Positions 1 to 64,000 of a stretch of DNA of 64,000 nt are shown here, in pieces. The position numbers and the translations under genes are program-made. Under the pieces are notes generated by a model. It did not search any database. It worked only from the letters and a program-made list of their open reading frames with translations, and was not told where the DNA came from. Numbering within the stretch: the first letter of the stretch is position 1; each line of letters begins with the position of its first letter. The stretch spans positions 28,168 through 92,167 of the forward strand of contig JAKQPD010000318.1 in NCBI GenBank assembly GCA_029564935.1. The letters run 5' to 3'. The stretch comes from Bacteroidota bacterium (lineage in GTDB: Bacteria; Bacteroidota; Bacteroidia; Bacteroidales; VadinHA17).

Positions 1-1428
1 TATAATCTACTTAAAGAAATTAAAAAGATATGGGATCCTGAGAACATCCTGAATCCGGGGAAAATTACCGATACGCCCCCGATGAATACATCTCTGAGAT
101 ATATTCCCGGAAAAAAGATCCCGCAAATACAAACAATTTTTGATTTCTCATCAACAGAAGGGATACTCAGGGCTGCTGAAAAATGCAATGGTTCAGGTGA
201 TTGTCGCAAGACAAAAGTCATAGGAGGAACCATGTGCCCTTCCTTTATGGCAACCGGCGAAGAAAAGGACTGTACAAGAGCCAGAGCCAATATTCTCAGG
301 GAATTTCTGGATAAGGATGAATCAAATCCATGGGATCATAAGGAGATATACGAAATCCTTGAACTATGCCTTTCCTGTAAAGGCTGTAAATCTGAGTGCC
401 CGTCAGGGGTGGATATTGCTAAACTCAAGGCCGAATTCCTTCAGCACTGGTATGATAAGCACAGAGTTCCTCTTCGCACAATTCTTGTTGCATATATTAC
501 TACAGTAAACAGGATAGGATCGCTTGCACCTCCTGTTTTTAATTTTTTCGTGAGGAATAAGGTAACATCCGGGTTGTTCAAGAAAATTTTAAGAATAGCA
601 GGTCAGAGATCCATTCCGGCATTATATAAGTTCACATTCAGGAACTGGGCCGGAAAGAATCTGAAGCTTATTAATCCATCTGATCCTAAAGGAAAGGTCT
701 GCCTGTTTGTCGATGAATTCACCAACTTCAATGATACGGCCATAGGAATATCAACGGTACTTCTGCTTACAAAGCTGGGATATCGTGTATCAATTGAAAG
801 ACACGGGGAAAGTGCAAGAACATATCTTTCCAAAGGTTTTATAAGAACTGCAAAGAAGATTGCCTGTGACAATATAAAGAAACTATCCGGTATCATAAGC
901 AAGGATATGCCTCTGATAGGAATTGAACCATCTGCGATACTGGGGTTCAGGGATGAATATCCGGAGCTTGCAGATGCTGAAATAAAAGATGATGCCTTGA
1001 GGATCGCTACCAACAGTTTCATGGTTGACGAGTTCATTTCCCGCGAATACAGGGCTGGCCGGATTACAAGTGCCGCATTCGCTGAAACAGGATCGGAGGT
1101 GCTTTTGCATGCCCACTGTCAGCAGAAAGCCGTATCATCTTCTTCATTTACAATTGAAATGCTTTCCATTCCAAAGAACTTTAAGGTCAGGGAAATACCT
1201 TCGGGATGTTGCGGTATGGCAGGATCATTCGGGTATGAAAAAGAACATTACGAACTCGCAACAAGGATCGGTGAAATGGTGCTTTTTCCTGAAGTAAGGG
1301 CTGCGGGAAGCGATGTGATTATAGCAGCTCCCGGTACAAGCTGCAGACACCATATTAAAGATGGTACAGGAAGGATCGCGATGCATCCGGCAGAGATACT
1401 GTACAGGGTGTTGAAGTTTGGAGTTTGA
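1..1428 (+). CDS. FAD-linked oxidase / (Fe-S)-binding oxidoreductase, C-terminal part (5' truncated by window edge)
   Basis: The frame is open from base 1 (YNLLKEIKKIWDPENILNPGKITDTPPMNT...), giving the FAD-linked oxidase C-terminal 'P.NILNPGK' motif. It is followed by the Fe-S motif CLSCKGCKSECPSGVD and a CCG-type motif (SGCCGMAGSFGYE). The ATG at 82 is internal. Confidence 0.85.
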   Translation, partial: YNLLKEIKKIWDPENILNPGKITDTPPMNTSLRYIPGKKIPQIQTIFDFSSTEGILRAAEKCNGSGDCRKTKVIGGTMCPSFMATGEEKDCTRARANILREFLDKDESNPWDHKEIYEILELCLSCKGCKSECPSGVDIAKLKAEFLQHWYDKHRVPLRTILVAYITTVNRIGSLAPPVFNFFVRNKVTSGLFKKILRIAGQRSIPALYKFTFRNWAGKNLKLINPSDPKGKVCLFVDEFTNFNDTAIGISTVLLLTKLGYRVSIERHGESARTYLSKGFIRTAKKIACDNIKKLSGIISKDMPLIGIEPSAILGFRDEYPELADAEIKDDALRIATNSFMVDEFISREYRAGRITSAAFAETGSEVLLHAHCQQKAVSSSSFTIEMLSIPKNFKVREIPSGCCGMAGSFGYEKEHYELATRIGEMVLFPEVRAAGSDVIIAAPGTSCRHHIKDGTGRIAMHPAEILYRVLKFGV

Positions 1429-1453
1429 AGTTTGGAGTTTGGAGTTATGGAGT
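1411..1453. repeat. Heptameric tandem repeat (TTGRAGT units)
   Basis: ttgaagt ttggagt ttgaagt ttggagt ttggagt tatggagt tatgg; it contains the stop codon of the preceding CDS. Confidence 0.85.
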
Positions 1454-1468
1454 TATGGACAGATAGGT

Positions 1469-2239
1469 TCAGATAATGAGACTGAATTTGTCAATATCTT
1501 TGAGAACGGGAAAATTTTTACGGAATTTTTTCAACCCGGGAATCGAAATTTCTGCAGTGATTGTACAAGCTGTATTTTTTCCTGCAGATGCCATTATTTC
1601 GCCCCGGGGACTGATGATACGAGAATCTCCTGAATATGAGATGCCCATTCCGTCCTTCCCTATCCTGTTTGCCCCGGCAACATAGCATTGATTTTCGAGA
1701 GCACGGGCTTTAAGAAGGGTCATCCAGACATCTCTTCTAGGCTGAGGCCAGTTTGCTGAATTAATAAGCAGATCATAATTATTTGTATTACTGCTCCAGA
1801 CAGGGAACCTTAAATCGTAACATACCTCCGGAAATATCCTTACTCCCCTGAATTTAAATGTAATACGCTTATTACCCGGACAGAAATTCAAGTGTTCACC
1901 TCCCATACTGAAAAGGTGTCTTTTATCGTAGTATTTCGATCTGTTGTCAGGTGCCACAAAAACCCAGCGGTTGTAGAATTTCCGGCCCGATCTTACAATA
2001 TAGCTGCCACAGATACCACACAATCTTTTCTCCGAGATGCTTTTCAGCCACCTGTAGGTTTCACCGTCTGACAATTCTCCATTCTCAGCGGTATTCATTG
2101 TAAAACCCGTACTGAACATCTCAGGAAGGATAATGAGGTCGGTATTGCTGTCAAGTTCCGATATCATCTTTTCAAGGATAGCGAAATTTGAAGTTTTATC
2201 TTCCCATAATGTATCAGGTTGTAAGATTGACAATTTCAT
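1469..2239 (-). CDS. Nitrilase-superfamily amidohydrolase, omega-amidase (YafV-like)
   Basis: LPEMFSTGFTMN (catalytic Glu region), YDKRHLFSMGGE (Lys) and PEVCYDLRFPVWS (Cys) form the nitrilase triad. Confidence 0.88.
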   Translation of the reverse strand: MKLSILQPDTLWEDKTSNFAILEKMISELDSNTDLIILPEMFSTGFTMNTAENGELSDGETYRWLKSISEKRLCGICGSYIVRSGRKFYNRWVFVAPDNRSKYYDKRHLFSMGGEHLNFCPGNKRITFKFRGVRIFPEVCYDLRFPVWSSNTNNYDLLINSANWPQPRRDVWMTLLKARALENQCYVAGANRIGKDGMGISYSGDSRIISPRGEIMASAGKNTACTITAEISIPGLKKFRKNFPVLKDIDKFSLII

Positions 2240-2309
2240 AACAGAACGATTTTAAAAAAAAAGTACAGGTATCATTTTACCTGTACTCCATATATCCAGG
2301 GCCTTCAGG

Positions 2310-3467
2310 CTATTGTTGTGATTTCATTGAACTATAATAGTCATTGAATATGCCTTTAATCAGAGGTTTATAATATAGCCAGAAAAACCTTCTTGGGTCA
2401 TCCGGTTTACTTGAATACAGTAATCCCTTCAGCTTTTCGAAACCTTTGAGTCGTGAGGTACAGTAGGTAATATCCTTGTTAGCAAAATCTCCCGAGAAAT
2501 AATAAGTTCTTTTTTGCAGAGGTTCCTGAATTACAGCAGGAAATTCATTATCAAGGGAGTTTTGTGAAAGTAATGTATCGCCAACACTGTTTGTGGAAAT
2601 CCTGAATTTTGAAATAACATTGTTATCCATTGGGTCAATAATATCGAACCACTGGTCGAATACAACCATTTCAGGCAGATTCCATCCCGCTGAAAAGGAT
2701 GGTTCGGTAATAATGTCCGGCATGGGTTTAATAAGATGAGTGCCTTCTTCAAGGACAATAACCGACCTTTCCTGGAGCAAAACAATACCCGCTTTCGTAA
2801 AGGACCAGGGTTTCTGATACTGTTTTCTGTACATGGTGGTCAGCCATACAGGAAAATCCCGGCTGGTCGAATCAAGCGAACTGAAGTACTTTCCGGTCCA
2901 CCCTGTAAATTTCAGGCCAAGTCGTTCCTGTGCTCTGAATGATTCATATTCAGCAGTGGGATAATCGAATGAGTTGTACTCCATTACAACCAGCTTATTC
3001 CTGTCTTTCATCTCTTTTATAAGCAGGTTGTCATTATTATTCAATCCCCCATAGATCTTCCTTGTTCTTCTGGTTTGTGAAAAAGCCTGATACCATTCAT
3101 TAAAAAACACACCATATGTATCAGCGATATATATTGCATCAGCTTTTTCAGGTAGTTCTTTCAGATCAGCAAGCCTGTATTCATTTCTGTCCCATAGTTT
3201 CTTTTTCAGGGGACGCGTGGGAATAAATCCGTAATAATCTTTCCGGTATGAAAAGCTATTCTTCTTATCCTTCTTAACAAATCTGTCATTTGTAAGTATC
3301 CAGTTAAATGACTTATGCTTTTCACGGTTGATTGATGGAACTGTCTTATCGACAATTATGATATCCATGGGTTTCTTTTCCATGAATGTCCATTGAAGGA
3401 GGTTGATAACAGGCAGAATAAGTAATACTGCCAGTATTATTAATACAATTAGCAATGGTTTTTTCAT
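2310..3467 (-). CDS. Hypothetical protein with one N-terminal transmembrane segment
   Basis: 385-aa ORF with N-terminal hydrophobic LLIVLIILAVLLILPVINLL; no family recognised. Confidence 0.6.
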   Translation of the reverse strand: MKKPLLIVLIILAVLLILPVINLLQWTFMEKKPMDIIIVDKTVPSINREKHKSFNWILTNDRFVKKDKKNSFSYRKDYYGFIPTRPLKKKLWDRNEYRLADLKELPEKADAIYIADTYGVFFNEWYQAFSQTRRTRKIYGGLNNNDNLLIKEMKDRNKLVVMEYNSFDYPTAEYESFRAQERLGLKFTGWTGKYFSSLDSTSRDFPVWLTTMYRKQYQKPWSFTKAGIVLLQERSVIVLEEGTHLIKPMPDIITEPSFSAGWNLPEMVVFDQWFDIIDPMDNNVISKFRISTNSVGDTLLSQNSLDNEFPAVIQEPLQKRTYYFSGDFANKDITYCTSRLKGFEKLKGLLYSSKPDDPRRFFWLYYKPLIKGIFNDYYSSMKSQQ

Positions 3468-3849
3468 AACTGAAATTCGGTCTGAAAGAAATTCAAAAAC
3501 AGTAAACTATTGTAAGTCCTTTTACTATCACAAATTCAGCAGTTAAAAGTATTAAATTTTTTTATAAGTTGTCATATTTAAAGCAATTTAGTGAAAAATA
3601 TTTAATTAACAATGTTAGTAACCGAGTATTGAATTCTAACCTCTTCTCCCTGCACTACCCTAAATTTTACCATCGGGTAAGTAATCCGGTCCGGCAACCA
3701 TTGGTTACGGAATCTTCCATTATCAACGGTTTCAGACAGTTCCTTATTGTAATCCACAAGGTTGATTATTTTCCGGAAAACTTTTGCAGGGATTATAATA
3801 TTTCTGCCTTCAAATAAATTATTTCTACTTTTACGTAAACTTAATTAAT

Positions 3850-5151
3850 ATGTTGCCCAACCAACCTCTTGCAGAAAGGTTAAGGCCCAGGGATCTTGAT
3901 GAGTTTTGCGGACAGGAACACCTTGTAGGAAAGAATTCGGTTCTCAGAAAGCTTATCGAATCAGGAAATATACCTTCTTTTATATTATGGGGCCCGCCTG
4001 GTGTTGGAAAAACAACCCTTGCGTGGATCATTGCAAACACCCTTAAAAGACCGTTTTACCATCTTAGCGCCGTGCATTCGGGAGTTAAAGATGTAAGAGA
4101 GACTATCGAAAAAGCCCGCAAGCAGCAATTCTTCAATCAGCCTAATCCTATCCTGTTCATTGATGAAATACACCGGTTCAGCAAATCTCAGCAGGACTCG
4201 CTTCTCAGTGCTGTCGAACAGGGGATTATCACACTCATTGGTGCCACCACAGAGAATCCTTCATTTGAAGTAATCTCTCCCCTCCTTTCACGCTGCCAGG
4301 TCTTTGTAATGAACCCTCTTGGCAAGGAAGAACTCATGGGATTACTTGACCGGGCCCTTAAGAAAGATCCCTATCTTGCTGAATTTAACATTGAAATAGC
4401 TGAATACGAGGCATTATTAAGAGTCTCAGGAGGAGATGCACGTAAGCTTTTCAATGCCCTTGAACTGGTTATATCTTCCGAATCAACAGAAGAGAGTGAG
4501 GAAAGAATCATAATTACCGACGAAAAGGTGCTTTTGCATGTCCAGAAGAACCTTGCCCTGTATGACAAGAAAGGAGAACAGCATTATGATATAATTTCCG
4601 CATTTATTAAATCGATGCGCGGAAGCGATCCGAATGCTGCAGTCTACTGGCTTGCCCGTATGGTGGAAGGAGGCGAGGACCCGAAGTTCATTGCCCGCAG
4701 AATGGTGATACTTGCAGCAGAAGATATAGGGATGGCCAATCCCAATGCCCTGCTTCTTGCTCAGTCGTGTTTCGAGGCAATCAATGTCATCGGATGGCCG
4801 GAATCCAGGATAATCCTTTCGGAAGCAGCCGTTTATCTGGCAACATCGCCAAAAAGCAATTCATCATATATGGCTATTGAGGCTGCTATTGAAGCTGTGA
4901 GGGAAAAAGGCGATCTCCCTGTGCCCCTTCACATAAGAAATGCACCTACAAAGCTTATGAAAGATCTCGGATATCATAAGGATTATAAGTACGCACACAG
5001 CTATGATGGCAATTTTGTTCCTGATGATTTCCTTCCCGGGGAAATAAAGGGAACAAAGTTTTATGACCCAGGGGCAAATCCGAGAGAAGATGAGATGAGA
5101 AAAAAGCTGTCTGCTTTCTGGAAAGGGTTTTATGATTATGATAAAAAGTAA
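3850..5151 (+). CDS. rarA: Replication-associated recombination protein A (AAA+ ATPase)
   Basis: RLRPRDLDEFCGQEHLVG, Walker A GPPGVGKTT, Walker B LFIDEIHRF, GATTENPSFEVISPLLSR; full-length RarA/MgsA architecture. Confidence 0.95.
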   Translation: MLPNQPLAERLRPRDLDEFCGQEHLVGKNSVLRKLIESGNIPSFILWGPPGVGKTTLAWIIANTLKRPFYHLSAVHSGVKDVRETIEKARKQQFFNQPNPILFIDEIHRFSKSQQDSLLSAVEQGIITLIGATTENPSFEVISPLLSRCQVFVMNPLGKEELMGLLDRALKKDPYLAEFNIEIAEYEALLRVSGGDARKLFNALELVISSESTEESEERIIITDEKVLLHVQKNLALYDKKGEQHYDIISAFIKSMRGSDPNAAVYWLARMVEGGEDPKFIARRMVILAAEDIGMANPNALLLAQSCFEAINVIGWPESRIILSEAAVYLATSPKSNSSYMAIEAAIEAVREKGDLPVPLHIRNAPTKLMKDLGYHKDYKYAHSYDGNFVPDDFLPGEIKGTKFYDPGANPREDEMRKKLSAFWKGFYDYDKK

Positions 5152-5207
5152 TTTTTTTCATAATGTCAGTTCAAAAACATTAATTTTACAATTACTATAA
5201 ACTTAAT

Positions 5208-5918
5208 TTGATTAAAATGAAAAAGATTTATTTGATTTTAGCATGTCTGATTTCATCTCTGATGATAAACGCCCAGTCGCTGAATGACATTGTAAAGAAT
5301 TATACAACAGCCAACAAGCTTGACCAGGTCACAAACAAAAAGAGTATAAAGATCACAGCGAAGATGTCTATGATGGGTATGGAAATGCCTATGGAGATAT
5401 GGATGAAAAATCCCAACAAGATCAAATCGGTAATGAATATGAATGGCCAGGAGATCATCCAGGCATATGATGGTGAAAAAGGATATTCTGTCAATCCTAT
5501 GACCGGATCTTCACAACCGGTTGAAATGGGTCCCGATGAAGTAAAACAGCTTCTGCGGAATAATAATTTCGAGAATATGCTCGACAAATACCTGAAGAAT
5601 GGTCAGCTTGAAGTTGCCGGGGAAGAAGCAGTTAACGGCAAGCCGACTGTAAAGATCAAAGCCACAATTGAACCCGGTACAGTAAGCAACATGTATATTG
5701 ATAAAGCAAGCTGGCTTCTTGTAAAGCAGACAATGGATGTAACACAGGGCGGAATGCCTGTAACCATTGAAACATATCCTTCAGATTACAAGGAAATAAA
5801 CGGTTTGATCATGCCGATGAAAACCACCACATCTGTCAGCGGTATGGAAATGGTCATCAATTTTACAAATATCGAAGTCGATATTCCTATGGATGACAGC
5901 ATTTTCAAATTGAAATAA
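5208..5918 (+). CDS. LolA-like / outer-membrane lipoprotein-sorting-type periplasmic protein
   Basis: Signal peptide (MKKIYLILACLISSLMINAQ), then a beta-rich LolA-like pattern (ITAKMSMMGMEMPMEIWMKNPNKIKSVMNMNGQEIIQAYDG...). Confidence 0.65.
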   Translation: MIKMKKIYLILACLISSLMINAQSLNDIVKNYTTANKLDQVTNKKSIKITAKMSMMGMEMPMEIWMKNPNKIKSVMNMNGQEIIQAYDGEKGYSVNPMTGSSQPVEMGPDEVKQLLRNNNFENMLDKYLKNGQLEVAGEEAVNGKPTVKIKATIEPGTVSNMYIDKASWLLVKQTMDVTQGGMPVTIETYPSDYKEINGLIMPMKTTTSVSGMEMVINFTNIEVDIPMDDSIFKLK

Positions 5919-5938
5919 AAATTGAAATAAAATTCGTA

Positions 5939-6017
5939 GAGACGCCCAATTTGGGCGTCTCCTGTAAAAAAGCGCCCAAATCGGGCGAATATGAAAAGAC
6001 GCCCAATTTGGGCGTCT
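5939..6017. repeat. Cluster of three related palindromes (GAGACGCCCAATTTGGGCGTCTC family)
   Basis: 23-nt palindrome at 5939-5961, degenerate copy CGCCCAAATCGGGCG at 5973-5987, 21-nt palindrome AGACGCCCAATTTGGGCGTCT at 5997-6017. Confidence 0.9.
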
Positions 6018-6021
6018 CCAC

Positions 6022-6422
6022 AAGGCAGCCGGCCTGTAAGCCGGGTTCTGTACGGTTCAGGTATCTGCGAAAGAAATTTAAACCGTTTCCCGTCATTTAT
6101 CTTGTCATGCCATCACTGGCATGATCATACGATCTACCCCCCGGCGTCGGACGAGCAGCCCTCAATGCCGGTATACATGATCTTTCAACCCATGAGGCGT
6201 ACGGCTTCCCATGTCACCATGGAAACCGGTGAGCTCTTACCTCACCTTTTCACCTTTACCGGACAAACCCTGACGAAGGCTGACCTTCGATGGCTTTGAC
6301 CGGAAGTTATTCTCTGTTACACTACTATACCCTCGCGGATATCTACCCGTTAGGTAGCATGGTGCTCTGTGTTGCCCGGACTTTCCTTCCCGCCTGAGGC
6401 GGGACGACGGAACAGCCTGCTG
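6022..6422 (-). ncRNA. rnpB: RNase P RNA (bacterial type A)
   Basis: On the minus strand the 5' part contains GGAAAGTCCGGGCAACACAGAGCA, the middle GGTGAGGTAAGAGCTCACCGG, and the 3' part ACAGAACCCGGCTTACAGGCCGGC, all hallmark RNase P RNA segments. Ends are approximate. Confidence 0.95.
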
Positions 6423-6427
6423 CATTG

Positions 6428-6435
6428 CAAAATTA
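6428..6435 (-). promoter_or_regulatory. Candidate Bacteroidota -7 element (TAATTTTG) of rnpB
   Basis: On the minus strand TAATTTTG matches TAnnTTTG and lies about 6 nt upstream of the inferred rnpB 5' end. No clear -33 TTTG seen. Confidence 0.5.
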
Positions 6436-6497
6436 CTAAATATTACAATTGCGCGCATAAGAATTTAATTTGGTTATTTTTACCGGGCTTTTTGACA

Positions 6498-7718
6498 ATG
6501 GAAATCAAGACTGAAATTTTAAATATCGATGATTATGATTATGTCCTTCCCGGAGACAGGATTGCCCAGTACCCTGTTGCCGTAAGGGACTTATCTAAAC
6601 TGCTCGTTTACAGGAATGGCAGCATCAGTAGCGATACCTTCAGAAATATAACTGAGTATCTGCCATCCGGTTCTCTTATGGTTTTCAATAACACGCGGGT
6701 AATCAGGGCCAGGCTCCTTTTTGAAAAAAATACAGGTTCAATTATCGAAATACTGCTACTTGAACCATCAGCTCCGTCAGGCTATGAGGAGATATTTGCA
6801 TCACATGGTAATGTGGAATGGAAATGCATTATCGGCAATCTGAAGAAATGGAAGAAAGGAGAACTGTCACTGACTTTTCTAACCAATGGCAGGGAGTATA
6901 AATTGACTGCATCAAGAGAAGGCCAGTCAGGTGAAGCCTGGCTGGTAAGATTCAGATGGCATCCGTCTGATATCAGTTTTGCTGAAGTAATAGGATGTGC
7001 CGGTCATATTCCCCTGCCACCGTATGTTAACAGAAAAGATGAAGATACAGATTATATAAGGTACCAGACTGTTTTCGGGAAAATGGACGGGTCTGTTGCT
7101 GCACCTACAGCCGGACTGCATTTCACAGAAAATGTTTTTGCGGATATATTAAATAAAGGTATAAGAACAACAGAAATTACGCTTCATGTAGGAGCCGGAA
7201 CTTTCAAACCGGTAAAATCGAAGGACATCAGGGATCATGTCATGCACCGTGAACATTTTTCAGTAAGCCGCGATACTCTTGAAATGCTCCTTTCGTACCA
7301 TGGCAGGATAATAGCTGTGGGAACCACAACCATCCGGACCCTTGAAAGCATCTTCTGGCTGGGGATCAGGTCACTAAATTCACCTTTATCGGGAGAAATT
7401 GATTTGTTCACCGGACAATGGGAACCATACTACACTGAAACAGAAAGACCAGTACATGAAGCACTGGATTCATTGCTGAAAAGAATGAAGGCTCACGGAA
7501 CTGATGTAATTCATGCCTCAACCGAAGTCATGATAATTCCGGGATACAGGTTCAGGATGATCCGTGGAATGGTTACAAATTTCCATCAACCGGGGAGCAC
7601 TCTCCTTCTGCTGGTATCAGCATGGGTTGGAAACGACTGGAAAAAAATATACAATTTTGCCCTCGCCAACGACTACAGATTTCTTAGTTATGGAGATAGT
7701 TCAATATTAATTAAATAA
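6498..7718 (+). CDS. queA: S-adenosylmethionine:tRNA ribosyltransferase-isomerase
   Basis: YVLPGDRIAQYPVAVRDLSKLLV, FNNTRVIRARL, APTAGLHFTE, LHVGAGTFKPVKS, NFHQPGSTLLLLVSAW. Start placed at the internal ATG 6498, because the ORF start at 6369 lies inside rnpB. Confidence 0.95.
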   Translation: MEIKTEILNIDDYDYVLPGDRIAQYPVAVRDLSKLLVYRNGSISSDTFRNITEYLPSGSLMVFNNTRVIRARLLFEKNTGSIIEILLLEPSAPSGYEEIFASHGNVEWKCIIGNLKKWKKGELSLTFLTNGREYKLTASREGQSGEAWLVRFRWHPSDISFAEVIGCAGHIPLPPYVNRKDEDTDYIRYQTVFGKMDGSVAAPTAGLHFTENVFADILNKGIRTTEITLHVGAGTFKPVKSKDIRDHVMHREHFSVSRDTLEMLLSYHGRIIAVGTTTIRTLESIFWLGIRSLNSPLSGEIDLFTGQWEPYYTETERPVHEALDSLLKRMKAHGTDVIHASTEVMIIPGYRFRMIRGMVTNFHQPGSTLLLLVSAWVGNDWKKIYNFALANDYRFLSYGDSSILIK

Positions 7719-7813
7719 ACATTTACCTATTATTTTAGTTCATTTATCAATAACATTTTTAAAACTTTTGAAATTAAACTGATTTTTCTTTTATTTGTCA
7801 TTAACTATTAAAT

Positions 7814-8050
7814 ATGGACAATAACAGGATTCTTCAACAGATTTATGCCATTTTTGGGGTTTTTATGGTGATGTTCTATTTAGGTGGCGGCATTTTCTTC
7901 CTGTTTTTTGCTGACAGGTTCTTCAATTTGAATAAAGCTTTAATGAATATTATGGGAGGAGCCTTTTTGCTTTACGGAATTTACAGGATATTTGTTTGCT
8001 ATAAACAGCTGGTCGACGCCTTTTTTACGAAAGACAAGGAAGAAGATTAA
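7814..8050 (+). CDS. Small membrane protein, two predicted TM segments
   Basis: 78 aa with hydrophobic IYAIFGVFMVMFYLGGGIFFLFF and LMNIMGGAFLLYGIYRIFV; directly upstream of the PstS-like/TonB cluster. Confidence 0.65.
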   Translation: MDNNRILQQIYAIFGVFMVMFYLGGGIFFLFFADRFFNLNKALMNIMGGAFLLYGIYRIFVCYKQLVDAFFTKDKEED

Positions 8051-8139
8051 ATCTTCGCCCTCATTTAAGTTCACCTGCATTTGTCTTGGCATACACTTTG
8101 TTGTAATGTGTAGTGGCAAAGACTAAATTTTAAGTTGAT

Positions 8140-9171
8140 ATGAGCATTCTGAAAATAAACAACAAATACTTAAGGATTTTCACACAGAAAATATCAGGGT
8201 CATTCTATGAAACAGTTACCGGAAGGAACGGAATACTAAGTTCCTTGGTGATTGCAGCTACCTTAGTGTCAGTGATCACATTTAACTCCTGTATAAGCGG
8301 GGGTACTGCAACAAATGAAACACCAACCAGAGGTAATATTAAAATTATAGCCGACGAGTCATTCCAGCCGGTGATTGATACAGAAATATCCACTTTCACA
8401 CAACTTTATACAAATGCAAAGATCACACCACGGTATAAACCCGAGGTTGATGTGATAAACGATTTCATGAACGATTCTGTAAAAGTTATAGTCACAAGCA
8501 AAAAACTTACTGAAGATCAGATAAGATATCTGAGAGACAGTCTGATTGTTGCCCGTACTATAACTTTTGCTTTCGATGGTCTGGCCCTTGTAACAAACAA
8601 GGAAAATAAAGACACTCTGCTCAAATACGAACAGGTACGTAACATATTCCTGGGAAAAGCTGTCTCGTGGAAAGATCTTGATCCAAAATCGAAGCTCGGA
8701 GATATCCGTGTAATATTTGACAACACAAAATCAGGCAATATCAGGTTCTTTAAGGAGCTTTTTGAAATAACTGAAGCATTACCGGGTAATTTCTATGCAG
8801 TTAATTCCAATCCGGAAGTCATTGATTTTGTCTCAAGGAATCCTGATGCCCTGGGAATTGTAAGTGTGAACTGGATGAGCGACAAAGATGACCCGGCAAG
8901 TCTGGCTAACAGGAAAAGAATAAATATCCTTGGAATATCCCGCCCCATTCTGGATGACGGATCATATTACCGTCCCGACCAGGGATGGATTTATGATAAA
9001 TCCTATCCCTTTGTGAGAGAGATTTATCTGATAACCAGGGAAACATTTAAAGGACTTGGAGCCGGATTTATTCAGTGGGCAACTGCTGAGCAGGGCCAGA
9101 GGATTGTTCTGAAATCCGGACTTGTCCCGGCTACAATGCCGATAAGGCTGGTGCAGATCAGGAATGAGTAG
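8140..9171 (+). CDS. PstS-like phosphate-type substrate-binding protein (PBP-like)
   Basis: Lipobox-like Cys (FNSCISGG), then ADESFQPVIDTEISTFTQLYTNAKI, FDGLALVTNKEN, SGNIRFFKELF; periplasmic binding protein pattern. Confidence 0.8.
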   Translation: MSILKINNKYLRIFTQKISGSFYETVTGRNGILSSLVIAATLVSVITFNSCISGGTATNETPTRGNIKIIADESFQPVIDTEISTFTQLYTNAKITPRYKPEVDVINDFMNDSVKVIVTSKKLTEDQIRYLRDSLIVARTITFAFDGLALVTNKENKDTLLKYEQVRNIFLGKAVSWKDLDPKSKLGDIRVIFDNTKSGNIRFFKELFEITEALPGNFYAVNSNPEVIDFVSRNPDALGIVSVNWMSDKDDPASLANRKRINILGISRPILDDGSYYRPDQGWIYDKSYPFVREIYLITRETFKGLGAGFIQWATAEQGQRIVLKSGLVPATMPIRLVQIRNE

Positions 9172-9191
9172 TGAGGAGTGAGGGGTGAGAA
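9164..9191. repeat. Short heptameric tandem repeat (GTGAGGR)
   Basis: atgagta gtgagga gtgaggg gtgagaa spans the stop codon of the PstS-like gene. Confidence 0.6.
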
Positions 9192-9297
9192 TAGAATTAA
9201 AGTCATTAAGGAACTTATCAAAAAATATTAAATAAACAAGTTTAAGAAAAGAGTAAAAAGAAAAATTATTAATATTGACCTCAAATAAAAAACAGCT

Positions 9298-11541
9298 ATG
9301 AGACGTTCCATTTTTACCAAAGGTTTTTTTCTGGCAGGGATACTGGCAGGGTTATTCTTCAGCAACATCCGGGCACAGGATCTTGAGTCTGCGTTGCGAC
9401 TGACAAAAAGCGAACAATATGACAAAGCCCGAGAGATGCTCCAGCAATTGATCCAGAAAGAACCTTCAAATGCTAAGAACTTTTATTATCTTGGTGAAAA
9501 TTTTCTGCTGGATTATTATGCAGATACAATTTCCAATTCATTCAGTCTGGCTACAAATACAGCAAAGGAGGCCTTTCAGAAAGGTGTAAATGCCAATCCG
9601 AATGATCCTCTGAACTACATAGGGCTCGCCAAGGTTGCCGTTTATCAGGGAGATGATAAGACAGCTGCGGAAATGCGTACAAAAGCAAAGAGTTTTCTTC
9701 TTCCATACAAAAACCTGAAAAAGATTAGTCCACCTGCAAAGGATTATGCATTTGCACTTGCAAAAATAGCTGAGACTTACATAAAGGAAAAGGAAGTTGA
9801 CACTGCTTCTGCCTTACCTCTTATAAGACAGGCTGTCAAAATTGATTCAAAAAATCCGGAGATTTACCTTATAGCGGGTGATATCTATATTCTGGCTAAT
9901 GACGGATCAAATGCAATAAAAAACTATAATCTTGCCCAGTTTGCAGATCCGAAATCACCCACAGCCAACATGAAAATAGGAAGTATTTATGTAAGAGGTA
10001 AAAGCCTGAATGCTGCAATCCCCTATTTTGAAGAAGCCATCAGCCTTGATCCCAATTATGCACCAGCATACAGGGAACTCGGGCAGCTATACTGGATGGC
10101 CCAGAGGCTGGAACAGTCAAAATCGAATTACAAGAAGTATCTTGAACTTAACGAAGGTAATATACCTGCCCAGACACGTTATGTGAATGCATTATTTTAC
10201 GCGGGCGACTATGATGAAGTCATCAGGAATGTTGAAGAGATACTTGCTGTTGATAAATCGAGGGCCTATATGAACCGTCTTGCAGGTTACTCGAGCTTTG
10301 AAAAGAAAAATGCCGATTACGACAAAGCCTTATCATATATGGAAGAGCTTTTTAAGGCACTGCCTGCTGACAGGATCCTCTGGAAAGACCATCATTATAT
10401 GGCAAGGATTCTCATGAGGAAAAACCAGAACTTTACCAAGCTTGCTGATGAGCTTGCCAGCCTTCAGGGACAGCTTGAAAAGGAACAGAGCAAGTATGCA
10501 TCTGCTCCGGCTGCAACAAAGCCAAAACTCAAACCGGCTCTTGATGAGCTGACAGCCAAAGTCGAAGAAGCTAAATTAAAAGTTGATAAAGCTAACCAGG
10601 AGATCGACAGGGGTTTCAGTGAATATGAAAAAGTACTTGAAATGAAGCCTCAGGATAAAGGTCTGCTCAGCGAGATGGCATCAAACTATTATAACTTTAA
10701 ACGATATGATAAAGCTGCAAAGACCTGGGCAATGCTTATTGACCCCGCAAATGAAAAAGTTGAGGACTTTATGCAGATCGGCCGTGCTTATTATATCGGT
10801 GAAAAATACAAATCAGCCGACTCAGTGTTCAATCTGGTGATCCAGAAGGATCCGAACTATCTCCCGGCATATACATACATTGCCCGTACATATTCAAGGA
10901 TGGATCCTGATTCCAAAATGGGGCTGGCCAAACCAAAATTCGAGAAATTGCTTGATGTTGCAAAATCAGATTCATTGAAAAATGAAGACAGTATGATCGA
11001 AGCTCTGAAATATCTGGGCTATTACTACATGTCAAAGGATGATTACAATACATCAAGGAATTACTACAACAGGCTTATCAACCTGAATCCTTCAAACAAA
11101 GAGAACAAGATAGCAGGTTATAACGGAATCGGACTGATTGAGTTACGTCTGGCTGGTGCCGAGAAAGTCAATGAGGCACGTCTGCCTTTCCTTTCAAGAT
11201 CTGCTGCAGCTTATGAACAGATACTTGCTTTAGATCCTAATAACGCTTCTGCAAAGAATCAGATCAACTATATACGTGAATTTGAAGCTTCAGTAAGAAA
11301 AGGTATTAATCCCAATGAGATAAAAGGAGTTATAAGGGATGCTGTTTCAAAACAGCCGATAGCCTATGCTTCTATCAGGGTAAAAGATACTGCTGCTGAA
11401 ATGATGTCAAATACCAGAGGTGAATTCAAATTTGAAATTCCTCAGGGATCTGAGTTTCTGCTTATTAGCGCCAAAGGATATTCGACCAAGGAAGTGCCTA
11501 TTACAAAATCGAGAGTATATAATGTTTCTCTGGAAAAATGA
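9298..11541 (+). CDS. Tetratricopeptide-repeat protein with C-terminal carboxypeptidase-regulatory-like domain
   Basis: Multiple TPR units (e.g. PEIYLIAGDIYILANDGSNAIKNYNLAQFADPKS). C-terminal IKGVIRDAVSKQPIAYASIRVKDTAAEMMSNTRGEFKFEIPQGSEFLLISAKGYSTKEV matches the CarboxypepD_reg-like pattern. Confidence 0.85.
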   Translation: MRRSIFTKGFFLAGILAGLFFSNIRAQDLESALRLTKSEQYDKAREMLQQLIQKEPSNAKNFYYLGENFLLDYYADTISNSFSLATNTAKEAFQKGVNANPNDPLNYIGLAKVAVYQGDDKTAAEMRTKAKSFLLPYKNLKKISPPAKDYAFALAKIAETYIKEKEVDTASALPLIRQAVKIDSKNPEIYLIAGDIYILANDGSNAIKNYNLAQFADPKSPTANMKIGSIYVRGKSLNAAIPYFEEAISLDPNYAPAYRELGQLYWMAQRLEQSKSNYKKYLELNEGNIPAQTRYVNALFYAGDYDEVIRNVEEILAVDKSRAYMNRLAGYSSFEKKNADYDKALSYMEELFKALPADRILWKDHHYMARILMRKNQNFTKLADELASLQGQLEKEQSKYASAPAATKPKLKPALDELTAKVEEAKLKVDKANQEIDRGFSEYEKVLEMKPQDKGLLSEMASNYYNFKRYDKAAKTWAMLIDPANEKVEDFMQIGRAYYIGEKYKSADSVFNLVIQKDPNYLPAYTYIARTYSRMDPDSKMGLAKPKFEKLLDVAKSDSLKNEDSMIEALKYLGYYYMSKDDYNTSRNYYNRLINLNPSNKENKIAGYNGIGLIELRLAGAEKVNEARLPFLSRSAAAYEQILALDPNNASAKNQINYIREFEASVRKGINPNEIKGVIRDAVSKQPIAYASIRVKDTAAEMMSNTRGEFKFEIPQGSEFLLISAKGYSTKEVPITKSRVYNVSLEK

Positions 11542-11732
11542 TACTCTGAAGATAAAAAAGAAAGTTACAGCAACTTAGAAATTATTTTTTGTGACTTATT
11601 ATATGTTTTTGATAAAGAATATTAATAAACTGCTAAAAGTTTAATAATATTCTTTTTCCTCATGAAAAAACAAAATTGAAAATTTATATATTTGCAAATC
11701 ATTAAATCTTAAACCTAAACAAATCGATAAAA

Positions 11733-12551
11733 ATGAGTAAACAAGGAAGTTCGTTCAAAGATGCGTTGCAAAACATTTTTGCAGTAAGTGCTATTTTAAT
11801 AGCTTTTGTGGTATCCTATTTATTGTTCGTCAATGTAATGGGTAATCCGGTAAATTTTGAAGGAGGTAATCCGAAAGGACATGCTCTTGAGGGAAACTAT
11901 CTTGGAATTATATACAAAGGTGGTTTCATTGTTCCGATTCTTATGACCTGTGTGCTTGTACTAATTATTTTCGTTATAGAAAGGGCTATTACCCTTTCCA
12001 GAGCAAAAGGAAAAGGCAGGTTAAACTTATTCCTGACGCAAATTCAGGGTCTGCTTGAGCAGGATAAAATTGAAGAAGCACTTGAAGCATGTGACAAACA
12101 GAAAGGATCTCTTGCCAATGTTATGAGAGCGGGTCTGGCGCGTTACCGCGACCTGCAGGCAGACAAAGAGCTTGAAAAAGACCAGAAGATCCTGTCAATC
12201 CAGAAATCGTTTGAAGAAGCTACAGCACTTGAGCTTCCGATGCTTTCAAGGAACATGGTCATATTCTCGACGCTTGCTTCAATATCAGTGCTTATTGGGC
12301 TGATCGGTACTGTTCTCGGAATGATCAGAGCGTTTGCTGCTCTTGCACAGTCCGGAGCACCTGATGCTCTTGCTCTTTCACAGGGTATTTCAGAAGCGCT
12401 TGTTAATACAGCCTTCGGTATTACAGGTTCAACACTTTCAATTCTTGCTTTTAACTATTTCTCATCAACAATCGACAGCTACAATTTCAAAATTGACGAA
12501 GCAGGTTTCAGTCTGACACAGAACTTTGCCGCTTCACTTAAAAGCAAGTAG
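11733..12551 (+). CDS. exbB: MotA/TolQ/ExbB proton channel family protein
   Basis: TM topology plus GTVLGMIRAFAALAQSGAPDALALSQGISEALVNTAFGI, the TolQ/ExbB signature. Confidence 0.92.
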   Translation: MSKQGSSFKDALQNIFAVSAILIAFVVSYLLFVNVMGNPVNFEGGNPKGHALEGNYLGIIYKGGFIVPILMTCVLVLIIFVIERAITLSRAKGKGRLNLFLTQIQGLLEQDKIEEALEACDKQKGSLANVMRAGLARYRDLQADKELEKDQKILSIQKSFEEATALELPMLSRNMVIFSTLASISVLIGLIGTVLGMIRAFAALAQSGAPDALALSQGISEALVNTAFGITGSTLSILAFNYFSSTIDSYNFKIDEAGFSLTQNFAASLKSK

Positions 12552-12589
12552 TATTGAATCTTTTGGTCAAATAAATAAAATAAGAAAAG

Positions 12590-13228
12590 ATGCCAAAGAT
12601 CAAATTACCAACAAAGTCGCCCAGGATTGACATGACGCCGATGGTTGACACATTCTGTGTTATATTGATATTCCTTATGTTAACCGCTACAATGAGTTCA
12701 CCCGAACCGGCTCCTGTCAGTACACCTTACTCAATATCAGAAAAACCGACTCCTGATTTTAATGCTATGACTTTCCTTCTATCTGCTGACGGTAAAGTTT
12801 TCATGAATTTCGATAACGGACCAGATACTTTATTAAAATTCCGGCCAAAAGTCCTGGCGGAAATGGGAAAAAGATACGGGATCGAGTTCACGGATGCTGA
12901 ATACAGGGAGTTTGAAAAATATCCATCTTCAATGGGTGTCCCTATTGCCCAGATGAAAGCTTTCCTGAGTACACAGGATGGCGCTGCCAGAAAAGAACTT
13001 CAGGTGGGGATTCCGATGGATTCAACTGACAACCAGCTTGCCATGTGGATCCAGTATGCCCGTACAGTTAATCCGAATATCCAGGCTGTCATCAGAGGTG
13101 ATACACAAACTGAATTCCCCGTTGTAAAGAGAGTACTGGATATCCTTCAGGACCTTAATGTTAAAAGGTTTAGCCTGATTACCAGTCTGGAAGCAGCCAA
13201 AATTAACCTAGAAGAAATACAACAGTGA
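12590..13228 (+). CDS. exbD: ExbD/TolR family biopolymer transport protein (first copy)
   Basis: SPRIDMTPMVDTFCVILIFLMLTATM: conserved D-MTPMVD followed by a TM segment. Confidence 0.9.
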   Translation: MPKIKLPTKSPRIDMTPMVDTFCVILIFLMLTATMSSPEPAPVSTPYSISEKPTPDFNAMTFLLSADGKVFMNFDNGPDTLLKFRPKVLAEMGKRYGIEFTDAEYREFEKYPSSMGVPIAQMKAFLSTQDGAARKELQVGIPMDSTDNQLAMWIQYARTVNPNIQAVIRGDTQTEFPVVKRVLDILQDLNVKRFSLITSLEAAKINLEEIQQ

Positions 13229-13229
13229 C

Positions 13230-13901
13230 ATGGCAGAAATAATTCAACAGGAAAAAGGCAAAAGAGGAGGTAAGAAAAGGGCGAAAAGGATCATTCCGCA
13301 CATGGACATGACTCCTATGGTTGACCTCATGATGTTGTTGATAACCTTCTTTATGCTCACAACTTCGATGGCTAAAGCCAAGGTTATGGACATCACCCTT
13401 CCGGACAAAATAACTGATCCGAATCAGGAAGCACCAAAGATATCAGCCAGTCGTACGCTGAACATTATTCTCGGTCCCGAAAATAAAATATTCTGGTACC
13501 CCGGCGGTGTCAAACCTGAAGAATACAATAATCTGCCTCCGTTAATGGAAACAGATTTCAGCCCCAAAGGTGTTCGTCAATTACTGCTTGAAAGGAACAG
13601 AGCTCTTTTCAGAAAGATCGCTGATTTCAAGCAACAGGTGATTACAGGTAAAATAGATATCTCGCAGGATTCACTTGCGGGAGCGATCAGAAGCCTTAAG
13701 AATGTCGACGACACCGGACCAATTGTGCTTATTAAAGCTTATAAAGCAGCCAATTACGGGAATTTTGTAGATATACTTGATGAAATGAATATCTGTGGAA
13801 TTGCCCGTTATACGTTTGTTGACATCGCATGGTATGAAGAAAAGATGGTGGAATTCGCCATGGGTGGCGCTTCCGCATCATCCAGAACTTCATCCAATTA
13901 A
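13230..13901 (+). CDS. exbD: ExbD/TolR family biopolymer transport protein (second copy)
   Basis: PHMDMTPMVDLMMLLITFFMLTTSM; tandem with the first copy. Confidence 0.92.
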   Translation: MAEIIQQEKGKRGGKKRAKRIIPHMDMTPMVDLMMLLITFFMLTTSMAKAKVMDITLPDKITDPNQEAPKISASRTLNIILGPENKIFWYPGGVKPEEYNNLPPLMETDFSPKGVRQLLLERNRALFRKIADFKQQVITGKIDISQDSLAGAIRSLKNVDDTGPIVLIKAYKAANYGNFVDILDEMNICGIARYTFVDIAWYEEKMVEFAMGGASASSRTSSN

Positions 13902-13914
13902 CCCGTAAACCAAG

Positions 13915-14700
13915 ATGAAGATGGCAAAAGATAAATTGAGGGCTCCGGCATTTGATGACATAGTGTTTGAGAACCGAAACAAGGAGTACGGAGCTTACAG
14001 ACTGCGTAAGAAATATAAACGCAACGTGCTGATAGCATTGTTAATTGGCATTGCTATTATGTCGACTGTGATCATCACACCATACCTGAATGCAAAAGCT
14101 GCTGAGAGAAGCCAGAAGCGTACAGAAAGACAGGTTGAGATACAGATGGAAAATCTCGACACTCCCAATGAAGCAGTCGCTCCACCACCGCCTCCTCCCC
14201 CACCTCCGCAGGATGTCGTTCAACAGGCAAGATATGTGCCTCCCGTTGTTGTTGACTCGGTTAAACCTGAAGAAGCTACACAGCTTATGACAGCTGACGA
14301 AGCTCAGGTTGAAGTCAAGAATGAAGAGGTAGTCGAGTTTGTTGAAGAGATCAAGGAAGAGGTACAGGAAGAAGAACCGGAACCCGAGCCGTTCGTAGTT
14401 GTTGAGGAAATGCCGATGTTCCCCGGTGGGGATGCTGCTCTCCTCCAATACATAGGCGAACATACGAACTACCCTGAAGTTGCCAAGGAAAACAATATAC
14501 AGGGAAGGGTAATCGTAAGGTTCTGCGTAACCTCAAAAGGTGGTGTAAACCAGGTTAGCGTCCTTAAAGGCGTTGATCCTGAGCTTGATAAAGAAGCAAT
14601 CAGGGTAGTTGAATCACTTCCTGCATTTAAGCCCGGGAAACAGGGCGGGAAACCGGTCCCTGTATGGTACATGGTACCCATTACCTTCACGCTTAAATAA
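13915..14700 (+). CDS. tonB: Energy transducer TonB
   Basis: N-terminal FENRNKEYGAYRLRKKYKRN plus TM, a proline-rich linker (APPPPPPPPPQ), and the C-terminal TonB domain (YPEVAKENNIQGRVIVRFCVTSKGGVNQVSVLKGVDPELDKEAIRVVESLPAFKPGKQGGKPVPVWYMVPITF). Confidence 0.95.
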   Translation: MKMAKDKLRAPAFDDIVFENRNKEYGAYRLRKKYKRNVLIALLIGIAIMSTVIITPYLNAKAAERSQKRTERQVEIQMENLDTPNEAVAPPPPPPPPPQDVVQQARYVPPVVVDSVKPEEATQLMTADEAQVEVKNEEVVEFVEEIKEEVQEEEPEPEPFVVVEEMPMFPGGDAALLQYIGEHTNYPEVAKENNIQGRVIVRFCVTSKGGVNQVSVLKGVDPELDKEAIRVVESLPAFKPGKQGGKPVPVWYMVPITFTLK

Positions 14701-14723
14701 GATCATTTTTATTAATCAATATC

Positions 14724-14755
14724 ATGTAGGGACATGCCATGGCATGTCCCTACAT
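14724..14755. repeat. 32-nt perfect palindrome ATGTAGGGACATGCCATGGCATGTCCCTACAT
   Basis: Reverse complement is identical; related to the 63.4-63.8 kb array. Confidence 0.97.
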
Positions 14756-15784
14756 TTTTAATTCCTGCATAAGGATTTTAACAAGTCCCCCGATATCCTC
14801 CTCCGACGTATCCCATCCTGTCATTATCCTGTACTCTGAGGTCTTTTCATTCCATGGGTAAAAGAAATATTTCCTGCAGACCTTTTCGGCAACCTGCGGG
14901 GGCATTATTACAAAAACACCATTTGCCTGGACAGGCTGTGTAATTGTTATTCCCTTAACACTGCTTATCTTTTCAGCAAGAACCGACGCCATTGTGTTGG
15001 AATGTGAGGCACATTTCTTCCAGAGGTCATCCCTGAAATATGCTATATACTGTGCAGAAATGAACCTCATCTTGGATGCAAGCTGCATGCTCTGCTTCCT
15101 TATATACTTGAAATCTCCTGAGAGTCCGCTTTTCAGAAAACATACAGCTTCTCCGAACATCATCCCGTTCTTGGTTCCTCCGAAGGACAGAATATCAACA
15201 CCTGCATCTGTTGTGAATGTTTTGAAAGGCAGATCAAGTGAAACAGCTGCGTTGGCAATCCTGGCTCCATCCATATGAAGCAGTAAGCCATGTCTATGTG
15301 CAAAATCTGCAATTTCTTTTATCTCTTCCGGTGTATATACAGTCCCCATTTCGGTAGACTGTGTGATTGAAATGACCTTTGGCTGCGAATGGTGTTCAAA
15401 ATCAAAGCCGTGCATATGTTTTTCAACAGATCCCGGTGATATTTTTCCGTCTGCAGAATCGACTGTCAGTACTTTACATCCTGTAAATTTTTCAGGTGCC
15501 CCGCATTCATCCTGTTCAAGGTGCGCTGTTGAGGCAGTAATCACGGAATTCCACGACCGTGTAACACCTGAAAGGCTTAAGACATTTGCAGCAGTTCCCG
15601 TGAATACAAAAAATGTTTCGGTTTCCGGTCCTAGTTGTTCCTTAAAAAGTGCCATTGCCTCTTCAGTAAATCTGTCATATCCATAACCGATTGTATGACC
15701 ATTGTTGGCTGACCGGATCTCATCCATTATCAGTGGGTGAACACCGGCAGTATTATCACTTGCGAATCCGAATTTTATTTCCAT
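14750..15784 (-). CDS. ltaE: Low-specificity L-threonine aldolase / beta-eliminating lyase family (PLP)
   Basis: FASDNTAGVHP, FVFTGTAANVLSL, THLEQDECGAPE-like ITASTAHLEQDECGAPE, LHMDGARIANAAVSL, SFGGTKNGMMFGEAV (PLP Lys). Confidence 0.9.
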   Translation of the reverse strand: MEIKFGFASDNTAGVHPLIMDEIRSANNGHTIGYGYDRFTEEAMALFKEQLGPETETFFVFTGTAANVLSLSGVTRSWNSVITASTAHLEQDECGAPEKFTGCKVLTVDSADGKISPGSVEKHMHGFDFEHHSQPKVISITQSTEMGTVYTPEEIKEIADFAHRHGLLLHMDGARIANAAVSLDLPFKTFTTDAGVDILSFGGTKNGMMFGEAVCFLKSGLSGDFKYIRKQSMQLASKMRFISAQYIAYFRDDLWKKCASHSNTMASVLAEKISSVKGITITQPVQANGVFVIMPPQVAEKVCRKYFFYPWNEKTSEYRIMTGWDTSEEDIGGLVKILMQELKM

Positions 15785-15805
15785 TTATAAGGTTTTATTA
15801 AAAAA

Positions 15806-15857
15806 TTAACCGCAAAGATTCCCTCGGCGAATGAAGGTGGCAGTACTTTGCGGTTAA
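15806..15857. repeat. Inverted repeat: 12-nt arms TTAACCGCAAAG / CTTTGCGGTTAA with 28-nt spacer
   Basis: Arms at 15806-15817 and 15846-15857 are perfectly complementary; located in the 5' region of the threonine aldolase gene. Confidence 0.9.
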
Positions 15858-15874
15858 AATCTGATTTATTTTAT

Positions 15875-16078
15875 TTATGCCTTTTTCTTCTTCCTCATTG
15901 CCATGAACAGCATAAAGAGTCCGAAGATAAGCATTGTAATGCCCATTATTATATTGACATTAATGCCAAGCGATTTCTGATACAAACCGCTGTCCGATAT
16001 TGTTGCAAAGCCGAAAATTGTTACCAATACTCCAAGTATTGTGAACATCAGTCCTATTGGATATCTTATATCTACCAT
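15875..16078 (-). CDS. Small membrane protein, two predicted TM segments
   Basis: 67 aa (MVDIRYPIGLMFTILGVLVTIFGF...NIIMGITMLIFGLFMLFMAMRKKKKA), 12 bp downstream of the symporter gene. Confidence 0.65.
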   Translation of the reverse strand: MVDIRYPIGLMFTILGVLVTIFGFATISDSGLYQKSLGINVNIIMGITMLIFGLFMLFMAMRKKKKA

Positions 16079-16090
16079 TTCTATTTCCTC

Positions 16091-17815
16091 CTACCAGAAT
16101 ATTATACTTAAAATTATACAAATTACACCAACGATAACAGCAAGGCCTGCGGGACGTTTATGCCATGGCAGGTGTTCATCGCTGATACGTGGAGTAAGTG
16201 AATAAACCAGACCCGTCAGTTCCTTTTCAGTCTTCTTCTGTTTTGTCAGCAGGGTTAATCCCACAGTTACACTTGCAGCGACAGTAAATGCAAATATGGC
16301 GGTCCAGAAATTCTGAGCCATTTCGACAGGATAGTTATGTACAACTCCTAACCAGCCACCTTTGAAAAGGGTGTTTGCTCCTACCGGAGCTGTCAGACCA
16401 TGATGTGTCAGTGCAACCAGAAATCCTAATAATAGTCCGGTGAATGCCGCATGACCTGTGGTTCTCTTCCAGAACATTCCGAGGAAGATCACGGCAAACA
16501 GAGGAGCATTGATCATCGAGAAGATTGTCTGCAGGAAATCCATAATATTACCGAATTTACTTGCAATATAAGCTGAAGCTATACTAAGCAGAACCCCGAC
16601 AACAGTTGCAACACGTCCGACATTAAGATAATGTTTATCGTCTGCTTCATGGTTATCAGTTCTCTTCCTTATGTAGCTTTGATAGATGTCATAAGTCCAT
16701 ACAGTATTAAATGCCGAAACATTACCAGCCATCCCGGACATGAATGATGCAAGCAGGGCGGTAATTCCCAGACCAAGCACACCAGCAGGCAGATACTGTT
16801 TCAGAAGCATTATGATCGTATAATCATATACAGGTTTCCCGGCAGAATCAAGAGGAAGGGTAAATCCCTTGCCCGGGTCATTCATAAGCACAATAGCTAT
16901 GATACCTGGAACAATTATAAGGAAGGGGATGAACATTTTTGGCAAGGCGCCGATCAGGGGGACTTTTCTTGCGGCAGAAATCGATTCGGCTGCGAAAGCA
17001 CGCTGGACTATAAGAAAGTTTGTACACCAGTATCCGAAGGAAAGAACAAATCCCAGTCCGAATAATATTCCGAACCACTCTACCCCCAGGGGATTGGCGG
17101 AGGCTTCTGCAGTATATTTCCAGGTTGTTACAAAAGTATCAGGGGCGTATCCGGCCGAAGAAGCTATTGGGGCCAGTCCTTCTTTAAGACCTGCCCATCC
17201 GCCGACATCTTTCAGACTTAGAAAAACAAGTGGCAGCAATCCGATCACAATGATGAAAAACTGAAGCACTTCGTTATAAATAGCTGAAGAAAGTCCGCCC
17301 AGGTAAGTATAAGCAAGAACGATCATTGCCGAAACCCAGAGGCTTAAGTTAAAGTCCCATCCGAGAATCCTTTCGAGCAAAATTGCCAGGGCGTACATTG
17401 AAATTCCGGAAGCAAGGATAGTCATTACAGCAAACAGGATTGCATTCAATGCCCTTGTTTTCTCATCGTACCTGAGCTTGAGGTACTCAGGCACTGACCG
17501 CGCTTTTGATCCGTAATAGAACGGCATCATAAAGAGGGCAAGGAAGATCATTGCCGGGATCGCTCCGATCCAGTAAAAATGGGTCGTCAGCATACCATAC
17601 TTCATTCCCGACCCGGCCATCCCCATAACTTCAAGAGCGCCAAGGTTTGTAGAAATAAAAGCCAAACCTGCAACCCATGCAGGGATCGACCTGCCGGCTT
17701 CAAGAAATGCATTGGCATTCTTCATATATTTTCTCAGGAACCAGCCAATGCCGAGAACAAAAACAAAATAGATTATCATGATCGAATAATCTATCCAACT
17801 CATATCAACTTTCAT
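16091..17815 (-). CDS. Sodium:solute symporter (SSS family)
   Basis: 574 aa, about 13 TM segments, GLAFISTNLGALEVMGMAGSG, SVPEYLKLRYDEKTRALNA, YTYLGGLSSAIYNEVLQFFIIV. Confidence 0.9.
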   Translation of the reverse strand: MKVDMSWIDYSIMIIYFVFVLGIGWFLRKYMKNANAFLEAGRSIPAWVAGLAFISTNLGALEVMGMAGSGMKYGMLTTHFYWIGAIPAMIFLALFMMPFYYGSKARSVPEYLKLRYDEKTRALNAILFAVMTILASGISMYALAILLERILGWDFNLSLWVSAMIVLAYTYLGGLSSAIYNEVLQFFIIVIGLLPLVFLSLKDVGGWAGLKEGLAPIASSAGYAPDTFVTTWKYTAEASANPLGVEWFGILFGLGFVLSFGYWCTNFLIVQRAFAAESISAARKVPLIGALPKMFIPFLIIVPGIIAIVLMNDPGKGFTLPLDSAGKPVYDYTIIMLLKQYLPAGVLGLGITALLASFMSGMAGNVSAFNTVWTYDIYQSYIRKRTDNHEADDKHYLNVGRVATVVGVLLSIASAYIASKFGNIMDFLQTIFSMINAPLFAVIFLGMFWKRTTGHAAFTGLLLGFLVALTHHGLTAPVGANTLFKGGWLGVVHNYPVEMAQNFWTAIFAFTVAASVTVGLTLLTKQKKTEKELTGLVYSLTPRISDEHLPWHKRPAGLAVIVGVICIILSIIFW

Positions 17816-17998
17816 AGTCTAAGGATTTTTGATTTTTATTCATATTTATTATATAGATTCTTCAAAGATTTATCATCGTTTCAGGGTTTAGTAAAAATAC
17901 ATTTTAAATCTGTTTTTAAAATGACCGGCTTAATTAATTATCAGATTTTTTTAAAAATTTTTTTTTATCCTTGTAGAATTCTTTGCACAATACATCTG

Positions 17999-18811
17999 TT
18001 GAAGACAAGGTATTTCATATATATTTCCTTCAAAGGAACTTCTTATCACGGATGGCAGGTTCAGCCAAATTCGGTGACGATCCAGAAAATCCTTGATAAT
18101 GCCCTTAGCACAGTGTTTAATGAAGAAATATCTGCGACCGGCGCCGGCAGGACTGATACCGGTGTACATGCACTGGTCTTTTGCGCACATTTTGACAGTA
18201 ATTGCCAGGATCTGGCGGAAAATAAAAACCATATTTTCAGGCTTAACAGATTCCTGCCGAAAGATATCTCGGTAACCGGGATTTACAAGGTCACAACTGA
18301 AGCACATGCGAGGTTCAGCGCTGTTTCAAGAACATACAAATATTATATATCAAGGATTAAAGATCCCTTTCTTGAAGATTCATCATGGTTCATTCATGGC
18401 AATATTGACATGAATATAATGAACAGAGCCTGTATGATACTCATGAAATACTCTGATTTTACAAGCTTCAGCAGGCTTCACACTGACGTAAAGACTAACC
18501 TGTGTACAATTTATTCGGCAATCTGGGAAGAAACTGACACTTCCCTGGTCTTTACAATCAAAGCCGACCGCTTCCTCAGGAATATGGTAAGAGCAATAGT
18601 GGGTACAATGACAGATGCCGGGACAGGAAAAATAAGTCTGGAGGAATTCGAAAACATTATTCTGGCAAAGGACAGATGCAGGGCAGGACAATCAGCTCCT
18701 GCCAGGGGATTATTCCTTACAGATATTGAATACCCCCCCGATATATTTATCAGAGCTCAGGATCATTCCAGATCTCCCATGACCGGTCAGCCTGGGAATG
18801 AAGCATTTTAA
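17999..18811 (+). CDS. truA: tRNA pseudouridine synthase A
   Basis: KTRYFIYISFKGTSYHGWQVQPNSVTIQ, GAGRTDTGVHAL (catalytic Asp), RTYKYYI, FLRNMVRAIVGTM. Start inferred at TTG 17999; the ATG at 17579 lies inside the divergent symporter gene. Confidence 0.92.
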   Translation: MKTRYFIYISFKGTSYHGWQVQPNSVTIQKILDNALSTVFNEEISATGAGRTDTGVHALVFCAHFDSNCQDLAENKNHIFRLNRFLPKDISVTGIYKVTTEAHARFSAVSRTYKYYISRIKDPFLEDSSWFIHGNIDMNIMNRACMILMKYSDFTSFSRLHTDVKTNLCTIYSAIWEETDTSLVFTIKADRFLRNMVRAIVGTMTDAGTGKISLEEFENIILAKDRCRAGQSAPARGLFLTDIEYPPDIFIRAQDHSRSPMTGQPGNEAF

Positions 18812-19502
18812 GCCCGGTAATAATTGTGCACCCCCTCTCCTTTCCGGCTTTCAGAAAAGATGTGTATTCGGGATTATAAACAAAATCGAAAATGATATGT
18901 TTCTCATTTAAAAGTTTAAAATCAATATCGGGTCTTGTTGAAATATCTGGGTACATGCCAAGCGGAGTTGTATTAATGATCAGATCGGTATTTCTATAAT
19001 GATCCTCTGTCAGATCGCTGTAAGACAGGATGTCTCCTTTTCGCATTCGTGATACGAAAGTGACATTCAATCCAATTTGCCTCATCGTCCAGGCTGCTGC
19101 CTTCGAGCTTCCTCCGGTACCCAGAATAAGTACATTTCTTATATTACCCTTCAGATAAGGTAAAAGTGAGTCTCTGATACCCGTTACATCAGTATTATAG
19201 CCATAAACCTCAATATCATTCCCTGTCCTCCTGAATTTTAACACATTGGCTGCACCTATTTCATCGACTGAAGGTTCCGTCACATCGACATATTTCAGTA
19301 CTGCGGTCTTATGAGGAATTGTGACATTCAGCCCGTACAGTTCCGGATTGCCAGCAACAAGTCCGGGTAACAATTCAATGTGCTTAAGCGGGTAATTGTC
19401 ATATAAACAGTCATTTATATTTTCCCGCGAGAATTTTTCAGCAAAGTATTTTTGTGAGAAAGAATGACCGAGAGGATATCCGATAAGTCCGAATTTTCTC
19501 AT
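18750..19502 (-). CDS. aroE: Shikimate dehydrogenase
   Basis: FGLIGYPLGHSFSQKYF, GLNVTIPHKTAVLKY, DVTGIRDSL, LILGTGGSSKAAAW, INTTPLGMYP. Confidence 0.95.
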   Translation of the reverse strand: MRKFGLIGYPLGHSFSQKYFAEKFSRENINDCLYDNYPLKHIELLPGLVAGNPELYGLNVTIPHKTAVLKYVDVTEPSVDEIGAANVLKFRRTGNDIEVYGYNTDVTGIRDSLLPYLKGNIRNVLILGTGGSSKAAAWTMRQIGLNVTFVSRMRKGDILSYSDLTEDHYRNTDLIINTTPLGMYPDISTRPDIDFKLLNEKHIIFDFVYNPEYTSFLKAGKERGCTIITGLKMLHSQADRSWEIWNDPEL

Positions 19503-19547
19503 ATTAAATAAGGTGTAAGGAAATTACTGATTTCCTTAAGGTCGTTA

Positions 19548-20354
19548 TCAATTGTTTTTCAGTTCATCAGGAAGAAACTGGAAGAAAGTATCTCCCCTCA
19601 GGCCGAGTCTGAGTGATTCCAGAGGAATTATCTCATTTGGGGCTATATTGCCGAGGTTCACATTTGCCCCGAAATGTTTTATGAACCATGCCTGCTGGGA
19701 TTTCAGGGGGGCCTCCCAGATTACGTTTTCAAGCTTCACGTGTTCGGAAATTGCACCAATGATCTTATTATTTATTGATCCGTCTTCGTTGTAAATACCT
19801 GTTGTTCCTGATTCCCTGGCTTCGGCAATTACCTTTGATGATCCGGCATCCAGCTCGGCTTTCATCATTGCAACCCACTGATCAGGTGTATAAACAACCT
19901 CTTTCTTCTTTGAACCCACCTCTGATATTACTTTCCCGCGGCGGGCAAGTGTCCGGATATATTCCAGCTTTCTGGAATGATCAATATCATATGAGCCGTC
20001 AGACACTTCAACTAACTCAATATCATTACTGTCGAGAAATTCAATGAATTCTCTGAACATATTACGGATAATAAAGGCTTCGAAAAGTGTACCACCGAAA
20101 TAGGGTATGACCCCTTGTTTTTTATAGATTTCAATCTTCTTTTCAAATCCAGGGGTAATAAGTGATGTACCGAACCCAAGCTTGACAAAATCAGTGTATT
20201 CACTGCCGACCGACATGAAATCTTCAGCTTCCCTGATGCTTAAGCCCTTATCCATTACCATTGTGAGGCCGGAATTCCGTGGTTTCAACGGACGTTCCGG
20301 TAGAAATGGAAGAACAGTTTTCATAGTTAAGTTTAGATTATTGTGATTTTCCAA
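19548..20354 (-). CDS. Phosphosulfolactate synthase (ComA) family protein
   Basis: KPRNSGLTMVMDKGLSIREAEDFMSVGSEYTDFVKLGFGTS, GVIPYFGGTLFEAF, VEVSDGSYDI, SEVGSKKKE, VIAEARESGTTGIY; ComA-family pattern. Confidence 0.88.
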   Translation of the reverse strand: MENHNNLNLTMKTVLPFLPERPLKPRNSGLTMVMDKGLSIREAEDFMSVGSEYTDFVKLGFGTSLITPGFEKKIEIYKKQGVIPYFGGTLFEAFIIRNMFREFIEFLDSNDIELVEVSDGSYDIDHSRKLEYIRTLARRGKVISEVGSKKKEVVYTPDQWVAMMKAELDAGSSKVIAEARESGTTGIYNEDGSINNKIIGAISEHVKLENVIWEAPLKSQQAWFIKHFGANVNLGNIAPNEIIPLESLRLGLRGDTFFQFLPDELKNN

Positions 20355-20372
20355 GATAAGAAATTTTCTTTC

Positions 20373-21806
20373 TCAGATAAGATTATTCTTTCTCAGAAGC
20401 TTGTTTATCTTTCTTGTGCTGAGTTTAAGAGGAAATATTTCCTTAAACTCTCTGAACATTTCAGTGTCGAGTCCGACCCCTAAAGAAAGATGCCTGAAAG
20501 AATCTTCACGGTCACCATTATAAAGATAGAACAAGGCAAGCAGATAATTTATTCCCGGCAGATCACCGGTAACCCGGTAAGCATGTTCAAGATAAGGTAT
20601 TGCTCTGGATATTAATTTTTCCCTGAGGACTATCTTTCCCAGATCGATCCAGACTTCATCATAATATGCATCAATTTTCAGAGCTTCCCTGAAACAGCTG
20701 AGTGCAGCTTTCACTTCTCCTTTAATATAATGAGCTTTCCCCAGAAGGTACCAGTATTCGGGATTTTCATCATCGAGTCTTACGGCTTTCCTGAAGTATA
20801 TAAGGCTGTCATCGGCATTCCCGGCATTGTATTCAATGACCCCGAGCCCGAACCATGCATCCGAATATTCCGGTTCCAGTTCAATCGCATCGTGGAAGTA
20901 TTTGCCCGCCAGTTCAATATCATCGGTCTTTTCATAACATTCAGCGAGATATGTCATGGCTTCATAACTATCAGGCTCATGTTCAAGATACTCGTGATAA
21001 ACAGGGATAGCCTCAGTATACCTTTCAAGATTGCTCAGAATATTTGCTTTGTTGAATACTGCAAAAGTATTAAGTGAGTTTATGGCAAGGGCAAAGTCAT
21101 ATGCTTCAAGCGCCTTGTCATATTCCTCCATTTTATTATAAATGATCCCCAGATTATACCATGCACTGTCGGAAAATGGCTCTTCCTCGAGGTATTTATT
21201 ATAATAGAAAATGCTTTCACTGTATTTCTCCACCTTTTCATAAGCATATGCCAGGTCATACAAATGTGCCTTATAATTGGGTTCCATCCCGATAAGCCTT
21301 ATAAGGTAGGGGATCAGGTATTCATAGTAATTAAGGTTCTGTAATACAGATACTACTGCAAACAGTATGTTTCCTGTTTCCTCCGAATCAAGTGTAAGGG
21401 CATAATCAAATATCTTCTTTGCACCCTGGATGTCTCCCAGAATACCAAGGGCGGTTCCCTTTGCAATAAAAATTTCATGATTTCCCGGTTCGAGATTTTC
21501 GAGGTTCCTGAGGATACTGAGAGCTTCAACTGCACGTCCTTTATCAATCAGTACCCTGGCTTTTCGCACCTGGATCGATACCGAATTTGGATGCTGTTGT
21601 GTAGCCAGTGCCGCTGCTTCAAAGGCCTTGGGGGAATTATTGCTCTCTATATAATAATCTATTATCGATTCGAACTCAACAACATCAAAGAAATACTTCT
21701 CATTATTTCTTTTCATCCTTTCAAATTTCTGAACAGCCTGCCTGATTTCTTCCTCCAACGAATATTTGAATTTATCCTCTTCCATCTCCAAGCGGTAAAA
21801 ACACAA
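20373..21806 (-). CDS. Tetratricopeptide-repeat protein
   Basis: At least 10 TPR-like units (e.g. DSAWYNLGIIYNKMEEYDKALEAYDFALAINSLNTFAVFNKANIL). The start may be the internal ATG of MEEDKFKYSLEEEIRQA (21785). Confidence 0.9.
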   Translation of the reverse strand: MCFYRLEMEEDKFKYSLEEEIRQAVQKFERMKRNNEKYFFDVVEFESIIDYYIESNNSPKAFEAAALATQQHPNSVSIQVRKARVLIDKGRAVEALSILRNLENLEPGNHEIFIAKGTALGILGDIQGAKKIFDYALTLDSEETGNILFAVVSVLQNLNYYEYLIPYLIRLIGMEPNYKAHLYDLAYAYEKVEKYSESIFYYNKYLEEEPFSDSAWYNLGIIYNKMEEYDKALEAYDFALAINSLNTFAVFNKANILSNLERYTEAIPVYHEYLEHEPDSYEAMTYLAECYEKTDDIELAGKYFHDAIELEPEYSDAWFGLGVIEYNAGNADDSLIYFRKAVRLDDENPEYWYLLGKAHYIKGEVKAALSCFREALKIDAYYDEVWIDLGKIVLREKLISRAIPYLEHAYRVTGDLPGINYLLALFYLYNGDREDSFRHLSLGVGLDTEMFREFKEIFPLKLSTRKINKLLRKNNLI

Positions 21807-22042
21807 AATTAGTATTATTTCTGTTCAGGATCAGTTCACAATAATTCAATTATTAACAATTTAATGTTTTTTCAAACTACTCTGTCCCAGTGTAATAAAA
21901 AATAAATCACATTTTTATTGTTTTTTTAATCCAACTGACGCAACCCAGGAGGCTTTTTTTTCATCTTCCGGATATAAAACAAATACTATTACCCTATACC
22001 CAATTTTACCCTTGAATTAACCTAAAATTCAACCTCAGAAAG

Positions 22043-22064
22043 ACCGGGCGACAACCCGGTTTTT
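22043..22064 (+). terminator. Intrinsic-terminator-like hairpin ACCGGG-cgacaa-CCCGGT + TTTT upstream of the lipoprotein gene
   Basis: Perfect 6-bp G/C-rich stem followed by TTTTCTATTT on the + strand. Confidence 0.55.
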
Positions 22065-22114
22065 CTATTTGCCTGGTTTTTTATATCTTTACAACTGTTT
22101 CATTTATCTGCAAT

Positions 22115-23125
22115 ATGAACCAACTGTCTGTAAAATCCTTCAGGATATTAATCCTGTTTTTATCATTAATGATATTAAACGTATTTTCCTGTAAAAAGGA
22201 TGATAATCCGATTAAATTTCCCAGGGGGACTTTTCCGGATTCGACAATAATACTGACCGGAATAAACTCCCAGTACGATGATTATAACATGGACCTGCAC
22301 CAATTACTTGATTATGCTCTTATTATCTTTTCGAGTAATAGAATAAGTACCGGGGAGCATTTTGATCTGGTACAGGGTGTTATCTCATATTTTTTCAACC
22401 AGACGACCGGAGATTTCGGAGTTGAAAGTGAAATGACCCAGAATGCTTTTATTACAAAACTGATCAGTGCTGCCAATACGGATGGTGATGATCTGGGACC
22501 TTATACACTTTTCAGTCCGGCTGACGGATATGAATATCTGCTGTATTCATCCCAAAGCGCCGAAGGCGATCTGGATTTTAATTACCTCAGGAATCAGCCT
22601 GTCACAGGTGCCAGTCAGCCTGCAATCCTCGGACCCTATCCTGTTAAGTTACTTAATACCGGTTCTGATGATGCATATATAAGTTTCGACACAAATCAGG
22701 ACAGCGTGTACTTTTCCTCCGACACTGAAGGCAACTTTGATATTTATATAAAAACAAGGCCTGCAGAAACAACTATAAGTGAATGGTTTGACGGGGATTA
22801 TTCAGCTTCACAGAAGGCTGACAGCATAAACAGTTCAGGAAATGACAAATGTCCGTTCGTTTTCAGAAAGTACCTGGTTTTTGCCTCTGACAGGCCGGGA
22901 GGATTTGGAGGATTTGATCTTTATTATTCGGTATTTCGAAAAGGCAAGTGGAGTTCACCGGTCAATTTTGGTCCGGATATCAATACAACTGATAATGAAT
23001 ATCGCCCGGTCCTCGGGTCCCAGGAAGATTTCACGAACAACTTTATGATCTTTTCATCTGATCGTCCGGGAGGGAAAGGAAGATTTGACCTTTACATGAG
23101 AGGGATCACCTTCCCTGAAAGGTGA
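22115..23125 (+). CDS. Lipoprotein with WD40-like (PD40) beta-propeller repeats
   Basis: Lipobox LMILNVFSC; repeated 'VFASDRPGGFGGFDLYYSVFRKGKWSSPVNFGPDINTTDNEYRPVLG' and 'MIFSSDRPGGKGRFDLYM'. Confidence 0.8.
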   Translation: MNQLSVKSFRILILFLSLMILNVFSCKKDDNPIKFPRGTFPDSTIILTGINSQYDDYNMDLHQLLDYALIIFSSNRISTGEHFDLVQGVISYFFNQTTGDFGVESEMTQNAFITKLISAANTDGDDLGPYTLFSPADGYEYLLYSSQSAEGDLDFNYLRNQPVTGASQPAILGPYPVKLLNTGSDDAYISFDTNQDSVYFSSDTEGNFDIYIKTRPAETTISEWFDGDYSASQKADSINSSGNDKCPFVFRKYLVFASDRPGGFGGFDLYYSVFRKGKWSSPVNFGPDINTTDNEYRPVLGSQEDFTNNFMIFSSDRPGGKGRFDLYMRGITFPER

Positions 23126-24007
23126 TCAGATCCTTTTATCCCGGTTTTTTGCTGCGTGAAGAGTATTTTTAAGAAGCGACACACGTGTCATAGGTCCTAC
23201 ACCTCCAGGTACAGGTGTGATATATGAACATTTAGGGGCCACATTTTGAAAGTCCACATCTCCCGCCAGTTTCCATCCGTTTTTTGATCCGGGAGCTTCT
23301 ATTCTTGTCGTTCCCACATCAATAACCACTGCGCCTTCTTTCACCATATCGGCTTTGACAAATCCGGGAGAGCCGATGGCAGCTATAATTATATCGGCCG
23401 ATCTGACAATATCTTTCAGGTTGGCTGACCTGCTGTGCAGCACAGTAACAGTAGCATCCATTCCTTTTGCCGACAGAAGGATACTGACGGGTCGTCCCAC
23501 AATGTTGCTGCGTCCGATGACAACACAATGCCGTCCTGATGTTTCAATATTATATCGTTTTATAAGTTCAGTTATCCCGTAAGGTGTAGCGGGAAGATAT
23601 CCCGGCAATCCTAAAACCATTCTGCCGATGTTAACCGGATGGAATCCATCTGCGTCCTTTAACGGATCGATGGCTTCAATAACCCTGTCATCTGAAATAT
23701 GCTTTGGCAGCGGAAGCTGGACAATGAAGCCATCAATATCTTCATTGTCATTAAGTTCTCCGATCTTTGCAAGCAATTCCTTTTCGGGTGTTTTTTCGTC
23801 AAGTCTGATGAGAGTTGAACGGAATCCCACTTCCCCGCAATCATTCACCTTATTGTTAACATATGTTTCACTTGAGGGGCTATTGCCAACAAGTACAGCG
23901 GCAAGGTGAGGTATTTTACCGCCTTTTTTTCTTATTACGCTTACTTCATCTGCTATTTCCCTCTTTATTTCAGAGGCTGTTTTTCTGCCGTCGATAAGTG
24001 TATACAT
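23126..24007 (-). CDS. folD: Methylenetetrahydrofolate dehydrogenase / cyclohydrolase
   Basis: [70 protein letters not shown]. Confidence 0.96.
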
Positions 24008-24025
24008 ACTATCTGGATGGATTGA

Positions 24026-25345
24026 TTATTTTCTTCCCATCAACCGTGCCGGGTTTCCACCCTTTGAGATCATCTTCATCATCCGGCGTGTTTCGTCGAA
24101 TTGTTTTACAAGCTTATTTACTTCCTGAATTGATGTGCCGCTGCCTGAAGCAATACGTTTCCGGCGGCTGCCGTTCAGAATAACAGGATTTGACCTTTCG
24201 TCAGGAGTCATGCTCCTGATTATAGCTTCGATGCTTTTAAATGCATTGTCATCAATGTCCAGATCCTTAACAGCCTTTCCCACTCCGGGGATCATGGCCA
24301 TAAGGTCTTTCACATTACCCATCTTTTTTATCTGCTGTATCTGGCTTATAAAATCATTAAAATCGAACTGATCTTTGGCAATCTTTTTCTGGAGCTTCCT
24401 GGCTTCTTCTGTATCATATTGTTCCTGTGCTATTTCAACAAGTGATACTATATCTCCCATGCCAAGTATCCTGTCAGCCATACGGGCAGGATAAAAGATA
24501 TCCATTGCATCCATTTTCTCGCCCGAGCTTACGAACTTAACAGGTTTGTTGACCACCGATCTGATTGAAAGAGCAGCACCACCCCTTGTATCGCCATCTA
24601 GTTTGGTAAGAACAACGCCATTAAAATCGAGACGGTCGTTAAACTCTTTTGCTGTATTCACGGCATCCTGACCTGTCATGGCATCGACAACGAACAGTAT
24701 CTCATGCGGATTCACAGCTTCCTTGATTGAAGAAATCTCATTCATCATTTCTTCATCGACTGCAAGACGACCGGCCGTATCGATTATCACTACATCGTGG
24801 CCTTTCAGCTTTGCCTCCCTCACAGCATTCCTGGCAATCTGAACCGGACTAGTGTCAGCTTCCCCGGTAAACACTGGCACCTCAATCTGAGATCCTATTA
24901 TTTTTAGCTGGTCAATTGCAGCCGGACGATAAATGTCACCTGCGACAAGCAAAGGATTCTTGCTTCTTTTTGTCTTAACCCATTTTGCCAGCTTACCGCT
25001 GAATGTCGTTTTTCCCGAACCTTGTAAACCTGCTATAAGGATCACCGATGGATTGATACGGATATTAATATCAGTCTTGTCACCGCCCATTAACTGAGTC
25101 AGTTCGTCATGGACGATCTTTATCATCATCTGCGACGGATTGACAGCCCTGAGAACCTCCTGTCCCAGGGCTTTTGCCTTTACTGTATCTGTAAACTGCT
25201 TGGCTATCTTAAAGTTCACATCAGCGTCAAGCAGGGCTCTTCTCACTTCCTTAAGTGTTTCGGCAACATTTATCTCGGAAATCCTTCCCTGTCCTTTCAG
25301 AATCTTAAACGATCGTTCAAGCCGTTCACTTAGATTTTCAAACAT
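24026..25345 (-). CDS. ffh: Signal recognition particle protein Ffh
   Basis: MFENLSERLERSFKILKGQGRISE, GLQGSGKTTFSGKLA, VIIDTAGRL, TKLDGDTRGGAALSI, M-domain GSGTSIQEVNKLVKQF. Confidence 0.97.
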   Translation of the reverse strand: MFENLSERLERSFKILKGQGRISEINVAETLKEVRRALLDADVNFKIAKQFTDTVKAKALGQEVLRAVNPSQMMIKIVHDELTQLMGGDKTDINIRINPSVILIAGLQGSGKTTFSGKLAKWVKTKRSKNPLLVAGDIYRPAAIDQLKIIGSQIEVPVFTGEADTSPVQIARNAVREAKLKGHDVVIIDTAGRLAVDEEMMNEISSIKEAVNPHEILFVVDAMTGQDAVNTAKEFNDRLDFNGVVLTKLDGDTRGGAALSIRSVVNKPVKFVSSGEKMDAMDIFYPARMADRILGMGDIVSLVEIAQEQYDTEEARKLQKKIAKDQFDFNDFISQIQQIKKMGNVKDLMAMIPGVGKAVKDLDIDDNAFKSIEAIIRSMTPDERSNPVILNGSRRKRIASGSGTSIQEVNKLVKQFDETRRMMKMISKGGNPARLMGRK

Positions 25346-25379
25346 ATTATATTGATCAATAAAATATTAGTACAAAATA

Positions 25380-27185
25380 TTACATCCTTTCAGGCATTTC
25401 TATGCCCAGCAGATCCATACCCTGTTTAAGTATCCGTCCAGTTACCTCAGAAATTACCAGTCTCAGATCGCGTACCGACGGATCAGGTTCACCAAGTATA
25501 GAAAAATCGTGATAGAACTGGTTATACTCTCTGGCAAGCTCATAGCAATAATTGGCTATTATGGCCGGACTGTAACCATCGGCTGCTTCAATGACGGTTG
25601 CAGTAAATCTTCTCAGGAGTCTTATCAGCTGTATCTCCTTTGGCCCTGCTTTAACATCAGGATTGAATGAGGCACTGACTGATACCTTCATCTGTCCGGC
25701 CTTCCTGAATACTGATCTTATCCTGGTATAAGTATACTGGATAAACGGGCCCGTATTTCCATTGAAATCTATTGATTCAGCAGGATTAAAGGTCATATTT
25801 TTCCTGGGATCGACCTTCAGGATAAAGTATTTTAGCGCTCCCATTCCTATCATACGGAAAATCTCCCGGCTTTCCTCATCTGAATAATCCGAAAGTTTGC
25901 CAAGCTCAAGGGATACCTCTTTCGCAGTTTCTATCATTTCAGTTATCAGGTCGTCGGCGTCAACAACTATTCCTTCGCGGGATTTCATTTTTCCTTCAGG
26001 AAGCTCTACCATTCCGTATGAAAAATGGAAGAGACCATCCGACCAGGGATATCCCATTTTTTTGAGAACGGCTTTTAGCACCTGGAAATGATAATTTTGT
26101 TCATTGCCAACAACATAAATACACCTGTTGAATTTATGCTCTTCGTACCTGAGGGCTGCTGTGCCAATGTCCTGGGTCATATACACAGCAGTACCATCGG
26201 AACGAAGAAGAAGCTTCTGGTCAAGACCTTCAGCTGTCAGGTCAACCCAGATTGAATTATCGCCATTCTTGTTCAGAAGTCCTTTCTCCAGTGCGTCATA
26301 TACAAGATCACGACCAAGCTTATATGTATCGGATTCATAATAGATTTTATCGAAATCCACTCCCAGCCTTTTATATGTCTCATCGAAGCCGGCATAGACC
26401 CAGGAATTCATCCTTTTCCATAAATCAATTGTATCAGGATCACCGGCTTCCCATTTCAGGAGCATCTCCCTCGCTTCCTTCATCAGGGGTGCATTGTTTT
26501 TTGCTTCAGCCGGGTCCATCCCTCCTGATATCAGGTCATCTGCCTGCTTCCTGTATTCTTTCTCAAACAGAACATAATATGTACCGACAAGATGATCACC
26601 TTTCATACCGGAAGATTCAGGTGTTTCACCCATCCCGAACTTCTGCCATGCAAGCATCGACTTGCAAATGTGAATACCCCGGTCATTGACAATATTTGTC
26701 CTGATAACTTTGTGACCACAAGCTGAAAGTATCCTGTACAGGGAGAATCCAAGCAGATTATTACGTACATGCCCCAGATGAAGCGGTTTATTCGTATTGG
26801 GAGAAGAATATTCAACAAGTATGGTTTCAGATTTTCCAGAATGGCATTTTTTCATAAGGTTTTTATCAGAGACCATGTCAGCAAGATAGTCAACCCACCA
26901 CTTGTCTGATATTTCAAGGTTGAGGAATCCTTTAATAACATTAAATCCTGATATGGATGGGAAAGATCCCATCAAATATTTTCCGATCGTTTCGGCAGTT
27001 TTTTCAGGTGTGTTTTTTGAGAACCGTAACAACGGAAAAACAACAATTGTAAAATCACCTTTAAAATCTTTCCGGGTTTCCTGTATCTGTATGAGCTCAT
27101 CAGTGACTTCTCCATTATAAAGCTTCCTGACAGCCTCTTTAATCCCGGTCCTTAAAACGCTCTCCATCTGAGTTCCTGGTTTCAT
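25380..27185 (-). CDS. argS: Arginyl-tRNA synthetase
   Basis: EYSSPNTNKPLHLGHVRNNLLG (HIGH-type motif), MKSREGIVVDADDLI, C-terminal anticodon-binding domain ending DLLGIEMPERM. Confidence 0.96.
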   Translation of the reverse strand: MKPGTQMESVLRTGIKEAVRKLYNGEVTDELIQIQETRKDFKGDFTIVVFPLLRFSKNTPEKTAETIGKYLMGSFPSISGFNVIKGFLNLEISDKWWVDYLADMVSDKNLMKKCHSGKSETILVEYSSPNTNKPLHLGHVRNNLLGFSLYRILSACGHKVIRTNIVNDRGIHICKSMLAWQKFGMGETPESSGMKGDHLVGTYYVLFEKEYRKQADDLISGGMDPAEAKNNAPLMKEAREMLLKWEAGDPDTIDLWKRMNSWVYAGFDETYKRLGVDFDKIYYESDTYKLGRDLVYDALEKGLLNKNGDNSIWVDLTAEGLDQKLLLRSDGTAVYMTQDIGTAALRYEEHKFNRCIYVVGNEQNYHFQVLKAVLKKMGYPWSDGLFHFSYGMVELPEGKMKSREGIVVDADDLITEMIETAKEVSLELGKLSDYSDEESREIFRMIGMGALKYFILKVDPRKNMTFNPAESIDFNGNTGPFIQYTYTRIRSVFRKAGQMKVSVSASFNPDVKAGPKEIQLIRLLRRFTATVIEAADGYSPAIIANYCYELAREYNQFYHDFSILGEPDPSVRDLRLVISEVTGRILKQGMDLLGIEMPERM

Positions 27186-27409
27186 TTTTCAGGTGGCAAA
27201 GATAGTACTTTAAAGGATTATGATGCCAGAAATCCGTATCAAAAACGGTATCATTATCACACGAGGTTCCGTTAAAAGTTAATTTTATTTGATAACTATT
27301 TCCTTTTTTTTGATAAAGATTCTTTTTTCAATAGGAATATAATGTAAAAGTTATACTATTTTTGATACAAGGATTTATAAGAACCAAATTTTATACATTT
27401 CTGCGTCAG

Positions 27410-27865
27410 GTGGAATTGAAGAACATTTATATCGAAGCTACTGCCAAAACACCTCATGTTGACTTTAACCCTCTGACCGGTGAACTAATTTTCTCAGGAA
27501 AATCGATACCCGAAAATCCTGCCAAAATTTATGAAAGTCTGCTTGATTGGGCACAGCAATATGCTAAAAGTCCGCGAAAAACAACTAATCTGCGGCTCAA
27601 TATTGAGTATTTCAATACAGCGTCTGTAATATGGATAGCTAAGATTGTCAAAGCGCTTTGCGCTATGAGTGAAACAGAAAACACTCTTCTGATTCATCTT
27701 TACTTTGACATTGAGGAGTTCGACAGTATGGAAGCCGATGATGTAAAGGAAGCATTAAGTCCTGTTATTGATATGGTTGGAACCCCCTCAATCAGTCTTG
27801 GAATAAAGATCTACGGAACCGACGAGAAGGGAGAGATCATCAAGGAATCCATGGTACTAATCTGA
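27410..27865 (+). CDS. DUF1987 / SiaC-family regulatory phosphoprotein
   Basis: KNIYIEATAKTPHVDFNPLTGELIFSGKSIPENPAKIYESLLDWAQQY...FNTASVIWIAKIVKAL. ORF track starts at ATG 27362, but GTG 27410 fits the domain better and a TATTTTTG element (27357-27364) overlaps the ATG. Confidence 0.8.
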   Translation: MELKNIYIEATAKTPHVDFNPLTGELIFSGKSIPENPAKIYESLLDWAQQYAKSPRKTTNLRLNIEYFNTASVIWIAKIVKALCAMSETENTLLIHLYFDIEEFDSMEADDVKEALSPVIDMVGTPSISLGIKIYGTDEKGEIIKESMVLI

Positions 27866-27945
27866 CGGAGATCAGCAATTAAGCTTAAGAATCTTTTATT
27901 CCGATTTTTTGGCATAACTTTATTACGCCAAAATAAGTTATTATT

Positions 27946-29454
27946 ATGCGTACAGCTTTATCAATTCTGCTAATAATTTTCAGTATCATGGACATATATT
28001 CTCAGAACAGATTAACTGACAGGCAGCCTGTTGCAGCCGGACGATTCTATTCTGCAGGCAGGGAAAGCCTTACAAATGATATAAAAGGTCTCTTTGCGGG
28101 ATGTAAAAAAACTCTTGATGATCTTAAGGTAAGAGCCATGATTTGTCCGCATGCCGGATATGTTTTTTCAGGAAAGGTTGCCGCATCAGCTTTTTCAACT
28201 ACAAAGGAGAATACGGATTTCAAAAATATTTTTTTAATAGGATCCAGCCATGTTATGGCATTTAATGGAGCTTCAGTCTATTATACCGGCGATTTTATTA
28301 CACCCCTTGGCCGGGCTGTTGTAAACCGGGAGATAGCTGTTAAGCTCAGAAAAGAGAACAAAGTCTTTAATTTCCCTGTTAATGCCCATTACCAGGAGCA
28401 CAGCCTTGAAGTACAAATTCCGTTAATCCAGTATTACTTTAAAACACAGCCTGAAATTGTTCCCATAATTATCGGGACAGACAATACTACTACCCTTAAA
28501 AGTATCGCCGAAGCACTCAGACCATGGTTTACTCCTGATAATTTATTCATTATCAGCAGCGATTTCTCACATTACCCGTCGTATAATGATGCAAGGACAA
28601 TCGACAATCTGACTGCCGAAGGACTTATTTCAGGTGATCCTCAGGTATTTCTGGCAGCTCTTAAAAAGAATTCATCAAAGAATATTCCCGGACTGGCCAC
28701 AAGTATGTGCGGATATTCATCTGGTCTGGTACTGCTGTATCTATTAAACGGAAATAAAGATCTGACTTTTAAGAGAATAGATTACTGTAATTCAGGAGAC
28801 TCCCCATATGGAGACAAGGATGGGGTTGTCGGATATCATGCAATAGTTGTAGTTGAAAGGAATTCTGTCAAAGGCACCTCATCAGGATCAGAGGGTAGCT
28901 TTACTTTCTCAGCGGACGAGACTGAAAAGCTTTTCGAAATAGCAAGGAATAGCATTAAGTCCATGCTCGGGGGGCAAAAGAGGCTCATTATTGATGCAAG
29001 GACGATTCCCGAAGCATTGAAACAGCCTCTCGGAGCTTTTGTCACCCTGAAGACCGATGGTAATTTAAGGGGCTGTATAGGCCGTTTCATTTCATCAGAT
29101 CCGCTTTATGAAGTTGTAAATGCCTCAGCTGTATCTTCAGCTTTTGAAGATCCCCGGTTCACACCACTCACAGCTCAGGAATACGAAAAGGTGGATATTG
29201 AAATTACCGTACTTGGTCCGATGAAGAAGATTAAAAGCATTAATGAAATTATCCTGGGAAAACATGGGATTTATATAAAGAAAGATTTCAGATCAGGGAC
29301 GATGCTGCCACAGGTTGCGACTGAATACGGATGGACTGTAGAAGAGTTCCTTGGTCACACTTCCAGAGATAAGGCCGGGCTGGGATGGGACGGCTGGAAA
29401 GATGCCGAGATATACATTTATGATGGTCTGGTTCTGGAAGAACCCAGGAAATGA
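27946..29454 (+). CDS. MEMO (AmmeMemoRadiSam protein B) - AMMECR1 (protein A) fusion
   Basis: N-terminal MEMO: MICPHAGYVFSGKVAASAF, LIGSSHVMAFNGASVYYTGDF, HYQEHSLEVQIPLIQY, ISSDFSHYPSY, SMCGYSSG. C-terminal AMMECR1: GAFVTLKTDGNLRGCIGRFISSDPL...FEDPRFTPLTAQEYEKVDIEITVLGPM. Confidence 0.92.
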   Translation: MRTALSILLIIFSIMDIYSQNRLTDRQPVAAGRFYSAGRESLTNDIKGLFAGCKKTLDDLKVRAMICPHAGYVFSGKVAASAFSTTKENTDFKNIFLIGSSHVMAFNGASVYYTGDFITPLGRAVVNREIAVKLRKENKVFNFPVNAHYQEHSLEVQIPLIQYYFKTQPEIVPIIIGTDNTTTLKSIAEALRPWFTPDNLFIISSDFSHYPSYNDARTIDNLTAEGLISGDPQVFLAALKKNSSKNIPGLATSMCGYSSGLVLLYLLNGNKDLTFKRIDYCNSGDSPYGDKDGVVGYHAIVVVERNSVKGTSSGSEGSFTFSADETEKLFEIARNSIKSMLGGQKRLIIDARTIPEALKQPLGAFVTLKTDGNLRGCIGRFISSDPLYEVVNASAVSSAFEDPRFTPLTAQEYEKVDIEITVLGPMKKIKSINEIILGKHGIYIKKDFRSGTMLPQVATEYGWTVEEFLGHTSRDKAGLGWDGWKDAEIYIYDGLVLEEPRK

Positions 29455-29458
29455 GCAT

Positions 29459-31564
29459 ATGCCTTATAACCTGAACACCATTAACCGTGAGGACATCAGT
29501 ACAAACCTGTTCATTACAGGATTTGTAAGCACTTCCGTCCAACTCCTTCTGATGAGGGAGATAATGAATATATCAGGAGGTTATGAACTCATAACCGGTG
29601 TATTTTTCGGATCCTGGCTTATTAGTTCTGCTGCAGGATCAGCCGTGGCCGGAAAATGTAACATTAATGATATCAGGAAAATCAACCTGGCCTTTTCATT
29701 AAGCCAGATAATATCTGTTCTGCTCCTGTTCGTGTTATCACGTCTTTTCCTTGAATCGGGTGAATCACCCGGGTTCATTAAAGGAATGATTATAACATTC
29801 ATAATGCTCCTGCCTTTCTGCTTTTTCTCGGGATTTACATTTATCAAACTCACTTCTGCAGCCAGAACCCTCCATGATTATGTTCCCGGAAAATCTTTTT
29901 CAATTGAAACAACAGGAGGTATCGTCGCAGGCGTTCTGCTCACTGTATTAACCTCGGGCCTGCTGAATACCGGACAGATACTTCTGGTAATTATAATACT
30001 GAGCCTGTCATATACACTTCTTACATTTTATATTTCGGACCGGCACGGAAAATTAGCAGCCAGGGTGATATTTACCGTAATTACAGTAATTGTCATCATA
30101 TCAAAGCCCGATGTCTTCATGCGGCAGATGCTGATGCCGGGCATTGAAGTAACGGGGACAAAAGATACTCCCTATGGAAATATAACAAAAGGGTCATATG
30201 GTGAGGAGAAGAGCATTTATTACAATCAAAGGATTCTTTCCTGGCAGGATGATGCAATTGAAAGAGAAGAAAACATTCACTATGCAATGCTTCAGGCAGA
30301 GAATCCGGAAAAAGTGATTCTGATCTCGGGATCTCTGATCTCATGCCTGCCGGAACTTATGAAGTACAATCTAAAAAAGGTGATCTATGTTGAAAGAGAT
30401 CCCGGTCTTACACAGGACATTAAGTCTAAAGATATTTCAGCCTCTTTCAGCGTAATTATTGAAACTGAAGATGCATACCGTTTTATTAAAAGGCAGGGAG
30501 AAATTGTGGATGCAGTGATACTGCTTCTTCCTCCTCCCTCAACTCTTGCACTGAACAGGTACTATACAAAAGAGTTCTTTCAGGATATTAAAAGCAGGCT
30601 TTCGCCCGGAGGTGTATTCATGTGTTCTCCCGGCCCGGGCGATTACTATATGAGTCCGGAGTCCGTCAATCTGTATTCTTCTGTGTTTAACAGTATAGCT
30701 GATGTTTTCCGGAACATTATTCCTGTGGCCGGAAATAAGCTTTATTTCATCGCATCTGATTCGGTACTGACAGTAAATTTCTGCGATGCGGCTGATAGAA
30801 AGGGAATAAACAATGTATATGTCAGCTCCGATTATATGGCTGATGATCTTATCAAAAGAAGATCTGATGAGATACTCGCGGTAATTGACAGCCGGGTAAA
30901 ACAAAATACTATTGCCTTTCCCATTTCATGCTTTTATTATCAATCATATCATCTATCCAGAGACAGTTCGGCGAAAAATACTGCAATCAGTATTTTGATA
31001 CTGGTATTCGTGTTTTCATTTCTTGCGGTTAAAAGGCAGAACTTCCTGATGTATTTTGCTGCATCATCACTTGCAGGATTTGAGATCGTAATGCTTCTTA
31101 TTATTCAGCTTACGGTTGGTCACATGTATCAGCTTTCAGGCATAATTATCGCATCACTGATGACAGGTCTGGCAGCCGGTTCAGGAAGCAGAATCAAGAA
31201 AACCGCGGATATCCCCGTGAAGGCAATTGCTGCCTCTCTTTTATTGTTTTATGCTCTTTTCGCTTTCATTCTCGACCTGATCTTTTCTGTTTCAGCAATA
31301 GTACCTGCAACAACAATCATTGTTGGATCCATTTTCATACCTTCTTTTATTACAGGATATCTTTTCAGGAGACTCACCGGCAAAGATAATAACGGATCTC
31401 TGGCGGCTTCTGTATATAGCTCTGACCTTGCAGGTTCAGCTCTCGGATTCATTCTGATCTCAGCGGTCATGATCCCTGTCTTCGGAATCAAATTATCAAT
31501 ATTTCTGCTTTCAGGCCTGATTTTTGCCGGAATTCTTTTTGGTACAAACAGGAACAAGTATTAG
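29459..31564 (+). CDS. Multi-TM spermidine-synthase-like membrane protein
   Basis: Two blocks of TM helices flanking a soluble segment with spermidine-synthase-like TPYGNITKGSYGEEKSIYYNQRILSWQDDAIEREENIHYAML and RYYTKEFFQDIKSRLSPGGVF. Start set to ATG 29459 (MPYNLNTINREDIS). Confidence 0.78.
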   Translation: MPYNLNTINREDISTNLFITGFVSTSVQLLLMREIMNISGGYELITGVFFGSWLISSAAGSAVAGKCNINDIRKINLAFSLSQIISVLLLFVLSRLFLESGESPGFIKGMIITFIMLLPFCFFSGFTFIKLTSAARTLHDYVPGKSFSIETTGGIVAGVLLTVLTSGLLNTGQILLVIIILSLSYTLLTFYISDRHGKLAARVIFTVITVIVIISKPDVFMRQMLMPGIEVTGTKDTPYGNITKGSYGEEKSIYYNQRILSWQDDAIEREENIHYAMLQAENPEKVILISGSLISCLPELMKYNLKKVIYVERDPGLTQDIKSKDISASFSVIIETEDAYRFIKRQGEIVDAVILLLPPPSTLALNRYYTKEFFQDIKSRLSPGGVFMCSPGPGDYYMSPESVNLYSSVFNSIADVFRNIIPVAGNKLYFIASDSVLTVNFCDAADRKGINNVYVSSDYMADDLIKRRSDEILAVIDSRVKQNTIAFPISCFYYQSYHLSRDSSAKNTAISILILVFVFSFLAVKRQNFLMYFAASSLAGFEIVMLLIIQLTVGHMYQLSGIIIASLMTGLAAGSGSRIKKTADIPVKAIAASLLLFYALFAFILDLIFSVSAIVPATTIIVGSIFIPSFITGYLFRRLTGKDNNGSLAASVYSSDLAGSALGFILISAVMIPVFGIKLSIFLLSGLIFAGILFGTNRNKY

Positions 31565-31594
31565 CTTTATTTCATCAATTCCATCCAGGAAACT

Positions 31595-34784
<3,190 letters not shown>

Positions 34785-34828
34785 TATTATGCCCTGTCGT
34801 ATATTAAAAAAACTGTTAGGTTTGCATA

Positions 34829-35404
34829 ATGGAATTACTAGGTGAATTCAGGCAAAAGATCGGGATATACATCCTGGAAAGAAAAGGATCGCGTTCAAAA
34901 AGGAAAGTGCACTATTCGAACATTGAAAGCATCAAAAAGATCGGAATTGTCTGGGATGCATCGAATAACGATGAATTCAGCATTCTTACAAAATTCCATA
35001 ATAAAATGAACGAAAAGAATGTCAAGGTAAAGATCATCGGATATTACGCCGGAAAGGAACTGCCAAACAACCTTACTGCGATCAAATTCTTTTCATGTAT
35101 CAGACAGCCGGAGCTTGACTTTTTTTATAAGCCTGTATCTTCTGTAGAAGCTGCTACATTTATCAAGACCAGATTTGATGTTCTTATTGATATCAATTTC
35201 GACAAGAAATTCCCTCTTTATTATGTATCTACTTTGTCAACAGCAAATTTCAAAGTTGGGTTATGGGACTCCAGAACATCCAATCCAATTTTCGATCTTA
35301 TGATCGAGTTAAAGAAGCCTGTCAGAATAGACAATTATCTGGACCATGTAATGCATTATCTCGAAATGATAAAATCAGAATCACCTGAAATTGTGGAAAA
35401 ATAG
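34829..35404 (+). CDS. DUF6913-like conserved protein
   Basis: 191 aa, no catalytic motif seen; abuts dapA directly (stop 35402-35404, next ATG 35405). Confidence 0.55.
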   Translation: MELLGEFRQKIGIYILERKGSRSKRKVHYSNIESIKKIGIVWDASNNDEFSILTKFHNKMNEKNVKVKIIGYYAGKELPNNLTAIKFFSCIRQPELDFFYKPVSSVEAATFIKTRFDVLIDINFDKKFPLYYVSTLSTANFKVGLWDSRTSNPIFDLMIELKKPVRIDNYLDHVMHYLEMIKSESPEIVEK

Positions 35405-36289
35405 ATGAACATGAAAAGATTCAGAGGAACAGGTGTTGCCATTGTAACGCCTTTCAAGAACGATACAAGTATTGATTTTGCAGCCCTGGGGCGTATAGTT
35501 AATCATGTTATCGAAGGAGGGGTGAATTATATAGTAGTGATGGGAACTACCGGGGAGGCTCCGACACTTAGAAAGGATGAAAAACAGGCTATACTCAGCT
35601 ATGTTACAGAAGCTGTTAATAATCGTGTTCCTATAGTCGCCGGTATCGGAGGTAATAACACCCAGGAAATTATAAACTGTATAAGAGAGCTTGATCTTAC
35701 CGGGGTTGACGGGATATTATCTGTCGCGCCCTATTATAATAAACCCGGTCAGAGGGGTCTGATCCAGCATTTCAAAGCGATTGCAACCTGCAGTCCGCTT
35801 CCGGTGATCATTTATAATGTACCGGGAAGGACAGGGATAAATATTTCTTCTGAGACAACGCTCCAACTTGCACATGAGTGTGAGAATATTGTTGGTACCA
35901 AGGAAGCTTCAGGAGATATAGCTCAGATAATGAGAATTATCAAAGGCAAACCCGAGAATTTCCTTGTCATATCAGGTGATGATATGCTTACAATACCGGT
36001 TATTGCTTCCGGAGGATCGGGAGTTATATCCGTATTGGCGAATGCCTGGCCCGCAGAATGGAGTGAAATGGTTAACCATGCTCTTAAAAATAATCTTAAG
36101 CAGGCCAGAGAGATCCATTTCAGGTTTCTGGAAGTGATAGAACTTCTCTTTGCCGACGGGAATCCTTCAGGAATAAAGGCTTTTATGTCGCTCAGGAATC
36201 TTTGCAAGAATAATTTAAGACTTCCGCTGGTTCCGGTGAGCAAGAATATTATGGCCCGGATACAGAAAGCTGCTGACGATCTGAACTGA
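35405..36289 (+). CDS. dapA: 4-hydroxy-tetrahydrodipicolinate synthase
   Basis: GTGVAIVTPFKNDTSIDF, VMGTTGEAPTL, APYYNKPGQRGLIQHF, IYNVPGRTGINI (Tyr), GTKEASGDI (Schiff-base Lys). Confidence 0.96.
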   Translation: MNMKRFRGTGVAIVTPFKNDTSIDFAALGRIVNHVIEGGVNYIVVMGTTGEAPTLRKDEKQAILSYVTEAVNNRVPIVAGIGGNNTQEIINCIRELDLTGVDGILSVAPYYNKPGQRGLIQHFKAIATCSPLPVIIYNVPGRTGINISSETTLQLAHECENIVGTKEASGDIAQIMRIIKGKPENFLVISGDDMLTIPVIASGGSGVISVLANAWPAEWSEMVNHALKNNLKQAREIHFRFLEVIELLFADGNPSGIKAFMSLRNLCKNNLRLPLVPVSKNIMARIQKAADDLN

Positions 36290-36296
36290 ACTATGC

Positions 36297-39200
36297 TCAG
36301 GCATTAGGTCTGGCCGGAGCTCCGGCTGACTGCAGGCCATGACAGTGTTTGTATTTCTTCCCGCTGCCACAGGGACAGGGATCATTTCTTCCTACTTTCT
36401 TTTCCACCCTTACCGGTTCGGTCTTCTGGTTACGGTCCTGGCCACCACCTCCTCCGGATGAGCTGTACTGTGAGAAGTCGCTTTTCGAAGTCCTGAGGTT
36501 CTCAACCTGTCTTCTGCGCTGGGCTTCCTTAACCTGCTCGGGATCCTGCGTCGGAATATGACCTTTCATAAGTGTGCTGACCACATCCTTGTTGACCTTG
36601 TTGATCATTGTTTTGAACAGCTCGAAAGATTCAAATTTATAGATCAGGAGCGGATCCTTCTGCTCATATGTGGCATTCTGAACTGATTGTTTAAGTTCGT
36701 CCATCTCGCGAAGATGCTCTTTCCATTCATCATCTATTGTCGCAAGAACAACTGTCTTCTCATAAGCTTTGGATAGCTCCTTTCCCTCCGACTCGGCCGT
36801 AGCTTTCAGATTAGTCACCACCTGGAACACCTTGATCCCATCAGTTATAGGAACAACAACATTTTCATACACATGCGACATCCTTTCATATACATCTTTC
36901 AGTACCGGATATGCCTGCTGGGAAATTGATTCTTCCTTGCGCTTATAAGTATCCAGGACCTTTGCATATACCTTGTCGACGATCTCATTTGACGAGATCT
37001 TAATAAAATCCTGTGAAGTGACCGGAGAATCAATAGAGAATGATCTGATAAGATCAAAATCAAATCCTTCAAAATCCCCGTCTTTCTGATAATTATCGAC
37101 AAGGCTTTCTGTTACATCATACATCATATTAGCCACATCCACGCTGAGTCTCTCACCGAGAAGCGCATGACGCCGTTTTTTGTAAATCACTTCCCTCTGG
37201 GAATTCATTACATCATCATATTCAAGAAGCCTTTTACGTATGCCGAAATTATTCTCCTCCACTTTTTTCTGTGCTCTCTCGATGGATTTTGTGATCATCG
37301 GATGCTGAATCATTTCACCATCTTTAAGACCTAGCTTATCCATTATACCAGCGATCCTTTCGGAACCGAAGAGCCGCATCAGTTCATCCTCAAGGGAGAC
37401 GAAGAACTGGGATGATCCCGGATCGCCCTGTCTGCCCGATCTTCCACGCAACTGTCTGTCAACCCTTCTTGACTCATGTCTTTCGGTACCGATAATTGCG
37501 AGTCCCCCGGCTTTCTTTACCTCGTCGGTAAGCTTTATATCTGTACCACGGCCAGCCATATTAGTGGCAATTGTGATAGTTCCTGTTTTCCCGGCTTCGG
37601 CAACGATCTCCGCTTCCCTCTGGTGAAGCTTTGCATTCAGAACATTATGCTTCAGACCTTTCATTTTAAGCATTCTGCTCAATAATTCAGATATCTCAAC
37701 CGATGTCGTGCCGACAAGAACAGGCCTTCCCTTTTTGTTCAGAGAAGAGATCTCATCAATAACGGCATTATATTTCTCACGCTTCGTTTTGTAAATAATG
37801 TCCTCGCGGTCATCCCTTACAACCGGTTTATTTGTCGGTATTACAACCACATCCAGCTTATAGATATTCCAGAATTCACCTGCTTCCGTTTCAGCTGTAC
37901 CTGTCATCCCTGCCAGTTTATGGTACATCCTGAAATAGTTTTGAAGAGTTATTGTTGCATAGGTTTGTGTAGCTGCTTCAACCTTTACATTTTCCTTTGC
38001 CTCAATAGCCTGGTGAAGGCCGTCGGAATAACGCCGTCCCTCGAGAATACGGCCTGTCTGTTCGTCGACGATCTTTACCTTATTATCCATCACAACATAT
38101 TCAATATCCCTGTCAAACAGGGTCCAGGCTTTAAGCAGCTGCGTCATCGTATGTACCCGTTCCGATTTGACGGAATAGTCCTGCAGAAGTTCATCTTTCT
38201 TTTTCAGCTTTTCCTTTTCGCTGAGACCTGATTTTTCAAGATCGGCTATCTTCGAACCCACATCCGGCAGGATGAAGAAACTTGCATCCTCAACTGAAGT
38301 GGAAATGAGATCAATACCTTTTTCAGTAAGCTCAATTGAATTAGCTTTTTCGTCAATTATAAAATAGAGCTCATCTGTAATTTTGGGCATCTCCTTGCTG
38401 TTATTCTGCATATAGAAATTCTCAGTTTTCTGCAGGAGTGTCTTATTTCCTTCTTCACTAAGGAATTTTATCAATGCATTGTTTTTTGGCAATCCTTTGA
38501 ATGCCCTCAGAAGGAGCTTGCCTCCCTCCTCTTCATTTCCATCGGAAATAAATTTCTTTGCGTCTGCAAGTATTTGTGTAACAAGTTTTTTCTGAGCCGC
38601 TACCAGCTTTTCGATCTTTGGTTTGAGCTCATCGAACTGCTGTGTGTCACTTTTTGCGGTAGGACCTGAAATAATGAGGGGTGTTCTGGCATCATCTATC
38701 AGCACCGAGTCGACCTCGTCGACAATTGCATAATGATGCTTCCTCTGTACAAGATCTTCAGGATTGATTGCCATATTATCCCTGAGGTAATCAAATCCGA
38801 ATTCGTTATTTGTGCCGAAAGTGATATCAGCATTATAAGCTTTCCGCCTGTCTGCTGAATTTGGCTGGTGCTTGTCAATACAATCTACACTAAGTCCATG
38901 GAACTCATAAATAGGACCCATCCATTCCGAGTCGCGTTTGGACAGGTAATCATTTACAGTTACTACATGAACTCCTCTTCCGGCGAGGGCATTGAGGAAG
39001 ACCGGCAGGGTTGCCACAACTGTTTTACCTTCACCGGTAGCCATTTCAGCTATCTTACCCTTATGAAGGGCTACACCACCTATAAGCTGTACATCATAAT
39101 GTACCATATCCCACACAATCTCATTCCCCCCGGCTATCCAGTGATTGTTCCAGTATGCCTTATCTCCCTTTACAACAATGCTTTCCCTTGTTGCAGCCAG

Positions 39201-39617
39201 ATCCCTGTCGTAATCCATTGCTGTAACCTCAAGTACACTTGTCTCTTTAAACCTCCTGGCAGTTTCCTTTACTATGGCGAAAGCTTCCGGTACAAATTCA
39301 TCAAGAACCACTTCAAGCTTGTCGGTGATCCGTTTCTCAATCTTGTCAATCTCGTCATATATCTCTTCTTTCTTATAAACATCCTCTTCCTTTTCCGACT
39401 GTTCCCTCAGTGATCTTATCTCATCCTCATCCTCCTTCACATAATCATGTATCCTTTTCTTCATTTCAAGCGTCCTGCCGCGAAGCTGATCATTCGACAG
39501 AGTTTGAAGCTTACTATATTCAATATGGATCTTTTCCACATACGGACTTATCTCCTTGATATCTCTCTCATACTTATTCCCCAGAAAGAGTCCCAGAACC
39601 TTATTTACAATACTCAT
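36297..39617 (-). CDS. secA: Preprotein translocase subunit SecA
   Basis: [90 protein letters not shown]-terminal [17 protein letters not shown]. Confidence 0.98.
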
Positions 39618-39702
39618 CGCTAATAATCTTACTGTATTTAAAAATACCCTGCAAAATTAAATTAATTTTCCGATAATGGATTTGAAATCAGCTGAGAAGC
39701 AA

Positions 39703-42159
39703 TTACCTTATGAGGCTGTATTTAAGCACCTGGTTACCAGATGCATTCCGGAACACTATTAAATATATTCCGTTGGGGTAACCCGAGATGTCGATATATT
39801 TAATATCACCGGCACCTGTAATGCCATCAAGAAGCAGTATCCCGGCTGAACTGAAGACATTGTAACGGATCGGCTTACTTTCTGATCCTTCATGCATTCT
39901 TACTGACAGGAAACCATTACCCGGGTTGGGAAAGATCACCGGCCGGCCGATTGTGACATCATCAACATAATCAATCAATGGTCCGATATGGAAATCCTCT
40001 ATTCCCCATCCCCAGCCATTGGCATATGGATCTGAGAAAAGCCTGAACCTTATGACAAGAGTATCTCCCGCATTTAGATTATCTGAAGGTTTAATGAAGA
40101 TGGTGTGTTTTACAAGCATCGATTCATCTCCCTGGTAGGTGGAATTGTTCTCAACAATGGAGCTGTTATATGCTGTTTCCCACGCCTTTTGATATCTGGA
40201 ATCATAACCGGTAGTAAGAGGAATCCATGTTTTACCATAATTGACCGAACCTTCGACTATAACATAATCATAAAATTCAGGAGATCCGAAAACTGATCCT
40301 GTTTCTCCAGGTTCTACCAATACCAGTTCATTATAACTTACTATCATACCGCCCGGATCAAATTTTACCGGTGTTCTGAGCATGGCTGTGTATCCTATAC
40401 TGTCACCGGTCTCTTCCGGACTTTCATAAGGATGTTTTGTATGCAGGCCGGGTCTGGAGAATCCTTTGGGAACAGCGATCTCAAATCCCTGATTGAAGAA
40501 ATCATCTCCGCCGTTATTAAAATCAGTATGATAGCTTAAGGCAACGGCATTGATCCGTTCGAAGGTAATATAAAAATAACCTTCAGCAGGCAGGTTCCTG
40601 CTATTGGGCTTACCTGCCCTGTCGACAGCGACCAGTCTGTATCCGATTGAATCATTACTGGTAACTGAAAGCTTTTTGATATTCAGCGAATTGCTGAATT
40701 TATCCTTTTCTCCGGCTCTTAAGCCGAGTGTTTTAACCGGTCCGTCATTTATCTTATATTCTATGTAAACGGTATCAATTCCCAGGTTGTCAGTAGCCTC
40801 TGCATCAAATTTTATTGAATCGACAACTTCAAAATAATATTCGGCAGGAGAATGTGTTATAAGTGGTTTTACCGTATCTGTTCCTATATAGACTGAATGT
40901 CTGAATTCCTTTATATATGAAGGTGAGCGGTACATCCGTCTGAAATCATCCTCAACATAGAAATAATATTCAAGTCCGGTTTCATATGAAGGGATGTCAA
41001 TATCAGCGGTAAATGTATCGTTCCCGCCGGGGGAATTCATTATGATTGTATCGCTTGTGGCAAATTTATCCAGTGACCAGACAAGGCCAATGTTATTGCG
41101 GAAATATGCAGTGTCTGAAATTATTGTTGCAGACAGGCTGATATTTGTAATATGTTCCTCAGTATCATCGGGGGGATCATGATCTATCCTCGTATTGGTC
41201 CAGCCAATGTCTCCCAGCATGGACATCGTAAAATTTCCGGGATTATGTATCGCTTCACCCTTGCTGATAAATGGTGTCATCAACTGGTTTTCCTGCAGGG
41301 TGACGGTTTCATCGAGATGTGATATGCTTGATCCGGCATCAAATGTAGAAGGAGCATATAGTTTTGCTTTTCCTCCTGAGGTAAATTTTCTTAAGAGCGG
41401 ACCATTGAAATATAATTGTCCGGATGTGAGTTCGTTCTTCAGGGCAACCGATGGATTATAAAATACCGTTGTATCGGTCAGCCGCTGTCCTCCGGCATTC
41501 TCAACAAATGTATCATAAATCAAAGGTATCGATGCTGCACCATAGTATCCGGTTGATGATCCTGTATTCATGCTGTCGAAAAAGCCGAGTCCATGTATAA
41601 GCTCATGGATCACAACGGTTACCAGGTCGTAGGCCAGCGAGGGAGTTTTGCCGTCTGTTCCCATGTACCAGTTTATTGAACTGTTGATTGTCAGTTCAAT
41701 ATCTCCTTCAAGATCAAAATTGAGACTCTCTCCCAGTATCTTTTCTGCAAGTGCGGCAGGATAGAAAGCATCCGGTTCAAGGGCATCAATAGCCCAGCCT
41801 GGTGCATATCCTGTCGTTGATGAATTTGCAAGGACGCCTTCTGTTGAGATCTTCTCCCATGAAGCCAGTACTGTTACTTTTGTGTCCGAAGGAAGAACAG
41901 ATTTAAGTATGGATGCTGCATATTCCATAGCAGTAACAGCAGCAGGCGGGAAACCGGAATAATAAATATTCACAGAAGCCCCTCCTTTTCCTGATTTCCG
42001 GAAATACTCATCAGGAGGCGGAATATATATCCTGTTAACCTTATCACCGGCATAGCATACACCGGTGATAAGGGAATTCCTGATCAGCTTCTGGGCGTTA
42101 AGCGGAAAAACTGACAGGCAGAAAATTGATGCCAGAAGAAATATCTTCCTGTTAATCAT
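39703..42159 (-). CDS. Secreted putative zinc metalloprotease-like protein with T9SS type A C-terminal sorting domain
   Basis: Signal peptide; VVIHELIHGLGFFDSM (HExxHxxGxxD-like); C-terminal VIFPNPGNGFLSVRM...YPNGIYLIVFRNASGNQVLKYSLIR sorting domain. Confidence 0.82.
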   Translation of the reverse strand: MINRKIFLLASIFCLSVFPLNAQKLIRNSLITGVCYAGDKVNRIYIPPPDEYFRKSGKGGASVNIYYSGFPPAAVTAMEYAASILKSVLPSDTKVTVLASWEKISTEGVLANSSTTGYAPGWAIDALEPDAFYPAALAEKILGESLNFDLEGDIELTINSSINWYMGTDGKTPSLAYDLVTVVIHELIHGLGFFDSMNTGSSTGYYGAASIPLIYDTFVENAGGQRLTDTTVFYNPSVALKNELTSGQLYFNGPLLRKFTSGGKAKLYAPSTFDAGSSISHLDETVTLQENQLMTPFISKGEAIHNPGNFTMSMLGDIGWTNTRIDHDPPDDTEEHITNISLSATIISDTAYFRNNIGLVWSLDKFATSDTIIMNSPGGNDTFTADIDIPSYETGLEYYFYVEDDFRRMYRSPSYIKEFRHSVYIGTDTVKPLITHSPAEYYFEVVDSIKFDAEATDNLGIDTVYIEYKINDGPVKTLGLRAGEKDKFSNSLNIKKLSVTSNDSIGYRLVAVDRAGKPNSRNLPAEGYFYITFERINAVALSYHTDFNNGGDDFFNQGFEIAVPKGFSRPGLHTKHPYESPEETGDSIGYTAMLRTPVKFDPGGMIVSYNELVLVEPGETGSVFGSPEFYDYVIVEGSVNYGKTWIPLTTGYDSRYQKAWETAYNSSIVENNSTYQGDESMLVKHTIFIKPSDNLNAGDTLVIRFRLFSDPYANGWGWGIEDFHIGPLIDYVDDVTIGRPVIFPNPGNGFLSVRMHEGSESKPIRYNVFSSAGILLLDGITGAGDIKYIDISGYPNGIYLIVFRNASGNQVLKYSLIR

Positions 42160-42181
42160 AAATATCGAAGTTCCAGGGGAC

Positions 42182-42667
42182 TTAATCCCTGAGCTTCATT
42201 ATATCCCTGTCCATCTGATACATAATATTCTTTCCTCCCAGTTTCAGTTTGTCAACGATTGCCTGAGCGGATGATTCTTCTTCAACCTGTTCAGCAACAA
42301 ACCACTGGAGGAAATTATTTGTTGCAAAGTCTTTTTCTGCAAGGGTTGTTTCGACAATTTCGTTGATACTTGCAGAAATGAACTGTTCGTGTTTTAATAC
42401 CTCGTCGAACATTTCAACAATTCCCTTGAAATCAACCGGCGGTTTGCTGAATGCAGGAATATCCGCTCTGCCGCCTCTTTCATTTATATACCTGACGAAC
42501 TTAAGCATATGGGCTTTTTCTTCATCAGCCTGGGCATAAAGCCATGATGCAAAGCCTGCCATTCCATTCTGTTCAGCCCATGAAGCCATTGCAAGATAAA
42601 GGATTGAAGAATATCCTTCCCTTTCCACCTGCCTGTTGCAGAGTTCTTCTACTTTCTTTTTTAACAT
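42182..42667 (-). CDS. ftn: Ferritin
   Basis: EREGYSSILYLAMASWAEQNGMAGFASWLYAQADEEKAHMLKFVRYINERGG; NFLQWFVAEQVEEESSAQAIVDKL. Confidence 0.93.
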   Translation of the reverse strand: MLKKKVEELCNRQVEREGYSSILYLAMASWAEQNGMAGFASWLYAQADEEKAHMLKFVRYINERGGRADIPAFSKPPVDFKGIVEMFDEVLKHEQFISASINEIVETTLAEKDFATNNFLQWFVAEQVEEESSAQAIVDKLKLGGKNIMYQMDRDIMKLRD

Positions 42668-42727
42668 ATTCTACTTTTTTAAGGTTTTAACAATAACATT
42701 CCAATTATAAACTTGTTCAAAAAATAA

Positions 42728-44473
42728 TCATGTGAAGTCGAGGTTAAATGTCTTTTTGAAATCTTTCATAACAGGGTACTTATTCTGAAGGTAACTGAAT
42801 TTTTGTTCGTCAGTATAAGGTGCCTCATTTGCTTCAGCAAGATCGACCGTTGTTTCGATATCGGGATCCTGAATATTGAATCTGTTTTTAAACCATGTCA
42901 GAAGCTTCTGCCTGTAGTTTTCCGAGAAAATATCTTTCTGGGCTGCATTTGCAAGAGTTAAAACAATTGTATGATCATCTTCCAGAGCAGGTCTTATTGA
43001 TTTGAACATACTTACTACCCGGGGTCCATCATTTTTTATATTTTCCTGAAAGTCTCTCCATGCGGAAAAAAATGATTCTTCATTTAATTCCTCCACAGGG
43101 GTTACAGAATCACCGGTGTTTGAAGTACTTTCCGGTGAGGGTTTGTTTGCTGCAGGTTTTACAGTATCTGTTATTATATCTTTGATTGAGAATGTTCTGG
43201 AGGGTTTTTCAATTACGGGAGTATGCGTACCGGATGTAATATCGTGACTGCCGCTTAACTCTTTCTTCTTTCCTTCAGTCGGGCTGATCTTTTCGGATCG
43301 TGAAGGAAGAGGTATTTCATCTTCAGTATTCAGCGGCTGTTTACCTGAAGGCTTTTTTTTTTCAGGTTCCTGACCGTTATCAGTCATTATACCGCATAAT
43401 CTGATCAGTAACAATTCAACATGCAGCCGGGGATTCTTACTGTTCCTGTAATTGACATCATAATAGCTGCCCAGTTCGAGGGCTTTATAAAGAAATCCGG
43501 TGGGGCAGTCAGCTGTCTGCTGCAGATATCTCTGGCGTACAGCCTGAGTTGTCTCGATCAGGCGTGTTGTTGCCTCGTCCTTGCTCACGAGCAGGTCGCG
43601 GAGATGACTGGTAAGGCCTGAAAGGAAATTGTAACCGTCAAATCCCTTTGACAGTATTTCATTGAAAGTCATAAGAACGGAAGAGATATCACCTCTTACT
43701 GCTCCTTCAATAGTTTTGAAATAATACTCATAGTCGAGAACATTCAGGTTCTCAATAACATCCCTGTAAGTAATTTTTTTACCTCCAAGGCTTACGATCT
43801 GGTCAAATATAGAAAGAGCATCGCGTAAAGCCCCGTCGGCTTTCTGGGCAATAATGTGCAGGGCTTCTTCTTCAGCGGTAACCGACTCATTTTTTGCAAC
43901 ATACGACAATCTGTTTATAATATCCTCAACCCTGATCCTGTTAAAGTCAAAGATCTGGCATCTCGAAAGGATAGTAGGTATGATCTTATGTTTTTCAGTT
44001 GTTGCAAGGATAAATATCGCATGAGATGGCGGTTCCTCGAGCGTTTTGAGGAAGGCATTGAAAGCTGATGCCGACAGCATGTGAACCTCATCTATTATAT
44101 ATATGCTGTATTTCCCTATTTGCGGGGGTATCCTGACCTGGTCGTTAAGGCTCCTTATATCCTCCACCTTATTGTTAGAGGCGGCATCAAGTTCATGGAT
44201 ATTAAAGGACCTTAGTGTATTGAACGACTGGCACGATTCACATTCATCACATGCTTCGCCGTTCTCTTTCAGGTTAAAACAGTTTATAGTTTTGGCCAGA
44301 ATACGGGCACATGTAGTTTTACCCACACCCCTGGGTCCGCAAAACAGATATGCCTGCGACAGATGGTTGTTCTTAATAGCGCTCTTCAGGGTATTGGTAA
44401 TAGTATCCTGGCCAACAACCATATCAAATGTTGCAGGACGGTATTTTCTGGCTGAAACAATAAAATTCTCCAT
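42728..44473 (-). CDS. dnaX: DNA polymerase III subunit gamma/tau
   Basis: SARKYRPATFDMVVGQDTITNTLKSAI, GPRGVGKTTCARILAKTINC, CDECESC zinc motif, IYIIDEVHMLSASAFNAFLKTLEEPP. Confidence 0.96.
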   Translation of the reverse strand: MENFIVSARKYRPATFDMVVGQDTITNTLKSAIKNNHLSQAYLFCGPRGVGKTTCARILAKTINCFNLKENGEACDECESCQSFNTLRSFNIHELDAASNNKVEDIRSLNDQVRIPPQIGKYSIYIIDEVHMLSASAFNAFLKTLEEPPSHAIFILATTEKHKIIPTILSRCQIFDFNRIRVEDIINRLSYVAKNESVTAEEEALHIIAQKADGALRDALSIFDQIVSLGGKKITYRDVIENLNVLDYEYYFKTIEGAVRGDISSVLMTFNEILSKGFDGYNFLSGLTSHLRDLLVSKDEATTRLIETTQAVRQRYLQQTADCPTGFLYKALELGSYYDVNYRNSKNPRLHVELLLIRLCGIMTDNGQEPEKKKPSGKQPLNTEDEIPLPSRSEKISPTEGKKKELSGSHDITSGTHTPVIEKPSRTFSIKDIITDTVKPAANKPSPESTSNTGDSVTPVEELNEESFFSAWRDFQENIKNDGPRVVSMFKSIRPALEDDHTIVLTLANAAQKDIFSENYRQKLLTWFKNRFNIQDPDIETTVDLAEANEAPYTDEQKFSYLQNKYPVMKDFKKTFNLDFT

Positions 44474-44618
44474 AAAAGGAATGCGCCGTTTTGTTATGCA
44501 AATATAAATAAAAAGGGATGGCTTAGGAAGCAGATTGAAATTTACGGTAATTTCTTAGTGACAGTACTATAAATCATCATTATTTTTGTGATATTCATTT
44601 TTTTAATAGAAAAAATTG

Positions 44619-44626
44619 TATTTTTG
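44619..44626 (+). promoter_or_regulatory. Candidate -7 element (TATTTTTG) upstream of rpsF
   Basis: Matches TAnnTTTG 47 nt upstream of the rpsF ATG; no correctly spaced -33 TTTG identified. Confidence 0.4.
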
Positions 44627-44672
44627 CGCTCCGAAATCATTAAAAATTTAAACAAAATTATCAGTTAAGATT

Positions 44673-45026
44673 ATGTTGAACCAGTACGAAACCGTTTTCA
44701 TTGCAACTCCCGTTTTATCTGAGAACCAGATGAAGGAAGCGGTACAGAAATTCAAGAAGGTCATCACCGAGAATGAAGGTGAGATCGTTCATGAAGAGAA
44801 CTGGGGCCTGAAAAAACTGGCCTATCCTATTCAGAAGAAATCGACCGGCTTTTATTATCTCCTTGAGTTCAAAGGCCCGGGAAGCATTGTTGAAAAGCTC
44901 GAAGTCCAGTACCGAAGGGATGAGAGGATCATCAGGTTCCTCACCTTCAGGATGGATAAGTTTGCTGTCGAATATGCAGAAAAGAAAAGAAAACAAAAAG
45001 AATCAGGTAAAGTAAAGGAGGAATAA
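44673..45026 (+). CDS. rpsF: 30S ribosomal protein S6
   Basis: [22 protein letters not shown]...[31 protein letters not shown]...[24 protein letters not shown]. Confidence 0.97.
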
Positions 45027-45029
45027 GGT

Positions 45030-45299
45030 ATGGCACAGAATGAATCAGAAATCAGGTATTTAACCCCACCGACAGTTGAAGTAAAGAAGAAGAAATACTG
45101 CCGGTTCAAAAAGAACAAAATAAGGTATATTGATTATAAGGATCCTGAATTCTTAAAGAAATTCCTTAATGACCAGGGTAAGATACTTCCCCGGAGACTG
45201 ACCGGAACATCGCTCAAATATCAGAGAAAAGTAGCAACGGCAGTTAAAAGAGCCCGTCACCTTTCTCTTCTTCCATATGTAACTGATCTATTAAAATAA
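45030..45299 (+). CDS. rpsR: 30S ribosomal protein S18
   Basis: [65 protein letters not shown]. Confidence 0.98.
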
Positions 45300-45311
45300 G
45301 GAGGAACAGGT

Positions 45312-45758
45312 ATGGAAATTATTTTATTACAGGATGTGAGAAAGCTGGGTCAGAAAGATGACCTGGTGCAGGTAAAAGATGGTTACGGAAGAAATTATCT
45401 TATTCCCAAAGGTTTTGCAGTTGCTGCCACACCATCGGCAAAGAAAATGCATGCTGAGAATCTTAAACAAAGAGCACATAAAGAGCAGAAGATCAAAGCT
45501 GAAGCTGAAGTGCTTGCAACAAAAATGGCCGATCTTAAACTTATAGTCGGTGCAAAAACCAGCTCATCGGGTAAAATATTCGGATCTGTTAACACCATTC
45601 AGATTGCTGAAGCACTCAGAGAAAAGGGATTTGAAATTGACCGCAAGAACATAGCTCTCCCTGAAGATCAGATAAAAGAGATCGGGAAATACAAAGCAAT
45701 CATCAAACTTCACAGAGATGTGAAAGTAGATGTTGATTTTGAAATTGTTGCGGAATAG
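45312..45758 (+). CDS. rplI: 50S ribosomal protein L9
   Basis: MEIILLQDVRKLGQKDDLVQVKDGYGRNYLIPKGFAVAAT...SSGKIFGSVNTIQIAEAL. Confidence 0.98.
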   Translation: MEIILLQDVRKLGQKDDLVQVKDGYGRNYLIPKGFAVAATPSAKKMHAENLKQRAHKEQKIKAEAEVLATKMADLKLIVGAKTSSSGKIFGSVNTIQIAEALREKGFEIDRKNIALPEDQIKEIGKYKAIIKLHRDVKVDVDFEIVAE

Positions 45759-45779
45759 ATTGCTGCAGAAACAATAAGG

Positions 45780-45810
45780 GACCGGATCAAAATGACCCGG
45801 TCTTTTTTTT
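45780..45810 (+). terminator. Rho-independent terminator after rpsF-rpsR-rplI
   Basis: GACCGGATCA-AAA-TGACCCGGTC stem (one mismatch) followed by eight T's. Confidence 0.85.
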
Positions 45811-45822
45811 ACTTCAGTCTGA

Positions 45823-46200
45823 CTATTTTGCCGCTATTGTCTCTATTTCAATGAGGGCTCCCATCGGAAGATCCTTAACGGCAAAAGCTGATCTCGCCGG
45901 ATGGTCTTCAGCATAAACCTGCCCATATACTTCATTCATAGCCTTGAAATTTGAAATGTCGCTCAGGAAAACTGTCGATTTGACAACATCAGCCAGACCA
46001 TAACCGGCAGCCTTAAGAATTGCTTCAACATTTCTGAGAATCTGCCTGGTCTGAACCTTAATATCCCCTTCCGTCAGTTTGCCTGTCGCCGGATCAAGTG
46101 CTATCTGCCCGGAAATATAAAGTGTTCCGTTCACTTCCACAGCCTGGCTGTATGGACCTATTGCAGCAGGCGCATCTGATGTTTTGATGATTCGTTTCAT
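45823..46200 (-). CDS. ridA: RidA family protein (2-iminobutanoate/2-iminopropanoate deaminase)
   Basis: DAPAAIGPYSQAVEVNGTLYISGQIALDPATGKL...ARSAFAVKDLPMGALIEIETIA. Confidence 0.95.
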   Translation of the reverse strand: MKRIIKTSDAPAAIGPYSQAVEVNGTLYISGQIALDPATGKLTEGDIKVQTRQILRNVEAILKAAGYGLADVVKSTVFLSDISNFKAMNEVYGQVYAEDHPARSAFAVKDLPMGALIEIETIAAK

Positions 46201-46210
46201 ATTCTATAAG

Positions 46211-46252
46211 TTTGGAGTTTGGAGTTTGGAGTTTGTAGTTTGGAGTTTGTGG
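46211..46252. repeat. Heptameric tandem repeat TTTGGAG x6
   Basis: tttggag tttggag tttggag tttgtag tttggag tttgtgg. Confidence 0.95.
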
Positions 46253-46283
46253 CCGTTCAGGTTTCGTTAACTTTCTCCTTTCT

Positions 46284-46310
46284 GATTACCGATTACCGAT
46301 TACCGATTAC
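46284..46310. repeat. Heptameric tandem repeat GATTACC x3.9
   Basis: gattacc gattacc gattacc gattac. Confidence 0.97.
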
Positions 46311-46315
46311 GCCTG

Positions 46316-49024
46316 CTAATAATTATCATGATAGTCTTTTCTTCTCTCATACTTCAGGTCGGACAAGACCGCTGCCTTGACCCTGATTGAGAACTCCCAC
46401 ATTTTCACGGTACCGTTGGGTACCCAGTTGAACGACATATCCCAGCAATGAAGATCCCTTGTGATAGCTATCTGAGTCATAGTAATCTCTTTCCTCGCAA
46501 AATCATAGCCGCTGTTAAAAGTAAGGTTCATCTTTTTTGTAAGTGAAAGGTTCCCGTTGACCATCAGTGTCTGGCTCAGAGAAGATCTGTTATATAATTT
46601 TGCATAGTTGATACTGTAAGCGATATTCATCGTCCATGGCACATCGAATTCCATATACCCGTACTCATCGAAAATCCCGGCTTTTTCCGGCCCGTTCCCT
46701 TCAGCACCGGGAAAATTCCTGTCACTTCGGTCGAGACTTGAAAAATTATTCTGATTCTGAGTTTCCGGGGGAGTCTGAGAACTTTTTTTCGAATCATTCC
46801 GATTAAGGAGTTCATTAAGACTGAAGTCGAGACTCATGCTGACATTGGTAAGGCGAAGCGGTTTGCCGGTCTCCGACCAGTAGAATTTCCCTGTCTGATT
46901 GCCCTTGCTGTCGAGTGCATAGAATGAGAAATTACCTCCTGCAGAAATACTTATGTTCTGAAAAAGTGTTGTACGCATAACCATGTTCAGCGGACTCCAC
47001 TTCAATGAATCCGCAAATACATTATATGAAGTCGACAGGCCGAAATTATCGATAAGTTTCATGGTTTTCGGCTTACCTGTGGTATCGTTATGTTCAAATA
47101 CTTTGGCTTCGAGAATATTTGTCAGATTGAAAGATATATTCCCACTTTTTCTTGATAATGAAGGAGTTCCATATATGCCGCCCTCAAAAATTGAATAATC
47201 TGTCGTACGTCCGGTCGTATCCGACTGGACCTGCCTGTACATCTGGGTGCTGAATCCTTTCAGAAAAGGTATATAGCTGAAACTTACAGAGGGTTTCATC
47301 ACATGTCTTATGGCCTGGACCCTGGATTCGGGATTGGTGAACTGAAACAGTCCGAAGATCTGGGGACTATACCCGGCGCTTATTGAAGGATTGATTGAGT
47401 GACCATAGAAATATCCCCTTAGAGTGTCAATTATAACAGCCGGTTTTATCTCGTTTGTTTCAGGATCCCTGTAATTAATATTCCAGGTTTTATTAATTTT
47501 CTGGGTATACATAACACCGTTATAGGATACAGATGGCGAGATTGAGAAATTCCTGAATGGTCTCAGCTGGAAGCTCAGTGGCACTTCATGGGAAAATCCT
47601 GAGCGCATATTTTTCCAGACCTTATTTGTAAAAAGCAGGCTGTCATAGGTGCTTATCTGATTATCGACTTTTGCTGAATATGAGAATGAAAGTTCCTGGT
47701 ACCATTTGTCCGGTCCTGTTCTCTTTCTGCTCTTAAGAGGGTAAATTCTCGACATGCTGAAATTAAGCTTTGGCAGGTTGAGATTAACTGTGGGATATTT
47801 ACCTCTTATATTCTGGCTATGGTTCATACTTGCTGAAAAGTTGAACGGAGTTCCCTCCCACGATTTTGAATAGCTGACACTCGACTGCCGCTGTGTTGTT
47901 ATATGATCATTCAGATTATAGCTGTTGTTCCTGTCGAAGCCGCTTGAGCTCATATTGACACTTGCCGCGAACCTCGATCCCGGCCTTGCCTTGGCATTCT
48001 GGTTATAGGACCAGTTAATACTGTAGTTTGCCGCCTTTCTGTAGTCAGATAATCCCTTATGCCCGTTCACGTTATTTGCATATGTGAATGAAAAATTCCC
48101 GCTGTATTTATACCTTTTATTATAACTGGTAGCGACTGTACCCAGCCATGAACCGTTCGTGAAAATATTTCCTTTGAGTGTCAGGTCAAAATAGTTGTTA
48201 AGGGCAAAATAGTAACCACCGTCGGTTAGTGCATATCCGCGACCTTCCTCATAGTGGGGTTTCGGCATAATAATTCCCGAGGCCGCCCTTTTGGTCTGCA
48301 CGGGAAAGTACCCGAACGGAATGTACAGAGGAAGGGGTATTCCTTCAAGTACCAGATTACCCGGTCCGGAAATTATCTTTCTGCCCGGATAAACTTTTGC
48401 TTTCGGAAGGTTTATATAGAAGTGCGGAGTATCTGCATCACATGTTGAATAGGTACTTTTAAAAATATTTGTTGTTCCGTCATCGAGCATTTTTGCTATC
48501 CGGCTCCTGAGAAGTCCATCCTCCTGTTCGGTGACGATTACCTTGACCACAGCCTGACCTGTTTTGAAATTGTATGTAAGGGTATCTGCATCATATTTGT
48601 CAGATCCAACCTCCAGAACCGGTTTCCCCTGAACAACACCTGAAGTATCCTTTATGCCGGTAGCGAATACCTGGCTTGTTTCCATATTGAACTCTATCGA
48701 GTCTGCAGTGATCTTTATATTATCATAGTTGACTTCAGCTTTCTTTACAAGGGTTGATTTCTTATTTATCAGGTCATTCCGCTTATACCCTTCAGCTTTG
48801 TATGTAACCTGTTTTTCAATTGCTTCAGGGGAAATCTTTTTAAGGAATATTGTATCAGTAGCAATCGAATCAGGCCTGATAATCAATGAATCAGGCTTAA
48901 TAATGGCTTCCTGGGAGAACAGAGAAACAGACAGGAGCATCACGAAGAGCACTACAAGTAACCGCTTTTCTTTAATAAAATACAACTTAAATACTATTTT
49001 TGTACTGTTTTTGTGTGACGTCAT
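46316..49024 (-). CDS. lptD: LptD/OstA-like outer membrane LPS-assembly protein
   Basis: OstA-like N-terminus (ITADSIEFNMETSQVFATGIKDTSGVVQGKPVLEVGSDKYDADTLTYNFKTGQAVVK), LVLEGIPLPLYIPFGYFPVQTKRASGIIMP, then a long beta-barrel region. ORF extends to 49072; likely start 49024. Confidence 0.85.
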   Translation of the reverse strand: MTSHKNSTKIVFKLYFIKEKRLLVVLFVMLLSVSLFSQEAIIKPDSLIIRPDSIATDTIFLKKISPEAIEKQVTYKAEGYKRNDLINKKSTLVKKAEVNYDNIKITADSIEFNMETSQVFATGIKDTSGVVQGKPVLEVGSDKYDADTLTYNFKTGQAVVKVIVTEQEDGLLRSRIAKMLDDGTTNIFKSTYSTCDADTPHFYINLPKAKVYPGRKIISGPGNLVLEGIPLPLYIPFGYFPVQTKRAASGIIMPKPHYEEGRGYALTDGGYYFALNNYFDLTLKGNIFTNGSWLGTVATSYNKRYKYSGNFSFTYANNVNGHKGLSDYRKAANYSINWSYNQNAKARPGSRFAASVNMSSSGFDRNNSYNLNDHITTQRQSSVSYSKSWEGTPFNFSASMNHSQNIRGKYPTVNLNLPKLNFSMSRIYPLKSRKRTGPDKWYQELSFSYSAKVDNQISTYDSLLFTNKVWKNMRSGFSHEVPLSFQLRPFRNFSISPSVSYNGVMYTQKINKTWNINYRDPETNEIKPAVIIDTLRGYFYGHSINPSISAGYSPQIFGLFQFTNPESRVQAIRHVMKPSVSFSYIPFLKGFSTQMYRQVQSDTTGRTTDYSIFEGGIYGTPSLSRKSGNISFNLTNILEAKVFEHNDTTGKPKTMKLIDNFGLSTSYNVFADSLKWSPLNMVMRTTLFQNISISAGGNFSFYALDSKGNQTGKFYWSETGKPLRLTNVSMSLDFSLNELLNRNDSKKSSQTPPETQNQNNFSSLDRSDRNFPGAEGNGPEKAGIFDEYGYMEFDVPWTMNIAYSINYAKLYNRSSLSQTLMVNGNLSLTKKMNLTFNSGYDFARKEITMTQIAITRDLHCWDMSFNWVPNGTVKMWEFSIRVKAAVLSDLKYERRKDYHDNY

Positions 49025-49064
49025 GATGTCGGCGGTAAAACTATTAAAAAAACGCGAACTAAAT

Positions 49065-50216
49065 ATGTGCACAGTTTATAAAAACGGCAAACACCATACC
49101 ATTTATATATATAGTATTGCATTCGCCCTGTTTTTTACCCTCATTAATGTTCATGCCGTTCCCTTATTCAAAACAAACGGAAAGTGGGTTATAGTTATTG
49201 ATCCGGGACATGGGGGAAGAGACCCTGGCGCTCTCGGATCATTCAGCCAGGAAAAGAATATCAACCTGGCTATTGCAAAGAAAACCGGTGAATACCTCAC
49301 GGCCAGTCTAAGTAACGTGAAGGTAGTTTATACCAGGGAAGACGATTCCACTGTCGATCTGCTCGACAGGCCGGAGATTGCAAATAAGAACAAAGCCGAT
49401 CTTTTTATTTCAATACATTCAAACTGGGCAAGAAACAAAAATGTGTCCGGTCCTGAAACATATATAATGGGGCTTGCAAAAGATGAGGATAACCTTGCTG
49501 TGGCCATGAAAGAGAATGAAGTCATTCTTCTGGAGGATGATTATTCAACCAGATACCAGGGATTTGATCCGAAATCACCTGAATCTTATATTATATTCAC
49601 TCTTATACAGAATGTATACCAGAAACAAAGTGCTGATCTTGCAATGAAGATCCAGACGCAGTTCAAGGAAAGAGCAAACAGGAATGACAGGGGTGTCAGG
49701 CAGGCGGGTTTCTGGGTTCTCTTTAACACTGCCATGCCAAGCGTGCTTATCGAAACCGGGTTCATTACAAACGCTGCCGAGGAGAAGTATCTTAACTCCG
49801 AACAGGGACAGGATTACCTGGCATCCGCAATATACAGGGCATGCCGCGATTATATAAATGGTATAGATAAGATGAGCAATTTTACCCCGAATGATAAAAA
49901 ACTGCCTGATGAAGACCCTCAGCTTACCGCTGAACCGGTTCAGAAAGATGATGGCATCGTTTTTATGGTGCAGGTGTCTTCGGCGTCAGCCAGAACAGAA
50001 ATCAAACCGGAAAACTTCAGAGGACTGACCGATATTGTGGAAATCAATGTGCAGGAACGGTATAAATATGCCACCGGAAGCTTCAGAGAATATGCCGAAG
50101 CAGTGAAATACAGGAGGAAAATTGAAGAAATCTTTCCTGATGCTTTTGTAATTGCATTAAAAGATAACAAAATACTACCTTTACAACAGGCTCTTGACCT
50201 TAAAAAGAAGAAATAA
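49065..50216 (+). CDS. N-acetylmuramoyl-L-alanine amidase (Amidase_3)
   Basis: WVIVIDPGHGGRDPGALGSFSQEKNINLAIA, FISIHSNWARN, PSVLIETGFITNAAEEKYL; C-terminal SPOR-like segment. Start inferred at ATG 49065 (49023/49026 also possible). Confidence 0.92.
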   Translation: MCTVYKNGKHHTIYIYSIAFALFFTLINVHAVPLFKTNGKWVIVIDPGHGGRDPGALGSFSQEKNINLAIAKKTGEYLTASLSNVKVVYTREDDSTVDLLDRPEIANKNKADLFISIHSNWARNKNVSGPETYIMGLAKDEDNLAVAMKENEVILLEDDYSTRYQGFDPKSPESYIIFTLIQNVYQKQSADLAMKIQTQFKERANRNDRGVRQAGFWVLFNTAMPSVLIETGFITNAAEEKYLNSEQGQDYLASAIYRACRDYINGIDKMSNFTPNDKKLPDEDPQLTAEPVQKDDGIVFMVQVSSASARTEIKPENFRGLTDIVEINVQERYKYATGSFREYAEAVKYRRKIEEIFPDAFVIALKDNKILPLQQALDLKKKK

Positions 50217-50229
50217 ACATCCGGCAACC

Positions 50230-51180
50230 ATGAAAATCTCAAATGAAGTCAAAGTAGGAGCAGCAGCACTCGTAACCATTCTGGCATTTATATGGCTCTT
50301 CAATTTTCTGAAAGGCAAAGATTATTTCAAGAAGACTGCTTACTATTACAGTGTATTTGACGATATCGGAGGTCTGGCCGAATCGAGCCCCGTTGAAATA
50401 AATGGCTTCAGGGTCGGTGTGGTCCAGTCGATAAGCCTTCTCAATGAAACGAGCGGAAAGATCCTTGTAACTTACTCGGTAAGTAATGATTTCAGGCTAC
50501 CGGTCAATTCTGTCGCCGAAATACTTCCCGTTTCAATAATTGCCGGAATGAAGGTCCAGTTCCTCTTAGGAAACGGCCCCGGATTCTACAATGAAGGCGA
50601 TACAATACCCGGAATGCTTTCCAAATCGATAATTGTAAGTATTGAAGAACAGTTCGGGCCCATAAAGGATAAACTGATGTCACTGGTTGTTGCCCTTGAT
50701 TCGGTCACTGCCGCAATTGATGATGTGCTTGATCCGGAATTCAGGAAAAATGTAAATGGTATCGTGTCAAATCTTAACAGTACAGCAGGAAGTGTTAACG
50801 ATATCATAGGCTCAAATGAGAAAGATCTTAAAAAGGCAGTCGCTGATCTTACAAGGTTTTCAGGTATGCTGGCTGATAATTCACCAAAAATAAGCAAGGC
50901 AGTGACCAACCTTGAATCAATTTCAGATACGATTGCAGCTTCCGATATTTATTCTTCACTGGCGGATCTGAAGAAAACCCTCGAAGGAACATCAGGCCTT
51001 CTGAAAAATCTTAATGAGGGTAAAGGCAGTGCCGGACAATTACTTACAGATGATTCTCTATATACAAATTTGTCAGGTACACTTCAGAGCCTGAACCTCC
51101 TTTTACAGGATATGAAAGCCAATCCGAAAAAGTATGTACATTTTTCTTTATTTGGCAAAAAAAATATTCCTTCAGAATGA
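50230..51180 (+). CDS. MlaD/MCE family protein
   Basis: MKISNEVKVGAAALVTILAFIWLFNFLKGKDYF...YYYSVFDDIGGLAESSPVEINGFRVGVVQSI; MCE domain with a following helical region. Confidence 0.92.
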   Translation: MKISNEVKVGAAALVTILAFIWLFNFLKGKDYFKKTAYYYSVFDDIGGLAESSPVEINGFRVGVVQSISLLNETSGKILVTYSVSNDFRLPVNSVAEILPVSIIAGMKVQFLLGNGPGFYNEGDTIPGMLSKSIIVSIEEQFGPIKDKLMSLVVALDSVTAAIDDVLDPEFRKNVNGIVSNLNSTAGSVNDIIGSNEKDLKKAVADLTRFSGMLADNSPKISKAVTNLESISDTIAASDIYSSLADLKKTLEGTSGLLKNLNEGKGSAGQLLTDDSLYTNLSGTLQSLNLLLQDMKANPKKYVHFSLFGKKNIPSE

Positions 51181-51516
51181 TCGTATATTAAAAAATTCAC
51201 ATTATCTTTTCGTCGTGAAAGAGATGTGAAGTCATGTTAGAATAATCCGCATTTTTGTTTTTATAATGCCCGGTTATGAACTTGAGTTTATAATGAGTTG
51301 TTATACACTTGTTAGGTTGACTTATTGCCTCTAACTGATTGATTTACTGTGATTTACGAAAAGAAATTATTTTTTCACGGGTAAGTTACTGATGGATAAA
51401 ACCATATACTTTTTTTGACAAAATCAAGTGAAAATAATTTTTTTTATTAGTTTTTTTTTTACAAATATTGCTTAAGAAATGAGCTTGAATACGTCCTTAT
51501 AAAACAACCTTTCTAA
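51181..51516. promoter_or_regulatory. AT-rich intergenic region upstream of dnaA; candidate regulatory region or oriC
   Basis: 336 bp with long T tracts (aaaataattttttttattagtttttttttt) and one near-DnaA box (TTATACACT at 51301-51309). No clear box cluster. Confidence 0.3.
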
Positions 51517-52947
51517 ATGAACAAAACGCATCACGATGTCTGGAATAACTGTCTGCAAATTATAAGGGATATAATCCCTTCGCCCAGTTATAAAACATGG
51601 TTTGAACCAATAGTACCTCTCAAACTTGAGAATAACATTCTTACAATCCAGGTACCAAGTCCTTTCTTTTATGAATACCTGGAGGAGCAGTATATAGATA
51701 TTCTAAGAAAAACGCTTCGACGTGAGATTGGTACTGAAGCCAAACTTGAGTATAACGTCGTGATGGAAAATGCAAATTATAGCGATGGAAAACCATATAC
51801 AGTAAGGTACCCGTCGAGGAATAAGGCAGATCTGAACAATAAACCTCTCCAGGTCCCCTTCGACGTCACCCATCCCTCAATAAAGAATCCGTTTGTCATA
51901 CCCGGCATAAAAAAGCTGCATTTCGACCCGAAACTGAATCCCGATTATAATTTCAACAATTTCGTTGAAGGCGAATGCAACAGGCTTGCACGTTCGGCGG
52001 GAATTGCCGTCGGGAACAACCCGGGCGGAACTGCCTTTAACCCGCTTATGATCTACGGCGATTCCGGTCTCGGCAAAACCCATCTTACCCAGGCTATAGG
52101 AATACTTGTAAAGGAAAAACATCCCGACAAAACTGTTTTATATGTAAATGCAAATAAATTCCAGACCCAGTTTGTTGAATCGGTAAGGAATAACAATAAG
52201 AACGATTTCCTTCATTTCTACCAGATGATCGATGTCCTGATACTCGACGATGTTCACGAGTTCGCAGGAAAAGAAAAGACCCAGGATACCTTCTTCCATA
52301 TATTTAATCACCTTCATCAGTCAGGGAAGCAGCTCATTCTTACCTGTGACAAACCGCCGGTAGATCTTCAGGGAATGGAACAAAGGCTCCTCTCCAGGTT
52401 CAAATGGGGGCTTCAGGCCGACCTGCAAAGACCTGATTATGAGACCCGCCTGGCAATCCTTAAAAGGAAAGCATACAATGACGGCATTGAACTGCCTGAC
52501 GAGATATTTGAATACCTTGCAGTTAATATTACAAATAATATAAGGGAACTCGAAGCTGTTTTGATATCATTATATGCCCAGTCAACCCTTAACAGGAAGG
52601 AAATAACCCTCGACCTAGCACGGATGATGGTCGAAAAGCTGATAAGCACTTCACGAAGAGAAATTACAATCGATTACATACAGAAAATAGTATGCGAATA
52701 CTATAAGATCCCTATCGATCTTATTCAGGGAAAAACAAGAAAAAGAGAGATCGTGCAGGCACGCCAGGTTTCGATGTATTTCTCAAAAAACCTTACGAAA
52801 GCATCACTTGCAAGCATCGGCTCACATATCGGAGGGAAAGATCATGCAACAGTACTTCATGCGTGCAAAACAGTCAATAACCTTATTGATACCGACAAAC
52901 ATTTCAGGAGCCAGATAAACGAAATTGAGAAGAAACTTAAAGTATAA
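51517..52947 (+). CDS. dnaA: Chromosomal replication initiator protein DnaA
   Basis: NYNFNNFVEGECNRLARSAG, YGDSGLGKTHLTQAIG, VLILDDVHEFAGKEKTQDTFFHIFN, domain IV GGKDHATVLHACKTVNNL. Confidence 0.98.
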   Translation: MNKTHHDVWNNCLQIIRDIIPSPSYKTWFEPIVPLKLENNILTIQVPSPFFYEYLEEQYIDILRKTLRREIGTEAKLEYNVVMENANYSDGKPYTVRYPSRNKADLNNKPLQVPFDVTHPSIKNPFVIPGIKKLHFDPKLNPDYNFNNFVEGECNRLARSAGIAVGNNPGGTAFNPLMIYGDSGLGKTHLTQAIGILVKEKHPDKTVLYVNANKFQTQFVESVRNNNKNDFLHFYQMIDVLILDDVHEFAGKEKTQDTFFHIFNHLHQSGKQLILTCDKPPVDLQGMEQRLLSRFKWGLQADLQRPDYETRLAILKRKAYNDGIELPDEIFEYLAVNITNNIRELEAVLISLYAQSTLNRKEITLDLARMMVEKLISTSRREITIDYIQKIVCEYYKIPIDLIQGKTRKREIVQARQVSMYFSKNLTKASLASIGSHIGGKDHATVLHACKTVNNLIDTDKHFRSQINEIEKKLKV

Positions 52948-52950
52948 CTG

Positions 52951-54117
52951 ATGAATAAGAAACATTTCTCTGACAAATTCTATGAGAAATACGGGAACAG
53001 GAATGAAAAGCCTGTTCTTTTTTTCTCACCCGGGAGAGTTAACCTTATCGGCGAACATACCGATTATAACGGCGGATATGTCTTCCCCTGTGCCCTCAAT
53101 TACGGTACCTACCTGCTTATACGAAAAACCGAAGGGAATAAATTAAAATTCAGCACTTTGAATTTTGACCATGACGAAGAAACAACTATTGACGGCCTGT
53201 TCAAAAACACAGGTAAAACATGGATAAATTATCCTCTCGGTGTGATTAATGAATTTCTGAAAAGAGGGAAAAAGATCAGCGGTCTTGAACTCCTTTATTA
53301 CGGTGATGTTCCAAACGGAGCAGGCCTCTCATCATCGGCTTCTATTGAAATTGTAACTGCAGTTGCCCTTAACGAATTGTTCAATGCAGGCTTTACTACG
53401 CTCGAACTTGTAAAGATGGGTCAGCTTGCTGAAAACGAATTCGTTGGAATGAACTGCGGTATAATGGATCAGTTTGCGGTAGGTTTCGGCAAAAAAGATC
53501 ATGCAATTTTCCTGAATTGTGATACTCTTGATTATGAAAATGTTCCTGTAATCCTGGATGATTTTTCGCTGATTATCACAAATACAAACAAAAGGCGTGG
53601 ACTAACCGGTTCAAAGTATAACGAAAGAAGAGCGGAATGTGAAAAAGCCGTTGAGCTTCTGCAGGCATACAAACCCATAAGAAACCTCAGTGAGCTGGTA
53701 ACAGGTGATCTGGATGTACTGGAGAAATATATCTCCGATCCTGTTGTAAGACGCAGGGCAAAGCATGTGATCAGCGAGAACGGAAGAGTAATTGAGGCTG
53801 TAAAAGTGCTGAAAGAAAACAATATTAAAAGATTCGGCGAATTAATGAACCTGTCGCACGACTCCCTGAAAGACGATTATGAAGTTACGGGCACAGAGCT
53901 CGACACACTTGTATATGAAGGGAGAAAACTACCCGGGGTGATAGGCACACGGATGACCGGGGCAGGCTTCGGTGGCTGCACAGTTTCAATTGTTTTGAAA
54001 GAAGAGGCAGAGAACTTCATGATCAAACTTGCCAAGGCATATACAATTAAAACAGGATTGGTGCCGGACTTCTACCAACCTGAAATTGGGAACGGAGCCG
54101 GTAAGCTCCAATATTGA
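52951..54117 (+). CDS. galK: Galactokinase
   Basis: SPGRVNLIGEHTDYNGGYVFPCAL, GDVPNGAGLSSSASIEIVTAVAL, GMNCGIMDQFAVGFG, GTRMTGAGFGGCTVSIV. Confidence 0.96.
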   Translation: MNKKHFSDKFYEKYGNRNEKPVLFFSPGRVNLIGEHTDYNGGYVFPCALNYGTYLLIRKTEGNKLKFSTLNFDHDEETTIDGLFKNTGKTWINYPLGVINEFLKRGKKISGLELLYYGDVPNGAGLSSSASIEIVTAVALNELFNAGFTTLELVKMGQLAENEFVGMNCGIMDQFAVGFGKKDHAIFLNCDTLDYENVPVILDDFSLIITNTNKRRGLTGSKYNERRAECEKAVELLQAYKPIRNLSELVTGDLDVLEKYISDPVVRRRAKHVISENGRVIEAVKVLKENNIKRFGELMNLSHDSLKDDYEVTGTELDTLVYEGRKLPGVIGTRMTGAGFGGCTVSIVLKEEAENFMIKLAKAYTIKTGLVPDFYQPEIGNGAGKLQY

Positions 54118-54127
54118 CCAGGCTGTA

Positions 54128-54195
54128 AAAGAAAAACGTATTAAAAAACGTATTAAAAAACGTATTAAAAAACGTATTTTAATACGTTTTTCTTT
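54128..54195. repeat. 12-nt tandem repeat (RAAAAACGTATT x4) forming the left side of a terminator-like hairpin
   Basis: Copies at 54131, 54143, 54155 and 54167, then tt, then AATACGTTTTTCTTT (54181-54195), which is perfectly complementary to AAAGAAAAACGTATT (54128-54142). Lies between convergent genes. Confidence 0.95.
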
Positions 54196-54198
54196 CCA

Positions 54199-57042
54199 TT
54201 ATTTACCTGATCTGAAATTTTTCGGATCTATATCCCTGACACAGCGGAACCCGACAGTTTCACTGCGGTCAAAGCCTGGTGATACAAGGAGCATTATCTG
54301 GGTTCTGTCGAGCGGCTGGGGGCCTCCCTCAATATACCAGGAACCGGACTCGGGATGGTAAAAGCTCCCTCCCCTGATAGATATGAAATAATTCGTACTG
54401 TTGAAGTACATATCACCTGTCATCTGCCATACATTCCCCACCATATCCAGTGCTCCATACGGGCTTTGTCCTTTCGTAAATGCATCAACAGGGGTTGGCC
54501 TGTCGAAAGCATTATTACAATTGGTGGCATGGAACTCATTACCCCAGGGCCATTTCCGTTTATCGGGGCCCTGTGCCGCCAGCTGCCACTCAGCTTCTGA
54601 TGGGAGCCTTTTTTCAGCCCACCGGGCATAAGCCACTGCATCCTCATAACTAATATATACAACCGGATACTTATCCTGCCCCTGTTTATACATACCAGAT
54701 ACCCAGTGCCTTAAGTACCGGGTTGTATCGGCTGGCCGGTAGCCTGTTCTCATGATGAATTCGTAATACTGAGCATTTGTGACAGGAAATTTGTCAATCA
54801 GGAAACTGTCTATCTGGAAAATCTTATTGCTGATGGCCGGGTAAGGAATGAAATTATCAGTCGGTGAAACCTCAAATGAAAAATTCCTTCCGGGAACAAG
54901 AACCATATCAGCGGGTATTTCAGCTGCAGGTACAGACCGCGTGATCCGGCTTATCAGCCATGGCTCCCCTCCTCTTACATTAATAACATTCTCATCGGCA
55001 AGCCTTTCGTTAACAATAAGCTGGATCACCAGCTTTCCTTCATAATAACCGAAAAGGTTCCTGACGCTTACAATTGTATCGCTTATAACCTTCAACTCTT
55101 TCTTTTCTGCTTTGTAAGAAGGATTACCTTTCCACAAAACGAGCTTCCCGGATCCGGGGTAATTAATCTTTACCGAATCACCATTTATCAGCTCAGACCT
55201 GAGAATTTCGGGAAATTCAGCAATGCAATCAACAGAACCTTCCTTTCTTGTTCCGCTCCAATCAGAAGGCCAGCCTTCAGTTTTCACCGGTATCATAGTC
55301 TTTCCGTTAACCGGCCCGGGAATCAGATTCTCGTGGTTCCAGAGTGAGACATAGTGCCTGCCTTGCCGTACCGGCACCTGAAAAAGCTTTCCTGAAAATC
55401 CTTCCTGCCTGAGATTAAGGACAGTATAAATAGTTTTTTCTCCTGACTGCCATCTGTTAACAAAAATATTATCGGTCGCAGTTTCGATCAGGGGTGTCCA
55501 GTTCTTATCCAGGAATGCATCATTATTCTGCCTGAGGATGAAAGTGGTCCGTGCAAGATAATCCATATCGGCCCTGAAATCGTCGTTCCTTCCTCCCGGA
55601 CGGAACATATTTAGTTCTGTACCGTAACCATTAAAAAACGAAATTGCAGTTTCGCGGTGTATCAGGTCCTCTCCCACGTCGCAGACCCTGAAAATGGCAA
55701 AATCCGGTTTAATTAGTTTATTAAGATTCAGTTCGGGACTTAAGAATATTGCGTTATGGACCCGTCCGGAGATAATTCCCGGCATATCTTTTACAACAGC
55801 CATTCCTTCTGAAAACATTACAACGCCTTTTCTGACACTGTCAGCAGCCGCCTGCAGTTCATAGCTCGAGTTCCCTCTTGTATCAAGTACAACACCATCG
55901 GCATCAGTTTCTTTAATCAGCTTCGCCATTCCCCTGTAATGATCTTCCTTCCTTGTACTGTTATCCCATGGATTATAAGCTATAAAGAAGCGTGTGCCGT
56001 ATGAATGTGACAACTTTACAAAATTACCCAGCTGGGCAATACCACCGGGAAGATCCCTGTACAAATCCCACTGATTTCTCCTGTCGAGGCCGAGACGCGG
56101 CCATGTAGGCCATATCCCGTAAACATCGATCTTCCCGAAATCCTGTATCCCAGTCTTCAGAAGCTCCGGATATGTGTATTTACCTGTAAGCCTGTCATAA
56201 AATTCCCTGTCCCATGCCATCTGAAGTATTATAAGGTAGGATTCCCTTATCCAGGTAAGGTCATTCCGCTCATATAGTTTGTAATCAAATTTACTAATGT
56301 CATATAAATACTTATCTCTGAATACCTTGCGGATTCCATCCTGCCAGGTTCCCTTGTAAAGTGAGGTGTACATCGTATATGTTACAGATGATCCGGGAAC
56401 TAACAAGGTCTCATACCTTTTTCTAATGGCTCCATCTGTTTTGGTCCTGCGTGTAAGTCCGCATAATGATTGTTCATGGCCTGCTGAAAATGAAGAATAA
56501 CCAAGTTCCCAGGCATTATCCGGCAGAATCACCCTGACAGGCCTGTAACCGGGACGGAAAAGACAGGCTCTGGCAAGGCCGGCCGGACCATGACCGGTTA
56601 TATATACTGAAGATTTATCCTCACCATAGGGAACAACATTGCTGACAATAAGGGTATCGGAACCTGTGTTTTTAAATATTATACCGCATGCCCAGTCAGG
56701 ATCTCCGGCATCAGGCAGCCGGAAAGTGATCTTCAGGGTACCATCAACAGTCTGTGAGAAAACAGAGTCATTCTTAACAGCTTCATAATCAGCTGATGTA
56801 CAATATCTGCCGTTAAGAAGAAAACTGAACAGCGGCCTGGGTGCTTCCAGATTTATTGTTGAATTGTCTGCAAGGTATATCCTGCCGGTAATCAGACCGC
56901 GGGTCGCCTCAATGCCAATCTGCTCTATCCCCTGAGCAAAAGCCTGGTTTACTGTAAATAACAATATAATGCAGCAATTCCTTAGAATAATTGCGGTTTT
57001 TCCTGTCAGGGATGAAATAATGTTCGACATAAAACGCAGCAA
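54199..57042 (-). CDS. Large secreted protein: TIM-barrel glycosidase-like N-terminal region + C-terminal SUMF1/formylglycine-generating-enzyme-like domain
   Basis: C-terminal MVLVPGRNFSFE...FPVTNAQYYEFIMRTGYRPADTTRYLRHW...YPVVYISYEDAVAYARWAEKRLPSEAEWQLAAQG...VGNVWQMTGD...IRGGSFY...VGFRCVRD (SUMF1 signature). N-terminal IDVYGIWPTWPRLGLDRRNQWDLYRDLPGG...RFFIAYNPWDN...DGVVLDTRG is barrel-like. Confidence 0.82.
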   Translation of the reverse strand: MLRFMSNIISSLTGKTAIILRNCCIILLFTVNQAFAQGIEQIGIEATRGLITGRIYLADNSTINLEAPRPLFSFLLNGRYCTSADYEAVKNDSVFSQTVDGTLKITFRLPDAGDPDWACGIIFKNTGSDTLIVSNVVPYGEDKSSVYITGHGPAGLARACLFRPGYRPVRVILPDNAWELGYSSFSAGHEQSLCGLTRRTKTDGAIRKRYETLLVPGSSVTYTMYTSLYKGTWQDGIRKVFRDKYLYDISKFDYKLYERNDLTWIRESYLIILQMAWDREFYDRLTGKYTYPELLKTGIQDFGKIDVYGIWPTWPRLGLDRRNQWDLYRDLPGGIAQLGNFVKLSHSYGTRFFIAYNPWDNSTRKEDHYRGMAKLIKETDADGVVLDTRGNSSYELQAAADSVRKGVVMFSEGMAVVKDMPGIISGRVHNAIFLSPELNLNKLIKPDFAIFRVCDVGEDLIHRETAISFFNGYGTELNMFRPGGRNDDFRADMDYLARTTFILRQNNDAFLDKNWTPLIETATDNIFVNRWQSGEKTIYTVLNLRQEGFSGKLFQVPVRQGRHYVSLWNHENLIPGPVNGKTMIPVKTEGWPSDWSGTRKEGSVDCIAEFPEILRSELINGDSVKINYPGSGKLVLWKGNPSYKAEKKELKVISDTIVSVRNLFGYYEGKLVIQLIVNERLADENVINVRGGEPWLISRITRSVPAAEIPADMVLVPGRNFSFEVSPTDNFIPYPAISNKIFQIDSFLIDKFPVTNAQYYEFIMRTGYRPADTTRYLRHWVSGMYKQGQDKYPVVYISYEDAVAYARWAEKRLPSEAEWQLAAQGPDKRKWPWGNEFHATNCNNAFDRPTPVDAFTKGQSPYGALDMVGNVWQMTGDMYFNSTNYFISIRGGSFYHPESGSWYIEGGPQPLDRTQIMLLVSPGFDRSETVGFRCVRDIDPKNFRSGK

Positions 57043-57177
57043 ATCTGTATTTATAAAAAGCTAATTAACAGATAAAAAATTTCACCATTAATATACTTGA
57101 ATAATATAACATAACGTTAATGAAAAAATTGTTTTTTGTCTGAAAAAGTACTAAAAATCAACATGCTGATCTAAGGA

Positions 57178-57209
57178 TTTGTTTTGTTGGGTAAAAATTT
57201 GTATTTTTA
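57178..57209 (+). promoter_or_regulatory. Candidate Bacteroidota promoter TTTG-N20-TATTTTTA
   Basis: -33-like TTTG at 57178-57181, -7-like TATTTTTA at 57202-57209 (one mismatch to TAnnTTTG), upstream of the ORF at 57237. Confidence 0.4.
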
Positions 57210-57236
57210 GCAATCTTTTCTGATCCAGATAAAAGG

Positions 57237-57449
57237 ATGTGTGAAACTGTCAGGATAATAAAGTATTTTGCATTGTTTATTTTCATTGCAATGCTTACCA
57301 GCTGTGCACCTTCGAAGCAGAATCCCTATTATAAGAAGAGGGCTGATGCATCCAAGGTAAACACTTCCCAGCTTGGGAGAAACCGCTATTATTTCTCATC
57401 GGGGTATCAGAAAAAGCTTGTCAAAAGCTATAAGAAGAGAAAATTCTAG
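57237..57449 (+). CDS. Small lipoprotein with basic C-terminus
   Basis: 70 aa, lipobox LTSCAPSK, tail KKLVKSYKKRKF. Confidence 0.65.
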   Translation: MCETVRIIKYFALFIFIAMLTSCAPSKQNPYYKKRADASKVNTSQLGRNRYYFSSGYQKKLVKSYKKRKF

Positions 57450-57451
57450 GA

Positions 57452-58219
57452 TCAGTCATCACAAATAAAGCTGAGGCCATCGTAAGCAAGACATATTCCT
57501 GGAGGAAGCTCGCGGCTCACTTCGCTGTGCAACCCCATCTGATGGCTTATATGTGTAATAAATGCTTTCCGGGGTGAAATTTCCCTTATGAAATCGATCG
57601 CTTCCCGAAGACTGAAATGGGATATGTGTTTTTCTTTCCTCAGCGCATTGATAACCAGATATTTCACACCAAACAGTTTTTCCCTGCTCTCCTGGGGAAC
57701 ATAGTTTGCATCGGTTATGTAAGCAAAATTCCCGATCCTGAATCCGTATATCTCAAGATGAAGGTGACGTACCCTTATTGGTATAATTTCGATCCCTTTG
57801 ATCCTGAATCCATAACCGTCAATATTGTTTAATCTCATTTTAGGTATGCCCGGGTACTGATATTCAGCAAAAACGTAAGAGAATTCGCTTTTTATGGCTT
57901 TCTGAACCCGTTCTTCGGCAAAAATGTCGATCGCATCCTGGCTTTTATAATTGAATGCCCTCACGTCGTCCATTCCTGCAATATGGTCCTTATGTTCATG
58001 TGTAAGGATGATTGCATCCAGTCTTTTTACATTTTCCCTGAGCATCTGCTGGCGGAAATCCGGACCGGCATCAATAAGCAACACGGTTCTGTCAATTTCA
58101 ATCAGTGCAGATGTCCGCAGACGCTTATCGTGCTGATCTTCAGATAAACATGTTTTGCATTCACAGGCAATCACCGGAACACCCTGAGATGTCCCCGTAC
58201 CTAAAAAAGTGATTTTCAC
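57452..58219 (-). CDS. MBL-fold metallo-hydrolase (PhnP/RNase Z-like)
   Basis: FLGTGTSQGVPVIACECKTC, ILTHEHKDHIAGMDDVRAF, AYITDANYV, FITHISHQMG. Confidence 0.93.
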   Translation of the reverse strand: MKITFLGTGTSQGVPVIACECKTCLSEDQHDKRLRTSALIEIDRTVLLIDAGPDFRQQMLRENVKRLDAIILTHEHKDHIAGMDDVRAFNYKSQDAIDIFAEERVQKAIKSEFSYVFAEYQYPGIPKMRLNNIDGYGFRIKGIEIIPIRVRHLHLEIYGFRIGNFAYITDANYVPQESREKLFGVKYLVINALRKEKHISHFSLREAIDFIREISPRKAFITHISHQMGLHSEVSRELPPGICLAYDGLSFICDD

Positions 58220-58337
58220 AATTGATCAATTTGCAGACAAACCTATATTAAAATTCAATAGTACCAAACAGGACATGATATTTTTTGCATCGGCACAGTT
58301 ACTTCATATTTTACTATATTTGATAAACTTCTGAACA

Positions 58338-59036
58338 GTGAAAGGACGATTATATCTTATTCCGGTTACACTTGGGGGAAATGATTTCTCATCGGTCATC
58401 CCCGAAAAGGTTCTCAGCATAACAAAACAGTTAAGGTTCTTTATTGTTGAAGAGATAAGAAGTGCAAGAAGGTTTCTGAGGCTTATTGATAAAAACTTCC
58501 CCATTGATGATTGTAGTTTTTCAGAACTTAATGAGCATACCCGCGAAGATGACATAAGTCAGTTCCTTGAGCCTCTGATGAATGGCACAGATATAGGTCT
58601 GATGAGTGAGGCCGGGCTGCCGGGGATTGCTGATCCCGGATCAAACCTGATCGCTGTTGCGCACAGAAAGAACATAAGAATAGTACCGTTGTCAGGACCT
58701 TCATCTATAATACTTGCGTTAACAGCCTCCGGATGCAACGGTCAGAACTTTACTTTTCACGGATATCTTCCGGTCAAACCACAGGAGCGTGCTTCATGCA
58801 TAAAAGAAATCGAAAAGAAGGCTCACGAAGGTTATGCCCAGATATTTATGGAAACACCTTACAGGAATTCGCGTATGCTGGAGACACTTTTATCTGTCTG
58901 TAACAGCAAAACCCTGCTTTGTATAGCGGCAGATATCAGCCTTCCATCAGAATTCATCAGGACTATGAGAATTTCTGAATGGAAAGCTGACAAACCCGAT
59001 CTTGATAACAGGTTAGTTGTATATGTTATGCAATAG
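58338..59036 (+). CDS. RsmI-like SAM-dependent methyltransferase (tetrapyrrole methylase fold)
   Basis: LYLIPVTLG, IGLMSEAGLPGIADPGSNLIAVAH, PLSGPSSIILALTASGCNGQNFTFHGYLP, METPYRNSRMLETLL. Confidence 0.9.
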   Translation: MKGRLYLIPVTLGGNDFSSVIPEKVLSITKQLRFFIVEEIRSARRFLRLIDKNFPIDDCSFSELNEHTREDDISQFLEPLMNGTDIGLMSEAGLPGIADPGSNLIAVAHRKNIRIVPLSGPSSIILALTASGCNGQNFTFHGYLPVKPQERASCIKEIEKKAHEGYAQIFMETPYRNSRMLETLLSVCNSKTLLCIAADISLPSEFIRTMRISEWKADKPDLDNRLVVYVMQ

Positions 59037-59041
59037 AAATA

Positions 59042-59542
59042 CTACTTTCCGGCGTACGGTGCAATACTGTCAAGCTTGACCTCAAAGAGAAGAGGAGTAT
59101 ATGCCGACATATAATAACCTGAGTTCCCGTAGCCAAGAAAAGAAGGTATAAGCAACTTGGCAGTTCCACCTTCCTTCATGTACATAACACCTTCATCGAA
59201 TCCCGGAATAACATAACTTTCTCCAACCGGGAATGCGAACAGGTCGCCTCCAACATTGGTGTCAAACTTCGTACCGTCAAGGAAATAACCGGTATATGTA
59301 ACAAAAGCTGTATCCTTTGCCACAGGCTTTTCACCAGTGCCCACTGTAACGTCAAGATAATATAATCCACTCTCTTTCAACTCAAAAGCAAGTTCGGGGT
59401 GCTGATTCAGATAATTCAATATCTCTTCCTTTTCTTCCTTCTCATATTTTTTTGTAAGGTCACAGGAAGAAAGCATTATCATTATCAATCCCGTAAATAA
59501 AAAACCTTTAATTAAATTGTTCATCTTTATCATCATTTTCAA
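59042..59542 (-). CDS. FKBP-type peptidyl-prolyl isomerase lipoprotein
   Basis: Lipobox MLSSCDLTKK; DTAFVTYTGYFLDGTKFDTNVGGDLFAFPVGESYVIPGFDEGVMYMKEGGTAKLLIPSFLGYGNSGY. Confidence 0.92.
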   Translation of the reverse strand: MKMMIKMNNLIKGFLFTGLIMIMLSSCDLTKKYEKEEKEEILNYLNQHPELAFELKESGLYYLDVTVGTGEKPVAKDTAFVTYTGYFLDGTKFDTNVGGDLFAFPVGESYVIPGFDEGVMYMKEGGTAKLLIPSFLGYGNSGYYMSAYTPLLFEVKLDSIAPYAGK

Positions 59543-59554
59543 AAATTAATTATT

Positions 59555-60067
59555 TCAGTTGTTTAAAATTCTTACTTCATATACAATTACTGACCTGGCC
59601 GGTATTTTATTACCGTCGCCTTTAAGGCCATAAGCCAGGTAAGGAGGAATAATGAAAACCGCTTCTCCTCCCGGTTTCAGCATTTTCAATCCCTGATCCA
59701 GTCCGGGAACCATTTCACTTCTTCCGATAATCAGTTCTTCCGGTCCTGACTCTTCCGATGAATAACATTTTGTACCATCAAGAAGCGAACAGGTATATTC
59801 CATAACTATCTTCTGGTTATTTGACAGAAAATCACCGCGTCCCCCCGAAATGATCTGGTACCACAATCCTGTTTGTGATTCCGTCATCTCAAGATCTCTT
59901 CTTTCAATATAACCTTCTATCCTCTCCCTGTCTTTCCGGACAAGATACCTGTTCAGATCTGCCAGCTCTTTTCTCCCGGGAGGCTGAACGTTCTTTTGTT
60001 CCGGAGCCTGTCTGCACGAAAAAAAAGATATAATAAATAACGTAATAACTAAAACTCTTATTATCAT
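59555..60067 (-). CDS. FKBP-type peptidyl-prolyl isomerase lipoprotein (second copy)
   Basis: Lipobox ISFFSCRQAP; VMEYTCSLLDGTKCYSSEESGPEELIIGRSEMVPGLDQGLKMLKPGGEAVFIIPPYLAYGLKGDGNKIP. Confidence 0.9.
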   Translation of the reverse strand: MIIRVLVITLFIISFFSCRQAPEQKNVQPPGRKELADLNRYLVRKDRERIEGYIERRDLEMTESQTGLWYQIISGGRGDFLSNNQKIVMEYTCSLLDGTKCYSSEESGPEELIIGRSEMVPGLDQGLKMLKPGGEAVFIIPPYLAYGLKGDGNKIPARSVIVYEVRILNN

Positions 60068-60071
60068 TTCC

Positions 60072-61097
60072 TTATTTATTCCCGTTCAGGCTTCTGAAAT
60101 TTTCCTTAAGGATCTTCAAAAAATAAGCAATTGAATTTTCAAGCGAATCCCTGTATTCACCTCCTGATGCATTCATATGTCCGCCCCCCGAAAAAAAATC
60201 CGATGCAAATTTGTTTGACGGAAAATTACCTGTGGAACGGAATGAAAGCTTTACAAAACCTTCCTTCTCGACAAAGAATGCCGAGAAAATTATCCCTTTT
60301 ATTGAAAGGGGAAGGTTTACAAATCCTTCAGTATCGCCCTTTACATATTTATAATCATCGAGATCAGCCCGGGTAAGCCATATATAAGCTGTCTGATACT
60401 CAGGCAGTACGACCATTCTTTCATTCAGAGCGAATCCCTGAAGTCTTAATCTGTTCTCGGAGAAATTATTGTAAACGAGATTAAGAATTCTTTCTTTTTC
60501 GATACCAGTATCGAGTAAATCAGCAACGATCCTTAAAGTGCGACTCGTATATGATCCATATTCAAAATTACCTGTATCGGTAATGATCCCCACATAAATT
60601 GCCTCACTGTAAGGTTTGCTGCGGAAAGGGTTACCGTTCATTTCTGTGATCAGTTCATGAACAAGCTCGGCAGTTGAACAGTAGCCGGAATCAGAAATTT
60701 CAAAATCTGCAAAACCTTTCGGATCGAGATGATGGTCGATAATTATTTTTACAGTTCCTGATCCGGTAACAAGATCTTCCATTTCTCCAAGCCTGTCAGG
60801 CTGATTGAAGTCAAGCATCACTATAAGATCTGCTGCCTCAACAAGCTTTCTGCACTTTTCCCTCTGGCGGATATATACATGAATAAGATCCGACCCCTCC
60901 ATCCATCTGAGGAATTCCTGGAGATTATTTGGAGAGATCATTGTTACATTCTTGCCTGAGGAGACCAGATAATGATAAAGCGCAAGCTGTGAACCAATTG
61001 CATCACCATCAGGATTTATGTGACTGATCAGCAAGATGTTATCTGAGTTGAAAAAATGTTCAGATAATCTTTTTGTATATTTGTATAAATCAGGCAT
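60072..61097 (-). CDS. DHH-family phosphoesterase (NrnA-like bifunctional oligoribonuclease/PAP phosphatase)
   Basis: LLISHINPDGDAIGSQLALYHYL, IVMLDFNQPDRLG, IIIDHHLDP, GGGHMNASGGEYRDSLE. Confidence 0.93.
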   Translation of the reverse strand: MPDLYKYTKRLSEHFFNSDNILLISHINPDGDAIGSQLALYHYLVSSGKNVTMISPNNLQEFLRWMEGSDLIHVYIRQREKCRKLVEAADLIVMLDFNQPDRLGEMEDLVTGSGTVKIIIDHHLDPKGFADFEISDSGYCSTAELVHELITEMNGNPFRSKPYSEAIYVGIITDTGNFEYGSYTSRTLRIVADLLDTGIEKERILNLVYNNFSENRLRLQGFALNERMVVLPEYQTAYIWLTRADLDDYKYVKGDTEGFVNLPLSIKGIIFSAFFVEKEGFVKLSFRSTGNFPSNKFASDFFSGGGHMNASGGEYRDSLENSIAYFLKILKENFRSLNGNK

Positions 61098-61183
61098 CTT
61101 TGCTCCTCATAATTTAAGGGCGTAAAGATAAGCAATATTCCCGATTAGAAGCGCCGGAAGTACAATTACGAAAAAGGCAAAAA

Positions 61184-61603
61184 ATGAATGGTGATCTGAC
61201 ATTTGCTATTATAAAACCCAATGCCGTAAGGACAGGCAAGTCCGGACCGATCCTGGCTATGATAAATGAAGCCGGCTTTGAGATCACGGGTTTAAAAATG
61301 ATTATGCTTACCACACAGCAGGCTGAAAATTTTTATGATGAACACAGAGACAAGCCCTTTTTTGAGGGGTTGATCGAGTTCATGACTTCGGGACCGGTAA
61401 TTGTTATGATACTCAGACGTGAAAATGCAGTAGAGGAATTCAGGAACCTTCTCGGCAATACCGATCCTGAAAAAGCTGAACCGGGAACTATACGGAAAAT
61501 ATATGCCATATCTGTAAGGATGAATGCGGTTCATGGCTCCGAAAGTGACGAAAGTGCACGGAGAGAAGCTGATTTCTTCTTCTCAGACATAGAAAGATTC
61601 TAA
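61184..61603 (+). CDS. ndk: Nucleoside-diphosphate kinase
   Basis: LTFAIIKPNAVRTGKSGPILAMINEAGFEITGLKM, HRDKPFFEGLIEFMTSGPVIVMILRRENAVEEFR, active-site MNAVHGSESDESARREADFFF. Confidence 0.96.
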   Translation: MNGDLTFAIIKPNAVRTGKSGPILAMINEAGFEITGLKMIMLTTQQAENFYDEHRDKPFFEGLIEFMTSGPVIVMILRRENAVEEFRNLLGNTDPEKAEPGTIRKIYAISVRMNAVHGSESDESARREADFFFSDIERF

Positions 61604-61624
61604 AAATACCGATCTCATATTATT

Positions 61625-63373
61625 ATGATTACTGAAACAGCTGTTGACTTTTCCGATCAAAGGACCCTAGAAAAGTACTCCTCAGCTTTTACCCTCTCCG
61701 ATATGGAGATATTCATTTTTCCCGAGCTGTTCTATCCTCTTGTTCTCGCAAATATCATGTCGCCCGTTATCTGGGAATGGAGAAAGGACCCATGGTTCAA
61801 TGATATAGAGAAAAAGAGTTTTAATTATAAAATTAACAGGATCAAGCAGTTCATTATCCAGAACTATGTTTTTAACCTCGATCTGTCTACCTGGGGCCTC
61901 ACAACAAAAAGCCGTGAGATTGAAAGATTCAGGGATTTCTTCGACATGGATATGCTGAAGCAGTCAAATGCACTTTTCGGGTACGAGGGTGATAAATACT
62001 ACTTTGATATTGATATCAGGAAGCACTTCGGACTGGACAAATTCAATACGGATGTGATCCCGTACTGGAAGACCGAGACTGTTGAGGCGATGACAGCTTT
62101 CAGATACAAAGATAATTTTACTACAGGCGCAGGCGAATGCGTCTCGCTATCAGCGCTGTACGCTGCAGCCATATTTATTATAGCCAGGATACCTCTCGAA
62201 AAAATATTCCTCATAGCCACACCGCTGCATTCGCAAAATTTCATTCCCGAAAAGGAAGGTATTATAACCAATAACCGCAGAATAGTCACAAAAAACATGT
62301 GGTTTAACGGTACTTCCCTTTCCGAAAAGGCAAGAAGAGCCCTGGAAAATGAGAAAGTAACAATAGTAAGCCATATTTCAGGATACATTCATACAGTCAA
62401 TGAGACTGCCACAATCGACAGGAAATCCTATGAATATTTTTCAAAAAAGCTCAGGGACTTCCTCCGTACAGATCTTACTCCGGAAGTATTTATAAATTTT
62501 CTAAGATTCAAATCAAAGTATAAATCACTTTTCCAGGTTGTGTGTGAATGTTCGGGTATCAAACGGTATATCACTCTTGAAAAAATGTTTGAATATGAAC
62601 ACACAAGCAAATACAGTGTATCTGCTGAAACAAGGGACCTTCTGATCAAAGAGATCGAAGGAGATGAATTTCATCTCAGCCCCTTTCCGGGGAAGATCTT
62701 TCTTCATCAGGCAGAGGATATACTTAAGGAAAATACCGGAAGGAGCATTCAGGAGCTTGAGAAACAATTCCTGGAACTGAATTCTGATATCCGGCCCGGG
62801 GCAATAACAGAACTGTTCAGGGATATTTCAACGTTTATTGTAACCGAGCCCAGGTTACCGGATGTAGCTAAAAATTATCTTCCGTCCGTTTCACCGGAAA
62901 TAACACTTGAGGATACACGTGAAAAAATTGTGACAAAAATTCATCGTCTTTCCGCGAAATCCGAAACAGCGCTTCTGACGTTATATGTTTACAGGCAGAT
63001 GGACATGACAGACTGGAAGCCGTTCATCAAAGCGGCAATTGAGCGGAATCCCGTTTGTTTTGACGATCTGAACGGCAGAAGCATAAAAGAAGTATCTGTC
63101 ATTCTTGAGAAACTGCACAATGAATCAATTTATGACGGCCAGCGACTGGCTTTGCCTGATGAAGTCTGGAATTTCTGCCGCGGTGACGGAATCGAGAAAG
63201 CATTCCTTCTTGCCGATTTCATAATTAAAAAAGATCCTTCTGCAGAATTATCTGTTACAATAGATAACAGGAATGTTATTCTGAACCATGGAGGTAATGA
63301 TTACCGGTTCATATCACATAAAAATCTCAGGAAAACAATCCGTATCCGGGGGAATAATTACGAAATCGTATAA
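61625..63373 (+). CDS. Conserved hypothetical protein with transglutaminase-like Cys/His segment
   Basis: 582 aa; GAGECVSLSALYAAAIFIIARIPLEKIFLIATPLHSQNFI resembles the Cys...His core of transglutaminase-like proteases. Family assignment uncertain. Confidence 0.6.
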   Translation: MITETAVDFSDQRTLEKYSSAFTLSDMEIFIFPELFYPLVLANIMSPVIWEWRKDPWFNDIEKKSFNYKINRIKQFIIQNYVFNLDLSTWGLTTKSREIERFRDFFDMDMLKQSNALFGYEGDKYYFDIDIRKHFGLDKFNTDVIPYWKTETVEAMTAFRYKDNFTTGAGECVSLSALYAAAIFIIARIPLEKIFLIATPLHSQNFIPEKEGIITNNRRIVTKNMWFNGTSLSEKARRALENEKVTIVSHISGYIHTVNETATIDRKSYEYFSKKLRDFLRTDLTPEVFINFLRFKSKYKSLFQVVCECSGIKRYITLEKMFEYEHTSKYSVSAETRDLLIKEIEGDEFHLSPFPGKIFLHQAEDILKENTGRSIQELEKQFLELNSDIRPGAITELFRDISTFIVTEPRLPDVAKNYLPSVSPEITLEDTREKIVTKIHRLSAKSETALLTLYVYRQMDMTDWKPFIKAAIERNPVCFDDLNGRSIKEVSVILEKLHNESIYDGQRLALPDEVWNFCRGDGIEKAFLLADFIIKKDPSAELSVTIDNRNVILNHGGNDYRFISHKNLRKTIRIRGNNYEIV

Positions 63374-63397
63374 TTATATTTTTTTATCATGGTAGAT

Positions 63398-63773
63398 GTA
63401 GGGCCACGCCATGGCGATGTGTGTAGGGCCACATCATGGGATTGTAGGGCCACGCAATTGGATGGTAGGCTACATCATGGGATTGTAGGGCCACGCCATG
63501 GCGATGTGTGGGGGGCACATCATTGGATTGTAGGGCCACGCCATGGCGATTGTAGGGCCACGCAATTGGCGATTGTAGGGCCACGCAATTGGATTGTAGG
63601 GCCACACAATTGGATTGTAGGCCACACCATGGGATTGTAGGGCCACACCATGGCGATGTGTGGGGGGCACATCATTGGATTGTAGGGCCACGCCATGGCG
63701 TGGCCCTACGGGTACATGGGGATACATACGTAAGGACATGCCATGGCATGTCCCTACCATGGCATGTCTCTAC
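63398..63773. repeat. Palindrome-derived repeat array (GTAGGGCCACGCCATGG half-units, 20-25 nt period, ending in full palindromes)
   Basis: Unit starts at 63398, 63423, 63444, 63465, 63485, 63510, 63530, 63552, 63575, 63596, 63617, 63637, 63662 and 63682. Complete 28-nt palindrome 63682-63709; second-variant palindrome 63730-63757 with one mismatch; right-arm half-unit 63758-63773. Confidence 0.95.
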
Positions 63774-63877
63774 CATGGAATAATCCAATAAAATAACCCC
63801 GGCAATTCATTAAACGTCAATGCAGATTATTACAGGACCCCGATCAATTAATAATTAAATCAGATCTTATGTAGAAA

Positions 63878-64000
63878 TTATCGCAAAACAATATCCTTTA
63901 TTACCTCCGTCCCTGATCTTGCATTCAGCTTTTCTTTCAACGCCTGACGGAGCATAAGAAGTTCATTCCTGACTACCGATGATTTCAGATGAACATAAAG
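63878..64000 (-). CDS. DUF721/DciA-like protein, C-terminal fragment (truncated by window edge)
   Basis: Minus-strand reading LYVHLKSSVVRNELLMLRQALKEKLNARSGTEVIKDIVLR* resembles the C-terminus of DUF721 proteins. Not in the supplied ORF track. Confidence 0.7.
   Translation of the reverse strand, partial: LYVHLKSSVVRNELLMLRQALKEKLNARSGTEVIKDIVLR

Follow-up and report, generated by a model that had tools for sequence, protein, structure and literature searches.

Half-unit arrays beside double-foot REPs in a Bacteroidota genome, best read as local tandem duplications anchored by a hairpin

Introduction

REPs are among the commonest bacterial repeats, and the way in which they come to be clustered is unsettled. 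Hairpins in general are sites of replication slippage and tandem duplication between short direct repeats, in which the hairpin stalls synthesis and microhomology guides the duplication, a process known mostly from deletions and reporter systems. Among described REPs, the closest relatives of the element reported here belong to TnpAREP subclass 2.4, which equals Bertels group 4, is common in Bacteroidota and Cyanobacteria and also occurs in scattered phyla; this subclass has “double foot” REPs, and its genes can carry a REP inserted in frame between their HUH and Tyr motifs (Quentin et al. 2018, PMC6006769). The GTAG REP superfamily and its REPtrons (Di Nocera et al. 2013, PMC3733652) comprise GTAG-tagged, RAYT-linked short palindromes that form dimers and clusters and lie downstream of genes or in the gaps between convergent ones. 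In REPIN clusters, tandem repeats extending into the flanks have been described, and a further mechanism, in addition to dispersal by RAYTs, was suggested for them (Bertels and Rainey 2011, PMC3116915).

The locus studied here lies near one end of a 64,000-nt stretch of a Bacteroidota draft genome (hereafter the window). Its palindromes resemble subclass 2.4 REPs in their GTAG foot, the CTAC at the other end and the long perfect stem, as well as in having a cognate Y1/HUH gene, which in sister species carries an in-frame REP between the HUH and Tyr motifs. Since both features are described in PMC6006769, the palindrome and the matching enzyme are of an already known type. Unlike the published examples, however, the REP in the window forms a pair with a 20-nt linker and is accompanied by a 13-unit array of its own half, and the main text of PMC6006769 makes no mention of “tandem” or “array”. 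The locus shares with the GTAG superfamily the tag, the dimeric and clustered arrangement, the RAYT link and the position relative to genes, but GTAG there is an unpaired tag at one end whereas it pairs with CTAC here, and the clusters in PMC3733652 consist of whole units plus flanking DNA rather than half-units. Similarly, whole REPINs and their flanks are repeated in PMC3116915, whereas here the breakpoint falls inside the palindrome and only a half is repeated. Compared with hairpin slippage in general, the outcome here would be long arrays of half-palindromes extending outward from members of a natural repeat family. REPs, RAYTs, insertion into the gene (PMC6006769) and REPIN clusters repeated together with their flanks (PMC3116915) are thus known already, while arrays of half-REPs closed by a single intact double-foot REP are provisionally regarded as new, following a negative literature search that covered mostly open-access main texts. 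Searches of the literature for the palindrome letters and for the peptide VGAGLKPAPT returned nothing relevant.

Anatomy of the array

The array and the REP pair occupy a gap of about 504 nt between two convergent genes (63374–63877), with the contig ending at 64000. The features of this region, delineated by repeat finding, TRF and a unit-by-unit split, are as follows.

61625–63373 (+): convergent gene on the upstream side, encoding 582 aa without a Pfam match, conserved across the genus
63384–63397 (+): flank upstream of the array, TTATCATGGTAGAT, source of the half-unit tails (compared side by side with unit ends)
63398–63681 (+): 13 left-half units of 20–25 nt each, starting at 63398, 63423, 63444, 63465, 63485, 63508, 63530, 63552, 63575, 63596, 63617, 63637 and 63660
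63682–63709 (no strand): P1, GTAGGGCCACGCCATGGCGTGGCCCTAC, complete 28-nt double-foot REP, perfect GTAGGG...CCCTAC
63710–63729 (no strand): linker between P1 and P2, 20 nt
63730–63757 (no strand): P2, GTAAGGACATGCCATGGCATGTCCCTAC, second double-foot REP, GTAAGG...CCCTAC, 13 of 14 pairs formed and one mismatched
63758–63773 (−): one right-half unit, CATGGCATGTCTCTAC, on the outer side of P2 and mirroring the left array
63878–64000 (−): convergent gene on the downstream side, 3' end, truncated where the contig stops, conserved across the genus

An initial annotation of this DNA had described about 13 half-palindrome units recurring every 20–25 nt and closed by one complete palindrome; the count proved to be exactly 13, and the closing 28-nt palindrome is indeed perfect. 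That annotation placed the end of the element at 63709, but the linker, P2 and the right-half unit belong to the element too. It also defined the units as a left arm plus core lacking the right arm. They are left-half units, but many overrun the dyad by up to 5 nt (GCCATGGCG), making them “left half plus a little”, and four have variant starts, namely GTGGGGGG for the units at 63508 and 63660 and GTAGGC for those at 63465 and 63617. TRF reported the left array at 63397–63698 with a period of 21 (13.9 copies, score 291) and with a period of 152 (score 506), and the right side at 63741–63778 with a 16-nt period. A 127-nt block of the array recurs 152 nt further on with 93% identity, indicating that one section of the array was copied as a whole. 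The window holds 12 copies of GTAGGGNCANNNCATG when one mismatch is allowed, whereas shuffles predict 0.22, which excludes a chance origin of the array.

Two other readings of the array were considered and rejected. The half-units directly adjoin, without unique spacers, as first described, which rules out a CRISPR array. Frames of 83 and 96 aa are open across the array but belong to no family (the 83-aa frame has no Pfam match), in agreement with the original view that no plausible protein is encoded. An Rfam search gave no match at the array. As single-stranded DNA the array folds much better than shuffles (z −7.5), which is not telling, since repeated palindrome halves fold well anyway.

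The palindromes as double-foot REPs

The sequence identifies P1–20 nt–P2 as two paired double-foot REPs (GTAG...CTAC), of the type that belongs to TnpAREP/RAYT subclass 2.4, and the REP/TnpA-REP lead of the initial annotation was therefore well founded. In comparison with REPINs and BIMEs, which unite two inverted REPs, the relative orientation of P1 and P2 is undefined because each palindrome is self-inverse. Pattern searches of the contigs, in line with the genome-wide count that had been proposed, found seven whole 28-nt GTAGGG...CCCTAC palindromes on six contigs of the same draft genome, as well as an array of four half-units on contig C21. This copy number is low compared with some Cyanobacteria, in which the general pattern matched 62–309 times (0–1 for a reversed-pattern control). 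With a stricter pattern, such elements were detected in 19 of 62 genomes of the genus. Across phyla the palindrome is nearly always 28 or 29 nt long, and its inner stem varies while pairing is preserved.

Paired palindromes recur at six places outside the window, including one in a Cytophagales MAG (L103), with linkers of 17–21 nt, mostly 20; a further pair with a 20-nt linker lies on contig C79 of the same genome. The dispersed copies in this genome and in the genus are mostly whole palindromes or pairs. Elsewhere in the window, a lone perfect double-foot REP, GTAGGGACATGCCATGGCATGTCCCTAC, is found at 14726–14753 without half-units.

A matching RAYT subfamily

The initial annotation had also suggested a search for Y1-HUH genes. 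On contig C79, the C-terminal end of a RAYT (6440–6544, −) adjoins the REP pair, whose first palindrome is identical to P1 of the window. This gene is cut by the contig end: the fragment shows WQ and YIKNNP only, with its integrity and any internal REP lying beyond the contig end, and is 60% identical over 45 residues to the RAYT of sister genome G034. In G034, a single contig carries a REP pair before (decayed), inside and after the RAYT gene, and an in-frame REP between the HUH and Tyr motifs is present in sister species G034, G031 and G017. In palindrome-rich genomes, the palindrome likewise occurs in-frame soon after MPNHxH in Y1 genes of Roseofilum (L342), Latescibacteria (L319) and a Spirochaetia MAG (L329), and in decayed form inside the reading frame of a Y1 gene in a Spirochaetaceae MAG (L330). 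A RAYT profile built from these four proteins matched 45 of the 62 genus genomes. The HUH motif MPNHxH, then WQ and, following it, YIxNNP with the catalytic Tyr are conserved in full-length members of the subfamily, and a double-foot REP lies inside the gene at 16 of 30 subfamily loci vs none of 30 other Y1 loci (P = 2e-6). Across the genus, palindromes and RAYT subfamily agree only weakly, the subfamily being found in 17 of 19 genomes with palindromes vs 28 of 43 others (P = 0.07).

The best family for five members was NCBIfam NF047646 (REP_Tyr_transpos), at 49–67 bits against a cut-off of 80, and the match falls in two stretches because the insertion splits the RAYT. The putative placement in subclass 2.4 rests instead on the published features. 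Cognate RAYTs are similarly missed or low-scoring with PF01797, since the insertion splits the domain. Y1_Tnp genes recognized by Pfam only, three in this genome (C405, C99 and C257) and at 30 genus loci, were considered as cognate and rejected, as they lie among other repeats and not GTAGGG palindromes.

These three Y1_Tnp genes (L027 on C405, L028 on C99 and L029 on C257) each lie among different dispersed repeats, e.g., GAGCCCCATAGGGGCGACCTGTTTGTAGAA around C405, and their surroundings suggest several RAYT/REP systems in one genome. In two further RAYTs of the same subfamily as the one on C79 (C415:14744–15598 and C197:264–971), the HUH and Tyr motifs are separated by long low-complexity insertions, consisting of repeated VDGTGMVDVDGM or being Q/P-rich.

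Genomic context and relatives

The 582-aa gene marks the orthologous empty site in relatives. No array was found behind any of 29 orthologues of this gene examined, and the same convergent gene pair recurs in at least 6 relatives, where the genes are no more than 117 nt apart and enclose no palindrome, so that the element is lineage-specific among the genomes examined. The initial annotation had named complete absence both from the orthologous locus and from the rest of related genomes as a finding against the array; the orthologous locus lacks it, and arrays of the same build are present on C21 of this genome and in G019 of the same genus.

Comparison of window 61184–64000 with orthologous loci L268–L296 showed the 582-aa gene in opposite orientations relative to its neighbors (a nucleoside diphosphate kinase gene and the downstream convergent gene) across species of the genus, as if this gene alone had been inverted. 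Other features of the window include a bacterial RNase P class A RNA (Rfam RF00010) at 6021–6423 (−) and short tandem repeats at 1411–1459, 46209–46310 and 54132–54178, with 7-nt units TTGGAGT, AGTTTGG and GATTACC and a 12-nt unit, AAAAACGTATTA.

Comparable arrays in other genomes

The same build, half-units followed by a whole palindrome, occurs with four half-units on C21 and with three in G019, a genome of the same genus. When 85,462 species genomes were scanned for three tandem copies of GTAGGGNCA, at least 119 stretches matched. Among the matches listed, a whole palindrome was recognized in 40 arrays, and was the last unit in all 40. By organism titles, these arrays span at least 8 phyla among the matches listed, with hosts such as Algoriphagus, Roseofilum, Calditrichaeota, Hydrogenedentes, Chitinispirillaceae, Spirochaetes, Ardenticatenales and Latescibacteria. 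About 83 of about 123 genome-contig arrays among the matches listed had no recognized whole palindrome and were left out, some being cut by contig ends or N runs, some decayed and some plain short tandem repeats. In viral contigs, 43 stretches carried GTAGGG tandems, none with a recognized palindrome, and there is hence no sign that the arrays are phage features.

In a Roseofilum sample chosen regardless of arrays, an outward half-copy lay within 60 nt of 16 of 36 REPs, and an inward one at 2. At other hairpins, an outward half-copy was seen at 1 of 41, a rough comparison since these hairpins come from different genomes. Inverted copies in the palindrome flanks were striking at a few loci and near chance in the Roseofilum sample.

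Junctions of the arrays

The palindrome-last polarity is by itself no proof of slippage, because any tandem duplication with one end inside the palindrome and the other in the flank gives the same order. Polarity being a geometric consequence, it is the junctions that carry the information, and we compared these across 39 arrays (about 37 from the genome scan, plus those of C21 and G019). In 46% of the 39 arrays, the first unit ends in 4 nt or more that also immediately precede the array, compared to 0.5% in mixed controls, which indicates that many arrays hold copies of the DNA flanking them. An exact flank match of 4 nt is absent from about half of the arrays, through decay or another origin. 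In the window, the flank (TTATCATGGTAGAT-GTAGGG) and the unit ends (CACATCATGGGATT-GTAGGG) have seven bases, ATCATGG, in common in register; this heptamer is found again in the units at 63423 and 63465, and the CATGG within it doubles as the core of the palindrome.

The inner breakpoints are located ahead of the dyad, on it or slightly beyond it, between about nt 3 and nt 18 of the 28-nt palindrome. None of the 39 falls past nt 18, a region to which uniform placement would assign about 20% (P = 2e-4). Microhomology at 13 resolved junctions averaged 3.7 nt vs 0.85 nt in a simulation with random breakpoints, a contrast to be read in light of the choice of these junctions for a clear flank match, which favors microhomology, and of outer breakpoints in the simulation that were set by the analyst.

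Origin of the half-units

As direct repeats that stand beside a whole palindrome and carry local flank DNA, the half-units look made in place. Local tandem duplication with the hairpin as anchor is the best reading of them, which would make them by-products and neither a mobile form nor a binding array. We consider it likely that a RAYT-mobilized REP pair was inserted first, and that the P1 hairpin then seeded a local tandem array by slippage. In such a scenario, a RAYT of this genome (TnpAREP, subclass-2.4 type) would have moved P1–20 nt–P2 in trans into the gap between the two convergent genes. During replication, the strand would fold as the P1 hairpin and synthesis would stall near the dyad; the nascent strand, guided by a short match between ATCATGG in the upstream flank and CCATGG in the core, would then slip back to that flank and copy “flank + left half” once more. 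Repeated slippage, followed by duplication of the 152-nt block and point mutation, would yield the 13 units, and at P2 the same process would have run outward once. We infer the mobilization from the association of a RAYT with an identical REP, and the replication slippage, as the route of duplication, from the junctions.

The RAYT could also be the builder of the array itself, nicking at or near the hairpin and rejoining strands so that REPs extend outward by half-sites. A cognate RAYT is present in the genome, TnpAREP in vitro cleaves single-stranded DNA at CT (and CA) next to REP stem-loops and rejoins it (PMC8266576), and outward half-copies are frequent at the Roseofilum REPs and rare at other hairpins, although this hairpin control was taken from other genomes. 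However, the inner breakpoints are scattered between about nt 3 and nt 18 rather than placed at fixed sites, which makes a RAYT-made array less likely than slippage, and the junctions display microhomology of variable length that a site-specific nuclease would not need. Overall, we view construction by the RAYT as unlikely. The initial annotation had proposed, among other options, an element propagating as half-sites. Half-sites do outnumber whole palindromes at the window locus, and a few lone or decayed half-like sequences exist, e.g., upstream of the pair on C79, yet most dispersed copies are complete palindromes of 28/29 nt whose stem changes are paired, and the local flank sequence within half-units implies that these were made where they are found. 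A mobile half-unit that is only sometimes completed into a palindrome is accordingly very improbable.

A functional multi-site element, be it an array bound by a dimeric protein, a structured transcript or a terminator region, would suit the position between convergent genes and the strong single-stranded fold. No evidence for the dimer-binding array proposed at the outset was found, and for the structured transcript, also proposed then, the Rfam result is empty and the fold is what palindrome-half repeats give regardless. The element is moreover absent from the matching junction in relatives, its units have diverged and consist in part of flank sequence, and arrays of other genomes differ in unit sequence and place, so that a function of this kind seems improbable. 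Finally, the locus comes from a draft assembly of 441 contigs, and its contig, C121, ends 227 nt past the last half-unit. An assembly artefact is nevertheless extremely improbable, given the substitutions and indels between units, which assembly stutter does not create, and the same build in many independent assemblies.

The half-REP junctions thus point to hairpin-anchored, microhomology-guided duplication as a local mode of growth, separate from RAYT-driven dispersal. If this is true, the arrays would offer natural length polymorphisms and a test bed for the destabilization of chromosomes by short hairpins. Half-unit growth can occur inside a RAYT reading frame: on Latescibacteria chromosome OX638377.1, the RAYT frame (L319, 967–1728) spans a half-unit array and a whole palindrome, and the array translates into KTDVGAIS/KTDVGA repeats followed by VGAGLKPAPT. 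It would be a rather doubtful extension to regard outward half-palindrome arrays at large as an active, phylum-crossing process, RAYT-assisted or hairpin-driven, in which a 28-nt element grows in place and, when inside its own transposase gene as in L319, rewrites the protein in-frame.

Within Roseofilum halophilum (L343–L379), half-copies were seen beside 29-nt REPs with a GGGTTTSAAACCC stem and at none of the 28-nt REPs with a GAACGGCCGTTC stem seen there; in this species, stem type may decide the instability of a REP.
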